From Pseudobdellovibrionaceae bacterium (GTDB taxonomy: Bacteria; Bdellovibrionota; Bdellovibrionia; Bdellovibrionales; Bdellovibrionaceae): a stretch of DNA of 48,931 bases. The notes beneath the pieces were generated by a model. That model saw only the letters and a list, made by a program, of their open reading frames with translations, was not told where the DNA came from and made no database searches. Shown here in pieces: positions 1 through 48,931 of the stretch (within the stretch, counting starts at the first letter, position 1; each line of letters starts with the position of its first letter). A program made the position numbers and the translations under genes. The stretch is from positions 1 through 48,931 of the forward strand of contig JABWCN010000034.1 of the NCBI GenBank assembly GCA_013359135.1, read 5' to 3'.

Positions 1-38
1 ATGTTTTTTGTAGCTTGCATGTTTTTACCTAAAATAAG

Positions 39-1340
39 ATGATCTCTCCTATGAAAATCACTTTTCAAAAGTCGACATTGAGATCTGGAGCTAAATTAGT
101 AACTGAAAATCATCCTTACTCGAAATCTTTTTCTGTAGGTTTTTGGGTAAATGTGGGATCACGTTTTGAGAATCCTGAAATTGCAGGGATTACTCATTTT
201 CTTGAACATTTAACTTTTAAAGGAACCAAGAAAAGATCTGCCTTTGAGATTGCTCAGTCTTTGGAGTCCTATGGTGGGGATTTGAATGCCTTTACAACCA
301 AAGAGCATACGTGTTTTCATGGTTTAGTGTTGAAAGAAAACTGGCAACAGGCGTTGGAAATTTTGGTAGATATTACGACTAATATGAAATTCAGCTCTAA
401 AGATTTTAAGAATGAAAAAAATGTCGTTATTCAAGAAATTGGAATGAGTGAAGATACTCCTGATGACATAATTTATGATTATCTTTTAGAAGCATTGTTT
501 CCAAATCATCCTATGGGAAAGCCTATTTTAGGACAAATTGGAACCATTCATCGATTAAAAGAGGCGCAGGTCTATGATTATTATAATACATTTTATCAGG
601 GTGAGAATTTAGTTATCAGTTGTGCTGGAAATTTAAATCATAAAAAAGTAGAGTCCTATTTAAACTCCTTATTAAGTAAGAAAAAAACTAAAGATAATAC
701 TCTTAAAAAACTTTTGTTAGATACTAAAGGTTTTGAAAAACCTGAATTCCATCGTTGTCGCTTGGTTAGAGAAAAGGCAACCGAGCAAACTCATCTTTTG
801 TTAGCATTACCTTCTTCTACATTTACAGATGAACTAAGGATGGAAGCATTTATTGTGAATTCTCTATTGGGAGGAGGAATGACTTCCAAACTATTTCAGA
901 GTGTTAGAGAGAATAAAGGGCTTGCCTATTCCGTTCAAAGCTTTTTACATACTTTAAAAGATACAGGTTTTATAACGATACAGGCGGCCTCGGATGGTAA
1001 GAAAATCAAAGAGTTGACGAATGTTATTTTAAAAGAGTTAAAGTTACTTAAGAAAAAAGGGATTAGTAAAAAAGAGATCGAGTTTTATAAAAATCAAATT
1101 AAGGGTAGTATTTTGCTTGGTTCAGAGGATATAGAGAATCGAATGAACTCTTTAGCAGTTAATGAGTTGGTCTTTGCTCAGCCTAAAAGTGTAGCGCAGA
1201 TTCAAAGAGAGATTGAAAAAATTAGTTATGACTCTGTTCATGAGTATCTAGATAACTACTTGCAGATTGATAAGTTATCGGGAATATTGCTAGGACCAAA
1301 GGTTGAAAATCAATCTCTATGGTGGGAACAGTTTAATTAA
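39..1340 (+). CDS. M16 family zinc metallopeptidase (PqqL/mitochondrial processing peptidase-like)
   Basis: This is a 433-residue M16 (pitrilysin-superfamily) peptidase. The inverted zinc motif HFLEH is at residues 53-57 and the third ligand, E133, lies the expected 76 residues after H57. The second M16 half carries the RENKGLAYSV segment, the usual R/Y pair. The length is that of a single two-domain subunit of the kind found in bacterial homodimers. I see no signal peptide, so a cytoplasmic enzyme acting on peptides is likely. The ATG at 39 overlaps an upstream TGA (40-42) in another frame, which would be the end of a gene outside the window. A second in-frame ATG at 51 is an equally possible start. 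It is followed 15 bases later by dut, so the two are probably co-transcribed. The family call is firm; the substrate is unknown. Confidence 0.93.
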   Translation: MISPMKITFQKSTLRSGAKLVTENHPYSKSFSVGFWVNVGSRFENPEIAGITHFLEHLTFKGTKKRSAFEIAQSLESYGGDLNAFTTKEHTCFHGLVLKENWQQALEILVDITTNMKFSSKDFKNEKNVVIQEIGMSEDTPDDIIYDYLLEALFPNHPMGKPILGQIGTIHRLKEAQVYDYYNTFYQGENLVISCAGNLNHKKVESYLNSLLSKKKTKDNTLKKLLLDTKGFEKPEFHRCRLVREKATEQTHLLLALPSSTFTDELRMEAFIVNSLLGGGMTSKLFQSVRENKGLAYSVQSFLHTLKDTGFITIQAASDGKKIKELTNVILKELKLLKKKGISKKEIEFYKNQIKGSILLGSEDIENRMNSLAVNELVFAQPKSVAQIQREIEKISYDSVHEYLDNYLQIDKLSGILLGPKVENQSLWWEQFN

Positions 1341-1355
1341 AAAATAGGATAGAGT

Positions 1356-1793
1356 ATGAAAATCAAAGTTAAAAAATTAAGTCATTACAAAGGCGATTTG
1401 CCCGCATACCAATCAAAGGGTTCAAGTGGATTTGATGTAAGAGCTCAAATTGATAAAAAAATAGTTTTAGCTCCAGGTGAAAGATCTTTGGTTCCTACAG
1501 GGCTAAGTTTTGAAATTCCTGATAACTTTGAGTTACAGGCACGACCTCGTAGTGGTTGGGCTATTAAGCAAGGGATGACTTTGTTAAATACTCCGGGAAC
1601 TATTGATGCCGACTATCGTGGAGAAGTAAAGATTATTTTGGTTAATTTAGGAAATGAACCCATTGAGATTAATGATCAAGACAGAATTGCTCAGTTAGTT
1701 TTATGCCCAATCATCCAAGCGAATTTAGAAATTCATGAGGAGCTTGGAAATACAGAACGAGGACTTGGTGGTTTTGGTTCTACAGGAATTTAG
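1356..1793 (+). CDS. dut: Deoxyuridine 5'-triphosphate nucleotidohydrolase (dUTPase)
   Basis: Trimeric dUTPase of 145 residues, which hydrolyses dUTP to dUMP and pyrophosphate, keeping uracil out of DNA and feeding thymidylate synthesis. All five family motifs are present in order: SSGFDVRA (23-30), ARPRSGWA (62-69), GTIDADYRGEV (81-91, with the catalytic Asp at 84), DRIAQLVL and the C-terminal glycine-rich lid RGLGGFGSTG. The length is typical for the bacterial enzyme. The ATG is preceded by a weak purine-rich AGGATAGAG. It sits 15 bases after the M16 peptidase gene and probably shares its transcript. Confidence 0.97.
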   Translation: MKIKVKKLSHYKGDLPAYQSKGSSGFDVRAQIDKKIVLAPGERSLVPTGLSFEIPDNFELQARPRSGWAIKQGMTLLNTPGTIDADYRGEVKIILVNLGNEPIEINDQDRIAQLVLCPIIQANLEIHEELGNTERGLGGFGSTGI

Positions 1794-1800
1794 TGAACAA

Positions 1801-2349
1801 TTAGAGATCCATTTTAGAAACAGAAATTCTGTTAGCAATCCAGACCAGTAGTATTAACATCCAAATAATACCAACTAATCTTATGGATCTCTTTTTTTGC
1901 ATTTGAAAATTTTCAGTGAGTCCAACAATGATCAGCATCCCAGAGAAGAGTAAGCCAACGATGCTGATAGGAGGAAGATAACTTGAACCTATCTGTAGAA
2001 TAAAAAAAGGAAAATTTGCGAAGACAATCAAAGATAAAAGACGAAGAAATGAAACCGTCTTTTTTTCAAATACTTGAAAGTAATAATAGAAAAAAGTCGA
2101 CAAAACTAAAGTTAGAACCATTGAAATAAAAGGAAATAAAAGGACACCGAAAAGAATATTCCATTTATTAAAGCTTACAATCCCTGCAAGTAAACCAGAA
2201 AAAATTGAAAAAACAAAATGAACGATGAGTAAGTTTCGTAAAGACCAATCAGGAATTTTTTTTATTTGTTCTATAGGATTTTGAAAGAACCAAATTAAAA
2301 ATACGACACTTTTCTTAGATTTATATTGGAGGTTATTGAAAAAACTCAT
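1801..2349 (-). CDS. Yip1-like polytopic inner-membrane protein
   Basis: A 182-residue very hydrophobic protein with about five predicted membrane helices (roughly residues 40-60, 65-88, 100-120, 125-143 and 155-172) and a short cytoplasmic N-terminal stretch reading NPIEQIKKIPDW. The layout of a short soluble leader ending in a proline/tryptophan element and then five helices resembles Yip1-domain proteins, but no diagnostic motif decides it. It is 20 bases downstream of another minus-strand envelope gene and convergent with dut, with only 7 bases between their stop codons. Function unknown. Confidence 0.72.
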   Translation of the reverse strand: MSFFNNLQYKSKKSVVFLIWFFQNPIEQIKKIPDWSLRNLLIVHFVFSIFSGLLAGIVSFNKWNILFGVLLFPFISMVLTLVLSTFFYYYFQVFEKKTVSFLRLLSLIVFANFPFFILQIGSSYLPPISIVGLLFSGMLIIVGLTENFQMQKKRSIRLVGIIWMLILLVWIANRISVSKMDL

Positions 2350-2369
2350 GAGTGGGTATAGCTCCTTTG

Positions 2370-3098
2370 CTAGAAGTATCCCATAAAAATGAAGTTTAGT
2401 CCAAAAGAACCTTTATCAATTTCATTGGCGATGAGAACATTTCTAACATTCGCCTCAAGTCCAAGTAAGAGGGGGGATTGATGAGTGTTGCTAAAAATCC
2501 CGCACGACAGCAAAAGTGCTGGGTTTTTACTTTCAAAATGGAATCCTGTTTCTTCATTGCTCAAACGAAAGTTTCTAGTTGAGACTCCGGAAGAAAGGCG
2601 AAACTCAAGAGCATTTCCAAGTAGATTTTTATAACCAACTTTGAAGTCCAATTCTTTCAGGTAAAGTTCGTCTGCTTGATTTTTCGTAATACCAAAATTA
2701 CGATATGCGGTTTCTGAAAACCAATTGCTAGAAAACAACTCCATTCCAATCCCAATCTGTAAGCCCTTTTGAAAGTAGCTTGAGTGAGATGTGTTTTGTA
2801 CTTGAGTCATTGTTTGGATAAAGGCAAAACTGGGATAAATATTGATTTGATCCCATGCGGTTGGAGCTGTGGTTTGGACGATCTTCTTTTGTTTATTTTT
2901 GATTCTTTCTAGGAGCTGATCGTAGGTTAGCTCATAAGTTTCCTCTTTAGTCTCGTCTCTTGCTATAGAGGAATCATGTAGGTTTAATCCTGATGAGGAT
3001 GAAGCCATTGATTTCACAGAAATAAAATAGATTATTAGTAAAAAATTTAAAAGTAAAAATTGATTTTTTTTTGAGCTTTTCAAGTTAAGTGATCTCAT
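2370..3098 (-). CDS. Predicted outer-membrane beta-barrel protein, hypothetical
   Basis: A 242-residue protein with an N-terminal basic/hydrophobic segment (residues 10-33, ending near SMASSSS) that looks like a signal peptide. A charged linker follows with a QLLERIKNKQKK helix (about 55-75). The remainder is rich in alternating hydrophobic/polar strands such as FHFESKNPALLLSCG and ends in an aromatic residue (FIFMGYF), the pattern expected of a small outer-membrane barrel. I do not recognise the family. It is the first gene of a two-gene minus-strand unit with the Yip1-like protein. Confidence 0.65.
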   Translation of the reverse strand: MRSLNLKSSKKNQFLLLNFLLIIYFISVKSMASSSSGLNLHDSSIARDETKEETYELTYDQLLERIKNKQKKIVQTTAPTAWDQINIYPSFAFIQTMTQVQNTSHSSYFQKGLQIGIGMELFSSNWFSETAYRNFGITKNQADELYLKELDFKVGYKNLLGNALEFRLSSGVSTRNFRLSNEETGFHFESKNPALLLSCGIFSNTHQSPLLLGLEANVRNVLIANEIDKGSFGLNFIFMGYF

Positions 3099-3236
3099 AC
3101 CTCTATTTTAAACTATAGGAGCATTAATCATGAGATTTAAAATAAGTTTTAAAGCAAAAACTAGACTAAAAAATAGATAATCAAGAAAATAGTTTTTTTT
3201 AGCTTTTTATAGAAAAAAACAAATTATGATTAAACT

Positions 3237-3602
3237 ATGAAAACCCGTGGTTTTTGCGCCTTTTGTAAATCTCCCAAGTGGTACTACGCACATAAGCATT
3301 TAAAGTGGACTCATACTTTTTTTTCTTTATTGTTAGCGTTGTGTTTTAATTATGTCGCCACATTTGAGTTTGGGCCAAGTTTTCTGTTTATTTTTGGTAT
3401 GAATCTGATTGTTGCTGAAATGATTTTGCAGATACGTTGGCGCATGTCGGTGATCTGTCAAAAATGTGGTTTTGATCCTGTTCTTTATGTAAAGGATCAA
3501 AACCTTGCATGCGATAAAGTTAAACAGAAACTTGATGAACGAAAAAAAGATGAGATTAAAAATGTTTTTTTCCCTTTAAAATTACCTTTTAGAAAATCTT
3601 AA
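3237..3602 (+). CDS. Small membrane protein with a split CxxC zinc ribbon
   Basis: A 121-residue protein with an N-terminal CAFCKSP motif (residues 8-14) and a second CQKCGFD motif at about residues 75-81. Between them lie two hydrophobic helices (about 28-45 and 50-66) forming a membrane hairpin. The two CxxC pairs would meet on the cytoplasmic side to hold one zinc ion. The C-terminal 30 residues are highly charged and lysine-rich. There is no Shine-Dalgarno sequence, but a TATGAT hexamer ends 6 bases before the ATG, so the message may be leaderless. No family recognised; function unknown. Confidence 0.7.
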   Translation: MKTRGFCAFCKSPKWYYAHKHLKWTHTFFSLLLALCFNYVATFEFGPSFLFIFGMNLIVAEMILQIRWRMSVICQKCGFDPVLYVKDQNLACDKVKQKLDERKKDEIKNVFFPLKLPFRKS

Positions 3603-3607
3603 AACAC

Positions 3608-3636
3608 TTGCTAGTTAGTAAAAAAAAACCTAAATT
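3608..3636 (+). promoter_or_regulatory. Putative sigma-70 promoter for the glycosyltransferase gene
   Basis: TTGCTA (3608-3613) and TAAATT (3631-3636) are separated by exactly 17 bases. The expected transcription start would fall at or within a base of the ATG at 3643, giving a leaderless mRNA, which fits the absence of a Shine-Dalgarno sequence. In AT-rich DNA such matches arise by chance, so this is tentative. Confidence 0.35.
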
Positions 3637-3642
3637 GTCCCA

Positions 3643-4344
3643 ATGACTCAAGCTTTAGTGATTATTCCCACATACAACGAAAAAGAAAATATTCAACCCA
3701 TCGTTAAAAGTATTTTAGCGCAAAATTTAGGCTTTCATATTTTAGTTGTTGATGACAACTCGCCGGATGGCACGGCCAAACTGGTTGAGGCTATGATGTC
3801 AGAGTATCCAGGGCAAGTACATCTGTTGTTAAGGCAAAAAAAAGAAGGTCTAGGTAAGGCTTATTTAGCTGGTTTTAAATGGGGATTAGATCGTAATTAT
3901 GAGTTTTTAATTGAAATGGATGCTGATTTTTCCCATCGTCCTGTTGATTTGAAAAAACATAAAGAGGCTTGGGGTGAAGTCGATTTTTGTATGGGATCCC
4001 GCTACGTGACTGGTGGTGAAACTGTGAATTGGGGAATCTTGAGAAAAATTATTTCACGAGGGGGAAGTTTTTATTCTCGACTGATTTTAGGTTATCCCAT
4101 CAACGATTGGACTGGAGGGTTTAACTCTTGGAATCAGAAAGTACTTAGGGCGATAGGTTTAGATAATGTCAGTTCTAATGGCTATAGTTTTCAAATTGAA
4201 TTAAAATATAAGGCTTGTCGTCATGGATTTACCTTCAAAGAAGTTCCGATTGTTTTTGAAGACAGGCGTGTTGGAAAAAGTAAAATGTCTTTGAAAATTG
4301 TCTTAGAGGCTTTTTATAAGGTTTGGCAAATTAAGTGGTTATGA
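3643..4344 (+). CDS. Polyprenol-phosphate mannose synthase-like glycosyltransferase (GT2, DPM1 type)
   Basis: A 233-residue GT2 enzyme matching the soluble DPM1/Ppm1 group. It has IPTYNEKENI near the N terminus, VVDDNSPDGT (nucleotide binding), and the DAD metal site in EMDADFSHRP, followed by the family segments GSRYVTGG and IVFEDRRVGKSKMS. It lacks the C-terminal membrane domain found in GtrB/ArnC relatives, so it would be a peripheral membrane enzyme transferring a hexose from an NDP-sugar to a polyprenol phosphate for later use in the periplasm. Its stop overlaps the next gene by four bases (ATGA), so the two are translationally coupled. The sugar donor cannot be read from the sequence. 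Confidence 0.9.
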   Translation: MTQALVIIPTYNEKENIQPIVKSILAQNLGFHILVVDDNSPDGTAKLVEAMMSEYPGQVHLLLRQKKEGLGKAYLAGFKWGLDRNYEFLIEMDADFSHRPVDLKKHKEAWGEVDFCMGSRYVTGGETVNWGILRKIISRGGSFYSRLILGYPINDWTGGFNSWNQKVLRAIGLDNVSSNGYSFQIELKYKACRHGFTFKEVPIVFEDRRVGKSKMSLKIVLEAFYKVWQIKWL

Positions 4345-5249
4345 GTCTGAGTGGAACTTTTGGCTTAAGGTTTTTCCTTAGCTTTTTTTTTGCATTCTGG
4401 ACCCATGCTCAAACTAGTTATTCACTTAAAGCTAAGGCCAGTGGAGAGTACCCCTATGTTTATCAATCACCGGATTTTAATGCTCCTATTCTTACAGAGC
4501 TTGAAAGAGGGAAAGTTTATTTTCTTTCTTCTAAAAAAGTTGCCAATTATTTTTACAAAGTTTTTGTAAAACCTGGGTTGGAAGGCTATGTATCTGATGT
4601 AGAGGTTGAAGTTCAGGCTGCTGTGAGCTCAAGGGATAACACGCCCACGACAAAGACTCAAAATAAGAAAAGATTTAATGCCCTAAAGAAAAAAGATCGA
4701 TTCAGTAAAGTACAAACCAGTAAGCCATCAAAACCATTCTATATGCAGAAATATCGAGGGTTGAGTCTAGAATCAATTCAATATACAGAAGACACGATGG
4801 GTAGTGTCAGAAGTGCACCCCTGACATTCATTGGATTTAGAATGTCAGGTTATGACACATTAGTCTCTGGAGAAATGTCGACTGATGCTAATATTTTACT
4901 ATATTTAAATGCTCCTAATTATTATAAAAAAGTTACAGACAACGAGGCTAAGGGGTGGATTTTACATTCAAGCTATACCTATGATACTTATTTAAAGCGC
5001 GGTGCTAATTTTTTGTTGAGTTATGGGTTTGGTCCGATGTTTCGTTTTTCTCATTTAGTGGTGCAACTTAAGAAACCTAACAGCAATTTTACAGTGGACT
5101 ATCCCATGGACGATATGGCTTTGGGCATTGTATTGAGGTTAGGAGCTGCCTTTAGGATTCAGAAAATATCGCTGCGATCAGACATAAAGTATTACTGGGA
5201 AAAGCAAAGGTATTTTGCTTTGAATTTAGGTACACTTTACGAGTTTTAG
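4341..5249 (+). CDS. Exported SH3-like domain protein with C-terminal outer-membrane barrel
   Basis: The ATG at 4341 overlaps the preceding stop (ATGA); an in-frame GTG six bases upstream is less likely. The product is about 302 residues. It has a hydrophobic signal peptide ending near TSYS, then a bacterial SH3-like region (YVYQSPDFNAPILTELERGK through GYVSDVEVEV, about residues 35-95), a Lys/Ser/Thr-rich linker, and a C-terminal half of alternating strands (SYGFGPMFRFSHLVVQL, ALNLGTLYEF) ending in Phe, typical of an outer-membrane barrel. A role in the cell envelope with a periplasmic SH3 domain binding peptidoglycan is plausible but inferred. Confidence 0.7.
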   Translation: MSLSGTFGLRFFLSFFFAFWTHAQTSYSLKAKASGEYPYVYQSPDFNAPILTELERGKVYFLSSKKVANYFYKVFVKPGLEGYVSDVEVEVQAAVSSRDNTPTTKTQNKKRFNALKKKDRFSKVQTSKPSKPFYMQKYRGLSLESIQYTEDTMGSVRSAPLTFIGFRMSGYDTLVSGEMSTDANILLYLNAPNYYKKVTDNEAKGWILHSSYTYDTYLKRGANFLLSYGFGPMFRFSHLVVQLKKPNSNFTVDYPMDDMALGIVLRLGAAFRIQKISLRSDIKYYWEKQRYFALNLGTLYEF

Positions 5250-5377
5250 AGTTCATATCTACGCAAGTCTTCTTAATGGGCCACTCTCAGGATAAGAGGA
5301 CTCTTCATATGTCAGATGTTTAATATCCTTAAAAAATTAAGTTGTCCAGAAGCGGTCCCTCAGGTTAGGTTCCCCCT

Positions 5378-7210
5378 ATGTCTATACAAGTTTTACCTAA
5401 AAATGTGATCGACCAAATAGCAGCAGGTGAGGTGGTGGAGCGGCCCTCTCATTTAGTCAAAGAGCTTGTGGAAAATGCGATTGATGCTAAATCCACCCTT
5501 ATCGAGGTGCATTTTGAAGAGGGTGGTAGAAATATTCTAGTTAATGACAATGGTGTTGGTATAAATAAGGAAGAGTTGTCCTTAGCTATAGAACGACATG
5601 CTACTAGCAAGATTGTAGACTATGATGACATTTGGCACCTACACTCTTATGGTTTTCGAGGTGAGGCTTTGGCCTCAATTGCTGCCGTCAGTGATTTTGA
5701 AATCATAAGTAGAACACAAGAACAAGAAAAAGCCTATAAATTGGTCGCTAAATACGGTCAACAAGAAGAGATCATAGAAACCTCTCGAGCTGTGGGCACT
5801 CAGATTAGGGTTCAAAACCTTTTCGAAAATGTACCAGTGCGACTTAAATTTTTAAAGACTCCCGCGTATGAGCAGGGATTAATTAGACAAGTCCTGAAAG
5901 CTTTGGCTCTATCAAAGCCTGAAATAGAATTCAAAATTTTTGAAAATAAAAAACTTTTGTATTATTTCCCTAAGTCTACTGACTTGTATGAACGTTCCTT
6001 GATGGTTTTGGGGGCGACTGGAAAACAAGAGAAGTCCCATTTTTCTTTTCATGAAAAGACTCAAGATTTTCAATTAGATGTCGTTTTTAGTAGTCCTTAT
6101 TTGGTTGAAAAAAATGCTAAAAACTTGTGGCTTTTTGTTCAAGAAAGATGGATTCAAGATAAGGTTTTGGTGTCATCAATTATGGAATCATATCAAAACC
6201 TATTAATGCACGGAGAGTATCCTCAGGTGGTTTTGAAGTTAACTTTACCATCAGAAGAAGTTGATGTGAATATTCATCCTACTAAATCTCAGGTAAAGTT
6301 TTTAAGTTCTCAAAATGTGTATCGTTTGATTTACAAAACTTTAAGGCGTGAAATTGAGAAGACGCCTTGGAAAATTTTGGAAACAAATTCTCAAAACACA
6401 TTTTCAAGCTCATCGCAAAGTCACACTGTTGTGGATACAGAACAACATCACTTACCTGCTTTCGACTTACAAAAACGTCAATACCAACAAAAAGACTTTC
6501 ATTTTCGAGAGCAAAGTCAAGTGCGTGGTTATTCGATGGAGACTTTACCTTGGGCATTAGCTAGACGAGAAACTACTAATCAGGCTTCTTTTGTAGAAGA
6601 GAACTCTAATCAATTAAATGTTTTTCAATGGGCCTCTTTGCACGTCATCGGACAACTTAATTTGACTTATATTGTATGTCAAAATCATGAGAAAATGATT
6701 CTTGTAGATCAGCATGCAGCTCATGAACGAGTGTTATTTGAAAAAATTAAGGATCGTTTCTTGAAACAAGAAATTCTTCATCAGAATTTATTGATTCCTT
6801 TGAGTGTAGATTTTGAACCTGATGCTTTTGAACTTCTATTGGAAAATGAAGAAAATTTAAGAAAACTAGGGATAGGAATAGAGCAATTAGGACCTTTTAC
6901 TATTGGTATCACCTATATTCCTGCTTATTCTAAGGAAGGGGCGATAGTTATTTTACTTAAAAAATTCATAGAAGAATTAAAAGAACAGGGTGGAAGTTTT
7001 GTCTTTGAAAAGAAACTCAACGATATGATAGCTACTATGGCTTGCCATTCGGCAGTCCGAGCTGGGCAGGCTATGAGCATTGAGGAAATGCAAAACCTTC
7101 TTTTAGAAATGGACGAGTTTCCATTGTCAAGTTTTTGCCCCCATGGAAGACCTGTGAATGTGGAAATGAGTTTCTATCAAATTGAAAAAGATTTTGGAAG
7201 AATTGTCTGA
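5378..7210 (+). CDS. mutL: DNA mismatch repair protein MutL with endonuclease motifs
   Basis: A 610-residue MutL. The N-terminal GHKL ATPase has IAAGEVVERP, ELVENAIDA, DNGVGI, RHATSK and GFRGEALAS in order. After a glutamine/serine-rich linker (about 340-400), the C-terminal dimerisation domain carries the metal-dependent nicking motif DQHAAHERVLFE starting at D444, plus ACHSAVRAGQ (Cys556) and CPHGRPV (Cys587), which complete the zinc/metal site. It therefore belongs to the MutH-independent class that nicks the strand to be repaired. It is the first gene of a tight operon: miaA starts on the next base. No strong Shine-Dalgarno sequence precedes the ATG. Confidence 0.97.
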   Translation: MSIQVLPKNVIDQIAAGEVVERPSHLVKELVENAIDAKSTLIEVHFEEGGRNILVNDNGVGINKEELSLAIERHATSKIVDYDDIWHLHSYGFRGEALASIAAVSDFEIISRTQEQEKAYKLVAKYGQQEEIIETSRAVGTQIRVQNLFENVPVRLKFLKTPAYEQGLIRQVLKALALSKPEIEFKIFENKKLLYYFPKSTDLYERSLMVLGATGKQEKSHFSFHEKTQDFQLDVVFSSPYLVEKNAKNLWLFVQERWIQDKVLVSSIMESYQNLLMHGEYPQVVLKLTLPSEEVDVNIHPTKSQVKFLSSQNVYRLIYKTLRREIEKTPWKILETNSQNTFSSSSQSHTVVDTEQHHLPAFDLQKRQYQQKDFHFREQSQVRGYSMETLPWALARRETTNQASFVEENSNQLNVFQWASLHVIGQLNLTYIVCQNHEKMILVDQHAAHERVLFEKIKDRFLKQEILHQNLLIPLSVDFEPDAFELLLENEENLRKLGIGIEQLGPFTIGITYIPAYSKEGAIVILLKKFIEELKEQGGSFVFEKKLNDMIATMACHSAVRAGQAMSIEEMQNLLLEMDEFPLSSFCPHGRPVNVEMSFYQIEKDFGRIV

Positions 7211-8173
7211 ATGAAAGCGACTAAAGAAGTGCTCGATAAAAAAATTATTTTTGTTTCTGGGCCTACAGCTTCAGGAAAGTCTCAGTGGGCACTTCAGCAA
7301 GCTTTAAAATATCAAGGAGTTATCGTCAATTGTGATAGTGTTCAGCTTTATCGCGAAGTAAATATTGGCTCCAGTAAGCCAAGCGAAAACGATCGTAGAA
7401 TAGTTCCACACTATTTGTACGACTACGTGTCTTTTCCCACAGAGATGACGGCAGGACAATTTTCTCGAGATTTTTTTGAGTTGATTCCAACGTTGAAGGA
7501 ATCAGTTATTTTTGTGGTCGGTGGAACTGGTTTTTATTTTCAAGCTATAGAGCAGGGAATGTACCCAGTTAAACCTGTCAAAGATGAAGTTAAGAGTAAG
7601 GTACAAGAGGACATTTTAAAACTTGGTTTTTTAAAGATTTATGATTGGCTCAAGGAGCGTGATCCTGAGTATGTCGTTAAAATTTCAGCCAATGATCATT
7701 ACCGTATAGAAAGAGCTTATGAGTTGATGATTTCAGAGGGGCGAAGTGTCACTGATATTCAGCGAGAGTTTCAGGCCCAAGCAAAAAAATTTCCATATCC
7801 CTTGCTAAAGGTGGGAATTACCGGAGATAAAGAGTTTTTGCTAAAAAAAGTGGCTCATCGAACTGAAAAAATGCTCCACCAAGGTCTTATTGAAGAGGTA
7901 AAGTCTTTGCTGACTCAAGGTTATAGTTCATGGGCGCCATTAAGTAGTGTTGGTTATAGAGAGGTTGTTGAGTTTTTAGAGCAGGGTAGAGATCTAGACT
8001 GGCTTTCGGAGGAAATTGTTAAAAACACGATGAAGCTTATTAAAAAACAGAAGACTTGGTTTCAGAGAGATAAAGCTATTAAACAAATAAATAACTGGAG
8101 TCCATCAGAAGAAAGTGACATCGAAAAAAATATTCTAGCAGAGCTTGACAGCTTTGTAAGATGTTCGGGATAA
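7211..8173 (+). CDS. miaA: tRNA dimethylallyltransferase
   Basis: MiaA, 320 residues, adds a dimethylallyl group to N6 of A37 in tRNAs that read UNN codons. The P-loop GPTASGKSQW is at residues 16-25, followed by the family segment CDSVQLYREVNIGSSKP, the GGTGFYFQA motif, and the C-terminal SSVGYREVVEFL and KKQKTWFQRD substrate-contact region. It begins immediately after the mutL stop codon, with GGAAGAA inside the end of mutL as a possible ribosome-binding site. The mutL-miaA order is common in bacteria. Confidence 0.96.
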   Translation: MKATKEVLDKKIIFVSGPTASGKSQWALQQALKYQGVIVNCDSVQLYREVNIGSSKPSENDRRIVPHYLYDYVSFPTEMTAGQFSRDFFELIPTLKESVIFVVGGTGFYFQAIEQGMYPVKPVKDEVKSKVQEDILKLGFLKIYDWLKERDPEYVVKISANDHYRIERAYELMISEGRSVTDIQREFQAQAKKFPYPLLKVGITGDKEFLLKKVAHRTEKMLHQGLIEEVKSLLTQGYSSWAPLSSVGYREVVEFLEQGRDLDWLSEEIVKNTMKLIKKQKTWFQRDKAIKQINNWSPSEESDIEKNILAELDSFVRCSG

Positions 8174-8180
8174 TCCATCT

Positions 8181-9074
8181 ATGATAAGTATGACGGGCTA
8201 TAGCTCCCACAAATCAGAAAATAAAGACCTGAAAATAGAATTCAATATTAAGTCTGTGAATGGGCGTTTTTTAGAGGCTAGATTTCATTTGCCTAAAGAG
8301 TTCATTTTTCTTGAGCCCGAACTGCGAAAAGCTCTTAATACTAAGTTTCAACGTGGTACTGTTGATATTTTTTGTCACCGTAAAAGTAAACGTTCCACGA
8401 ATAAAAGTAAAATTGAAATGGATGTAGATTTAGCTCAGAAAATAGTTTTTGAAATAAGTAAATTGGGTAAAAGTCTTAAGTTAAAACCTGAAGGATCATT
8501 GTCAGAGATATCATTGATGGAGTTGTTGAAGGTGGCTCCTATTTTAAAAATTCAAGAGGAAAGTGAAGTAACAAAGCCAGAGGTTCAGTTAGTTTTGAAG
8601 ACCTTCAAGGACAGTCTCGACAAGTGTTATCAAGAGAGAGTTAGGGAGGGACATTCTATTCGTAAGGAGCTTTTGAGTTTGCTAAACCAGTTAGCCATAC
8701 AGGTGGCCTCAATCAAAAGACAGCGTGGAGTAAACTCCCAAGAGGCTGTTCAGAAATTTAAAGACAAGATAAAAGCCAAGGGAAATGAGGCCTTGCTTGC
8801 TGATCAAAAAGTACAGCAAGAAATTTTCTTTCTGACTGAAAAAGCGGATATTGCAGAAGAGATTCAACGCCTAGAAGAGCACCTTAAAAATTATAAAAAC
8901 CTCCTTTTGTCAAAAAAGTCAGAAGGAAAGAAAATAGATTTTTACACGCAAGAACTACTTAGAGAGATTAATACTGTAGGGTCAAAGTCTCAAAGTGCAC
9001 AAATCACAAATTATGTGGTTGAGTCTAAGGGTTTAATTGAAAAACTACGAGAACAAGCGCAAAATATAGAATGA
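8181..9074 (+). CDS. yicC: YicC/YloC family endoribonuclease
   Basis: A 297-residue member of the YicC family, beginning with the hallmark ISMTGYSS and continuing KSVNGRFLEARFHLP. The C-terminal half has the conserved DIAEEIQRLEEHL and EINTVGSKS segments with acidic and histidine residues. E. coli YicC is an RNase acting on structured RNAs. The gene ends with an ATGA overlap into gmk, the usual partner in many bacteria. A start at the second ATG (8190) cannot be excluded. Confidence 0.93.
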   Translation: MISMTGYSSHKSENKDLKIEFNIKSVNGRFLEARFHLPKEFIFLEPELRKALNTKFQRGTVDIFCHRKSKRSTNKSKIEMDVDLAQKIVFEISKLGKSLKLKPEGSLSEISLMELLKVAPILKIQEESEVTKPEVQLVLKTFKDSLDKCYQERVREGHSIRKELLSLLNQLAIQVASIKRQRGVNSQEAVQKFKDKIKAKGNEALLADQKVQQEIFFLTEKADIAEEIQRLEEHLKNYKNLLLSKKSEGKKIDFYTQELLREINTVGSKSQSAQITNYVVESKGLIEKLREQAQNIE

Positions 9075-9628
9075 AGACAAATTTAATTATTGTAGCTGCT
9101 CCAAGCGGAGCGGGTAAAAGCAGTTTTATAGAAAAGATTTGCAAGGAGAATGAGCTTCTTGTGGATACGATTACCTATACAACACGAGCTATGCGTTTAG
9201 GGGAGTCACAAGGGCATCCCTATTACTTTGTTCCTGAGGTTGAATTTAAGAAAAAGATTGATGAAGGTTTTTTTGTGGAGTGGGCGATGGTTCATACTCG
9301 GTTTTATGGCACGCCTATGTATCAATTAGAAGAAGCTTGGAAGAATGGTCGTTGCATTATTATGGATGTGGATATTCAGGGGGCTCGAACATTTAGGGAG
9401 AAGTTTTCAACATGTAAGACTATTTTTATTTTGCCACCCTCAATTGATGAATTAAGAAAAAGAATTATTAAACGTGATGGTAAAGTGCCTCAAGATATTG
9501 AAATAAGAATGGAAAATGCAAAAAACGAGATGAAAGAGGCGCCTCATTTTGACTTCCGTTTGGTTAACGATGACTTTGCCACTTCTTATGCTGAATTTAA
9601 AAAAATCGTTGAAAATTTGCTTAGATAG
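9071..9628 (+). CDS. gmk: Guanylate kinase
   Basis: A 185-residue guanylate kinase that phosphorylates GMP to GDP. It has the P-loop [10 protein letters not shown] near the N terminus, the GMP-binding [18 protein letters not shown] segment, and VDIQGARTF. Translation overlaps yicC by four bases. The rpoZ gene follows after 56 bases, reproducing the common gmk-rpoZ pairing. Confidence 0.97.
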
Positions 9629-9684
9629 CATTATTACTTGAACATTATTATTTGAATGTAGTTGCATTCATATCCGGAGGTTAC

Positions 9685-9924
9685 ATGGCTAGAGTCACAG
9701 TTGAAGATTGTTTAGAGAAGGTTCCAAATCGTTTTGCCCTTGTTTTAATGGTGGCAAAAAGAGCTAAACAATTACTAAAAGGTTCTGAAGCTACTGTGGC
9801 TTTAAAAAGTAATAAGTACATCGTTGCCTCATTAAGAGAAGTTGCAGCTGGCAATGTTGGCTATGAAAGTCATCTTGATAACGCTACTTGTATCAGAGAG
9901 ATTGAAAAAGATCTCAATAAGTAA
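9685..9924 (+). CDS. rpoZ: DNA-directed RNA polymerase omega subunit
   Basis: Omega subunit, 79 residues, starting [20 protein letters not shown], with the conserved ARVTVEDC and RFALV...AKRAKQL core that clamps the beta' subunit. I place the start at 9685 because CCGGAGG lies five bases upstream; an in-frame ATG at 9652 would add 11 residues that are not typical of the family. It is the last gene of the mutL-miaA-yicC-gmk-rpoZ run. Confidence 0.95.
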
Positions 9925-9980
9925 AAAGTATAAGTCAGTAATATCAAATTATCTACTTAGTATTTTAATGCTTTACTAAG

Positions 9981-11087
9981 CTAATTGTGAATTCCATAGG
10001 CTTCGCTTAAGCTTTTTTTGGGAAGAGGCTGCTGGTAGTAGTTCAGATTTCTTTGACTATAAAAAACATCTGGTCTTTTAGGAGGGCGATCTAGCTTTAA
10101 AAAGCGTAGTAGTTTTTCCATATCCATTGTTTTTAACCAGAGTTGAAGATCAGTAAAAAAACCTAAATAAGCGTCACTGTTTCTGGGAAGTGGTAGGCCT
10201 AATTGAATGGGTGAGTACTTTCCAGGTAAGGAGCCCAGTTTATTGGCTTCCGTGATATAGGTTCTTAGATTCATATTGTCAGTTTCTTTGGCGTAGTTCT
10301 CATGCCATTCTCTGGGGCTTAGTAAGCGTGCTTTACCCGTGAGTTTATCTTTAAAAATGGAATCAATAACGGCCCATTTGCCATTATCTAACTTAACCAT
10401 CGTAGCAACATGAAAATCCCACAGGATTCCATCAGATTTCATAGGTCCAACAGCCCATATTTTTTTAATAGCATTTTTACTAACACCTAATTTAAGCAGA
10501 ACTTCGTGGACGTACATAGCTCTTCCAAAACAGTAACCAACGTCTTTAAATAACTCCTTAGCGTTTGGAACTAGGTAATTGTCGTTATGAATTTCAGCCA
10601 CAGTGGGGTGAAAAAATAAAGAGTCTAAAATACGTTCAGCGACCAATGTAGAAACACTATCAATTCGTTTTTTACTGGATAAATTATTTTCTAATAAAAT
10701 AGAATCTTCTTTCTCCAGAAGAGAGAGTGTAGCCTCTGTTAACTCTTGCTTAAGGCGCTGGTCAGAAAGTGTCGATAGATCCAGAAATTTTTCCTTAACT
10801 TCTTTAACAGCAAGAAATTGAGGCTGATTCAAATTTAAGTTAGGAGGTAAATTTGATGAGGTTTTTAAAGCCTCCAATTCCACATTCACAAATGTAAGAA
10901 GATCTTGATCTACTAGGCCTTGAAAATAATCGCTGGGGGAGTTTTTAACTTGTTTGTAGTGACCTAAACAATTGGATTTAGTTGATCTAGAATCAATTCC
11001 TATTAAAGGAGTTGAAATCGCTAATGAGTTTATCGCAAGAGCTGATAAGGATAGATAGAATAGGTAAAATTTAGAGATAATCTTCAT
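9981..11087 (-). CDS. Secreted protein with transglutaminase/protein-glutaminase-like Cys-His-Asp triad
   Basis: A 368-residue protein with a signal peptide (about residues 1-24). A helical region (60-160) precedes a C-terminal domain whose candidate triad is C186 in GYCFGRA, H226 in DFHVATMV and D242 in WAVIDSIF. The spacing and the CFGRA...HVA...W.VID pattern resemble papain-fold transglutaminases and protein-glutamine glutaminases (for example the Chryseobacterium enzyme), in which the N-terminal part acts as a pro-region. An exported deamidase or cross-linking enzyme is therefore plausible; in a predator it could act on prey or on the envelope. Family placement is by motif only. It is transcribed alone, convergent with rpoZ. 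Confidence 0.6.
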   Translation of the reverse strand: MKIISKFYLFYLSLSALAINSLAISTPLIGIDSRSTKSNCLGHYKQVKNSPSDYFQGLVDQDLLTFVNVELEALKTSSNLPPNLNLNQPQFLAVKEVKEKFLDLSTLSDQRLKQELTEATLSLLEKEDSILLENNLSSKKRIDSVSTLVAERILDSLFFHPTVAEIHNDNYLVPNAKELFKDVGYCFGRAMYVHEVLLKLGVSKNAIKKIWAVGPMKSDGILWDFHVATMVKLDNGKWAVIDSIFKDKLTGKARLLSPREWHENYAKETDNMNLRTYITEANKLGSLPGKYSPIQLGLPLPRNSDAYLGFFTDLQLWLKTMDMEKLLRFLKLDRPPKRPDVFYSQRNLNYYQQPLPKKSLSEAYGIHN

Positions 11088-11315
11088 GCTGGGGGCGATC
11101 TTATTCGAATTTTGTCAATAAATCCAAAGCTTCAATAGGTTTATGAATAAAATACTTTTTTGAATTAAATTTAGACAGCTGGACGGGTTGTTGATAGTTC
11201 GCAAAATTCAAAGGAGTTTCAAAGTGAGATAAAGCTACACTTTACTAGTTAATTTTAACTTATTGCAATTTCAAAGCTATCTTATTTGAACTGACTAATA
11301 AGTGTATTACGCAGA

Positions 11316-11338
11316 GGATAAAACTTCAGTTTTTATCC
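11316..11338. repeat. Inverted repeat upstream of the first pseudopilin gene
   Basis: GGATAAAA (11316-11323) and TTTTATCC (11331-11338) form a perfect 8-base inverted repeat with a 7-base centre, 25 bases before the ATG at 11364. A TATAAT hexamer follows at 11354-11359. It could be an operator or a leader hairpin; there is no U-tract to make it a terminator. Confidence 0.4.
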
Positions 11339-11363
11339 AGGCTAAAATACAATTATAATAGAT

Positions 11364-12203
11364 ATGGGAATGAAACGTTTTAAAAATCTTCAACACAGTT
11401 ATTACCCAAGGAATCAGCGAGGTTCTCTTGTAATTCAACTGATGATGGTAAGTGTTGTGGTAACGATCTTTCTTGGTTATTTAATGTCGACGACTCAGCT
11501 CACAAATTTGGCTCAGAAAAATTTTGTAAACAATCTTGAATTGCAAAGTTCGTGGATGTTAGCAAAGCAAGCAATGACGACGGCAGCTACTTGTGGTTGT
11601 CAGCTGAGTGGTAAAACTTTTTCTGTTGCAAGCGCTAGTACTGCAGTTTTAGAGCTAGAAAGATTACGAACTGGATGTTCGTTAGATGCCGATGAAATTA
11701 TCAGAGCTCGTAGTGTTCGTTCCGATGTTGAACCAAATAGTTTTGTTCAGAAAATAACCTTAAGTCATTTTGTTCCTAGAAGTGGTGGTGAGTATACCGC
11801 TGATTTACGAGCGTATTCTGAATCTGCCTCTAATCAAACTATGAAACAGCTTGATCCCATTGAAGTTGTTATTTACACTACAGAGCGTGGGGGAGAGGTA
11901 ACTATTCAGGGATGTGGGGCTAGACCTATCTCTGCTCCTGTGGGGTTGGTTTCATCTTCGCAGGCTGCGGCTTGTAGCTTAAGTTGGTCAGCCTCGACAG
12001 GGCAAGCGCCTCTGATTTATAACGTGAAGTGGTCTCAAACACCTGGTGAAGCCTCTCAGGGGGTTATTGGTTGTTCAACGACTACATCAAATTGTTTAGT
12101 TACTGGTTTGACTCCTGGAGTAAGTTATTACTTTGCATTTCAGGTGGTGAATTCATTTCAGGCCACAGCTTTTTCATCTGAAGTTGCGTGTGTTCCTCTT
12201 TAA
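11364..12203 (+). CDS. Pseudopilin-like protein with one cysteine-rich fibronectin-III-like module
   Basis: A 279-residue protein with a short basic leader, then RGSLVIQLMMVSVVVTIFLG, which resembles a type IV prepilin cleavage site and helix. However, the position equivalent to Glu5 is Gln, as in GspK/PilX-like minor pilins that tip the fibre. The next region has ATCGCQLSGK and ends in IQGCGA, Cys framing shared with the two other pseudopilins in this window. Residues about 189-279 form an Fn3-like module (APVGLV...CSLSWS...CSTTTSNCLVTGL...VACVPL) with four cysteines. The start could be 11364 or 11370; neither has a good ribosome-binding site. It probably shares a transcript with the next pseudopilin gene. 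Confidence 0.68.
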   Translation: MGMKRFKNLQHSYYPRNQRGSLVIQLMMVSVVVTIFLGYLMSTTQLTNLAQKNFVNNLELQSSWMLAKQAMTTAATCGCQLSGKTFSVASASTAVLELERLRTGCSLDADEIIRARSVRSDVEPNSFVQKITLSHFVPRSGGEYTADLRAYSESASNQTMKQLDPIEVVIYTTERGGEVTIQGCGARPISAPVGLVSSSQAAACSLSWSASTGQAPLIYNVKWSQTPGEASQGVIGCSTTTSNCLVTGLTPGVSYYFAFQVVNSFQATAFSSEVACVPL

Positions 12204-12226
12204 AAAATTATTGTGTAAGGGGTTTG

Positions 12227-13654
12227 ATGAAGACTAGAAGAGCGAATATTTTTTTTTATAGAAGCTCAGAGGGTTTCACGTTAATCGAGATACTGGTTTC
12301 TTTGGGGCTTGTTGGTATTATTTCTATGGCAATAGCAGCTCTGTTTCATGTGATGAATGAAGAGCAGAGAAATATAAAAGCACGTATGGAAATGGCGACA
12401 GCTTTGCAGATGGCGCAAGGAGTTTTAGCTCGTACCCAGGATTGTTCATGTCAGTTTCAGGGGAAAAGATTTGATTCTACAAGTGCTAGTTCTTCTGTAG
12501 ATATTGATAGATTTAAACTCAATTGTTTACCTGGAGCACCTGAAGTTTTTCGTAAAACTGGAGTAGGTGGAGTCAGTGGACCTGAGCTTATTGTCGATAG
12601 AATCAGTTTAAGTCAAATCCAAGCGACTGGAAATAGTGAAGAGTTTATTGGGAAGTTTATGGTGACTCCTCTTACTGGAAGTTCAAGCCGCATTCAGAGG
12701 GTTATTCCCTTGAACGTAAGGTTTTATACAGATCCAGCCACGCCGGCTAACTCTAAACGAATAGTTGCTTGTGGCGCTGTTCCTATTTCTGTTCCTGCAA
12801 ATTTAGCTGCTGTTGCTGGAGATGCTAGGTGCTCATTGAGTTGGTCTGAATCTGCAGGAGCCAAGCCGATTGTTTATGTTGTTAAGACCTCGACGACTCC
12901 AGGGGGAGCTTCAACAGGTGGTACTGTGTGTTCCACTCCAGCTAATAATTGTCTTGTGACGGGATTGGCAAATGATGTGGATCACTACTTTTCAATTCAA
13001 GCTGTCAATCAAACGGAGGCTTCAGCATTTGCTACACCGGAAGTTATTTGTCATCCCTTGCAGCCGGTCTCTGCTCCGACACTAATGGTATCAAATACTG
13101 GTACTGCCTGTAATCTTTCATGGGCAAGGCCTGCAGGTTCGCCGACTATCTCGTATACTGTGAAACATTCTGCTGTGGCTGGTGGTTCTGCTACGGGTGT
13201 AGTGGTTTGTTCGACCACAGGTTATTCTTGTGTACACAGTGGGTTACCAGTGAACTCAACCCAGTTTTATTCTTTGATGGCTACAAATCCTGTAAATTCG
13301 GCGCTGTCGGTTGAAGTTGCTTGTTTTGTTCCTTCTCCAACGATTTTAGTGTTACCTGCGATTGTGACAGGGCCAGTTGGTAGACGTTGGGGGATCAATA
13401 CTTTTCTTCCTCCTAATAATGGACGGGTTAATTCAACACAAGCCGTGTTTAATTTTTCCGCCTCGGGAGGGACGGGAAGATACACTTATTCTATAAGAAT
13501 TTTAGCAAGCCATGGAGAAGCGATTTCAATGAATGCGACCACCGGGGTTTTAACTGTAACAGGTGATAGAAATCGTAATAGCAGTTATGAGGTGACGGTG
13601 TCTGATGGTATCACGAGAGCTTCACAAGTAATAAATTTGAATATGTGGTGGTAG
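12227..13654 (+). CDS. Type IV pilin-like protein with two cysteine-rich Fn3-like modules and a C-terminal Ig-like domain
   Basis: I start this 475-residue protein at 12227 (AAGGGG lies just upstream) rather than at an earlier ATG overlapping the previous gene. The prepilin motif EGFTLIEILVSLGLVG has Glu at +5. Then come DCSCQFQGK and IVACGA, matching the Cys framing of the upstream paralogue, and two Fn3-like modules beginning at about 12784 (SVPANL) and 13067 (VSAPTL). Each module has four cysteines (CSLSW or CNLSW, CST, NC or SC, VIC or VAC). A putative Ig-like domain closes the protein (ASGGTGRYTYSI...GVLTVTGDRN). It is a likely surface or pseudopilus component with adhesive modules; the export machinery is not in this window. 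Confidence 0.72.
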   Translation: MKTRRANIFFYRSSEGFTLIEILVSLGLVGIISMAIAALFHVMNEEQRNIKARMEMATALQMAQGVLARTQDCSCQFQGKRFDSTSASSSVDIDRFKLNCLPGAPEVFRKTGVGGVSGPELIVDRISLSQIQATGNSEEFIGKFMVTPLTGSSSRIQRVIPLNVRFYTDPATPANSKRIVACGAVPISVPANLAAVAGDARCSLSWSESAGAKPIVYVVKTSTTPGGASTGGTVCSTPANNCLVTGLANDVDHYFSIQAVNQTEASAFATPEVICHPLQPVSAPTLMVSNTGTACNLSWARPAGSPTISYTVKHSAVAGGSATGVVVCSTTGYSCVHSGLPVNSTQFYSLMATNPVNSALSVEVACFVPSPTILVLPAIVTGPVGRRWGINTFLPPNNGRVNSTQAVFNFSASGGTGRYTYSIRILASHGEAISMNATTGVLTVTGDRNRNSSYEVTVSDGITRASQVINLNMWW

Positions 13655-13671
13655 TTAGTAAAAATATCTGT

Positions 13672-13689
13672 ATCAATTGATTTTATAAT
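13672..13689 (+). promoter_or_regulatory. Possible promoter/operator ahead of the aldehyde dehydrogenase gene
   Basis: A perfect 10-base palindrome ATCAATTGAT (13672-13681) is followed directly by TATAAT (13684-13689), 14 bases before the ATG at 13704. A convincing -35 box is not seen, so a repressor site overlapping the promoter is only a suggestion. Confidence 0.25.
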
Positions 13690-13703
13690 AGTATAAAATT
13701 CAC

Positions 13704-15134
13704 ATGAGTAAGATACCAGGTTTTACAACTCAAAATCCAAGTACAGAAGAATTTTTAAGCGAATACTTTTATGACTCTCCGAAAGCTTTGGAAAATAAAA
13801 TAGAACAATTGAGTAAAGAATTTTCCGTATGGCGTTTGCAAAGTATAGAACAAAGACTAGAGGTTTTGAGTTTAGTTTTGAATAGATTAAAGAAGGAAGA
13901 AAATGAACTCGCCAAGATGATCTCTCTAGAGATGGGAAAACCATTAGCAGAATCCATAGCCGAGGTTAAAAAATGTTATTCTATTTTTGAGTATTACGAA
14001 AGAGTGGCACCGATATTACTTGCTGAAAAAAAAATAAAAACAAGTTATGATAAATCCTTAGTCAGTTTTGAACCTTTGGGAGTAGTTTTAAGTATTATGC
14101 CTTGGAACTATCCTTTGTGGCAGGTTCTACGTTTTGCTGTTCCTGCATGGCTTTCGGGGAATGTGATTCTATTAAAACCTGCGGAAATAACCAGTGAAAC
14201 CAGTTTGATTTTTGAGCGACTTGTAAGGGAAGCTACTGGAAGAAGTCTCGTTCTTAATGTTCAGCTATCGACTACAACCATCGAGGAGTTATACAGCTTG
14301 CCAGACATTAAGGCCGTGACCTTTACAGGAAGTACTGAGGTAGGGCGACGAGTGGGAATGTTAGCTGGAAAAAACTTAAAGAAAAGTGTTCTAGAGCTTG
14401 GTGGCAATGACGCCTATATTTTGGATGAATCAGCCGATATAGAAAAATCGGTGGATTTCTGCCTGAGTGCAAAGTTAGTAAATAATGGTCAAAGTTGTAT
14501 TGCGGCCAAAAGATTTTTTGTTCCTGAAGCTCAAAAGGAAAACTTTTTGGATTTATTTGTCCGCGGATTATTAATAAAAAAAATTGGAGATCCGTTTGCA
14601 TCTGGTGTAGAGTTAGGGCCTTTAGCGCATAAAAGATTTCATTCGCGCGCAGCGCTTCAGGCAAAGAAATTAGAATTACTATTAGATAAAGACAGTTCGC
14701 AGAAAGAACTCTGGGAAAAACTAAAACAAAGAGTATTGCCGGAAAAAGGCTTTTATTATCCACCTCAATGTTTTGTGGTTAATTCAGGTCAAGGATGGAG
14801 TGAAGAGGATTTTTATAAGTCTTTTCAGAGAGAAGAGATTTTTGCTCCAATCGCACTGGTCTATGTATATAATTCAGAAGAAGAGCTTTATCACCGGGTA
14901 AATCAGTCCCCTTATGGTCTGGGGGCTGCATGGTTTGGTGATCCTGAAAAATTTCAAAAAACCCAGGTAGCAAAAAAAATCGATGTCGGTATGTTATCTG
15001 TAAATGAAATGTTAAGATCAGATGCTAGAGTTCCTTTTGGGGGAATCAAAGATTCTGGTTATGGCCGAGAGCTTGGAGAACAAGGATTATTTGAGTTTTG
15101 CAGTGTGCGCACTCTTCATTGGGGAAAGTACTAA
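13704..15134 (+). CDS. NAD(P)-dependent aldehyde dehydrogenase, succinate-semialdehyde dehydrogenase-like
   Basis: A 476-residue ALDH-superfamily enzyme. Visible motifs are MPWNYPLWQ, FTGSTEVGRR, the general base Glu in LELGGNDA, and the catalytic Cys in NNGQSCIAAKRF. Near the C terminus are PFGGIKDSGYGRE and the EIFAPIA-type segment. NNGQSCIAAKRF and the overall similarity place it near the YneI/Sad-type succinate-semialdehyde dehydrogenases, which oxidise the aldehyde to succinate, but related aldehydes are possible. It stands between the pseudopilins and tilS without overlap and may have its own promoter. Confidence 0.9.
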   Translation: MSKIPGFTTQNPSTEEFLSEYFYDSPKALENKIEQLSKEFSVWRLQSIEQRLEVLSLVLNRLKKEENELAKMISLEMGKPLAESIAEVKKCYSIFEYYERVAPILLAEKKIKTSYDKSLVSFEPLGVVLSIMPWNYPLWQVLRFAVPAWLSGNVILLKPAEITSETSLIFERLVREATGRSLVLNVQLSTTTIEELYSLPDIKAVTFTGSTEVGRRVGMLAGKNLKKSVLELGGNDAYILDESADIEKSVDFCLSAKLVNNGQSCIAAKRFFVPEAQKENFLDLFVRGLLIKKIGDPFASGVELGPLAHKRFHSRAALQAKKLELLLDKDSSQKELWEKLKQRVLPEKGFYYPPQCFVVNSGQGWSEEDFYKSFQREEIFAPIALVYVYNSEEELYHRVNQSPYGLGAAWFGDPEKFQKTQVAKKIDVGMLSVNEMLRSDARVPFGGIKDSGYGRELGEQGLFEFCSVRTLHWGKY

Positions 15135-15173
15135 TGAAAAAGAGGAACAGAATGATTGAGTGAGGGTTAGGGT

Positions 15174-16178
15174 ATGATTTCAAAAAAAGCACAAGTTCAT
15201 CTTGAACATGTTATTTTTAATTCTTATAAAACATTTCTACAAAAAGACATAAGTAGCTCTGCTAAATTGGTAGTTGCAGTTTCTGGAGGTAAGGACAGTA
15301 TGGCCTTGCTAAAGGCTATGACTCAGGTGTTTCCAAAGAGTCAGATGGTAGTTGCTCATTTTCATCATGGCGATTTTTTTAACAAAGAGTTCAGGGATCA
15401 AGCGTTGTCTTTGGTTCAAAAATTTTGTACTTCTGAATATTTACTCTTAGAGTATGAAAAAAGTTTGGACTTTTTAAAAAGTGAATCGGATTGTCGTAAG
15501 GCTAGGATGGATTTTTTTTCTCGTCTAATGACGAAACATAATAGTTCCGTATTGGTCTTGGCTCATCACTTGGATGATTGGTTAGAGACACAGTTAATCA
15601 AATTAATTCGAGGCTGTTCCTTTGAAAGTTTGAATCAAAATTTAGAACTTTCCACATTTTTGATTGATGCTGTTAAAATATACAAATGGCGACCTTGGAT
15701 CAGAACTATGCAAAGAGAAATTTTAGAGTATGTTAATGAAAAAAAAATCTCTTTTGTTGAGGATCCGACAAATTCCAAAAAAATCTACTTTAGAAACTGG
15801 TTACGCCAACAATGGTTGCCAGAATTAGAGCAGCATAGAGCTGGTTCCAAAAAGGCATTAGCTTTTTCGTTAATTCACAGTTTAGAGACTTTAAAAGTCA
15901 ATTCTAGGAAAAAACTATTTCCTTGGAATTGGCTTGATTCAAGTATCTCAAGGCTTTTTTGGGAATCTTTGGATTCTCAGAGGCAAAAGCAGTGTTTAGC
16001 TTATTTCTTCTATAAGAAAAAGTTTACGGCTGTGAGGAGAACGCAAATAGAGGAAATAATAAAGCAGCTGGACAAATCAAAAAACGAACACACATTATCT
16101 TTCAAGACTTTTGATGTGGTTGTTAACGCAGAGCGAGTTTCGATCCTTCAGAGAAATACTAAAAGTAGCAGTTCTTAA
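15174..16178 (+). CDS. tilS: tRNA(Ile)-lysidine synthase
   Basis: TilS, 334 residues, converts C34 of tRNA-Ile(CAU) to lysidine so that it reads AUA. The PP-loop ATPase signature AVSGGKDSMALL is near residue 33, followed by AHFHHGDF, LAHHLDDWLETQ and RPWIRTMQREILEYV. The C-terminal part is shorter than the roughly 430-residue E. coli protein, so the far C-terminal domain is reduced. The start at 15174 follows GAGGGTTAGGGT. ftsH follows within 100 bases, the same tilS-ftsH neighbourhood seen in many bacteria. Confidence 0.93.
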   Translation: MISKKAQVHLEHVIFNSYKTFLQKDISSSAKLVVAVSGGKDSMALLKAMTQVFPKSQMVVAHFHHGDFFNKEFRDQALSLVQKFCTSEYLLLEYEKSLDFLKSESDCRKARMDFFSRLMTKHNSSVLVLAHHLDDWLETQLIKLIRGCSFESLNQNLELSTFLIDAVKIYKWRPWIRTMQREILEYVNEKKISFVEDPTNSKKIYFRNWLRQQWLPELEQHRAGSKKALAFSLIHSLETLKVNSRKKLFPWNWLDSSISRLFWESLDSQRQKQCLAYFFYKKKFTAVRRTQIEEIIKQLDKSKNEHTLSFKTFDVVVNAERVSILQRNTKSSSS

Positions 16179-16273
16179 ATTTAGACGAAAAGTATTTAAT
16201 TTTTAAGAACTCAAATTAATTGTATCAAGAAATACGACATAGTGATAGCCTGATACTAGAAGAAAGGAAGTTC

Positions 16274-18232
16274 ATGAAATCTCAAACAAAAGTAGCGGCC
16301 TTCTGGTTTTTAATTGTGATTATTTCCATCATGTTTTTACAGTTTTATCAACAAAAACATGCTAAAACTATTCCCAATTTTAATTACAAAAAGTTTATGA
16401 CAGCTGTTGATGAAGGAAAAGTAAATCCAGATAAGTTGACGATTCATATAGATACAGGTGAGTTTGTAGGAGAAGTAAAACCTGAATTTGAAAAAGAATT
16501 TGATGGTTTGCAATTTTCATTCACTGGAAATCCAGGTGATAAGGCCTACGAAGAGTTAAGAACAAAAGGAATTACTCCTAAATATGAAAGAGGAGATTCA
16601 AACGGTTTCTTGATGAATTTTGTTTCAAGTTGGCTTCCTTTAATTTTAATCGGTGGTTTGTTTTTCTTTATTATGAGACAAATTCAAGTTGGTGGTGGCA
16701 AAGCTATGAGCTTTGGAAAAAGTAGGGCTAAACTTCTAACTGAAAATAAAAATCGAGTTTTATTTAAAGATGTTGCAGGAGTTGATGAAGCCAAAGAAGA
16801 GTTACAAGAGGTTGTGCATTTTCTTAAAGAGCCAAAAAAGTTTTCTCGTCTTGGAGGGCGTATTCCTAAAGGAGTTTTACTTGTAGGTTCTCCAGGGACG
16901 GGTAAAACACTTCTTGCAAGAGCTGTTGCTGGAGAAGCTGGAGTACCATTTTTTTCTATCTCAGGATCTGATTTTGTAGAAATGTTTGTGGGTGTAGGAG
17001 CTTCAAGGGTAAGAGATCTTTTTGAGCAAGGAAAAAAACATGCACCTTGCTTGATATTCATCGATGAGATTGATGCCGTTGGAAGACATCGTGGAGCCGG
17101 AATGGGTGGTGGTCATGATGAGCGAGAGCAAACTCTGAACCAGTTATTGGTAGAGATGGATGGTTTTGAATCTACTGAAGGTGTGATATTGATTGCCGCA
17201 ACTAATAGACCTGATGTGCTTGATCCTGCGTTGCTTAGACCTGGTCGCTTCGATCGTCGAGTGGTGGTGAATAAACCTGACCTTAAAGGGCGTGAGCAGA
17301 TTTTAGGTGTTCACATGAGAAAAACTCCTTTGGGACCCGATGTTGATGCTTCCAAAATCGCAAGGGGGACTCCAGGGTTTAGTGGTGCTGATCTAGAAAA
17401 TTTGGTTAATGAGGCGGCCTTGATTGCAGCCCGTTCTAATAAAAATTATCTTGAAATGGAAGATTTTGAAAAAGCCAAAGATAAAGTCATTATGGGAAGT
17501 GAGCGAAAGTCCATGGTGATTAGTGATGAGGATAAAAAAGTAACTGCCTATCACGAGGCAGGCCATACTTTGGTGGGAAAAAAACTACAAGGTATAGATC
17601 CGATTCATAAGGTGACTATCATACCTAGAGGAATGGCACTAGGGGTGACTCAGACACTACCAGAAAAAGAAAGTTTAAACTTAACAAAGAACAAAGCTGA
17701 AAACATGATTGCCTTCCTATTTGGGGGACGAGCTGCTGAGGAAATTATCTTCCAAGATATTACAACTGGGGCAGGTAATGATATTGAAAGAGCTACTGAC
17801 ATTGCAAGACGAATGGTTTGTGAATGGGGTATGAGTACGAAGCTGGGGCCTCAAGCTTATGAGAAGTCTGAAGGGCCAGTTTTCTTAGGATTACAATATG
17901 GTCAAAAGACAAAAGACTACTCTGATTCAAAAGCGCAAGAGATTGATGCGGAAGTATCAAGAATTATTTCAGAGGGTTATATCAAAGCTGTTGATATTTT
18001 AAAAACTAATAAAGAGGCGTTAGACAAGTTAGCACAAGCTTTACTTGAATTTGAAACTATAGATGGGCCAGAGGTTGAGATGTTGGTTAATGGCGCTGAT
18101 GTCAAAGAGATTGAAAAAATCAGAGGGAATAAAAAAGAAGCTTCACAGGCAGCCTATATTACAGACAGCAATAAAAAACCATCACAAGGTGGTAGTGACC
18201 CTGTTGGTAATCCTGGGCCTGTTTCTATATAA
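16274..18232 (+). CDS. ftsH: ATP-dependent zinc metalloprotease FtsH
   Basis: FtsH, 652 residues from the ATG at 16274, chosen because AAAGGAAG stands just upstream; a TTG at 16220 would add 18 atypical residues. Two membrane helices flank a periplasmic domain (about residues 8-26 and 115-133). The AAA module has Walker A GSPGTGKT (205-212), where Ser replaces the usual Pro, then LIFIDEIDA and the second region of homology [13 protein letters not shown]. The zinc site HEAGH is at 427-431. It degrades short-lived and damaged membrane proteins as a hexamer, and in many Gram-negative bacteria also controls LPS synthesis. The C-terminal tail is low-complexity and Lys/Ser/Gly-rich. Confidence 0.97.
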
Positions 18233-18256
18233 TCCTAGCTTGTTGGAGAATGATCA

Positions 18257-19069
18257 TTGAATTACAATTATTGGCTTGATAGTTTTGTATTGATCGTTAC
18301 TCAATTGCGATATCAAGACTTGCTGGATATGTTTTTGGTTTGGTTGATTGTATATCGTATTTTGATTTTAATCAAAAAAACTGGCACCATCCAAATGCTA
18401 TCAGGTCTTGGTATACTTTCTATTGGATATATCCTGAGTATTTGGTTAGAGTTGTACACTTTCAATTGGATTCTTGAAAAGTTTTTTAATAATTTATTCG
18501 TTATCGTTGTGGTTTTGTTTCAGGCAGAGATCCGAAGGGCTCTGGCATTAATAGGTACAAATCCTTTTTTTTCAGGAGCTTCTTCAGCCCAAGAGACACA
18601 TATCATCGAAGAAATTGCCAAAGGCCTAATGTTTTCAGCACAGAGAGGTTATGGGGCTTTAGTAGTCATTGAGAGAGAAATTATCGTTGATTATCATATT
18701 GAAGTTGGAACAGAGATTGATTCCAAAGTTTCAGCAGAGCTAATAGCCTCTATTTTTCATCCTCATGCTCCAATGCATGACGGAGCCGTAATTATACGCT
18801 CTGGCAAAATTTATTCAGCTGGAAATTTTTTACCATTAAGTAAGAATCCAGCTTTAGACAAAAACTTAGGAACCCGTCATCGTGCTGCCATTGGACTCAC
18901 AGAGGAAACAGATGCTTTAGTTCTGGTTGTGAGTGAAGAAAATAAATCTATAGGAATTGTACAAGGTGGAATTCTAAAACCAAATGTAGATCAAAATGAG
19001 ATTCGTCAGACTTTGTATGAGGTTTTTGGTATCAACTATAAAAACTTTCAATCAGAGGTAACTCCATGA
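18257..19069 (+). CDS. cdaA: Diadenylate cyclase CdaA (c-di-AMP synthase)
   Basis: A 270-residue membrane-bound diadenylate cyclase with three N-terminal helices (about residues 20-95) and a DAC domain. The catalytic DGA is at 175-177 (MHDGAVII) and the RHR motif at 207-209 (GTRHRAAIG). It joins two ATP into c-di-AMP. The start is a TTG: GGAG at 18245-18248 is spaced eight bases from it, the encoded LRYQDLLDMFLVWLIVYR is the usual family N terminus, and the nearby ATG at 18250 is out of frame. It overlaps cdaR by four bases. Confidence 0.95.
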   Translation: MNYNYWLDSFVLIVTQLRYQDLLDMFLVWLIVYRILILIKKTGTIQMLSGLGILSIGYILSIWLELYTFNWILEKFFNNLFVIVVVLFQAEIRRALALIGTNPFFSGASSAQETHIIEEIAKGLMFSAQRGYGALVVIEREIIVDYHIEVGTEIDSKVSAELIASIFHPHAPMHDGAVIIRSGKIYSAGNFLPLSKNPALDKNLGTRHRAAIGLTEETDALVLVVSEENKSIGIVQGGILKPNVDQNEIRQTLYEVFGINYKNFQSEVTP

Positions 19070-19575
19070 TGATGAAGTACAAGCAATCCTTATGGGAGAG
19101 TATTTCAGAGAACGGAACCTATAAGATTGTTGCGCTGTTTATTTCGTTAATTTTGTGGATTACTATTCTAGGACGTCGTGATTTTGTTTATAGTAAAAAC
19201 ATTGATTTAGAGATTCAAACATCTTCTCAATTGTCGGTTATTGAACAATCTCACGCCAGTGTCAGAGTTCGAGTCACAGGACCTAGGGCTTCATTAAAAA
19301 AATTTATGGAATCTCATTCGAATCAAGCGATGTTAATTGATGTTTCCTCTTTGGGAGAGGGTAGAATCGAGATCCCAATTTCTGAAAAAAAACTGGATCT
19401 ACCTTTAGGTGTTCGTGTGGTAAGTTTGAAACCTCAAAAAATTGAGGTAACAGTGGTTTCAAGAAAAGTATTCAATGAACAGGAAGCGCAGAAAGACGAA
19501 AACGAAGTCAAAAAGGTTCGTCAAGAAGAATCGTCTTTAAAGAGCAATAATAAGATTAAAAAGCTTCAAGAGTAG
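19066..19575 (+). CDS. cdaR: YbbR-domain protein, CdaR-like regulator of CdaA
   Basis: A 169-residue protein with one N-terminal membrane helix (YKIVALFISLILWITILG) and one extracytoplasmic YbbR domain (about residues 40-135; VRVRVTGPRASLKKF is characteristic). Gram-positive CdaR proteins have three or four such repeats; this one has a single repeat, then a charged Glu/Lys-rich tail. The four-base ATGA overlap with cdaA argues for coupled translation and a direct partnership in the membrane. Tandem ATGATGATG codons leave the exact start open. Confidence 0.88.
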   Translation: MMMKYKQSLWESISENGTYKIVALFISLILWITILGRRDFVYSKNIDLEIQTSSQLSVIEQSHASVRVRVTGPRASLKKFMESHSNQAMLIDVSSLGEGRIEIPISEKKLDLPLGVRVVSLKPQKIEVTVVSRKVFNEQEAQKDENEVKKVRQEESSLKSNNKIKKLQE

Positions 19576-19631
19576 CAAGTATCCTTAATTAAGCTCCAAG
19601 AAAAATCTGGAGTGCCGTAAAAAAGTTTGAT

Positions 19632-19661
19632 AAATTCGTTGAAAAGAGAAAATTCGTTGAA
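19632..19661. repeat. Two direct copies of a 12-base element before glmM
   Basis: AAATTCGTTGAA occurs at 19632-19643 and again at 19650-19661, an 18-base period, directly upstream of glmM (ATG at 19675). Regulator binding or a local duplication are both possible. Confidence 0.45.
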
Positions 19662-19674
19662 TGGAAGTGTGTGA

Positions 19675-21087
19675 ATGAAAGAGGCAAATAAAAAAGAAAC
19701 TGCCAAGGAAAATACCAAAAAAATAAAAAAACTTTTTGGAACTGATGGTATCAGAGGAACGGCAAATCAGTTTCCGATAACTGCCGATATGGTTGTAAAG
19801 ATTGGTCAGGCTATAGGAGTGATTCTGCAGAATCAAAAAAAAGAAGGTCTTTCTCCTTTGAAAAAAGTAGTGATTGGTAAAGACACACGACTTTCTGGTT
19901 ATATGATTGAACAGGCGTTATCCAGTGGGTTAAATTCAATGGGGATTCATGTGAACTTGGTTGGACCACTTCCAACTCCTGGAATTGGATACTTAACACG
20001 TACCATGAGAGCCCATGCTGGGATAGTTATCAGCGCTTCTCATAATCATTATCAAGATAATGGGATTAAGATTTTTGGTCCTGATGGTTTTAAAATTCCC
20101 GATGAGGTAGAAAAAGAAATTGAACGACTGGTGGCTGAGGAAGATTTATATTCTTTTTTACCAGCTTCACCTCTGATTGGGCGTACAAAAAGAATTGAAG
20201 ACGCCCAAGGGCGCTATATTGTTTTTGCTAAGTCAACATTTCCACTGGAATACACTTTGGATGGTTTAAGAATAGTTCTAGATACAGCTCATGGAGCTAG
20301 TTACAGGGTGGCACCAGCCATTTTTGAAGAGCTGGGAGCTGAGGTAATTCAGATTGGCGATCAACCCAATGGTACCAATATCAACGACGAGGTGGGAGCG
20401 TTATTTCCTGCGAAATTAGCGGAAGAAGTCTTGAATTACCGAGCTGATATTGGGATTTCCTTAGATGGGGATGCTGACCGTGTCATTATTGTCGATGAAA
20501 AAGGGAAGATAATGAATGGAGATCATATTCTTGGATTATGCGCTCTTTTTATGAAAAATCGCGGTGAATTAAAAAAGAATACTTTAGTCGTGACCCAAAT
20601 GAGTAATTTTGGTTTAGAAAAAGCAATGAAAGAAAATGGCATTCAAGTGGTAAAAACCAATGTGGGTGATAAGTTTGTAGTCGAGGAGATGAAAAAAAGT
20701 GGTTATAATCTTGGAGGAGAGCAATCAGGTCATATTATATTTTTAGATCACACAACTACTGGTGATGGGTGTGTGGCGGCTTTAAGTGTTCTAGCGGTGA
20801 TGAAGCAAACAGGAAAAAAAATCTCTGAGCTAAATTCCTTGATTCAAGATGTTCCTCAAGTGTTGATTAATTGTCGTGTGAAAAATAGAAAAGATTTAGA
20901 GAGTATTCCAAGTTATGTTGAACTCATCAAAGAAGTGGAAGCTGAGCTTAAGGGAGAGGGAAGAATTTTCGTGCGATTTTCTGGAACTGAACCTGTTATT
21001 AGAGTTCTTGTTGAAGGGCCCAATAAAATTAAAATTTCAGAAATAGCTGACAGAGTGGCAAGTTTTCTGGATAGGGAACTTTCTTAA
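19675..21087 (+). CDS. glmM: Phosphoglucosamine mutase
   Basis: GlmM, 470 residues, interconverts glucosamine-6-phosphate and glucosamine-1-phosphate for UDP-GlcNAc, peptidoglycan and LPS synthesis. The phosphoserine is S122 in ISASHNHYQDNG; the metal loop is DGDADRV and the phosphate-binding loop RFSGTEPVIRV. There is an unusual Lys-rich N-terminal extension of about 14 residues before FGTDGIRG. Its place after cdaA-cdaR matches the known cdaA-cdaR-glmM arrangement, in which GlmM restrains CdaA in Firmicutes; whether it does so here is inference. Confidence 0.96.
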   Translation: MKEANKKETAKENTKKIKKLFGTDGIRGTANQFPITADMVVKIGQAIGVILQNQKKEGLSPLKKVVIGKDTRLSGYMIEQALSSGLNSMGIHVNLVGPLPTPGIGYLTRTMRAHAGIVISASHNHYQDNGIKIFGPDGFKIPDEVEKEIERLVAEEDLYSFLPASPLIGRTKRIEDAQGRYIVFAKSTFPLEYTLDGLRIVLDTAHGASYRVAPAIFEELGAEVIQIGDQPNGTNINDEVGALFPAKLAEEVLNYRADIGISLDGDADRVIIVDEKGKIMNGDHILGLCALFMKNRGELKKNTLVVTQMSNFGLEKAMKENGIQVVKTNVGDKFVVEEMKKSGYNLGGEQSGHIIFLDHTTTGDGCVAALSVLAVMKQTGKKISELNSLIQDVPQVLINCRVKNRKDLESIPSYVELIKEVEAELKGEGRIFVRFSGTEPVIRVLVEGPNKIKISEIADRVASFLDRELS

Positions 21088-21828
21088 ATGAAAAAAAACA
21101 AAGAACAAAAAGTTCGCCTAGGCGTGAACATTGATCACATTGCAACCCTCAGGCAGGTAAGAGGAAATACTACGTCTTATCCTGATTTGATTCATCTTAT
21201 GAAAGAGACCATTCGAGGAGGAGCTGATCAAATAACGATTCACTTGCGAGAGGATCGTCGTCACATTAAAGATTCTGATGTTGTAAGAGTTTGCCATGCA
21301 TCTAATGTAGACGTTAATCTAGAAATGGCTTGTACAGAAGAAATGACAAGGATTGCTTTAAAAAATAATCCCGAGTGGGTGTGTATTGTTCCAGAGAAAA
21401 GAGCAGAATTAACAACAGAGGGTGGACTGGATCTTTTTCAGGTTGAAAAAAGTTTGGGGAAACTAATTGATAAAGTTCAACCTCGAGGGATCGAGGTTTC
21501 CTTGTTTTTAGATCCTGATTTAAACCAGGTTCAGAAAGCTTTTGAATTGGGAGCCGATGCCATAGAGTTTCATACCGGCAAATGGGTTCTTTTAAAAGAT
21601 TCAAAAAAAAAACAAAAAGAATTTGAACGCCTAAAGCAGGCGGCTAGTTTTTGTGATGACTTGGGAATGAGAGTTCATGCTGGCCATGGGCTTGATTTTG
21701 AACACACGAAAAAAATACTAGAGATTAAGTCTTTAAAGGAATTGAATATAGGACATTCAATAATTTGTTATTCTTTAGAATGGGGCCTCAGAGAAACAGT
21801 GAGTCGTTTTAGAAAAATCCTTTCTTAG
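21088..21828 (+). CDS. pdxJ: Pyridoxine 5'-phosphate synthase
   Basis: PdxJ, 246 residues, condenses 1-deoxyxylulose-5-phosphate with 3-amino-2-oxopropyl phosphate in the DXP-dependent vitamin B6 route. It shows LGVNIDHIATLRQVRG at the N terminus, ITIHLREDRRHI, VNLEMACTEEM and GHGLDF. It begins on the base after the glmM stop codon, so it is the last gene of the tilS-to-pdxJ series, and it overlaps the convergent gene downstream by four bases. Confidence 0.96.
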   Translation: MKKNKEQKVRLGVNIDHIATLRQVRGNTTSYPDLIHLMKETIRGGADQITIHLREDRRHIKDSDVVRVCHASNVDVNLEMACTEEMTRIALKNNPEWVCIVPEKRAELTTEGGLDLFQVEKSLGKLIDKVQPRGIEVSLFLDPDLNQVQKAFELGADAIEFHTGKWVLLKDSKKKQKEFERLKQAASFCDDLGMRVHAGHGLDFEHTKKILEIKSLKELNIGHSIICYSLEWGLRETVSRFRKILS

Positions 21829-22247
21829 TTTTTTTCGAGTAGTTGACAGCCTGCGAATGGGGTTTCACTTTCCACAAAGCCAATGAATGTTTTTTTAGTT
21901 CCAAGAAGAGGCTTTAAATATTTATTTAAACGAACTTGGTTAACTGTAACTATTTTTTTGATTTCATCCACGTTAATATCAAGTTGACTAGTGACTAGTG
22001 CTAATTTTGCGTTTCCGAGGAGGGGATCTCTTTGGATACAGGTTTTAACACCTTTTTTGGCACCTAATTTGATAAAGTCAGACACAAATAAACAGGAGCA
22101 GATTTCCTTAGCCGCAACGGCTCCAGCTATACCTTTTGAGTTAATGTAGTCTAAAGATTTTGCAATGTTAGTAACTTTACCAACGCCAAAGGCATACTGA
22201 ATGGTTACCAAAAGCAGTAAACAAAAGTAGATAATTTTTAACTTCAT
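21825..22247 (-). CDS. Small secreted hypothetical protein
   Basis: A 140-residue protein with a clear signal peptide (KIIYFCLLLLVTIQYAFG) and a mature part with four cysteines (ICSCLF, KTCIQRD and GCQLLEKN), which could form two disulfides. No family recognised. It lies 16 bases downstream of the serine hydrolase gene on the same strand, so it is probably co-transcribed with it, and its stop overlaps the pdxJ end. Confidence 0.7.
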   Translation of the reverse strand: MKLKIIYFCLLLLVTIQYAFGVGKVTNIAKSLDYINSKGIAGAVAAKEICSCLFVSDFIKLGAKKGVKTCIQRDPLLGNAKLALVTSQLDINVDEIKKIVTVNQVRLNKYLKPLLGTKKTFIGFVESETPFAGCQLLEKN

Positions 22248-22263
22248 AATAGGTCCTCTGATT

Positions 22264-23568
22264 TTAAAATATTTGTTTTTTGAAGCATTCGATGGTTTTA
22301 AGAGCTAGTGGCTCAATATGATCCCAGTAGGTTTTGTCATAACCAGTGCGTGAAATAATTAAGTTCTCTGAGGGGATAATGATGAGTAGTTGGCCATAAT
22401 GACCAGCTGCAAAGTACATATCGCTAGGAGCTAGAGGGAACTCTTTGCCATAAAATTTTTTTCCTTTTTTGATAATGTCAGTATTGAGCCAAAATAATCT
22501 TTTACTTTGGGCTCCCAGTGCTTTGATATATTCAAAACTTGTGGCTTCAGAAGTAGCGACTGGTGTAAGCTCCTGGGCTTCTTGGACCCATTTTTTCGAA
22601 AGTAATTGTTCGGATCCCCATTGACCTTGATTCAGGTATAACTGCCCAAGCTTGGCATAATCTCTAGCAGATAAATAAGCATATGAGGAGCCTACAAAAT
22701 ATCCACTACCATCTCGTTCCCAGCGAGCAGATGTAATGCCTAAGGGTTTAAATAAAATCTCATTAGGCATAGAAAGATACTCATTTCCCCAAATTTTGGC
22801 GAGAATAGCCTGAAGGGTGTTAGAGTTACCACCACTGTAGTTCCATTTGTTATCTGGTCCTTCGGGACTTATATTTTGTGAGAGGAAATATTGATGCATA
22901 CTGAATCTTTCTTTAAGATACAGCATAGGAATAAATGTTGAGTTAGTGATATCATCATCATAAAATTCATTCCATTTAAAGTTGGCACTCATTTCTACCA
23001 AATGTTTGATTGTTAAAGAATTGTAGTTCTCAACTAGGCGAGGATTTTCCTTTATATATCGGTTAAATAGTTCTTGGTTAGCAAGTAAAGGAGGAGATGG
23101 GAAAAAGAGATGAAGAGGTGTTTTTAGGTCAAAGGGAATCCCTTTGTAGGTTTTCCCAAGCTGAATTGTTCTGTGAATTAAAGTAGCAGTTAACATTTTA
23201 CTCGCTGACCATAAGACATGGGAGGTTTTTGGTGTGACAATACCATCATACCATTCATAAACCACGCGCCCATTCTTCACGATAGTGAGCCCATCGGTTT
23301 TAAAGGGATCAAGTTTTTTGTACTTCCCATCAAAAGAAGTTCCATCAACTTTTTGTTCATGAGCAAAATTTTTGAAATCAGTGCAGGCTTGACTAGATAA
23401 ATAAGCATCATTTTTAGTAGTATAATCATCGCTGTTTGTTATTTGGTAAATTTCTGGATTAGTCTCTGGATTATTCTCAAGGGTTATAGCTCCAGAGGTA
23501 TTGGATACGAAAAGAGTCAATGCAAACAAATTCATTAAAACCATAAATGAAGAGAATGACTTTTTCAT
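22264..23568 (-). CDS. Exported serine hydrolase, class C beta-lactamase/penicillin-binding-like
   Basis: A 434-residue protein with a signal peptide (about residues 1-27) and a beta-lactamase-fold domain. The nucleophile motif SASK is at 121-124 and the next motif is Y244-S-G in WNYSGGNSN. A late AGHYGQ segment stands in the position of the third (HxG) motif. The presence of SxxK and HxG with a non-lactamase middle motif fits the large PF00144 group of esterases, D-aminopeptidases and carboxypeptidases rather than a true resistance enzyme. It is the first gene of a two-gene unit divergent from the GyrI-like gene. Confidence 0.85.
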   Translation of the reverse strand: MKKSFSSFMVLMNLFALTLFVSNTSGAITLENNPETNPEIYQITNSDDYTTKNDAYLSSQACTDFKNFAHEQKVDGTSFDGKYKKLDPFKTDGLTIVKNGRVVYEWYDGIVTPKTSHVLWSASKMLTATLIHRTIQLGKTYKGIPFDLKTPLHLFFPSPPLLANQELFNRYIKENPRLVENYNSLTIKHLVEMSANFKWNEFYDDDITNSTFIPMLYLKERFSMHQYFLSQNISPEGPDNKWNYSGGNSNTLQAILAKIWGNEYLSMPNEILFKPLGITSARWERDGSGYFVGSSYAYLSARDYAKLGQLYLNQGQWGSEQLLSKKWVQEAQELTPVATSEATSFEYIKALGAQSKRLFWLNTDIIKKGKKFYGKEFPLAPSDMYFAAGHYGQLLIIIPSENLIISRTGYDKTYWDHIEPLALKTIECFKKQIF

Positions 23569-23698
23569 GACTAAACTCCAGTAAGGGTGAGGTCATAAAA
23601 TAAATGATTTTTATTTAATTCACCACTGTAGTGTTTTAGACAAAGTAACCAAAAATGTCGTCTTCGTGATTTTCAGATATTAGACTCAGAAGTTTGGC

Positions 23699-23726
23699 TT
23701 GTTCTGAGAGTCCATTCATGTAAAAT
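23699..23726 (+). promoter_or_regulatory. Putative promoter for the GyrI-like gene
   Basis: TTGTTC (23699-23704) and TAAAAT (23721-23726) are spaced by 16 bases in the 220-base region between two divergent genes. The predicted leader would be about 55 bases and contains the strong AAGGAGG ribosome-binding site of the gene that follows. Confidence 0.3.
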
Positions 23727-23788
23727 TATGATAATTGCCAAATTTTGTTATAGATTGTGGAGTATAAACTTCAAGGAGGAAGTAGTAT

Positions 23789-24256
23789 ATGAAATTAACC
23801 GAAATTCCCGAGATAATTCAATGGACGGAAATGCATTACCTGTTTATAGAAAAAAAAGGTTCCTTTATGGAAACAGCACCCAAGGCATGGCAAGAGTTAC
23901 ATCAAAAAATGTCAGAGCTTAAACTAGCTCATAAAATAACAGGAGCGATGAGTCTTTACCAAATTCAACCGGAGATGATTTACAGAGCTGGGGTTTCAGT
24001 AGAGGCGCGACCCGAGAAAACCATTCCAGATGGGATGAATTATCAAAATTTCAAGGGTGGTACCTATGCAAGATTTACCTTGCAAGGGTCTTATAGTCAG
24101 TTGCCTGAGGCTTGTGGAAAAGTTTTTGAAATTGTAAAAAAAATCAATTTACCTTTAAGAGATGACTTCTTTATTGAAAATTATGTTAATGACCCCAATT
24201 CAACGCCAGAAGAACAGTTACTTACGGAAATTCTTGTTCCTTGTTCTCGCAAATAA
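23789..24256 (+). CDS. GyrI-like small-molecule-binding domain protein
   Basis: A 155-residue stand-alone protein of the GyrI/AraC effector-binding fold. It has an N-terminal strand HYLFIEKKGSF, the middle segment MIYRAGVSVEA, the GGTYARFTLQGSYSQLPEA motif (the usual G-x-Y-A...H/S-G...) and a C-terminal FIENYVNDP...EILVPC strand. There is no DNA-binding domain. AAGGAGG about 10 bases upstream sets the start. Members bind drugs or metabolites or protect gyrase; the ligand here is unknown. The gene ends at a bidirectional terminator. Confidence 0.82.
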   Translation: MKLTEIPEIIQWTEMHYLFIEKKGSFMETAPKAWQELHQKMSELKLAHKITGAMSLYQIQPEMIYRAGVSVEARPEKTIPDGMNYQNFKGGTYARFTLQGSYSQLPEACGKVFEIVKKINLPLRDDFFIENYVNDPNSTPEEQLLTEILVPCSRK

Positions 24257-24261
24257 AAAAT

Positions 24262-24300
24262 AAAGGACCTTCTTTAAACTGAAGGCCTTTCTTGTTTTTT
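24262..24300. terminator. Bidirectional Rho-independent terminator between convergent genes
   Basis: AAAGG-a-CCTTC (24262-24272) pairs with GAAGG-CCTTT (24281-24290) around an 8-base loop. A T-rich run follows on the plus strand (24291-24300) and an A-rich run precedes it (24251-24260), giving a U-tract for the minus strand too. The trhO stop codon is in the loop and its last codons form one arm. Confidence 0.8.
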
Positions 24301-25200
24301 TCCTTTCTTTAGAGGATTTTGTGAATATTGATAGGCACAGTTTTTTGAACAGGTGTCTTTTTTCCAGTCTAACTGTAGACAGGACTCACAAAGTAAGGCC
24401 TCAGAGTCACAACGTTTGCAATGAATTTTGATTTCGCCGGGTTGGCCGCAATGGGGGCAGAGTTTGTATTTTTGGCTAGGATTTAAATTTTGGTCAACAG
24501 CTACACGGTTATCGAAAACAAAGCACTCACCCAGGAACTCTTCATTAGGTTTTTCTTTGAGGTAATTTAAGATGCCGCCATCAAGCTGATAAACTTTCTC
24601 ATAACCTTTGTCCTGTAATTCAAGAATGCCTTTTTCACAGCGAATTCCACCGGTGCAAAAGATCATAATTTTTTTATCTTTAGGAATGTTTTGCTTTTCG
24701 AAGTATTCAGGAAAATCAGTGAATTTTTCAATGTTTGGATTCAGGGCTCCTCTAAAGGTTCCTAGTTTATATTCATACCAGTTTCTGGTATCGATCATTA
24801 CGTAGTCATTTTCTTTTTTAATGACTTGGTCCCATTCTTCGGGACTTAAGTGAAAGTTTTTAAACTCCTCAGGAACTCTGCCTGGAATTCCTGTTGTTAC
24901 AATTTCTTCTCTGATTTTTACAGAAAAACGACGAAAGGGTTTAATGTGAGAGGTTGAATCTTTAAAAGTTTTAATTTGAATATGGAAATGTTTCATCAGC
25001 GCTTCTTTGAAGGCTTGAAGATTTTCAGATGACATGGCTGAAATGGTAGCATTGAATCCTTCGGAGCCAGTAATAATAAGACCATGAATAGAAAATTCAA
25101 CGGCTAGTTTTTTTAGCTCTTCTTTGACTTGTTCTGCTTCTTTGCCTTGAGCTTTTAACGGGAAAAAATGATAGAACGTGGTGATATAGTAAACTGACAT
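24274..25200 (-). CDS. trhO: tRNA uridine 5-hydroxylase TrhO (rhodanese-family, YceA)
   Basis: A 308-residue TrhO/YceA protein. The N-terminal acylphosphatase-like part (residues 1-90) has GLIITGSEGFNATIS; the rhodanese domain has the active-site Cys region MIFCTGGIRCEKG; and the C-terminal cysteine-rich tail has LCPHCGQPG, HCKRCD, LCESC and a final CSKNC. TrhO forms 5-hydroxyuridine at the tRNA wobble position using oxygen. A TAGGAG ribosome-binding site lies before the ATG, itself preceded by a hairpin at 25216-25232. It is monocistronic, with its own terminator. Confidence 0.93.
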   Translation of the reverse strand: MSVYYITTFYHFFPLKAQGKEAEQVKEELKKLAVEFSIHGLIITGSEGFNATISAMSSENLQAFKEALMKHFHIQIKTFKDSTSHIKPFRRFSVKIREEIVTTGIPGRVPEEFKNFHLSPEEWDQVIKKENDYVMIDTRNWYEYKLGTFRGALNPNIEKFTDFPEYFEKQNIPKDKKIMIFCTGGIRCEKGILELQDKGYEKVYQLDGGILNYLKEKPNEEFLGECFVFDNRVAVDQNLNPSQKYKLCPHCGQPGEIKIHCKRCDSEALLCESCLQLDWKKDTCSKNCAYQYSQNPLKKGKKQERPSV

Positions 25201-25215
25201 ATTAACTCCTATAGC

Positions 25216-25232
25216 TTGGGTTCCAAACCCAA
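25216..25232 (-). promoter_or_regulatory. Leader hairpin just upstream of the trhO ribosome-binding site
   Basis: TTGGGTT (25216-25222) and AACCCAA (25226-25232) form a perfect 7-base stem with a 3-base loop, ending about five bases before the AGGAG-type site of trhO on the minus strand. It could affect translation or be an operator. Confidence 0.4.
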
Positions 25233-25355
25233 AATAGTTTATTCAGAGAAGCTGATACTATAGGCAGTGAAAAAGGTCAAAGAGTGTCTACCAACGCTCT
25301 AAGCCTAGATGAAAACTCTATTGATATAAGTGCCTGCTGATTGTAAAAAGTTTAT

Positions 25356-26957
25356 ATGTTAATAGATAATAGCTCTCAAAAAGAAATTCAAAGACGCCGA
25401 ACTTTTGCCATCATCTCCCATCCAGATGCCGGGAAAACTACTCTTACGGAAAAACTACTTTATCATGGTGGTGTTATCCATGAAACGGGTGAGGTCAAGG
25501 GCAAGTCTGGAACTAAGGCTGTGACTTCTGATTGGATGGAGTTAGAAAGGCAAAAAGGTATTTCTATAACCTCCTCGGTGATGACGTTTGATTTTGAGGG
25601 GTTAAGAGTTAACTTGCTAGATACTCCAGGACATAAAGACTTCTCTGAGGATACTTATCGTGTCCTTATGGCCGTAGATTCGGCTTGTATGCTGATTGAC
25701 GTAGCCAAGGGAGTCGAGGAAAGAACTAAAAAACTCTATGAGGTGTGTCGTTATCGGCAAGTGCCAATTTTTACTTTTGTAAATAAACTTGATAGGGAAG
25801 GTAAAGACCCTCTTACCTTGATAGACGAAATTGAGAAAACCTTGGGGATGCAGTGTTATCCTGTAACTTGGCCTTTGGGAATAGGACAGCGATTCAAAGG
25901 CATTTATAATCGTATCACTCAAGAGTTGATGTTTTATGATCAAAGGCGTGAGGGAGATGAAACTGTAAAGTTTGCCTTTCAAGGAATTCAAGATCCAAGA
26001 CTAGATGAGTTTTTGGATGTCGAAACAGCTCAACAAGTTCGTGATGAGTTAGAACTGATCGAGAGCGCCTTACCTCCTTTTGATGTGGGAGCTTTTTTGA
26101 GTGGTGAAATTTCTCCAGTCACTTTTGGTTCCGCTAAACAGAATTTTGGAGTTGATACTTTTTTGCATTTTTTCTGCTCCTATGCGCCCGGGCCTCAACC
26201 CCGACGTAAAAAAACGGGAGATGAAATGGATCCGTTGGATAATAATTTCACTGGGTTTGTTTTTAAAATACAAGCTAATATGGACCGAAGACACAGAGAT
26301 AGAGTGGCTTTCCTAAGAATTTGTTCTGGAAAGTTTGAGCGGGGAATGAAAGTGCAGCACATGCGCAGTAAAAAAGAACTTCGCTTAGCCTACTCTAATC
26401 AATTTGTGGCAGCCGAGCGAGCAACGGTAGATGTGGCCTATGCTGGTGATATCGTGGGTGTGAATGACACTGGGAATTTTGCCATTGGAGATTGTGTTGC
26501 TGTGAGTGGGCAAGTTCACTATGAGGATATTCCTAAATTTGCGCCAGAGTTATTTACTAAGCTTACGGTGGGAGATGCGCTGAAGCGTACTAAGTTACAA
26601 GAAGCCCTGAAGCATCTTTCAGAAGAAGGAGCTATTCAACTATTTGTGGACCCTTTTGTGGGTATGCAAGACCCTATTATTGGAGCTGTTGGTGAACTTC
26701 AGTTTGAAGTTTTAGTTCACCGATTACAAGATGAGTATAATCTAGAGGTCAGAATGAATCGTTTACCATATAGCGTAGCTAGATGGCCCAGAGATAAAGA
26801 GGGTAAACCAACGGATCAGCTTAAGGGCGGGTTTCAAATTTTTAGAGATATGAATGAACACCCTGTGATTTTATTGAATCAAGAGTGGGATTTAAACTGG
26901 GCTAAAAGAGAAAATCCTGACGTGGAATTTGTAAGTTCGATCAGTAGGGCTAGATAA
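25356..26957 (+). CDS. prfC: Peptide chain release factor 3
   Basis: RF3, 533 residues, a translational GTPase that recycles RF1 and RF2. The G motifs are SHPDAGKTT (G1), KGISITSSV (G2), DTPGHKDF (G3) and NKLDREG (G4), and the characteristic FKGIYNR and RF3 C-terminal domain (QFEVLVHRLQDEYNLEV) follow. The ABC ATPase gene starts three bases after its stop. No Shine-Dalgarno sequence is evident before the ATG. Confidence 0.97.
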   Translation: MLIDNSSQKEIQRRRTFAIISHPDAGKTTLTEKLLYHGGVIHETGEVKGKSGTKAVTSDWMELERQKGISITSSVMTFDFEGLRVNLLDTPGHKDFSEDTYRVLMAVDSACMLIDVAKGVEERTKKLYEVCRYRQVPIFTFVNKLDREGKDPLTLIDEIEKTLGMQCYPVTWPLGIGQRFKGIYNRITQELMFYDQRREGDETVKFAFQGIQDPRLDEFLDVETAQQVRDELELIESALPPFDVGAFLSGEISPVTFGSAKQNFGVDTFLHFFCSYAPGPQPRRKKTGDEMDPLDNNFTGFVFKIQANMDRRHRDRVAFLRICSGKFERGMKVQHMRSKKELRLAYSNQFVAAERATVDVAYAGDIVGVNDTGNFAIGDCVAVSGQVHYEDIPKFAPELFTKLTVGDALKRTKLQEALKHLSEEGAIQLFVDPFVGMQDPIIGAVGELQFEVLVHRLQDEYNLEVRMNRLPYSVARWPRDKEGKPTDQLKGGFQIFRDMNEHPVILLNQEWDLNWAKRENPDVEFVSSISRAR

Positions 26958-26960
26958 CAA

Positions 26961-27878
26961 ATGACACATAAATCAGAATTGGCAGCGCTAGAGATTGAAA
27001 ATTTGACTAAATGCTACGGCACATTTGAGGCCGTGAAAAAAGTGAGTTTCAATATTTTTCCTGGCGAGGTCTTTGCCTTATTGGGTCCCAATGGGGCAGG
27101 GAAAACTTCGATTATTTCTATTATTTCCACTTTAGAAAAACTGACTTCTGGGAGTGTAAAAATTTTTGGTGTAGATATTGAAAAAGAAACTATGCAGTCA
27201 AAGAGGCTTATCGGTGTCGTTCATCAAGAGATCGTGAACTCTGGTTTTTTTGATGTGACAGAGATTCTTGACTTTATGTCAGGTTACTATGGAATTTATA
27301 AAAATTCTGAACGAATTAATTATATTTTACATAAGCTTGGGCTTTACGAGCATCGCCAGAAAAAAGTAAAGCAATTGTCTGGCGGAATGAAACGCCGGTT
27401 AATGGTGGCAAAGGCTTTAGTGCATTCACCTAAATTGTTACTTTTGGATGAGCCCACCGCTGGAGTTGATATCCAACTCCGAGAAGATCTGTGGAATTTC
27501 GTCAGAGAATTACAAAGTGAAGGCATGAGTGTTTTACTGACAACTCATTACCTACAGGAAGCTCAAGAACTTTGTCAGCGGATAGGGATTTTGGATAAGG
27601 GACAACTTAAGCTTGTAGGGCAAACGAAAGAGATCATCAAACAATTTTCTTTGCGAAAAATTTTAATTAAAACAAAAACAGAAGAATCACACTATGAAGC
27701 CAATGCTTTTTTTGAAAAAAAGGACCAAGGGTATTATAGTTATTTTTTACCGGATAATAATTATCTTGGTAAATTACTCCAAGAATTATCGCTCAAAGCT
27801 GAAGATATCTTAGATATTCAAACACAAGAAGGTTCTCTAGAGATGGCCTTCAAAAAAGCCATTGAAATGAAGTCTTAG
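26961..27878 (+). CDS. ABC-2 type transporter ATP-binding protein
   Basis: A 305-residue ABC ATPase: Walker A GPNGAGKTS, Q-loop VVHQEI, signature LSGGMKRRL, Walker B LLLLDEPTAGVD and H-loop TTHYLQEA. The sequence belongs to the CcmA/DrrA/NodI-like group that pairs with single ABC-2 permeases, here the next gene. It is probably part of a polysaccharide, lipid or drug exporter; the substrate is not indicated. It starts three bases after prfC. Confidence 0.95.
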   Translation: MTHKSELAALEIENLTKCYGTFEAVKKVSFNIFPGEVFALLGPNGAGKTSIISIISTLEKLTSGSVKIFGVDIEKETMQSKRLIGVVHQEIVNSGFFDVTEILDFMSGYYGIYKNSERINYILHKLGLYEHRQKKVKQLSGGMKRRLMVAKALVHSPKLLLLDEPTAGVDIQLREDLWNFVRELQSEGMSVLLTTHYLQEAQELCQRIGILDKGQLKLVGQTKEIIKQFSLRKILIKTKTEESHYEANAFFEKKDQGYYSYFLPDNNYLGKLLQELSLKAEDILDIQTQEGSLEMAFKKAIEMKS

Positions 27879-27957
27879 CTTTCAGAGATTAAGCTCGATA
27901 TGTTAAAATTAAAACAGTATCAGTATCTAAATTAATAAGAGGAAGGTCAGGATAGAA

Positions 27958-28731
27958 ATGATAGCTTTTTATACGCTCTTAAGAAAAGAAGTGAAACGTT
28001 TTCTAAAGGTGATGATGCAAACCATAGTCACTCCTTTTATGAGTAGTTTTTTATACTTGTTAGTTTTTGGTGTGAGTCTTGGAAGTAAAGTGGATAACTT
28101 ACATCAGGTTCCTTATCTTGCTTTTTTGATTCCAGGATTGATGATGATGAGTTTAATGAATAATGCTTTTCAAAACTCTTCTTCTTCCATTGCTGTTTCA
28201 AAATTTTCAGGAGATTTGGAAGATCTTCGTGTGGCGCCGTTAACTCCTCACCATCTTTTACTATCTATGGGTTTGGGAGCTGTAGTGCGAGGTGCCGTCG
28301 TTGCAATTATTACTTATATTGTTGGGATTATTTTTTATTATTTGCAATTCCAAGAGATTTTAACAGTTAAACATCCGTTAATTTTGATTTATTTTATTTT
28401 AGCAGGGGGATTTCTTTTTGGGTTACTAGGTGTTTGTGCTGGTTTTTGGGCAAGAAGCATTGAGCATATAGCGGCTTTTTCTAATTTTATTTTATTGCCT
28501 TTATTGTACTTGGGGGGAGTTTTTGTTTCTATTGAGTCCTTACCAGAATGGGCGCAAAAATTTTCTCAGCTAAACCCTGTGTTGTATTTGATTAATGGTC
28601 TAAGGTTTGGAGTTTTGAGTGTCTCTGATGTATCCCTAGAAAACTCTTTATTGGTTTCCTTGTTGGGGATTTTGATTATGTATCTATTAGGTCTATTAGC
28701 AATAAAAAAAGCAAGCTTCAACCGCTGGTGA
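27958..28731 (+). CDS. ABC-2 type transporter permease
   Basis: A 257-residue permease with six hydrophobic segments and the ABC-2 hallmark LYLGGVFVSIESLPEWAQ...LNPVLYLINGLRFG near the C terminus. The start follows GAGGAAGG in the 79-base gap after the ATPase. Together they form one exporter. Confidence 0.93.
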   Translation: MIAFYTLLRKEVKRFLKVMMQTIVTPFMSSFLYLLVFGVSLGSKVDNLHQVPYLAFLIPGLMMMSLMNNAFQNSSSSIAVSKFSGDLEDLRVAPLTPHHLLLSMGLGAVVRGAVVAIITYIVGIIFYYLQFQEILTVKHPLILIYFILAGGFLFGLLGVCAGFWARSIEHIAAFSNFILLPLLYLGGVFVSIESLPEWAQKFSQLNPVLYLINGLRFGVLSVSDVSLENSLLVSLLGILIMYLLGLLAIKKASFNRW

Positions 28732-28812
28732 ATTATCTTACATAGCTGATTTTTTTCAAAATCTTTACAGACAAACTTGTGGCAGATTTTCATTTGAATG
28801 GTTAATTGGTAG

Positions 28813-28898
28813 AAATAAAAAAACCTCGTTTGGGGGAAACGAGGTTTTAGGGGGGGGAAGACAGTAGTCTTTGGGGGAAAAAACTTAATCCTGCCTTT
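28813..28898 (-). ncRNA. Candidate C-rich small RNA
   Basis: Read on the minus strand, this region has a C5 run (28873-28877), a hairpin AAGAC/GTCTT (28858-28871), a C8 run (28850-28857), then an intrinsic terminator with C5 as its loop (28832-28836) and a U-rich tail. A possible promoter lies upstream on the same strand: TTTGTT (28927-28932), 16 bases, TAGTAT (28905-28910), putting the start near 28898 and the length near 85 nt. C-rich unpaired loops resemble those of small RNAs that pair with G-rich ribosome-binding sites. No known RNA family is recognised. Confidence 0.5.
28821..28847 (-). terminator. Strong Rho-independent terminator oriented to the minus strand
   Basis: AAACCTCGTTT (28821-28831) and AAACGAGGTTT (28837-28847) form a perfect 11-base stem with a five-base loop (all G on plus, all C on minus). 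The U-tract is long on the minus strand (TTTTTTTATTT) but only TTTT then AG on the plus strand, so it mainly ends minus-strand transcription, though the plus-strand ABC operon could also stop here. Confidence 0.8.
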
Positions 28899-28936
28899 GT
28901 CTTAATACTATTGCAATGGAGGTACCAACAAATACC

Positions 28937-28962
28937 AGTTTGTTTTGATTTAAAAACAAACT
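28937..28962. repeat. Perfect 10-base inverted repeat upstream of the candidate small RNA
   Basis: AGTTTGTTTT (28937-28946) and AAAACAAACT (28953-28962) with a 6-base centre. It lies just upstream of the putative -35 box of the minus-strand RNA and could be its operator or part of a longer transcript. Confidence 0.5.
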
Positions 28963-29235
28963 CAATGGGATTTACTAATAAGAAGCTCTAAAAATGGCAA
29001 GAGTTAGAGATTGAGGTGACATTTCAAAATGAGATGTTAAGTAATCAGAAATTATCTAGTATCAAAAGTTTTGACTAATAGTAGTGAAATTCAACAAATC
29101 TAATAGAAGGATTTTATTGGCGGAAAATTTTTGTTTGGGTCAGTGTTTTACTTGAAAAAACATTTTTTGCCTCTGATTGAGGCGGTGAGTTTAATAGATT
29201 TGGAAATTGTCACAGAAGCACTTAAAATCAGGGGA

Positions 29236-30096
29236 ATGAAAACACTAACTTCTGAAGTGCATATAAATAATAAAGGTTTTTCTCTTCTTGAAACATTAAT
29301 TTCTATTGGAATTTCTTCGATTATAGCACTTAGCGCCACCTATGCTTTGGTGACTTCGATGGAGGGAATGTCACATATGAAGAATATGAATTTAGCAGAG
29401 GATGCAGTGCAATTGGTTTCTGGGATGTTAACTGATCCTAACTATTGTGGACTTCACTTTAATGGTAAGTCAGTACCTAACTCTATGGGAAGAGTGATTG
29501 AACCTGATGTCGTTTTTAAGGATATGGCAACAGCTACCAGTTTAGGAACAACTGATATTTTTAAAGCAGGTCAAAAATACCAAAACAGTTTATCAATAAC
29601 TTCTGTTAAGTTATACGTAGATTCTAAAATAGGTACGAACAGATATGTAGGTTCCGTGCGAGTGGAATTCAAAGGTTCAGCTGGCATGGTAAGTCAGTTT
29701 ACAAGATCTGCGACCTTATTTTTAAAGACGGATGCGACCTCAAAAATCATAGATTGTAGCCAGATTCAAACATCGAGCGTAACAGCCTCGCAGTATATAA
29801 AGGGACAAATGTATGGTCATTGTAAGCAGGATTTAGATGCAAATTTTATGGCAACAAATGCATCACCCGCAGCTTGGCCTATGCTGACTTGCCCATCTTC
29901 AGGTGCTCCAACCCCAACTTGTGACACAGGTTTTTCTTTATCGGTAAATTCGGTCGCTCAGATGAATACTAGGGGATCTGGTTTCGTAAATGCGATCCCA
30001 TTAATGGCAGATCAACGATTAGATCTCAGGAGGGTTATCGGAGAAGTTGTGGATGGTGATGTCTATATTGCTACTTATGGGTGTGTCAAAAATTAG
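29236..30096 (+). CDS. Type IV pilin-like protein (third pseudopilin)
   Basis: Taken from the ATG at 29236, the product has 286 residues: a 13-residue leader, then the prepilin site KGFSLLETLISIGISS with Glu at +5, then a hydrophobic helix. A TTG at 29131 would give a 48-residue leader, unusually long for a prepilin. The body has NYCGLHFNGKS and IIDCSQ, the Cys framing also seen in the two pseudopilins near 11-13 kb, but no Fn3 module; instead a C-terminal Cys-containing domain (YGHCKQDL, LTCPSS, TCDTG, YGCVKN). A GGGG tract touches the ATG, too close to serve as a normal ribosome-binding site. Confidence 0.75.
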   Translation: MKTLTSEVHINNKGFSLLETLISIGISSIIALSATYALVTSMEGMSHMKNMNLAEDAVQLVSGMLTDPNYCGLHFNGKSVPNSMGRVIEPDVVFKDMATATSLGTTDIFKAGQKYQNSLSITSVKLYVDSKIGTNRYVGSVRVEFKGSAGMVSQFTRSATLFLKTDATSKIIDCSQIQTSSVTASQYIKGQMYGHCKQDLDANFMATNASPAAWPMLTCPSSGAPTPTCDTGFSLSVNSVAQMNTRGSGFVNAIPLMADQRLDLRRVIGEVVDGDVYIATYGCVKN

Positions 30097-30101
30097 AAGA
30101 T

Positions 30102-30170
30102 CTACATATAAAAACCTACGGCAGTTTTTGACAAATTTTCAATTGCATAGACAAAAATTGAGATATGTAG
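30102..30170. repeat. Wide inverted repeat in the gap after the third pseudopilin
   Basis: CTACATAT (30102-30109) and ATATGTAG (30163-30170) are perfect complements separated by 53 bases that contain further partial complementarity (TCAATT/AATTGA). The structure would bring the pseudopilin stop close to the GGAGG site of the next gene. Confidence 0.3.
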
Positions 30171-30197
30171 TAAAAGGATTCCTCAGCTGGAGGAAGT

Positions 30198-30620
30198 ATG
30201 GTTTTAATGAGTTCAAAAACAATCCCTGGTTTTGTTATGTTTTTTTCAGTTATTATGTGGCAATTGGACTCTGTAGCCTCAGAATGTCATAAACGTTCAG
30301 TTGTTTTTAAGCTTCAATCTAAACAAGATGCCCAATGCCAAAGTTTGATTCCAAAGAAAATAAAAAAAATTAGAGTCTGTGAAGACGATGGGAGAGGTTT
30401 TTTGTATAGTGATAATGCAGAGATGGCGGAACCCTTATTTCCAAAAGATGGTTTGTGGGTTTCAAAACTCTATACTTCTAACTCATCTACTGGACTTTAT
30501 ATCACCAAAGAAACTCGGATCAGTCGGGACTTATCCCAGTTTGAGTTTATTCTGCTGACTGAAAAAAAAGGAAGTTCCTCTCAGAAGTTAGTATGTGTTG
30601 GTCAGTTACTAATGCAATAA
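30198..30620 (+). CDS. Small secreted hypothetical protein
   Basis: A 140-residue protein with a signal-peptide-like N terminus (TIPGFVMFFSVIMWQLDSVAS) followed by a mature domain with four cysteines (SECHKR, AQCQSL, RVCEDD, LVCVGQ). The start has GGAGG four bases upstream. No family recognised. The position directly behind a pseudopilin gene suggests, weakly, a shared transcript and an extracytoplasmic role. Confidence 0.65.
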   Translation: MVLMSSKTIPGFVMFFSVIMWQLDSVASECHKRSVVFKLQSKQDAQCQSLIPKKIKKIRVCEDDGRGFLYSDNAEMAEPLFPKDGLWVSKLYTSNSSTGLYITKETRISRDLSQFEFILLTEKKGSSSQKLVCVGQLLMQ

Positions 30621-30704
30621 GGCGCAGTCTTTTTGGTTGATTGCTGTATTGTTTTGATGAATATTCCATTCTATACAATAATATAAGAACTATTGGAGGT
30701 ATAA

Positions 30705-31082
30705 ATGGCAGCAAGTGTAGTTTGGATTGACACAGAACATGCGAAAATTTTTAAAATTTCGAGTGATAAAGTAGAAAAAAAGGAAGTCAAGCTCCACGGA
30801 AAATCACACTCTAATAATAATCAGGAAGCTCATAAAGACCACCAAGAACTTCAATTTTTTAAAGAAGTCGCTGAGTCAATTGGTCATGTTGAAGAACTTT
30901 TGGTGTTTGGTCCAGGTATGGCAAAAACCCACTTTAGAACCTTTTTAGAAAAGAATCACAAAAATGATTTATACAAGTACCTAGTTGGTGTGGAACCTTT
31001 GGATAGTGTTACGGACAATCAAATTTTAGAAGCCTCACGCAAGTTTTTCAAAAAATTTCATCAATTTAGTCACCAATTCTAG
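30705..31082 (+). CDS. Small eRF1 domain-3/archaeal Pelota-like protein
   Basis: A 125-residue protein with a strong TGGAGG site. The N terminus MAASVVWIDTEHAKIFKI and the C-terminal VEELLVFGPGMAKTHFRTFL followed by VGVEPLDSVTDNQILEASRKFF look like the third domain of eRF1-type proteins, which appear in bacteria as small 'translational machinery' proteins. A His/Asn-rich loop (HGKSHSNNNQEAHKDH) stands in the middle. It directly precedes ffh, consistent with a ribosome-associated role, which is inference. Confidence 0.55.
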   Translation: MAASVVWIDTEHAKIFKISSDKVEKKEVKLHGKSHSNNNQEAHKDHQELQFFKEVAESIGHVEELLVFGPGMAKTHFRTFLEKNHKNDLYKYLVGVEPLDSVTDNQILEASRKFFKKFHQFSHQF

Positions 31083-31090
31083 GTTTTATT

Positions 31091-32443
31091 ATGTTTGAAA
31101 GTTTATCGGATAAGATTTTAGGTTCTCTTAAAAAACTTAAAGGTGGTCATAAAATAACGGAATCAAATGTTGAGGAAGTTATTAAAGAGATACGTCTAAG
31201 TCTTTTGGATGCTGATGTTAATTTTAAAGTAGTTAAGAAATTTATCGACGAGGTCAAACAAAAAGCTATCGGTGAAAAGGTGATTGAAAATGTCAATCCA
31301 GGCCAGATGTTTGTTAAAATTGTTCATGATGAGTTAGTTAAAACCCTTGGAGGTGGAGCTTCTGAAATTATTTTTTCATCATCTGCTGAACCTACAGTTG
31401 TTTTTCTTGTTGGTCTTCAAGGTGCTGGTAAAACTACTAGCGCAGCGAAGTTAGCTCTTTTTTTGCGTACTAAAAAACAGAAAAAAGTAGGGTTAGTGCC
31501 TGCAGATGTTTACAGGCCGGCAGCCATTGATCAATTGCAGACTTTGGGAAAACAAAATAATTTTCCTACATTTTCTTCTCAGGTAGGGCAACGGCCGCAG
31601 GATATTTTGACCCAGTCAAAGGCTTGGGCCAAGGAGCAACAGCTTGATGTTGTTATTGTAGATACGGCTGGTCGCTTAACTATTGATGAGGCTTTGATGT
31701 CTGAGTTAAGTGATTTAAAGACTATCTGGGCACCACAAGAGATACTACTCGTAGCCGATGCAATGTTAGGTCAGCAGTCAGTTCAAGTTGCTGAGGGATT
31801 CCATCAAAGACTAGGTTTGACAGGTCTTATTCTGACAAAAGTAGACGGGGATGCTAGAGGAGGAGCTGCTCTTAGTATCAGAGAGGTTACAGGCATTCCT
31901 ATAAAATTTTTAGGTGTTGGCGAAAAAGTTTCTGCACTGGAAATATTTCATCCTGATCGTCTCGCAGGTAGAATTCTTGATATGGGAGATGTGCTTTCCT
32001 TAGTTGAGAAGGCTCAAGAAGTAATGGATGAAAAATTAGCTCAAAAGTCTACTGAAAGGCTCTTAAAAAATGAGTTTTCTCTTGAGGATTTTTTAGCTCA
32101 AATTCAGCAAATGAAAAAGCTGGGAGGGATTGAAACTCTTTTGAAATTTTTACCAGGAATGGGGGAAATTTCAAAACAGTTAAAAACGATGGCTCCTCCA
32201 GATCAAGAAATGAAAAAGATAGAAGCTATTATCCATTCGATGACCAATCAAGAGCGTCGTAATCATAAGGTCCTAAATGGTTCAAGGAGATTAAGAATAG
32301 CTAAAGGAAGTGGCACTCAGGTATCTGATGTCAATAAATTGATCAAACAATTCGAAGAGGCTCAGAAAATGATGAGTCAATTTATGAAGATGGGTCTAGG
32401 CTCTGGAATGGGTAGACCTGGCTCTGGAAAAAGATTTTTTTGA
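31091..32443 (+). CDS. ffh: Signal recognition particle protein Ffh
   Basis: Ffh, 450 residues: helical N domain, GTPase G domain (GLQGAGKTTSAAK, DTAGRLTIDE, TKVDGDARGGAAL) and a methionine-rich M domain that binds the signal sequence and 4.5S RNA (GGIETLLKFLPGM, SMTNQERR, GSRRLRIAKGSGTQVSDVN). It targets nascent membrane proteins to FtsY. It begins the ffh-rpsP-khpA-rimM-trmD-rplS block. Confidence 0.97.
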   Translation: MFESLSDKILGSLKKLKGGHKITESNVEEVIKEIRLSLLDADVNFKVVKKFIDEVKQKAIGEKVIENVNPGQMFVKIVHDELVKTLGGGASEIIFSSSAEPTVVFLVGLQGAGKTTSAAKLALFLRTKKQKKVGLVPADVYRPAAIDQLQTLGKQNNFPTFSSQVGQRPQDILTQSKAWAKEQQLDVVIVDTAGRLTIDEALMSELSDLKTIWAPQEILLVADAMLGQQSVQVAEGFHQRLGLTGLILTKVDGDARGGAALSIREVTGIPIKFLGVGEKVSALEIFHPDRLAGRILDMGDVLSLVEKAQEVMDEKLAQKSTERLLKNEFSLEDFLAQIQQMKKLGGIETLLKFLPGMGEISKQLKTMAPPDQEMKKIEAIIHSMTNQERRNHKVLNGSRRLRIAKGSGTQVSDVNKLIKQFEEAQKMMSQFMKMGLGSGMGRPGSGKRFF

Positions 32444-32519
32444 AAATAGCATTTAATGCTTGAAAGTTTGTAGATTTTTAAATATTAAGACTAAGGTTAA
32501 ATTCTAAAAAGGATGGAAA

Positions 32520-32768
32520 ATGGTAGTTATTCGACTAGCTAGAACTGGAAAGAAACATGATCCTAAATACAGAATCACTGTTGCTGATCAAAGAAAATAT
32601 GTAACTGGTAAATTTATTGAAGTTATTGGCTCTTATATCCCAACTCCAAGAGGTAAAGAGACTCATGTTCAAATGGATATTGAAAGATATCAAGAATGGG
32701 TTAAAAAAGGAGCTAAGCCTACAGATAGAGTTAAGCACGTAGTGAAATTAGCCCAGGCTCAAAAATAG
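32520..32768 (+). CDS. rpsP: 30S ribosomal protein bS16
   Basis: bS16, 82 residues: VVIRLARTGKKHDPKYRITV at the N terminus, then GKFIEVIGSYIPTP and the AKPTDRVKHV C-terminal region, all typical. AAGGATGG precedes the ATG. It is a small-subunit assembly protein. Confidence 0.97.
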   Translation: MVVIRLARTGKKHDPKYRITVADQRKYVTGKFIEVIGSYIPTPRGKETHVQMDIERYQEWVKKGAKPTDRVKHVVKLAQAQK

Positions 32769-33074
32769 TTCTTGTTTTTTAAGTTAGACTCAGTGTTTAA
32801 TTAAATTAAGAGTTAGTTATACTGTTATTAAGGCCTAGATATTTTTTTTTAGGAGATCTTTAGTGGTAGTAAATTGATTTAAATTGCTTTGTCATAGACT
32901 TGGCAGTTTGTTTGGTGGCGTTTTTATTAAGTGTTAAAGCTAAATATAGTGAGTGGTCTTTATAAAAACTAGAATTTTATAAAGACATTGGAAAAGACTT
33001 AAAAATATACTTTAAAGATATTAAAGAAACTTAAAGATGAATAGACTTAAGTGAATAAATTAGGGGAGAGAGTG
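32769..33074. other. Long gap between rpsP and khpA with a strong hairpin
   Basis: The gap is unusually long for this normally tight operon. It contains the 12-base inverted repeat at 32956-32986 and an A/T-rich tail with several AAAGA...CTT runs (32980-33050). Only short, start-less reading frames are seen. It may hold a promoter and leader for khpA. Confidence 0.5.
32956..32986. repeat. Perfect 12-base inverted repeat upstream of khpA
   Basis: GTCTTTATAAAA (32956-32967) and TTTTATAAAGAC (32975-32986) with a 7-base centre. There is no following U-tract, so an operator or leader hairpin is more likely than a terminator. Confidence 0.55.
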
Positions 33075-33314
33075 ATGGACAGCTTAAAAGAACTTGTTGA
33101 ACACATGGCTAAATCTTTAGTTGATAAACCAGATAGAGTTGAGGTTGACGAAATTCCTGGCCAGCAAACTACCTTATTAGCTTTAAAAGTAGATAAAGAT
33201 GATCTAGGTAAAGTAATTGGTAAACAAGGTAAAACAGCAGCTGCAATGAGAACCATCATCAGAGCCGCTGGAACCAAGCTAAATAAAAGATATCATTTAG
33301 ATATCGTAGAGTAG
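33075..33314 (+). CDS. khpA: KH-domain RNA-binding protein KhpA
   Basis: A 79-residue single type-II KH domain protein with the GKQG loop (VIGKQGKTAAAMRTII). The ATG at 33075 is preferred because GGGGAGAG ends five bases upstream; a GTG at 33051 would add eight residues. Gram-positive KhpA works with KhpB/Jag in RNA binding and envelope growth, and the gene commonly lies between rpsP and rimM, as here. A terminator follows. Confidence 0.93.
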   Translation: MDSLKELVEHMAKSLVDKPDRVEVDEIPGQQTTLLALKVDKDDLGKVIGKQGKTAAAMRTIIRAAGTKLNKRYHLDIVE

Positions 33315-33340
33315 TTTTTGTTTTACAGTAAATATTTAGT

Positions 33341-33369
33341 AAAAAGGACCTTTAAGGTCCTTTTTTTTT
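33341..33369 (+). terminator. Rho-independent terminator after khpA
   Basis: AAAAAGGACC (33341-33350) pairs with GGTCCTTTTT (33356-33365) around TTTAA, followed by more T (through 33369). This separates khpA from rimM, so the block is not one uninterrupted operon. Confidence 0.88.
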
Positions 33370-33415
33370 GTCTTTAGTATTTGAGTATTAGTTAAGTCAT
33401 TTTGAGATGTTGTAG

Positions 33416-33421
33416 TATAAT
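33416..33421 (+). promoter_or_regulatory. Putative -10 box for the rimM operon
   Basis: TATAAT is at 33416-33421, between the khpA terminator and the rimM start at 33433. A new promoter is needed in this short interval, and the spacing would give a leader of only about five bases. A -35 box is not clear (TTAAGT at 33392-33397, spacing 18). Confidence 0.4.
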
Positions 33422-33432
33422 GGGTGAAAGTA

Positions 33433-33963
33433 ATGGATCAATTATCTGGAAAAGTTAAAGTCGGAAAAATAAAAGATGCTCATGGTTTAAAGGGAGAGTT
33501 ATATTTTATTTCTTTTTCTGGTGACATTAGTTGGCTAGATACAGCCGAAGAGTTTTTTCTTGAAGCTTCAAGTGGTGATGTGAAGACTATAAAGCTTCAA
33601 CACTTTAAAGCCTTTAAAGATGGAGCTATTGTAAGACTTGAAAATGTCTTGGATAGAAATGCAGCGGAGGCCCTCAAGGGGGTGATGGTTTATATTGATG
33701 CTCAATGTTTGATTGCTTCTCCTGGTGAGACTATTTATCTGCAAGAGGTAAAAAATTTCCAAGCTCAAAGCCCAGATGGGAAAGACTTGGGGATGATTAC
33801 TGGATTTTCCTCCAATGGAGCTCAAGATATTTTAGTTATTGAGAATCAAGGTAAGTCTTATGAAGTTCCCTTTGTTGATGATTTTATTGTTGAAATTCAG
33901 TTTGAAAATAAAAAGATAATTTTAGATTTTCCAGAGAGTTTAATTGATATTAATAACGAGTGA
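33433..33963 (+). CDS. rimM: 16S rRNA maturation protein RimM
   Basis: RimM, 176 residues from the ATG at 33433 (an in-frame GTG at 33424 is the alternative): N-terminal KVGKIKDAHGLKGELYFISF, then a C-terminal PRC-barrel with GMITGFSSNGAQDILVIE and VPFVDDFIVEI. It binds bS-type proteins near the 30S head during maturation. trmD follows after three bases. Confidence 0.94.
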   Translation: MDQLSGKVKVGKIKDAHGLKGELYFISFSGDISWLDTAEEFFLEASSGDVKTIKLQHFKAFKDGAIVRLENVLDRNAAEALKGVMVYIDAQCLIASPGETIYLQEVKNFQAQSPDGKDLGMITGFSSNGAQDILVIENQGKSYEVPFVDDFIVEIQFENKKIILDFPESLIDINNE

Positions 33964-33966
33964 TAG

Positions 33967-34797
33967 ATGAAGTTTAATTTTTTGACTCTTTTTCCTGAGC
34001 TCATTGAAGTGCATATGCGTTCAGGAGTTATTGGGCAAGCCATAAAGAAAAACATTATAGAATTTGAAAGCGTTAATCCCAGATTTTTTACAAAAGATAA
34101 GCATAAAACTGTTGATGATGTGCCCTATGGTGGTGGTGATGGGATGCTTATGCTTGCGGAAGTGCTTGAGAAATCCCTCCAGTCGATTCTTGAGCCTGCA
34201 CAAAAATCCAATCAGAAGGTTAAAACAGTGTACTTGTCTCCTCAGGGTAGACTTTTCAGGCAAGAGTTAATTACTGACTTTTTGAATTATGATCAAATCA
34301 ATTTCGTTTGTGGTAGATATGCAGGGGTTGATAACCGGTTTGTTATTAAAAATAATATTTCCGAATATTCACTGGGTGATTATGTGTTAAGCGGAGGAGA
34401 GCTGCCGGCACTATCGATGATGGATGCAATAGCTAGGAAAATTCCAGGAGTCTTAGGGAACCAAGAGTCCTCTGAACTGGATAGTTTTTATGAAGGTCTG
34501 TTGGAGGCGCCAAGCTTTACTCGCCCTGGAGAGTGGCAAGGTTTAGATGTACCTTCTGTTCTTATTTCTGGGCATCATGCACGCATTAAGGAATGGAAAG
34601 AATTTATGAGTGTTCTAGTCACACTAAAGAAACGACCAGAACTACTTTTATACACTCAAAGTAAATCGGCAATTTTACTACCTTCAGGAAGAAGAATAAG
34701 TTTGATAGATGTTGAGGCTTTTTATTCTAGTTTAAGTGATAAAGAAAAGATTGTCTGTGGAATTCAAGATATGGTAATTAGGGGAGATGAAAACTGA
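33967..34797 (+). CDS. trmD: tRNA (guanine-N1-)-methyltransferase TrmD
   Basis: TrmD, 276 residues, a SPOUT enzyme that makes m1G37 to prevent frameshifting. It has FNFLTLFPELI, VDDVPYGGGDGMLM, YLSPQGRLF, the trefoil-knot SAM loop YVLSGGELPALSMMDAIAR, and SFTRPGEW with VPSVLISGHH. The methyltransferase gene that follows overlaps its last 11 bases. Confidence 0.97.
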   Translation: MKFNFLTLFPELIEVHMRSGVIGQAIKKNIIEFESVNPRFFTKDKHKTVDDVPYGGGDGMLMLAEVLEKSLQSILEPAQKSNQKVKTVYLSPQGRLFRQELITDFLNYDQINFVCGRYAGVDNRFVIKNNISEYSLGDYVLSGGELPALSMMDAIARKIPGVLGNQESSELDSFYEGLLEAPSFTRPGEWQGLDVPSVLISGHHARIKEWKEFMSVLVTLKKRPELLLYTQSKSAILLPSGRRISLIDVEAFYSSLSDKEKIVCGIQDMVIRGDEN

Positions 34798-35383
34798 TAA
34801 CTTTGTTCCTCAGATGGCCATTGCTCTTGTTCACCATCCTATCGTTGATCGTGAAAAGAAAATTGTAGCAACAAATATTACTAACTTTGATATTCACGAT
34901 ATCGCAAGGGCCTCTACGGTTTATGGTGTCGATAAGTATTTTATCGTTCATCCCATGAAAGAACAGTTAATGTTTGTAGAGAGGATTTTGGATCATTGGC
35001 GCGTAGGTCAAGGTGCAAAGTTTAATCCCTACAGGAAAACAGCTTTGAATCCAGTTAGAACAGCTGAGGATATTGCTAAAGCTATAGATGCTTGGAAGAG
35101 GGAATCCCAAATCATTGAAGATCCTGTAATTATTGCAACCCATGCCCGAGCAGTTAATGGAGCAAAACCTTTGACTTTTGACGGAGCAAGGGATTTACTC
35201 TGGACACAAAAAAAACCCGTATTTGTTATCTTCGGAACTGGTTTTGGTTTAACAGATGAGTTTATGACTAATTGTCACTATGTGCTAGAAAGTATTAAGG
35301 GGGCTCCCCCTAGAGATTATAGGCACTTGTCAGTACGATCAGCGGTAAGTATCTGTCTTGACCGATTGCTAGGTCCGTGGTAG
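34787..35383 (+). CDS. SPOUT-type RNA methyltransferase (PF09936-like)
   Basis: A 198-residue protein beginning [33 protein letters not shown]-type sequence after a short leader, with [25 protein letters not shown] (SAM-binding knot region) and [24 protein letters not shown]. This matches the family found beside trmD and rplS in many deep-branching proteobacteria and Aquifex. The overlap with trmD implies coupled expression. Its RNA target is not known to me; a tRNA or rRNA substrate is inferred from context. Confidence 0.82.
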
Positions 35384-35411
35384 ACAACATGGTTTCAAAA
35401 AGGATGAACTA

Positions 35412-35828
35412 ATGACAAAACAAACAACTACAAAAAAAACACTTGGTAATAAAACTGGAAAAGCCTTAATTAGAAGAATCAGCGTAAAACCGATTAGTAA
35501 AAACATTCAAGAGTTTAATCCTGGCGACACTGTTAACGTTCACGTTAAAGTGAAAGAGGGCGAAAAAGAAAGAACTCAGGTTTTTAAAGGTGTGGTTGTT
35601 AAAATTCAAGGATCAGGATCTGCAAAATCTTTCACAGTAAGAAAAATTTCTTCTGGTGTTGGTGTTGAGAGAACTTTTCCATTTCGTAGCAGCAATCTAG
35701 AAAAAGTCGAAAAATTATCTGCAGGTAAAGTAAGAAGAGCAAAACTTTATTATTTAAGAGGCTTAAATGGTAAGGCGGCAAGAATTGAGTCTGACCTGGT
35801 AAAAACCTCAGGTAGTACTGCTGAATAG
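35412..35828 (+). CDS. rplS: 50S ribosomal protein bL19
   Basis: bL19, 138 residues, with [51 protein letters not shown] and the basic [18 protein letters not shown] tail. The N-terminal 30 residues are a Lys/Thr-rich extension compared with E. coli. AAAAAGGAT upstream is the ribosome-binding site. Confidence 0.97.
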
Positions 35829-35839
35829 TTTTTTAAAAT

Positions 35840-36481
35840 TTGAAAATTCAATTATCTGAAAAACAAATTGAAAATTGGAATGAACTGCCTTATGAGTTCT
35901 TTGTTGGAACTGATGAGGTAGGCCGAGGTTGTCTAGCAGGACCTGTAGTGTCCTGCGCTGTGTTGTTTACTGACCTTTCCTTATTGTCTGAGTTTAAAGA
36001 TTCAAAAACTCTTTCTGAAAAAAAACGTGAGGCTCTCTTCGAGGAGCTTTCTTTGAAGCTGCTTTTTTCTGTGGGTATTGCTACGGTAGAAGAGATCGAT
36101 ACGATCAATATTCTTCAGGCTTCTTTGCTTTCAATGAAGCGTGCAGTGCAAGCTCTTGAATTAGAGAAAAAAGAATTAAAAAAAAGTACGAAAAAAATTT
36201 TGCTTTTGGATGGAAATCAAGTCGTTCCGGGTTTATTAGGATATGTCCAGGCTCCGGTAATTAAAGGTGATCAAAAAGTGAGCTTAATTTCTGCGGCTTC
36301 AGTTATAGCAAAAGTGTACCGCGACCGGCTTATGAAATCTCTGGCCGTGGATTTCCCTAACTATGGTTTTGAAGTACATAAGGGTTATGCCACGGAATTG
36401 CATCGCTCCTTGATAGAAAGAAATGGGCCTTCTAGGTTCCATCGACTTTCTTTCAAAGGAGTCAAAGAGTATGTACTGTGA
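35840..36481 (+). CDS. rnhB: Ribonuclease HII
   Basis: RNase HII, 213 residues, which removes ribonucleotides from DNA. The catalytic GTDEVGRGCLAGPVVSCAV carries D25 and E26; KDSKTLSEKKRE, LLLDGN and KGDQKVSLISAASVIAKVYRD follow. The reading frame offers no upstream ATG, so the start is probably the TTG at 35840, with no visible ribosome-binding site; translation may depend on rplS 11 bases upstream. It overlaps yraN by 11 bases. Confidence 0.94.
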   Translation: MKIQLSEKQIENWNELPYEFFVGTDEVGRGCLAGPVVSCAVLFTDLSLLSEFKDSKTLSEKKREALFEELSLKLLFSVGIATVEEIDTINILQASLLSMKRAVQALELEKKELKKSTKKILLLDGNQVVPGLLGYVQAPVIKGDQKVSLISAASVIAKVYRDRLMKSLAVDFPNYGFEVHKGYATELHRSLIERNGPSRFHRLSFKGVKEYVL

Positions 36482-36797
36482 GCATCTAAAGGGACTTCGT
36501 TACGAACAAATAGTTCTTTCTTATTATCTTGATAAAAATTGGATTTTGCTCGGGCAAAGAATAAAAACCCCTTTTGCTGAAGTGGATCTTTTATTAAAAC
36601 AAGGTAAACTTTTAAAGTTGATCGAGGTGAAATCATTAGGGAATGAAGCATTTATGAACTATCGAATAAGACAAAGACAAAAAGAAAGACTAATAAAGGC
36701 AGGACAGTTTTTACATTTTAAATGGAAAATGGATGTTGAGTTAGAGATTGTGTTTGTGGATAATCAAGAAGAGCTCACTATCATTCCTCTGGACTAA
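36471..36797 (+). CDS. YraN/UPF0102 family nuclease-fold protein
   Basis: A 109-residue UPF0102 protein. The restriction-endonuclease-like core is visible as AEVDLLLKQGKLLKLIEVKS, the family's (G/A)E-x-D...EVK pattern, followed by the R/K-rich helix NYRIRQRQKERLIKAG. I start at 36471 because AAAGGAG lies 10 bases upstream, inside the end of rnhB. The rnhB-yraN pairing is common. The biochemical role of the family is still poorly defined. Confidence 0.86.
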   Translation: MYCEHLKGLRYEQIVLSYYLDKNWILLGQRIKTPFAEVDLLLKQGKLLKLIEVKSLGNEAFMNYRIRQRQKERLIKAGQFLHFKWKMDVELEIVFVDNQEELTIIPLD

Positions 36798-36821
36798 TAG
36801 TTAACAAAGAAAGAGAAAATC

Positions 36822-37214
36822 ATGAAGCTAAAGTTAATGTTTTGTCATAGGACTCAAGTTAAAATTATTTTTTTGATTTTATTTTTTTTTCATCAAGCCG
36901 TTAAATCTGAAGAAATTAAAACTTTTTTATCAGCTTGTGGCTATGGAACTTTAACAGGTGCTGGTCTTGGCCTTGCTAGTTTGGTTTTTGAAAAAAAGCC
37001 TAATGAAAGTTATGGTAATATTGCAAGAGGAGCATCTTTGGGTTTGTATGGAGGAATGCTCTATGGTTGGATGTTATTGAATCAGAAATCCGTATCAAAC
37101 CAAGATTTAACTCAAAAAAAAGTAGATAGTCCTTTTACTTTTTGGGTATTTCCAGATGGTGTAGATATTGATGGAGGCGCCTCCGTGACTGGTTATTTTA
37201 TGTTTAAGTTTTAG
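36822..37214 (+). CDS. Small exported glycine-rich hypothetical protein
   Basis: A 130-residue protein with a signal peptide (IIFLILFFFHQAVKSE), then a Gly/Ala-rich stretch (GYGTLTGAGLGLASL and ARGASLGLYGGMLYGWML) that could be two short membrane-inserting glycine-zipper helices. The last 40 residues look like strands ending in VTGYFMFKF. No family recognised. It is convergent with lptD. Confidence 0.6.
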   Translation: MKLKLMFCHRTQVKIIFLILFFFHQAVKSEEIKTFLSACGYGTLTGAGLGLASLVFEKKPNESYGNIARGASLGLYGGMLYGWMLLNQKSVSNQDLTQKKVDSPFTFWVFPDGVDIDGGASVTGYFMFKF

Positions 37215-37261
37215 CGCAGTGCTATTTAGTATTTTCTCTAAAATAGCTGTAAAAATAAAAA

Positions 37262-39778
37262 TTATTTTAATATTTCATTTAGAGCTTGAATTGTTAGTGG
37301 CGGTTTGGAGTTTCCATCAAAAGTAAATTCAAAATTTAATTTTATTTCCTGCGATCCTGAAGTGGGACGATACTGAGCTAAAGTAATTAACCAACAGTCT
37401 CCTGGTGGTTTGAATTGGCTGACATAGGCCCAAGATTTTAAGCGATCATTAAAATTATTATTCAAACTTCTGGCATCGTATACGAATTGGCCAATAATAT
37501 TAAAATACTTGGTTAAGAGTCCTGTTTTAAAAATATAGTCTTCAGTGGTTTTATCAGCTACGACTTCTTGTCCAGGAACAATTTGGTGGGATTTTACAAG
37601 TTTTAATTCGTAAAAGTTTCCGTAAGAGTTTGTAAACTTCACGCTTGAGTCAATGTTAGTGACTTTTTGATAAGGGAAGTAGTTGAATAGAGAAGCTGTT
37701 GTGAATTGATCTAAATTTACATCTAAATAGGCAGCTATATTTGACCATGGTTGCTTATTGGCGGTGTTAAGGCTTGCTTGGTAGACATCAAAAGACTGAG
37801 ACAATGCAAAGCTGGCAAGTTGATTATAAACGGGAGTATTGTTGTTACTCCATTTTTTTTCAGTAAGTCTTTGAACGATAGAGAATGTTACAATTTCTCG
37901 TTCTAAATTTCTGTCTAGGTAGTCAAACTGAAGCCCATAAGCTGAGTTTAAGTCTCCATCAGAAATGCCATTTTGGCTGGTAAAAGGAACATCTAAGGCA
38001 GAGTCATTATCAAATCCCCAGAAGGGATGCTTCTTTTTTTCTATCCAGGGGGTTTTGGAATAAACAATTTGAGGTATAATTTCATGTCGATATTTATTAC
38101 TTTTGATATCATCAGAAGTTGAATAAACACGAGTGAATTGAGTTCTTGCTCCTAGTTCTGCTTTTAAATAACGACGATAAACATCTGAGTTGTTTTCTAT
38201 TGGAAATTGATACTGAGTTTCTCTGTAAGTCAATTTAGGTAGTACATCGAAGGTGTCCCTGAAGTTCATTGGATAGGCGATAGAGGGTTTGAAGTCGATG
38301 CGTTGGCCTTTCCTGATCAAATCTCTGTAGGGTGTGAATTCTGCGTCTTGAATAAGTTGGCAATTGGGGTCACGGTCATAGATAGGCGATTTACAGGTGT
38401 TAGTTAGGTAGCGCGTTTTTAGTTCAGTGTCATAAGTCAGATCATCATAGGCCTTACCTGCACGAGTCAGGTTTAAATAGTTTAAATCCCAATTATAAAT
38501 AAATCCTGTCTCTCCAATGAGCTCAGGCATTTTAGAGATAGAGATTTCTGGGGCTCTGTGAACGCTGTCATCATTATCAGCTAGGGGGTCACTTTTTAGT
38601 AAATTGATGTGATAGCTCGTGTCTAGATGGTAGTGCATAGTTTCAGTATTTTTACTTAGACTCATTCGGTTTTCAAAAGAGGGTTCATTGTGATTTCTTG
38701 TTTCTTTGGAGAAATCTTTGGGATATTGCAAATCACTGGCGTTATTAATTTGTAAACGGTGAGTATAGTCATTTGGTAAGGCCATGTAATGATCATATTT
38801 TAGGAACCAGCGGTTGAATCCAATTCCTTTTTCAGACTGATTTTTAAAAGTGTTAACTCGATCTTCATTTTGAAAAACTTTATCCCGCAGCCAGGCTGTA
38901 TTGAATTCTCCGTAACTATCGTTATTAGAAACAAAGCGATAATTAAATAAACTCTTTGGGCCTCTGAGCTCATAGTTTTTAAATGTATAAGTCAAATCTT
39001 GATTTCTAGAGATAACATAAAAAAACGGTTGTGAAATCGTTAGTCCTCCAGATTGTGAAGATTCAAAGTCTGGAGTTAGAAGTCCAGTTTGTCTATCACT
39101 TTTTAGTGGAACAATTAAATAGGGCAGCCAAAAAACAGGAATATTCCCGAATCTTAATATCGAGTTTTTGATGTAGGCATAGCCTCCAAGTTCAGCCCTG
39201 ATTTGTGAACCTTGAAAGTTCCACGAAGCCGGACAATTATTACAAGTGGTATAGTCAGCTTGCTGAACGAAGTAGTCATCCTCACCAGTTTTGTTAATTA
39301 ACTCACCCTCAAAGATAACATTTCCAGACTGAACAAATCCTTTCGATATCAATCCTGTGTTAGCTTCATAATCAAACCAAATCTGATCTCCACCGATGAC
39401 TGATTTGGTGTGAGTCATAATCACTCGACCTTGGAAATGAATACGTTTGGCTCGTAGGTGTATTTTGGCATTGTCAGCTTGAATATGATACTCATTATAG
39501 ACGATTTGAACATTACCTTTGAGATCAACAATTTCACTTTCGTTGTCTCGGTCTAGTGAGTCAGCTTGAATCAGCAGACCTTGAATTTTAGCAGAAAAAG
39601 AGCTTTCTTTGTTTGCATGTTTCGGATCGTCAAGATTTTTTGAGTTTTGAGCTTTTAAATCATCTGCGTAGAGAAAAGCAAAGCACCAAAAAAATAACAC
39701 CAAAAAACTAATTTTTTGGCATATCAAGTAAATTTGGTCATAGTAAGAACGATAGTTTAGAAACCCTGTGTGTTTCAT
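37262..39778 (-). CDS. lptD: LPS-assembly protein LptD
   Basis: An 838-residue LptD, the outer-membrane barrel that inserts LPS into the outer leaflet with LptE. After a long hydrophobic signal region (about 22-45) the periplasmic jellyroll (OstA/LptA-like, residues 65-165) has VDLKGNVQIVYNEYHIQADNA-type repeats. The barrel begins near FGNIPVFWLPYLIVPLKSDRQTGLL, the classic LptD segment. Cysteines C179 and C182 (TTCNNCPASW) and a C-terminal Cys (GDCWLI) are candidates for the disulfides needed for function. It is transcribed alone, away from the STAS gene. Confidence 0.95.
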   Translation of the reverse strand: MKHTGFLNYRSYYDQIYLICQKISFLVLFFWCFAFLYADDLKAQNSKNLDDPKHANKESSFSAKIQGLLIQADSLDRDNESEIVDLKGNVQIVYNEYHIQADNAKIHLRAKRIHFQGRVIMTHTKSVIGGDQIWFDYEANTGLISKGFVQSGNVIFEGELINKTGEDDYFVQQADYTTCNNCPASWNFQGSQIRAELGGYAYIKNSILRFGNIPVFWLPYLIVPLKSDRQTGLLTPDFESSQSGGLTISQPFFYVISRNQDLTYTFKNYELRGPKSLFNYRFVSNNDSYGEFNTAWLRDKVFQNEDRVNTFKNQSEKGIGFNRWFLKYDHYMALPNDYTHRLQINNASDLQYPKDFSKETRNHNEPSFENRMSLSKNTETMHYHLDTSYHINLLKSDPLADNDDSVHRAPEISISKMPELIGETGFIYNWDLNYLNLTRAGKAYDDLTYDTELKTRYLTNTCKSPIYDRDPNCQLIQDAEFTPYRDLIRKGQRIDFKPSIAYPMNFRDTFDVLPKLTYRETQYQFPIENNSDVYRRYLKAELGARTQFTRVYSTSDDIKSNKYRHEIIPQIVYSKTPWIEKKKHPFWGFDNDSALDVPFTSQNGISDGDLNSAYGLQFDYLDRNLEREIVTFSIVQRLTEKKWSNNNTPVYNQLASFALSQSFDVYQASLNTANKQPWSNIAAYLDVNLDQFTTASLFNYFPYQKVTNIDSSVKFTNSYGNFYELKLVKSHQIVPGQEVVADKTTEDYIFKTGLLTKYFNIIGQFVYDARSLNNNFNDRLKSWAYVSQFKPPGDCWLITLAQYRPTSGSQEIKLNFEFTFDGNSKPPLTIQALNEILK

Positions 39779-39963
39779 CTGTAAAATAGAATCATTTACT
39801 AGGTATTTTGTCGAGTTGAAAGTGGTTGTGACTAAAAAATGGGCTGGAAATGAAAACTTTGTGATGGATTTAGTGTGTTTCAGGAAATGGTACTGAGGAA
39901 AAACTTATTCAAAGCCCAGTTGATTGATTTGTTCTTTTTCCGATGAGAACTTTAAGAGGTGTT

Positions 39964-40290
39964 ATGAGAACAGAGCTAATTGAAACAGTTACAGGCTATC
40001 AAATTAATATGATTGGAAGACTTGATCTCTTAAAAACTAATTTTTTACGTGAAGTCTTGATAAAAGATTTTAAAAATAAAAGAATTGTGTTCAATTTTTC
40101 ATCTTTAAGTTTTGTTGGATCTAATGGCATTCTGTTATTTTTTGCCGTTATTAACGATCTTTATATGAGTCATCAGATTCAATCAGAAGTTATTGGTCTA
40201 AGTGAAGATTTTAAAAAAATTGTAATCATAGATAAGTATCCTCATCTAAAATTTGACTTTGTCAACCAAGGACATGCTTCACTAGGATAA
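39964..40290 (+). CDS. STAS-domain protein (anti-sigma factor antagonist-like)
   Basis: A 108-residue single STAS domain. The region FNFSSLSFVGSNGILLFF carries the conserved Ser (position of the phospho-Ser in SpoIIAA), but the aspartate that usually precedes it is absent. The start at 39964 has AGAGG four bases upstream; an ATG at 39943 is the alternative. Its partner kinase or anti-sigma factor is not in the window. It converges on the coiled-coil gene with a nine-base overlap. Confidence 0.8.
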   Translation: MRTELIETVTGYQINMIGRLDLLKTNFLREVLIKDFKNKRIVFNFSSLSFVGSNGILLFFAVINDLYMSHQIQSEVIGLSEDFKKIVIIDKYPHLKFDFVNQGHASLG

Positions 40291-41355
40291 GCTTTTAGCT
40301 GTATTAAAGTTTTGACTTAGCTCTATGTTTATTTTTTCAAGAGAGTTGATGGCCGATTTAAGCTTTTCATTCTCGTTATTTTTTTGCTCCCAAAGAAATT
40401 GCATGGTTTCTAGTTGTTTGTCTTTATTGCTTACATTTTCTTTGAGAATTTTAGTTTCTTCGATCAGAGTTTTTATGGAAAGCTTTAGGTCTTCACTTTC
40501 TGTAAAGTATTTGTATTCATTTCTTGTAAGTTCTTGGATTTTACTTTTTTTGGAGGAAAGCTCAGTTTCAAATTCTTCACGTTTTTGTTTGAAAAATCTT
40601 TCGAGCTCAATAAATTTATTTTCTGTTTCTAAAAATCTTTGATGGTAATCTTCATGTTCTTGAATTTTAGATTCAAGATTTTTATTTTGCTCCTTGAGAT
40701 CTCTCAAAGTATTTGAAAGCTCTGAAACTTGTTCTTCGTAATGATTTAGGGTGTTTTCAAATTTTCTTCTATCAATATCTGTTTGGAATTGAAAGTTTTT
40801 AATAACTTCACCGAGCTGGTTTTTAAGTTCTATAATTTGAACATCTTTGTGTTCTAATTGAGAGCTTATTTTTTCGTTTTGAGTTTCAAGAGACTTTGAA
40901 TACTCTTTAAGTTGTTTGAAATAGGGTTTAACCTGTGTATTTATTTTCTCTTGGTATTTTTTTAATCTTGCCACTTCCAGTTTTAATTCTTCTTCTCTGG
41001 TAGCGATCATTTCATATTGAACTTTATAAATTTCAACTTGCTCAGACATTTGCTGAAAAGAAATTTTTAACTTTTTTTCTTTGTCATTGGATAGGTATAT
41101 TTGATCATGCAAACTTTGATTTTTTTCCTCTAATTCTTTAAGCTGTCTCCTGAGTTGTTCAATTTCATTTTCTGAAAGAGATAGTCGCCTGAGGCTAATT
41201 TTTAGTTTTTCATTGGCTAGCTCGTGCATTTGAAAAAGAGTTTCAAGTGATTTGGAATTTGAATTCCTAGTTGTCTCATGAAATGAAGTACTTTCGGGAG
41301 AGTTTAAAGAATCTACATTCACTGCTTGGCCATGTATTATGTTGTAATCTTCCAT
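40282..41355 (-). CDS. Long coiled-coil protein
   Basis: A 357-residue protein that, after about 40 Ser/Asn-rich residues, is heptad-patterned and rich in Glu, Lys, Gln and Leu nearly to its end, with no membrane segment and no recognised domain. A structural or scaffold role (such as gliding/polarity or cytoskeletal filaments) is conceivable, but only the coiled coil is visible. It is divergent from the helical membrane protein gene at 41446. Confidence 0.75.
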   Translation of the reverse strand: MEDYNIIHGQAVNVDSLNSPESTSFHETTRNSNSKSLETLFQMHELANEKLKISLRRLSLSENEIEQLRRQLKELEEKNQSLHDQIYLSNDKEKKLKISFQQMSEQVEIYKVQYEMIATREEELKLEVARLKKYQEKINTQVKPYFKQLKEYSKSLETQNEKISSQLEHKDVQIIELKNQLGEVIKNFQFQTDIDRRKFENTLNHYEEQVSELSNTLRDLKEQNKNLESKIQEHEDYHQRFLETENKFIELERFFKQKREEFETELSSKKSKIQELTRNEYKYFTESEDLKLSIKTLIEETKILKENVSNKDKQLETMQFLWEQKNNENEKLKSAINSLEKINIELSQNFNTAKSLS

Positions 41356-41445
41356 GATATAAGTTTCTCAAAACGAAGCATTTTTAACAACCTTAGGTCC
41401 TAAATCTAGACTTAAGACTCTGACCTTAGGTCCGATAAGAGGTCC

Positions 41446-42003
41446 ATGGGTGAGTTAAAGCTTAATCAGGAAGTTAAAAAAACAGCTGATTTTGGAGTTG
41501 ATGCTAGCGACTTTGGTTCGTCAGACTCCTTAAGGTATCGTGTATTAACTCAAGTCGCTGCAGAACTTTATGAACAGGCCATTGAAGATTTAAAAAAATA
41601 TTATGCTCTTGAAAGTGATTACCCAACCTTCAAAAAGAAAATTGAACGTTTTATAAATCACTCCATTGACTTAATTTTTGCGATCAAAGCAAAAAGAAAT
41701 TTTCCAGGAATTAATCAGTTGACTAGAGCTAAGCAACAAGAACTCAGAGAGCGCTTTAAAGAGCATTTCAAAGAACTTGTTTACATGCTTAAAAGAATTG
41801 AAAAAATTGAAAAAGACTTACAAGTTGAAGATGCGCGAAGCACTATTTATGTGATTAAAGCCTTTTGGGTTTCTGCGATTGTTTTGATGATGACTTGGTT
41901 TTTAGTTGAAATTTTTAGAGGCCTGGCGATTACAGGCCTTGTAGTTATTACAGATTACTCTGAGAAAATTTTGGATTATTTAGCTAAACTGTTTGGGTTA
42001 TAA
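41446..42003 (+). CDS. Hypothetical helical protein with a C-terminal membrane segment
   Basis: A 185-residue protein: mostly charged alpha-helices (residues 35-130), then a hydrophobic helix (FWVSAIVLMMTWFLVEIF) and a second amphipathic hydrophobic stretch. Start supported by AAGAGG four bases upstream. No family recognised. It shares a short intergenic promoter region with the divergent coiled-coil gene, a hint of shared regulation. Confidence 0.7.
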   Translation: MGELKLNQEVKKTADFGVDASDFGSSDSLRYRVLTQVAAELYEQAIEDLKKYYALESDYPTFKKKIERFINHSIDLIFAIKAKRNFPGINQLTRAKQQELRERFKEHFKELVYMLKRIEKIEKDLQVEDARSTIYVIKAFWVSAIVLMMTWFLVEIFRGLAITGLVVITDYSEKILDYLAKLFGL

Positions 42004-42010
42004 GTTGACC

Positions 42011-43201
42011 TTACTTTATTTGGCTATAGAGAGCTTTTAAGATCATCAAATTAGCTCCACCTTCGAGTTTTTTTCCGTTCACAAAAATGGAGGGTGTGCC
42101 AGAGATACCACCTTTAACACCTTCTTGAGCTGCACTTTTTACCCAGTTTTCAGTGTCTTCCAATTGCATACAGGATTTAAGTTTCTCGCAATTTTCAGGT
42201 TTTAGCTCACAGAGTATTTTGTCAGCCTCTTCAGCAGTGTTAACGTAATGGAGTTTCTCTTGGTTTTCAAAGATGTATTCGTGGTACTCCCACCCTGCAG
42301 AAAACTCTTTTTGTGCACAATAAGAAGCAGCCGCCAACCTACATCGAACACCATTACCCTTGTTTTGAGAATCAATTCCCGGATTGCAAATTCCATCAAG
42401 AGGGTAGGGTTTAAAAACTAATCTAGCATCACTATGACTAGCAATAAAAGTTTTTAAAGGAGTCAGTGCTGTTTTGCAGTGAGGGCAAAGGTAATCTGCA
42501 AATTCAACAATTTCAAATTTTGTAGTCTCATTGCCAGCAATTAAGCCTTTGTTCTTATCAAAATCAACGACAGGTCTTTTTTCCCAAAGAGAAAGGCTTT
42601 CAGCTATGAAAAGATCAAGTCTTTCGCCAACGAAGCGTTTTTCAATATTCCAGTGAATATAAAAACCTAATAGTGGAATGCTTAAGAATAAGCCCAGACT
42701 GGCCTTATTCTTGTTAAAAAGGTAAGAGATATCTTGAAAAAATAATCCGGAGGCATCGTTTTTTATAACCAGAAAATAAGCTACTAAATTTGTTAATGAA
42801 AGAAAGTAGGTGCCAATACAGAAAGGACAAAAAACTTTTAAAACAAAAGTAGAAATGCTGCCCATGATGAGAGAGACTAAAAAAGTAAAAATAGATAAAT
42901 AGTAACCATACCTAAATGGACGTTTGGAATCCTGGGAGTTAATAAACAAATTCAAGGATAAGATGAAAATCACTAAATTTGTGAGGACTCCTAAAAGAGC
43001 TATGGGAACCCCAAAAAGCTCGGCATAGGAGCTTGTAGATGTGACATCGCAGTTGAACTTGTCGTTTATGTTACAAAGGTTTGAGGTACTAAAACCATAC
43101 TTAAGTCCATAGTATTTGTAGGTTAAGTAAGCGTGAAGAACTGAGGCTATTAGAGTTGAAAAAATTGAGAAAGAAATTATTTTTTTACTTTTTGTTTCCA
43201 T
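42011..43201 (-). CDS. VKOR-DsbA-like fusion protein (disulfide-forming enzyme)
   Basis: A 396-residue membrane protein. The N-terminal VKOR part has four or five helices with loop cysteines C43 and C51 and the active CPFC at 125-128 (VFCPFCIGTYF). A periplasmic thioredoxin-fold domain follows with the CPHC site at 239-242 (FADYLCPHCKTAL) and the cis-Pro segment GISGTPSIFVNGKKLEGG. VKOR regenerates the thioredoxin domain by passing electrons to quinone, replacing DsbB. Extra cysteines in the DsbA part (C267 region CNPG, CRLAAASYC, CELKPENCEKLKSC) are typical of this family. Its substrates may include the cysteine-rich pseudopilins and LptD in this window (inference). Confidence 0.92.
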   Translation of the reverse strand: METKSKKIISFSIFSTLIASVLHAYLTYKYYGLKYGFSTSNLCNINDKFNCDVTSTSSYAELFGVPIALLGVLTNLVIFILSLNLFINSQDSKRPFRYGYYLSIFTFLVSLIMGSISTFVLKVFCPFCIGTYFLSLTNLVAYFLVIKNDASGLFFQDISYLFNKNKASLGLFLSIPLLGFYIHWNIEKRFVGERLDLFIAESLSLWEKRPVVDFDKNKGLIAGNETTKFEIVEFADYLCPHCKTALTPLKTFIASHSDARLVFKPYPLDGICNPGIDSQNKGNGVRCRLAAASYCAQKEFSAGWEYHEYIFENQEKLHYVNTAEEADKILCELKPENCEKLKSCMQLEDTENWVKSAAQEGVKGGISGTPSIFVNGKKLEGGANLMILKALYSQIK

Positions 43202-43269
43202 GGGTTAATGAGAACATAAAAGAGTTTTAAGTGGAATGAAAATTTTTGAAGTGGTATCGGAGATGCGGA

Positions 43270-44853
43270 GTGGCACGAGACAGTGATTCGATTCAAATTA
43301 AGAAAGAACTTTATCAGCATGTCTACGGTCATGTGTTACAGCGATGGGGAAGTTCTGAAAATGAAATATCGACATATCGTAATGAGTACAACAAACTAGG
43401 CAAGCGCCAATGGAAAATCGAAACTAGGACTTCTTTTTTTGAGCAGATTGAAAAAGCTCAGGTTATTGTTCTTGGTGATTTTCATTCTTTACAGCAATCT
43501 CAAAAATCACATTTGCGAGTAGTTAAAAACTTAAGAGAGGAAAATTTCAAGTTTGCCCTAGAATGTATTGCGACCGAACATCAAGAAGTTGTTGACCAGT
43601 TTGTATTTGAGGATTTGGAAGAAAAAGAGTTTCTAAAAAAAGTTCACTGGAAGAAAAATTGGGGGTTTCCTTGGGAACACTTTCGTGACTTATTTTTGTA
43701 TGCCAGACAAAAGAGAATAAGAATTTTAGCATTGAATAGTACTAAGTTCATGGGTTTTAAGGATTCGATGAAGAAACGCGATCAATTAGCGGCTAAAATC
43801 ATTAGTAAAGAGATCAAGAAAAGCTCAGAGAAAGTTATTGTTATTTATGGTGAATCGCATTTAACATCAAAAGATTTTTTTAAATTTCCTCCAAGAACAA
43901 AAATTTGTAAGGTTTTTCAGAATATAGACGAGATTTATTTTAAACTAATGGATCTTAATAAAGAAGATGAAGTTGATGTGATTAGTTTTAATCCACGTGA
44001 GTTTTGTCTTATGAATGTTCCTCCATGGGTTAAATGGCAATCTTATTTGATGTATCTTGAGAAAAAATATGACTACGATTTACAGTCGGAAGGTATTGAT
44101 TTTACAGATTATGTAGCTCAATACATTCATGTCATAACTAAAGAACTGAAGCTAAATTTAAGCGCAAAAAATTTATCAGTTTATACATCAGAGGATTTTT
44201 CATTTTTAAAAAAGATGAGAGATAGTCTTTCTCTAGAGGAGGTTAATTTCTATGAGCTACTTATCGAAGAAGAAAAGTCATTTTATATTCCTGATTTAGG
44301 AATAGGTTATTTAGGACGTCTAACAATAAATCATGCTTCATCTCTGGCTATGCAATATGTTTACCTAGAGATATTAAAAGTAAGAAAACTTAATTTTTCA
44401 TTTCCGAGAGATTTTACAAGTTTGATTTGGTTGGAAGGGATTGGTTATTTTGGGTCAAAATTGATAAATCCAAAACGAAAAACTGAGACGATTAAGGATA
44501 TAAAAAATAAAGTTTTACAATTTGGAGTTAAGGATAATGATAAGGAAGCTTTAAAGTTAGCTCTTTATCAGAGAGCTAAAGAGTTGATGATTCTTTCAGG
44601 AAAAAATACAATAAGGTCTGATTTAAAAAGTTACAAAAAAAGTAGTTATATTCAGTGTGCAAATTTATTAGGTTCGTTAATTGGAGAGAAATTATTTAAA
44701 GGGTATAAGAATGGTTTTGTTCGACTTGACTATTTAAAGCGATTACTCAAGAAGCCAATTGGAACGAAAGGCTTTGATAGGTTTTATTATGAGAATTTAG
44801 AGATTATTGAAAATCTTCCAGACACTTTTAAAAGTAAGTTTGAAAAATTGTGA
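43270..44853 (+). CDS. ChaN-like (PF04187-type) protein with a large unknown C-terminal region
   Basis: From the GTG at 43270 (CGGAG lies seven bases upstream), about 527 residues; a TTG at 43246 would add eight. The N-terminal half matches the ChaN/EreA-type fold: VIVLGDFHSLQQSQ, FALECIATEHQEVVDQF, WEHFRDLFLYAR and IVIYGESHLTSKDF, with the paired His/Glu residues expected at a haem or catalytic site. Residues after about 250 are all-helical, Lys-rich and unlike anything I recognise. No signal peptide is evident, unlike E. coli-type ChaN lipoproteins. Function unknown. Confidence 0.75.
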   Translation: MARDSDSIQIKKELYQHVYGHVLQRWGSSENEISTYRNEYNKLGKRQWKIETRTSFFEQIEKAQVIVLGDFHSLQQSQKSHLRVVKNLREENFKFALECIATEHQEVVDQFVFEDLEEKEFLKKVHWKKNWGFPWEHFRDLFLYARQKRIRILALNSTKFMGFKDSMKKRDQLAAKIISKEIKKSSEKVIVIYGESHLTSKDFFKFPPRTKICKVFQNIDEIYFKLMDLNKEDEVDVISFNPREFCLMNVPPWVKWQSYLMYLEKKYDYDLQSEGIDFTDYVAQYIHVITKELKLNLSAKNLSVYTSEDFSFLKKMRDSLSLEEVNFYELLIEEEKSFYIPDLGIGYLGRLTINHASSLAMQYVYLEILKVRKLNFSFPRDFTSLIWLEGIGYFGSKLINPKRKTETIKDIKNKVLQFGVKDNDKEALKLALYQRAKELMILSGKNTIRSDLKSYKKSSYIQCANLLGSLIGEKLFKGYKNGFVRLDYLKRLLKKPIGTKGFDRFYYENLEIIENLPDTFKSKFEKL

Positions 44854-44960
44854 CAAAACTTAGGTGTGATAAAGTGTTTCAAGTCGGTGTGTTTTTCTTC
44901 AAAATATCAATTGAGTTGCTTTGATTTAAGTCTAGCAGGGCTAAATTACTAGACATTTTT

Positions 44961-46349
44961 ATGTTTAAAACCTATCCTCTAAGTATGAAGATACTGTTAA
45001 TAGACGATGAGCCTGATGTTGTTGATTTGCTACAAATGCTGATTTCTATGGAATATGCAGATGCTACAGTTTTTACAGCTGTAAGTGGGCAAGAAGGTCT
45101 TCAGAAAGTTTACGAAAATCCTGATATGAATATGGTTTTTTGTGATTACAATATGCCTCAAATTAATGGTGGAGGTGTTTTTGTTGAACTTCGAAAGAAA
45201 TTTCCTCGTCTTGATTTTATCCTAGTGAGTTCTGAAAACCCTAAGTCACATCCTGAGTTTAATGATGCCAAATATTTTCACCATATTGAGAAGCCATTTT
45301 CAGATTCTACTTTGTATGGGATGATAAAAAAGATCATGACGTCATTAGACCAAAAGTCAGCAATGACAAGTCAAGAGGTCACTCGAGAGCATACTGAGTA
45401 TATTCCTTTAGAAATAGAATTGTTACATCGCTTAAATAATATTAATTGCTCTTTATATTTGAAAATTTCAGATAATAAGTTTGTTAAGGTTATCCATCCA
45501 GGCACTAGTTTCACTAGTGAAGAAATGGAGAGATTTCAAAAAAAAGAAGTAGAAACTCTGTTTGTAGATAAAAAAGAGTTTGTAAACTTTATGAAAGAAT
45601 ATAAAAAAAATGTTTTTTCTAAAATGGCTTGGGATTTAGCTAAGACTCAAGATAAAGTTGATGTTCTTTCTGAGAATATGTCGCTATTGAAAAAGATGAC
45701 TGATGTTTTTGGATGGTCTGAAGAAGCTATTAAAGAAGCTCAAGAAAATATCTCAACGGCAATTAATGTTTTGAAAAATGAGTCTTCATTTGAAAAATTA
45801 AATGAGCTGTTAAAAACAAAGAAAAACTTGAAACTGGTTTCTCATACTTTTGTTTTGACAATAATGTTGACAGAAGTGATAAAAAGACTTGGGTGGGATT
45901 CTCATAAAACAATAGAGAAGTTAACTTTTGCTTCTTTGCTTCATGATGTTACTCTGAATGAAGATTTATTTGCTGACAAGCAAACCATGTACATTAATAA
46001 TGATTTTTTATCACTTAAAAGTACCTTGGTTGGAAGTAAGTTATTTAGCCATCCTATTGATGCGGCTAATTTAACCTTGAATTGGTCATTATGTCCCCCT
46101 GATGTTGATGTTATCATACGACAGCATCACGAAAGGCCAGATGGGTTGGGATTTCCTATGGAACTGGCACCTTTTAAAATTTCACCTTTATCTGCTGTTT
46201 TTATTGTATGTGAAGATTTGATTTATCAACACTTTGTTGATCCAGATTTAAATTTATCAGAGTATTTTTCTTCAAAAAAAGATTATTATGGTAGAGAGCC
46301 CTTTAGGCCTGTGTTTAACGTCGTTATGGAAATGCTTAAAATAAAATAG
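44961..46349 (+). CDS. Response regulator with degenerate HD-GYP domain
   Basis: A 462-residue regulator. An N-terminal receiver domain has D15/D16, phospho-acceptor D62 (FCDYNMPQ) and K111. A middle domain (about 150-215) starting YIPLEIELLHRLNN is an unknown module, followed by a helical linker. The C-terminal HD domain has H328-D329 (LLHDVTLNE, where the usual HDxGK is not conserved), H364-P and QHHERPDGLGFP, with GFP in place of GYP. Canonical HD-GYP enzymes hydrolyse c-di-GMP; the changes make enzymatic activity uncertain and a c-di-GMP sensor role possible. A start at the second ATG (44985) also fits. Confidence 0.85.
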   Translation: MFKTYPLSMKILLIDDEPDVVDLLQMLISMEYADATVFTAVSGQEGLQKVYENPDMNMVFCDYNMPQINGGGVFVELRKKFPRLDFILVSSENPKSHPEFNDAKYFHHIEKPFSDSTLYGMIKKIMTSLDQKSAMTSQEVTREHTEYIPLEIELLHRLNNINCSLYLKISDNKFVKVIHPGTSFTSEEMERFQKKEVETLFVDKKEFVNFMKEYKKNVFSKMAWDLAKTQDKVDVLSENMSLLKKMTDVFGWSEEAIKEAQENISTAINVLKNESSFEKLNELLKTKKNLKLVSHTFVLTIMLTEVIKRLGWDSHKTIEKLTFASLLHDVTLNEDLFADKQTMYINNDFLSLKSTLVGSKLFSHPIDAANLTLNWSLCPPDVDVIIRQHHERPDGLGFPMELAPFKISPLSAVFIVCEDLIYQHFVDPDLNLSEYFSSKKDYYGREPFRPVFNVVMEMLKIK

Positions 46350-46416
46350 TTGGTAGTGTTTTGCGCTTAAAATGTATCATTTTGATAATCTTCTGATGTT
46401 TGTGTGATAATGATAC

Positions 46417-47151
46417 TTGAAAACATTCTTTTTTTCTAAAAAAAAGAATGTAGATTCCGATTATAGACTTATGCGAGTTCCATTATCTTTATTTTTACAA
46501 TTTGTACTTCTATTAACGTGTTCCTACGTTTGGTTTTATAAAGAAGTGAGTGATTACTTCTCTGACGAAAAATTTGTTAAGATGGAACTTAGGCGTATAG
46601 AAAAGAGTTTAGAGCAAAAGGAATTTGAGAAGCAAGTAGTAGCTTCGCAATATGATATGTTTAAGATTCAGACTATGGCTATGTTAGATGGTGATGAAAC
46701 CATCAAACGCACTGGCCTGGTTTATCAAAACTTAAAGTCGGCATTGAGAGCACCAGCATCAGTTAAACCCTTAGATATGAGTGAATTAAGAGTTGAGGAA
46801 TTGCGAAGCACTTTTCGAGAGAAAAATTATTCAAAGGCAATTTCCTTAGGTGAAGGATTAATAAAGCAAAAATCCCTTCTAGTTGTACAACCTGAAGTTC
46901 TATTTTTCTTAAGTGAGTCTTATTTTTTAACTCAACAATACGAAAATGCTATTGGTAGAATTAATGAGCTAGTTAAGCTTTATCCTGAGCATATCATGAC
47001 GGGTTATGCTTTGCTGCGATTGGCTCAAGTTAGTGAAAAAGCAGAACAGACAAACGAAGCAGAAGCAATATATAAAATTATTATTTCTCAATTTTCTGAC
47101 AAAAATTTAGAAAAAGAAGCGAAGAGAGCTTTGGCTAGTTTGAATGAATAA
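46417..47151 (+). CDS. Membrane-anchored TPR-like protein
   Basis: A 244-residue protein with an N-terminal membrane helix (LFLQFVLLLTCSYVWFY), a charged helix, and a C-terminal part with two tetratricopeptide-like repeats (PEVLFFLSESYFLTQQYENAI and MTGYALLRLAQVSEKAEQTNEAEAIYKII). The start is uncertain: TTG at 46417 or ATG at 46471; neither has a ribosome-binding site. The next gene overlaps its end by eight bases. Confidence 0.65.
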   Translation: MKTFFFSKKKNVDSDYRLMRVPLSLFLQFVLLLTCSYVWFYKEVSDYFSDEKFVKMELRRIEKSLEQKEFEKQVVASQYDMFKIQTMAMLDGDETIKRTGLVYQNLKSALRAPASVKPLDMSELRVEELRSTFREKNYSKAISLGEGLIKQKSLLVVQPEVLFFLSESYFLTQQYENAIGRINELVKLYPEHIMTGYALLRLAQVSEKAEQTNEAEAIYKIIISQFSDKNLEKEAKRALASLNE

Positions 47152-48532
47152 GTTATTCAGCCTCATCATTATTATCCATTTTTCAAGTTTTTCATACGGA
47201 CTATTGCAGAGTCCTCAGGGGTGCTTGTTGAGTCAGAATTTCAAAAAAGACTGCTATTTTGGCACTGTGAAAAAGTATGAGCAGTTTAATCAAGAGAATG
47301 CTAAGTATTATTTGGGAGTAAAAACAGTGTTGGGCAACAAGGATGGGAAATTGACATTGTTTGATGGGGAAATGCTTGTAGAGGTCGAGCAAGAATTTAA
47401 TTTAAAAATTGGATTAATAGAAGTTAAATTAACTCCGGGGGAGTATTATTTTTTTGACTCTGCAGATAAAATAACAGTTCGTTGTTTGTCAGGGATGGCG
47501 GAAGTTCGCTCAAAGAATGGTAACTTAAAACAAATCACTGAAGGTTTTGAAGTTCATATTGATGACAAAGAGTTCAGTGAGTCAACTTTTTCCTCATTAA
47601 GGGTAATTCCTTTGGAGTCACATCTGTTGTCTTATTCCAAATTAAAAAAGTTGAATTCATCACAAATTGTCGCATATGCAAAAAAATTTAAAGCAAAGCA
47701 TAAAAACTATGTAGCTTGGCTTGAAGATTTAAACCATACTTTGATCGAGAGAATGATAGCTGAAGAAAAAAAAGAGAAAGCTGATGCTGAGCAGAGAAAA
47801 AAAATGATCGAAAGACAAAAAAAAGGCCATTGGGACCTGACTTTAGCCAATGCATGGGGAGTGCTAGCGGTCGAAAAATTTGCAGCTGCATTTGAAAAAG
47901 AGAATGTAACGGGAACGACAAGCGCAAGCTATGCCTCGCAAACAAAAAATCTCGATTGGGTTAAACAAGTCAAAGGAGGCGAGCTTGCTTTTAGTTGGCA
48001 GCCGCGTACTGAGAATTTTACAGTGAAGCATACAGGTGGAGGAAAGCCCTGGATGACATTGCAATCTTTTGCTGCAATCCCATTAAAAAATGCGCTTTCA
48101 TCGGGTTATCGTATTCAAAAAACATGGATTCCTGTTGAGCAAAAAACCAAAGGAGCGTGGACACGTGGGGATGTAGTAAAAGTGAGGCTCGAGATGGATG
48201 CACAGACGGATCGATCTTGGGTGGTTGTGCAAGATCCCATTCCTGCCGGAGCTTCTATTTTGGGGTCAGGTTTAGGAAGGGATTCGCAACTCTCGACTCA
48301 AGGTGAAGAACAAAAAGGGCGCGCTGATTTGGCATTTGTGGAGCGGAGTTTTGAAAACTACCGCGCTTACTACCAGTATGTCCCAAAAGGTGCATGGACC
48401 CTGGAGTATACGATTCGACTCAATCAAAATGGAGTGCTCCAAATGCCCGCAACTCGTGTGGAGGCCATGTATTCACCCGAGCTTTTTGGTGAGTCACCCA
48501 ATAGCGATTTTAAAATTGTAGAATCCGATTGA
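47144..48532 (+). CDS. Chimeric protein: FecR-like N-terminal part fused to the C-terminal end of a bacterial alpha-2-macroglobulin
   Basis: A 462-residue protein. It has a signal peptide (FSLIIIIHFSSFSYG), a FecR-like segment (about residues 55-150; KIGLIEVKLTPGEYYFFDSA, VRCLSGMAEVRS), a lysine-rich coiled coil (190-228) and then, from about residue 229 (WDLTLANAWGVLAVEKF), sequence characteristic of the last part of bacterial alpha-2-macroglobulins: end of the thioester helical domain, VVVQDPIPAGASILGSGL, YVPKGAWTLEYTIRLNQNG and MPATRVEAMYSPELFGESPN. No CxEQ thioester is present, so the trapping function should be lost. pbpC, the normal partner of these macroglobulins, follows at once. The base composition jumps at the join. 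Either a deletion/recombination product or an assembly misjoin. Confidence 0.75.
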   Translation: MNKLFSLIIIIHFSSFSYGLLQSPQGCLLSQNFKKDCYFGTVKKYEQFNQENAKYYLGVKTVLGNKDGKLTLFDGEMLVEVEQEFNLKIGLIEVKLTPGEYYFFDSADKITVRCLSGMAEVRSKNGNLKQITEGFEVHIDDKEFSESTFSSLRVIPLESHLLSYSKLKKLNSSQIVAYAKKFKAKHKNYVAWLEDLNHTLIERMIAEEKKEKADAEQRKKMIERQKKGHWDLTLANAWGVLAVEKFAAAFEKENVTGTTSASYASQTKNLDWVKQVKGGELAFSWQPRTENFTVKHTGGGKPWMTLQSFAAIPLKNALSSGYRIQKTWIPVEQKTKGAWTRGDVVKVRLEMDAQTDRSWVVVQDPIPAGASILGSGLGRDSQLSTQGEEQKGRADLAFVERSFENYRAYYQYVPKGAWTLEYTIRLNQNGVLQMPATRVEAMYSPELFGESPNSDFKIVESD

Positions 48533-48931
48533 TGAAGTCTATGAGGGTGCTTATGTCGTGTGGATTCCTTGTTCTGGGTGTATATCTTTTTTTAGGAATA
48601 CCCATAGCCAAGGCTAAGATGGCATTTGAAGATTTTAAGGAACAGTACCAAATTTCGGAAGCGCAGCTCTTGGATCGTCACGGAAATAGGGTTGATGAAG
48701 TTCGATTAGACTTTAGAGAGCGTCGTTTAGAGTGGACCAAGCTTGATGAGATTGCTCCTGATTTATTAAAAATGCTTTTATATGCCGAAGATCGGAATTT
48801 TTATAAACATGCAGGCGTGGACTGGACTGCGCTATTAAGCGCGGGGATAAAAAATCTATTTTTGGATAAGACCCGGGGTGCAAGTACAGTCACAATGCAA
48901 CTTGCCAGTTTTATAGAACCTCGGCTCAAAA
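48532..48931 (+). CDS. pbpC: Penicillin-binding protein 1C, N-terminal part (cut by window end)
   Basis: The ATG at 48532 shares its A with the preceding TGA. The 133 codons present encode a membrane anchor (residues 5-25) and the start of a GT51 glycosyltransferase domain: LLYAEDRNFYKHAGVDW and RGASTVTMQLASF, the EDxxFxxHxGxD and GAST-TMQL motifs. PbpC polymerises glycan strands and is usually encoded beside an alpha-2-macroglobulin that protects the cell when the envelope is breached. The rest of the gene, with the transpeptidase domain, lies beyond the window. Confidence 0.9.
   Translation, partial: MKSMRVLMSCGFLVLGVYLFLGIPIAKAKMAFEDFKEQYQISEAQLLDRHGNRVDEVRLDFRERRLEWTKLDEIAPDLLKMLLYAEDRNFYKHAGVDWTALLSAGIKNLFLDKTRGASTVTMQLASFIEPRLK

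Follow-up and report, generated by a model that had tools for sequence, protein, structure and literature searches.

Small RNAs (sRNAs) with C-runs in their loops have been described in Xanthomonas, mycobacteria, Helicobacter and staphylococci. Sigma-54 promoters also drive some stand-alone sRNA genes, such as those for GlmY and for Qrr of Vibrio, the latter being multicopy as well. The sX13 RNA of Xanthomonas is intergenic, carries C4/C5 loop motifs and represses, independently of Hfq, mRNAs that carry G-rich motifs close to their start codons (PMC3771888). The mycobacterial 6C/B11 RNA, from genomes without Hfq, has C-run loops and uses the C-rich loop of its terminator as the seed (PMC12395582), and the sRNA RepG of Helicobacter pylori acts on a G-repeat within the leader of an mRNA (PMC8295292). 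In Bdellovibrio bacteriovorus, the attack-phase sRNAs and merRNA are intergenic, with sizes of 98-655 nt (PMC3627812). In the present study, we analyzed a 48,931-nucleotide stretch of DNA from a Pseudobdellovibrionaceae bacterium (the window) and describe a locus of this general kind. With a probability of about 0.68, we read it as the gene of an Hfq-independent, trans-acting and sigma-54-dependent sRNA that would repress mRNAs with G-runs in their ribosome-binding sites.

Position and Fold of the RNA

The type A sRNA gene was assigned to positions 28813-28901 of the minus strand (about 89 nt) on the basis of its conservation in 6/6 genomes of the genus, its fold and covariation; its end was placed at the U-tract, and its start was inferred from sigma-54 spacing. 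All of its parts lie on the minus strand. Hairpin 1 (28858-28897) was identified by its fold and by compensatory changes in its outer helix, and it is followed by a single-stranded C8 linker (28850-28857), defined by the alignment and the unpaired probability. The terminator hairpin (28820-28848) was found by scan, alignment and covariation, and its U-tract (28813-28823) by the sequence and the terminator scan. The C-runs of 5, 8 and 5 nucleotides, which are G on the plus strand, occupy the loop of hairpin 1 (28873-28877), the linker and the terminator loop (28832-28836), respectively. They form the sole cluster in the window of three same-base runs of at least five within 90 nt, and three such clusters in total arose in 300 simulations of the window by a first-order Markov model.

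The terminator stem reads AAAACCTCGTTT-CCCCC-AAACGAGGTTTT on the minus strand (28848-28820), with 12 perfect pairs and then TTTATTT. It was the sole terminator-like site between 27800 and 29800, where shuffled sequences averaged 1.2. The folded window RNA reached -22.5 kcal/mol (z of -3.6 to -4.05), and 0/200 shuffles were equally stable. The mean unpaired probabilities of the three C-runs were 0.98, 0.90 and 1.00, and the fold thus confirmed a minus-strand terminator with three C-runs in loops and linker, as the preliminary description had proposed. Its perfect stem with a minus-strand U-tract was also recovered, but with 12 pairs in place of 11; likewise, the RNA is small, but its length is about 89 nt from sigma-54 spacing and not about 85 nt. 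A peptide-coding RNA was ruled out by reading the sequence, which holds no ATG, GTG or TTG start codon.

Both flanking genes are on the plus strand, namely an ABC-2 permease gene (27958-28731) and a prepilin-like gene with an N_methyl motif (about 29236-30096), which is divergent to the sRNA. No credible minus-strand gene was found upstream of the sRNA, in agreement with the preliminary description. We also observed that AGGGGA precedes the ATG of this prepilin-like gene (29236-30096) and that another prepilin-like gene of the same genome (L255) has a G7 run before its start.

Promoter and Sigma Factor

A promoter with a 16-base spacer had been suggested for the RNA. That proposal was not supported: a sigma-70 scan returned no site near the sRNA start, so a sigma-70 promoter was rejected, and the conserved element is of the sigma-54 type. 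This element, YTGG-N8-TTGCA or GG-N10-GC, was present in 9/9 type A copies just upstream of the conserved start region, which is AGACAG in most of them, and the nine copies matched the sigma-54 consensus at 10-11 of 13 positions. In the window, it reads TTGGTACCTCCATTGCA (28912-28928, minus strand), with GG at 28926-28925 and GC at 28914-28913, and is the sole GG-N10-GC site reaching 11 in 48.9 kb. Because the C at -12 falls on 28913, the start was placed near 28901 (G), which gives an RNA of about 89 nt.

RpoN was found in 35/35 genomes tested, with one gene in the window's own genome (C90:113953-114432), and no Hfq-family protein was found in the 35 genomes of the order tested. Transcription of the type A RNA would appear to be driven by a sigma-54 promoter. 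A partly conserved block of the alignment (29010-29042, given without strand), some 110-140 nt upstream of the start, may be an activator site, and we list it as a weak candidate for the enhancer region.

Homologs and Covariation of the Type A RNA

We searched 59 related genomes with a DNA query of 246 bases around the locus. Strong matches (E of 1e-9 to 1e-13) were obtained in 5/5 other genomes of the genus, and no comparable match was found in this search outside the genus. The five genomes contain eight homologs, with three copies in G002, two in G004 and one in each of the others. The flanking genes of the homologs are mostly different and most of the loci unrelated, although three copies resemble one another upstream (G002 C47, G005 and G004 C33) and a cupin-like gene follows two of these (G002 C47 and G005). 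Synteny with the permease failed as a route to homologs, because the sequence that follows the permease gene is not conserved.

These neighborhoods bear on whether the hairpin is only the terminator of an adjoining unit, such as the plus-strand permease operon, with no separate RNA. The hairpin, with its almost symmetric stem, does lie about 90 nt past the stop codon of the permease gene. We nevertheless consider a terminator of the permease operon very improbable because the homologs lie elsewhere, next to other genes; moreover, the plus strand offers just TTTTA after the stem, and the conservation spans hairpin 1 and the promoter.

The nine type A copies were aligned over 100 columns, and all three C-runs were kept in 9/9 of them, with C5-6 in hairpin 1, C4-9 in the linker and a C-run in the terminator loop (loops of C5-6). 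The terminator stem is spelled in several ways among the copies, and its pairing is always retained. Both-sided changes were observed in 5/11 modelled pairs of the terminator and in 3/7 pairs of the outer helix of hairpin 1. In the whole alignment, 97.7% of the cells were paired, compared with 32-60% when the partner was slid, and 20 double changes were counted against a mean of 5.7 in shuffles; related sequences account for part of this support, and the figure from the control is not to be read as a probability. The preliminary description had called for the C-runs and stems to be conserved, and we found that the former are kept in every copy and that the latter change by compensation.

The same data speak to a feature conserved at the DNA level, such as a G-quadruplex of the plus-strand G5, G8 and G5, which do lie on one strand. 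The G-runs are 13-15 nt apart, the stems covary as RNA and the promoter is kept at a fixed distance, and such a feature is therefore extremely improbable. Comparison of the copies supports the gene, its strand and ends, its promoter class, its fold and the conserved C-runs, and from the sequences the type A locus is very probably a real RNA gene. The homologs, the kept C-runs and the covariation lend strong support to the conserved minus-strand regulatory RNA proposed at the outset.

The covariance search in related genomes that had been recommended was performed with a model of the type A RNA (R1). It recovered the six genus genomes at E <= 5e-19 and a genome of another genus (G017) at 3.6e-9. 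Both this match and a second, weaker match (G024) have a C-run hairpin, a C-run linker, a C-run terminator and a sigma-54-type site, and R1 thereby adds full-layout matches in two further genera; among the inspected R1 matches outside the genus, only these two combined the full layout with a sigma-54 site. Most weak R1 matches beyond the genus were discarded as ordinary terminators or as C5-loop terminators after protein genes in Bdellovibrio. As a separate observation, terminators with C5-C6 loops lie at 407371-407417 (-), 611031-611069 (+) and 1204842-1204893 (-) of G059:C1, with relatives at L104-L113. A C-run precedes these terminators, which directly follow protein-coding genes in Bdellovibrio genomes, and they are possible C-run RNAs from 3' ends.

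Type B RNA across the Order

We then considered two C-runs downstream of GG-N10-GC as a search pattern, with the reversed pattern as a control. The pattern was found in 56/66 genomes of the family (19/20 genera), and the reversed control occurred only sporadically. Most matches represented one short RNA of about 57 nt, here termed type B, of the form 5'-..ACCCCCCATGGCGGCCAGG-(C-run loop)-CCTGGTCGC-TTTTTTTTT. Its stem shows compensatory changes, and its promoter is a near-consensus sigma-54 site (TGGCAC-N5-TTGC). A model of type B matched 111/140 genomes of the order, generally with a single hit in each, and the sigma-54 site was present in 18/20 of the distant copies inspected and absent in 2/20. 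In the window's own genome, type B lies at about G000:C25:8636-8694 (L164:6637-6695, plus strand). In G059, presumably B. bacteriovorus HD100, it lies at C1:2620002-2620058 on the minus strand, with a predicted start near 2620058.

The 12 genomes compared share one conserved type B neighborhood. By sequence, we take the neighbor on one side to be uppP and those on the opposite side to be rph, rdgB, prs, rplY, pth and ychF. About 100 nt upstream of the sigma-54 site, Bdellovibrio-type genomes (L142, L143, L165, L167 and relatives) carry the palindrome CGACAATTGTCG, or a sequence closely related to it, and after it a TGTC..GACA-like repeat; related sequences occur in the window's genus. On sequence grounds, the palindrome is a candidate enhancer or activator binding site. 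Types A and B may be paralogs. We do not claim descent of one from the other because, in the window's genus, the type B model R2 matched just a single place per genome at E <= 0.001. Type B was absent from the attack-phase sRNA screen of B. bacteriovorus, which covered attack-phase-specific RNAs only (PMC3627812).

Candidate G-Run Targets

In the six genomes of the genus, GGGGGG followed by ATG at 3-11 nt occurred 340 times compared with 167 for the reversed pattern, an approximately twofold excess with overlapping matches counted. These G6 sites were sampled as target candidates (gene loci L246-L259, L298 and L303). In G002, G004 and G005, GGGGGG before the ATG was kept in the orthologs of a MotA/ExbB-type channel gene, of a secreted exo/endonuclease-phosphatase-type protein and of a large exported protein whose family was not recognised. 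Before subtilases and a trypsin-like protease, it was seen in pairs or single genomes only. In the L256/L257 pair, CCGGGGGGAATATG is unchanged and the upstream DNA has diverged. Across the family, the MotA/ExbB-type channel gene often has G4-G7 at this position, but the run is broken in G001, a member of the window's genus. Signal peptides were predicted for 22/36 G6 genes, with orthologs counted more than once, and for 44/136 background ORFs; this comparison used a crude predictor and was made post hoc, and we do not take it as proof.

The preliminary description had named GGAGG-type sites as possible partners. Duplex energies with the window RNA pointed elsewhere: an AGGAGG control leader reached -12.9 kcal/mol, whereas GGGGGG leaders reached -16.9 to -22.8 kcal/mol. 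According to these calculations, G-run ribosome-binding sites are the better target candidates. The GGGGGG sites in front of secreted hydrolase genes are no more than a lead, and G-runs can be plain Shine-Dalgarno sites.

The G6 excess also helps to weigh the possibility that type A or type B mainly pairs with RNAs other than leaders (G-run antisense RNAs or 3' regions), or that C-run RNAs compete for common sites. Several C-run transcripts or C5-loop terminators do seem to coexist in the group. However, the C-run RNAs do not pair mutually, no matching G-run small RNA was seen, and the excess of G6 sites is near start codons, which makes this possibility quite unlikely.

Proposed Mode of Action

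By analogy with sX13, B11 and RepG, G-runs ahead of start codons are the expected binding sites of the window RNA. As for transcription, the activator, pairing in trans, repression and the targets, we infer the following course of events. An enhancer-binding protein would activate RpoN-RNA polymerase at 28928-28912, and the RNA would begin near 28901, form two hairpins and end at its own terminator. The two hairpins would present C5 loops, with the C-run linker joining them. The exposed C-runs would then base-pair, independently of Hfq, with G-run ribosome-binding sites on several mRNAs, whose translation would be hindered. Type A would thus be a longer companion of the order-wide type B.

A protein sponge, in which the C-runs titrate a C-run-binding protein in the manner of CsrB/CrcZ with no mRNA pairing, would also fit the repetition of one single-stranded motif, the presence of several gene copies in some genomes and the absence of Hfq. 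The motifs are just three and short, however, C-run RNAs elsewhere work by base-pairing, and we know of no C-run-binding protein in the group. We consider a sponge unlikely and retain repression by pairing with G-run ribosome-binding sites as the preferred reading.

A broader proposal is that the Bdellovibrionales, without Hfq, have a dedicated sigma-54-controlled C-run sRNA system, comprising the order-wide type B and the lineage-specific type A, which would recognise GGGGGG ribosome-binding sites and gate the translation of surface machinery and of enzymes exported for predation. We put this forward tentatively, as a possibility that is on balance doubtful. Post-transcriptional control in predatory bacteria has been little explored, and the genomes tested lack Hfq. 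The results suggest that C-run loop sRNAs constitute here a deeply conserved, sigma-54-coupled system, and type B, with an exact predicted place in the presumed HD100 genome, offers a candidate regulator that can be tested directly in a model organism.

Comparison with Known Systems

No Rfam 15 family matched in the window, the best sub-threshold scores being far below the cut-off. For the 6C family (RF01066), the window RNA was not listed at E <= 5, and the 6C model scored 20.6 bits on type B of G059 against a cut-off of 47. In the literature searched on Bdellovibrio sRNA, Hfq and sigma-54, we found no report of type A or type B. The window RNA belongs, by the sequence tests available, to no known C-run sRNA family. 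The attack-phase sRNAs come from the same predator family, but their coordinates and sizes are unlike those of type B or of the R1 matches in the presumed HD100 genome.

The traits of several known systems are nevertheless present. With sX13, the window RNA shares unpaired C-runs in loops; sX13 differs in having 115 nt and three stem-loops, whereas in the window RNA one of the C-runs lies in a linker, the promoter is of the sigma-54 type and no family match was found. In the style of 6C, there are two hairpins with C-rich loops (C5-6 in the nine type A copies), and common to the window RNA and to 6C/B11 of mycobacteria and other Actinobacteria are C-run loops, including a terminator loop, and the absence of Hfq. 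RepG has one studied target with a variable G-repeat and no family match with the window RNA, and we know of no evidence that it is under sigma-54 control. Like sigma-54-dependent sRNA genes, the locus has GG-N10-GC at -24/-12 in a genome that encodes RpoN; Qrr and GlmY, however, are linked to Hfq or RapZ and are not C-run RNAs, and no sequence relation to the window RNA was found. What would be new is the link to sigma-54 and how deeply the RNAs are conserved; the mode of action, on our reading, would be like that of the known C-run sRNAs.

Follow-up and report, generated by a model that had tools for sequence, protein, structure and literature searches.

A macroglobulin tail joined in frame to an exported-protein gene at a contig end of a Pseudobdellovibrionaceae genome is very probably a chimera of library preparation or assembly

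The stretch of DNA analyzed here (the window, 48,931 nucleotides) is the complete contig C74 of a genome assembled in 94 contigs from a Pseudobdellovibrionaceae bacterium, with a listed completeness of 99.98% and a listed contamination of 1.15%. Close to its right end, a plus-strand frame of 462 codons with an ATG start occupies positions 47144-48532 and, as a previous sequence-only reading had described, joins two unlike halves in a single open frame. The start of this frame is overlapped by a native TPR gene (46417..47151, plus strand), a conserved upstream neighbour identified by its TPR matches and found in the same order in congeners. Residues 1 to ~224 (47144..47816, plus strand) correspond to a native exported-protein gene with separate homologous genes in five congeners; an A8 tract follows at the join (47817..47824), in the codons QKK of the motif ERQKKG, and the rest of the frame (47825..48532, plus strand) is the foreign 3' end of an alpha-2-macroglobulin gene of the Burkholderiales type, carrying a bMG10 domain at 48104-48481. 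Finally, the start of a foreign pbpC gene, with its transglycosylase domain, lies at 48529..48931 on the same strand and is cut by the end of the contig, 1.1 kb beyond the join.

The GC counts reported for four lines of 60 bases (15, 19, 29 and 32) were reproduced exactly on recount, and the GC jump described at the join was also borne out, the content rising from 33.9% before it to 46.5% after it. Given that the rest of the contig has a mean GC of 35.9% with a standard deviation of 3.3% (700-base windows), the jump amounts to about 3 standard deviations.

Residues 321-446 of the frame match the full length of the Pfam domain bMG10 (PF17973, E 2.9e-27). No thioester domain, N-terminal macroglobulin region or other macroglobulin domain was detected in the 462 residues, bMG10 being the sole macroglobulin domain found, in agreement with the earlier description of a macroglobulin C-terminus devoid of the thioester motif and of the large N-terminal part. 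The pbpC gene placed after this tail was also recovered, as the frame that follows, which meets no stop before the contig ends, matches the start of PBP1C (TIGR02073, E 1e-22). The macroglobulin tail showed a best identity of 59% to Burkholderiales, versus 45% and 39% to order-level and family-level relatives of the bacterium, and in a single scan of species genomes it matched Massilia and Telluria only (54%). When 399 Burkholderiales genomes were surveyed with a threshold of E up to 1e-70, 33 matched the tail, which is contained within frames of 1192-2190 codons in 32 of them and within a frame of 777 codons in the remaining one. The pbpC fragment displays 51% identity to Burkholderiales versus 36-38% to the relatives G010 and G035, and the pbpC start is, judging by this sequence affinity, part of the same foreign fragment as the tail.

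In one class of bacterial macroglobulins the gene often neighbours that of PBP1c (PMC3328433), thus the order of tail and pbpC would be ordinary for the donor. As in those PBP1c-linked alpha-2-macroglobulins, the foreign fragment has a C-terminal bMG10 domain with pbpC directly downstream; unlike them, it keeps only the last ~235 residues of the protein. The remaining ~1700 residues of the foreign macroglobulin are absent from this genome, where only the last 258 residues of the G035 macroglobulin found a match when this protein was used as query, and no fitting continuation of pbpC was found elsewhere in the genome.

The first half of the frame is a separate gene in all five congeners (frames of 233-251 codons), sharing 31-34% identity with its homologues. 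All five homologues end in F(F/Y)xKVFER followed by a stop, or nearly so; this conserved end (FxKVFER*) falls ~10 residues past the join in the window, the native gene at 47144..47816 being left without its last ~10 codons and its stop. The upstream genes in G003 are the same as in the window, namely a ChaN-like gene, one for an HD-domain response regulator and the TPR gene, and the same gene ends recur in the other congeners. In all five congeners the gene that comes next on this strand is that of a coiled-coil protein (in G004 only its start was covered), and in G003 it is followed by pyruvate kinase.

The first half had been labeled FecR-like, a name that was not confirmed: neither this half nor its five congeneric homologues gave a Pfam FecR match even at E 10 (weak matches could be masked by the HMMER filters), solved structures lent no support to a FecR identity, and the stretch that was read showed no sigma factor gene next to the exported-protein gene. 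The label is a fair guess from the beta-rich pattern of the sequence. A short, exported protein whose middle is beta-rich, as the earlier reading had it, would resemble the FecR-like exported proteins; it differs from them in giving no FecR match and in having no sigma factor gene in view beside it.

Homology to the congeneric proteins stops at residues 220-227 and homology to macroglobulins starts at ~219-226 in those alignments that do not continue into the lysine-rich stretch; ERQKKG with its A8 tract lies where both homologies switch (residues ~219-227). The tract, together with the similar lysine-rich codons on either side, is a plausible place for a false overlap. None of 40 relatives has the fusion or any match spanning the join.

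The coiled-coil gene and the pyruvate kinase gene of this genome are found on another contig, at the end of C81, which is where they should be if this contig is the neighbour of C74, the native interval between the two contig ends being ~0.3 kb in congener coordinates. Moreover, the coiled-coil frame on C81 has its N-terminal ~55 residues replaced in frame by ~225 residues of a leucyl-tRNA synthetase. This Bacteroidota-like leuS fragment (locus L041, ~11950-12653, minus strand) is joined to the coiled-coil gene 0.7 kb from the end of C81; its top three matches in a plasmid collection were Bacteroidales leuS (61-64%), the other matches listed reaching at most 50.5%, and the genome has its own leuS as an 874-codon frame on contig C59, 46% identical to the fragment. 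The end of C81 is thus a second chimeric contig end, partner of that of the window, and both contigs flanking a single native gap run into foreign DNA, each from a different phylum.

Taken together, we are highly confident that the frame at 47144-48532 is a chimera which arose at the end of C74 when the library was prepared or the genome assembled, and not a real gene fusion, the join having probably arisen in vitro or in silico and not in a cell. The window has the traits of a chimeric contig end: its join is near the end, its sides differ in taxonomic affinity (the first half to congeners, the second half best to Burkholderiales) and the join is private to this genome among the 40 relatives. 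The true gene would encode a separate exported protein of ~235 residues, followed by a short spacer, the coiled-coil gene and pyruvate kinase. According to this model, C74 would have met a gap within the last codons of the exported-protein gene and, at the A8 tract, would have been continued into DNA that belongs to another member of the community or to a contaminant, namely the 3' end of an alpha-2-macroglobulin gene of Burkholderiales type plus the start of its pbpC; from the other side, C81, entering the coiled-coil gene, would have been continued into a leuS fragment of Bacteroidota. Both foreign ends would be the outcome of chimeric reads or false overlaps where coverage has a gap. An assembly misjoin at the A-rich tract near 47.82 kb had been offered in the sequence-only reading as one of two explanations, and it is the one now strongly supported, by the chimeric end of C81 with DNA of another phylum and by the absence of the macroglobulin remainder; its counterpart, a real recombination of a FecR gene with a transferred macroglobulin-pbpC tail, gives way to it, and the new envelope architecture that would have followed finds no support.

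Some observations sit less easily with a misjoin. Both joins keep the reading frame, which would occur by chance ~1 in 9 times if they were independent; the overlap is only ~10 bases, which is short for a de Bruijn assembler, chimeric reads and a false overlap both being candidate mechanisms; and a composition survey of the other contig ends revealed no clear general fault. In that survey 15% of 68 contig ends had z < -2 versus 2.6% of interior windows; on reading, however, several of the worst ends were ordinary conserved genes or transposases, so composition by itself is no proof of a systematic contig-end fault.

The preserved frames could also speak for a real, horizontally acquired stretch lying between the FecR-like and the coiled-coil genes, with the macroglobulin tail and pbpC as its left edge and the leuS fragment as its right edge, whose insertion would have removed ~0.3 kb and left each of the two broken genes in an in-frame fusion; C74 and C81 do flank the same native interval, and the foreign pieces could be two edges of one insert. 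To this reading we give a slim chance, as its edges come from different phyla (Burkholderiales and Bacteroidota), each being a truncated chromosomal gene, no features of mobile elements were seen at the joins and all five congeners lack an insert at this place; two foreign ends at one native interval are very unlikely as a single biological event. Slimmer still is the chance that a real foreign insert between the two native genes gave rise, beside a transferred pbpC, to a chimera in which an exported FecR-like domain continues in frame into a macroglobulin MG10 tail. A functional fusion, in which the exported FecR-like domain and the macroglobulin MG10 tail act with the adjacent PbpC in the envelope, could draw on the open frame, the hydrophobic leader-like N-terminus, the complete bMG10 and the pbpC immediately downstream, and if true it would connect an exported sensor-like domain with the macroglobulin-PBP1C pair in a new way. 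We consider it scarcely credible: it is absent from all 40 relatives, the native protein loses its conserved C-terminus at the join, the contig end of the neighbouring native gene is chimeric too, and pbpC is cut by the contig end, no fitting continuation having been found. The comparison with related genomes, which had been suggested as a way to refute the fusion, points in the same direction, as the relatives have two separate genes.

Genomes derived from metagenomes are known to contain chimeric contigs caused by misassembly, an error that is relatively rare (PMC8201837), and the present genome is presumably metagenome-derived, to judge from its mix of foreign lineages. The chimeric contigs of that GUNC paper join fragments of different lineages, as is seen here at two ends of the same native gap; unlike them, the foreign parts measure only 1.1 and 0.7 kb and keep the frame, therefore they mimic gene fusions and would hardly shift contamination scores. 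The reading as a misjoin does away with a false domain architecture and marks a genome of 99.98% listed completeness and 1.15% contamination as one with chimeric contig ends, which would pass for fusion proteins in gene calling.

Three minor observations concern other loci and the exported-protein family. Transpeptidase fragments at the starts of contigs C65 and C20 were considered as the remainder of pbpC and discarded, since on reading they look like other PBPs; that on C65 (locus L042, positions 1-693, plus strand) begins at the contig start and its frame enters unrelated-looking sequence near base 540, so the start of C65 is possibly a third chimeric contig end. The genome's own macroglobulin, a different one, is encoded on contig C82 (locus L052, 2558-8537, plus strand), where its coding sequence is divided between two frames, of 434 and 1568 codons, with an overlap at an A-rich tract (EIKKKK / KKKKYFF); the split reflects either a sequencing error in the homopolymer or slippage at this site. 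The native exported proteins (window 47144-47816; L027, L028, L029, L030 and L031) form a family without a Pfam match that is present in all five congeners and adjoins the TPR gene and the large coiled-coil gene.
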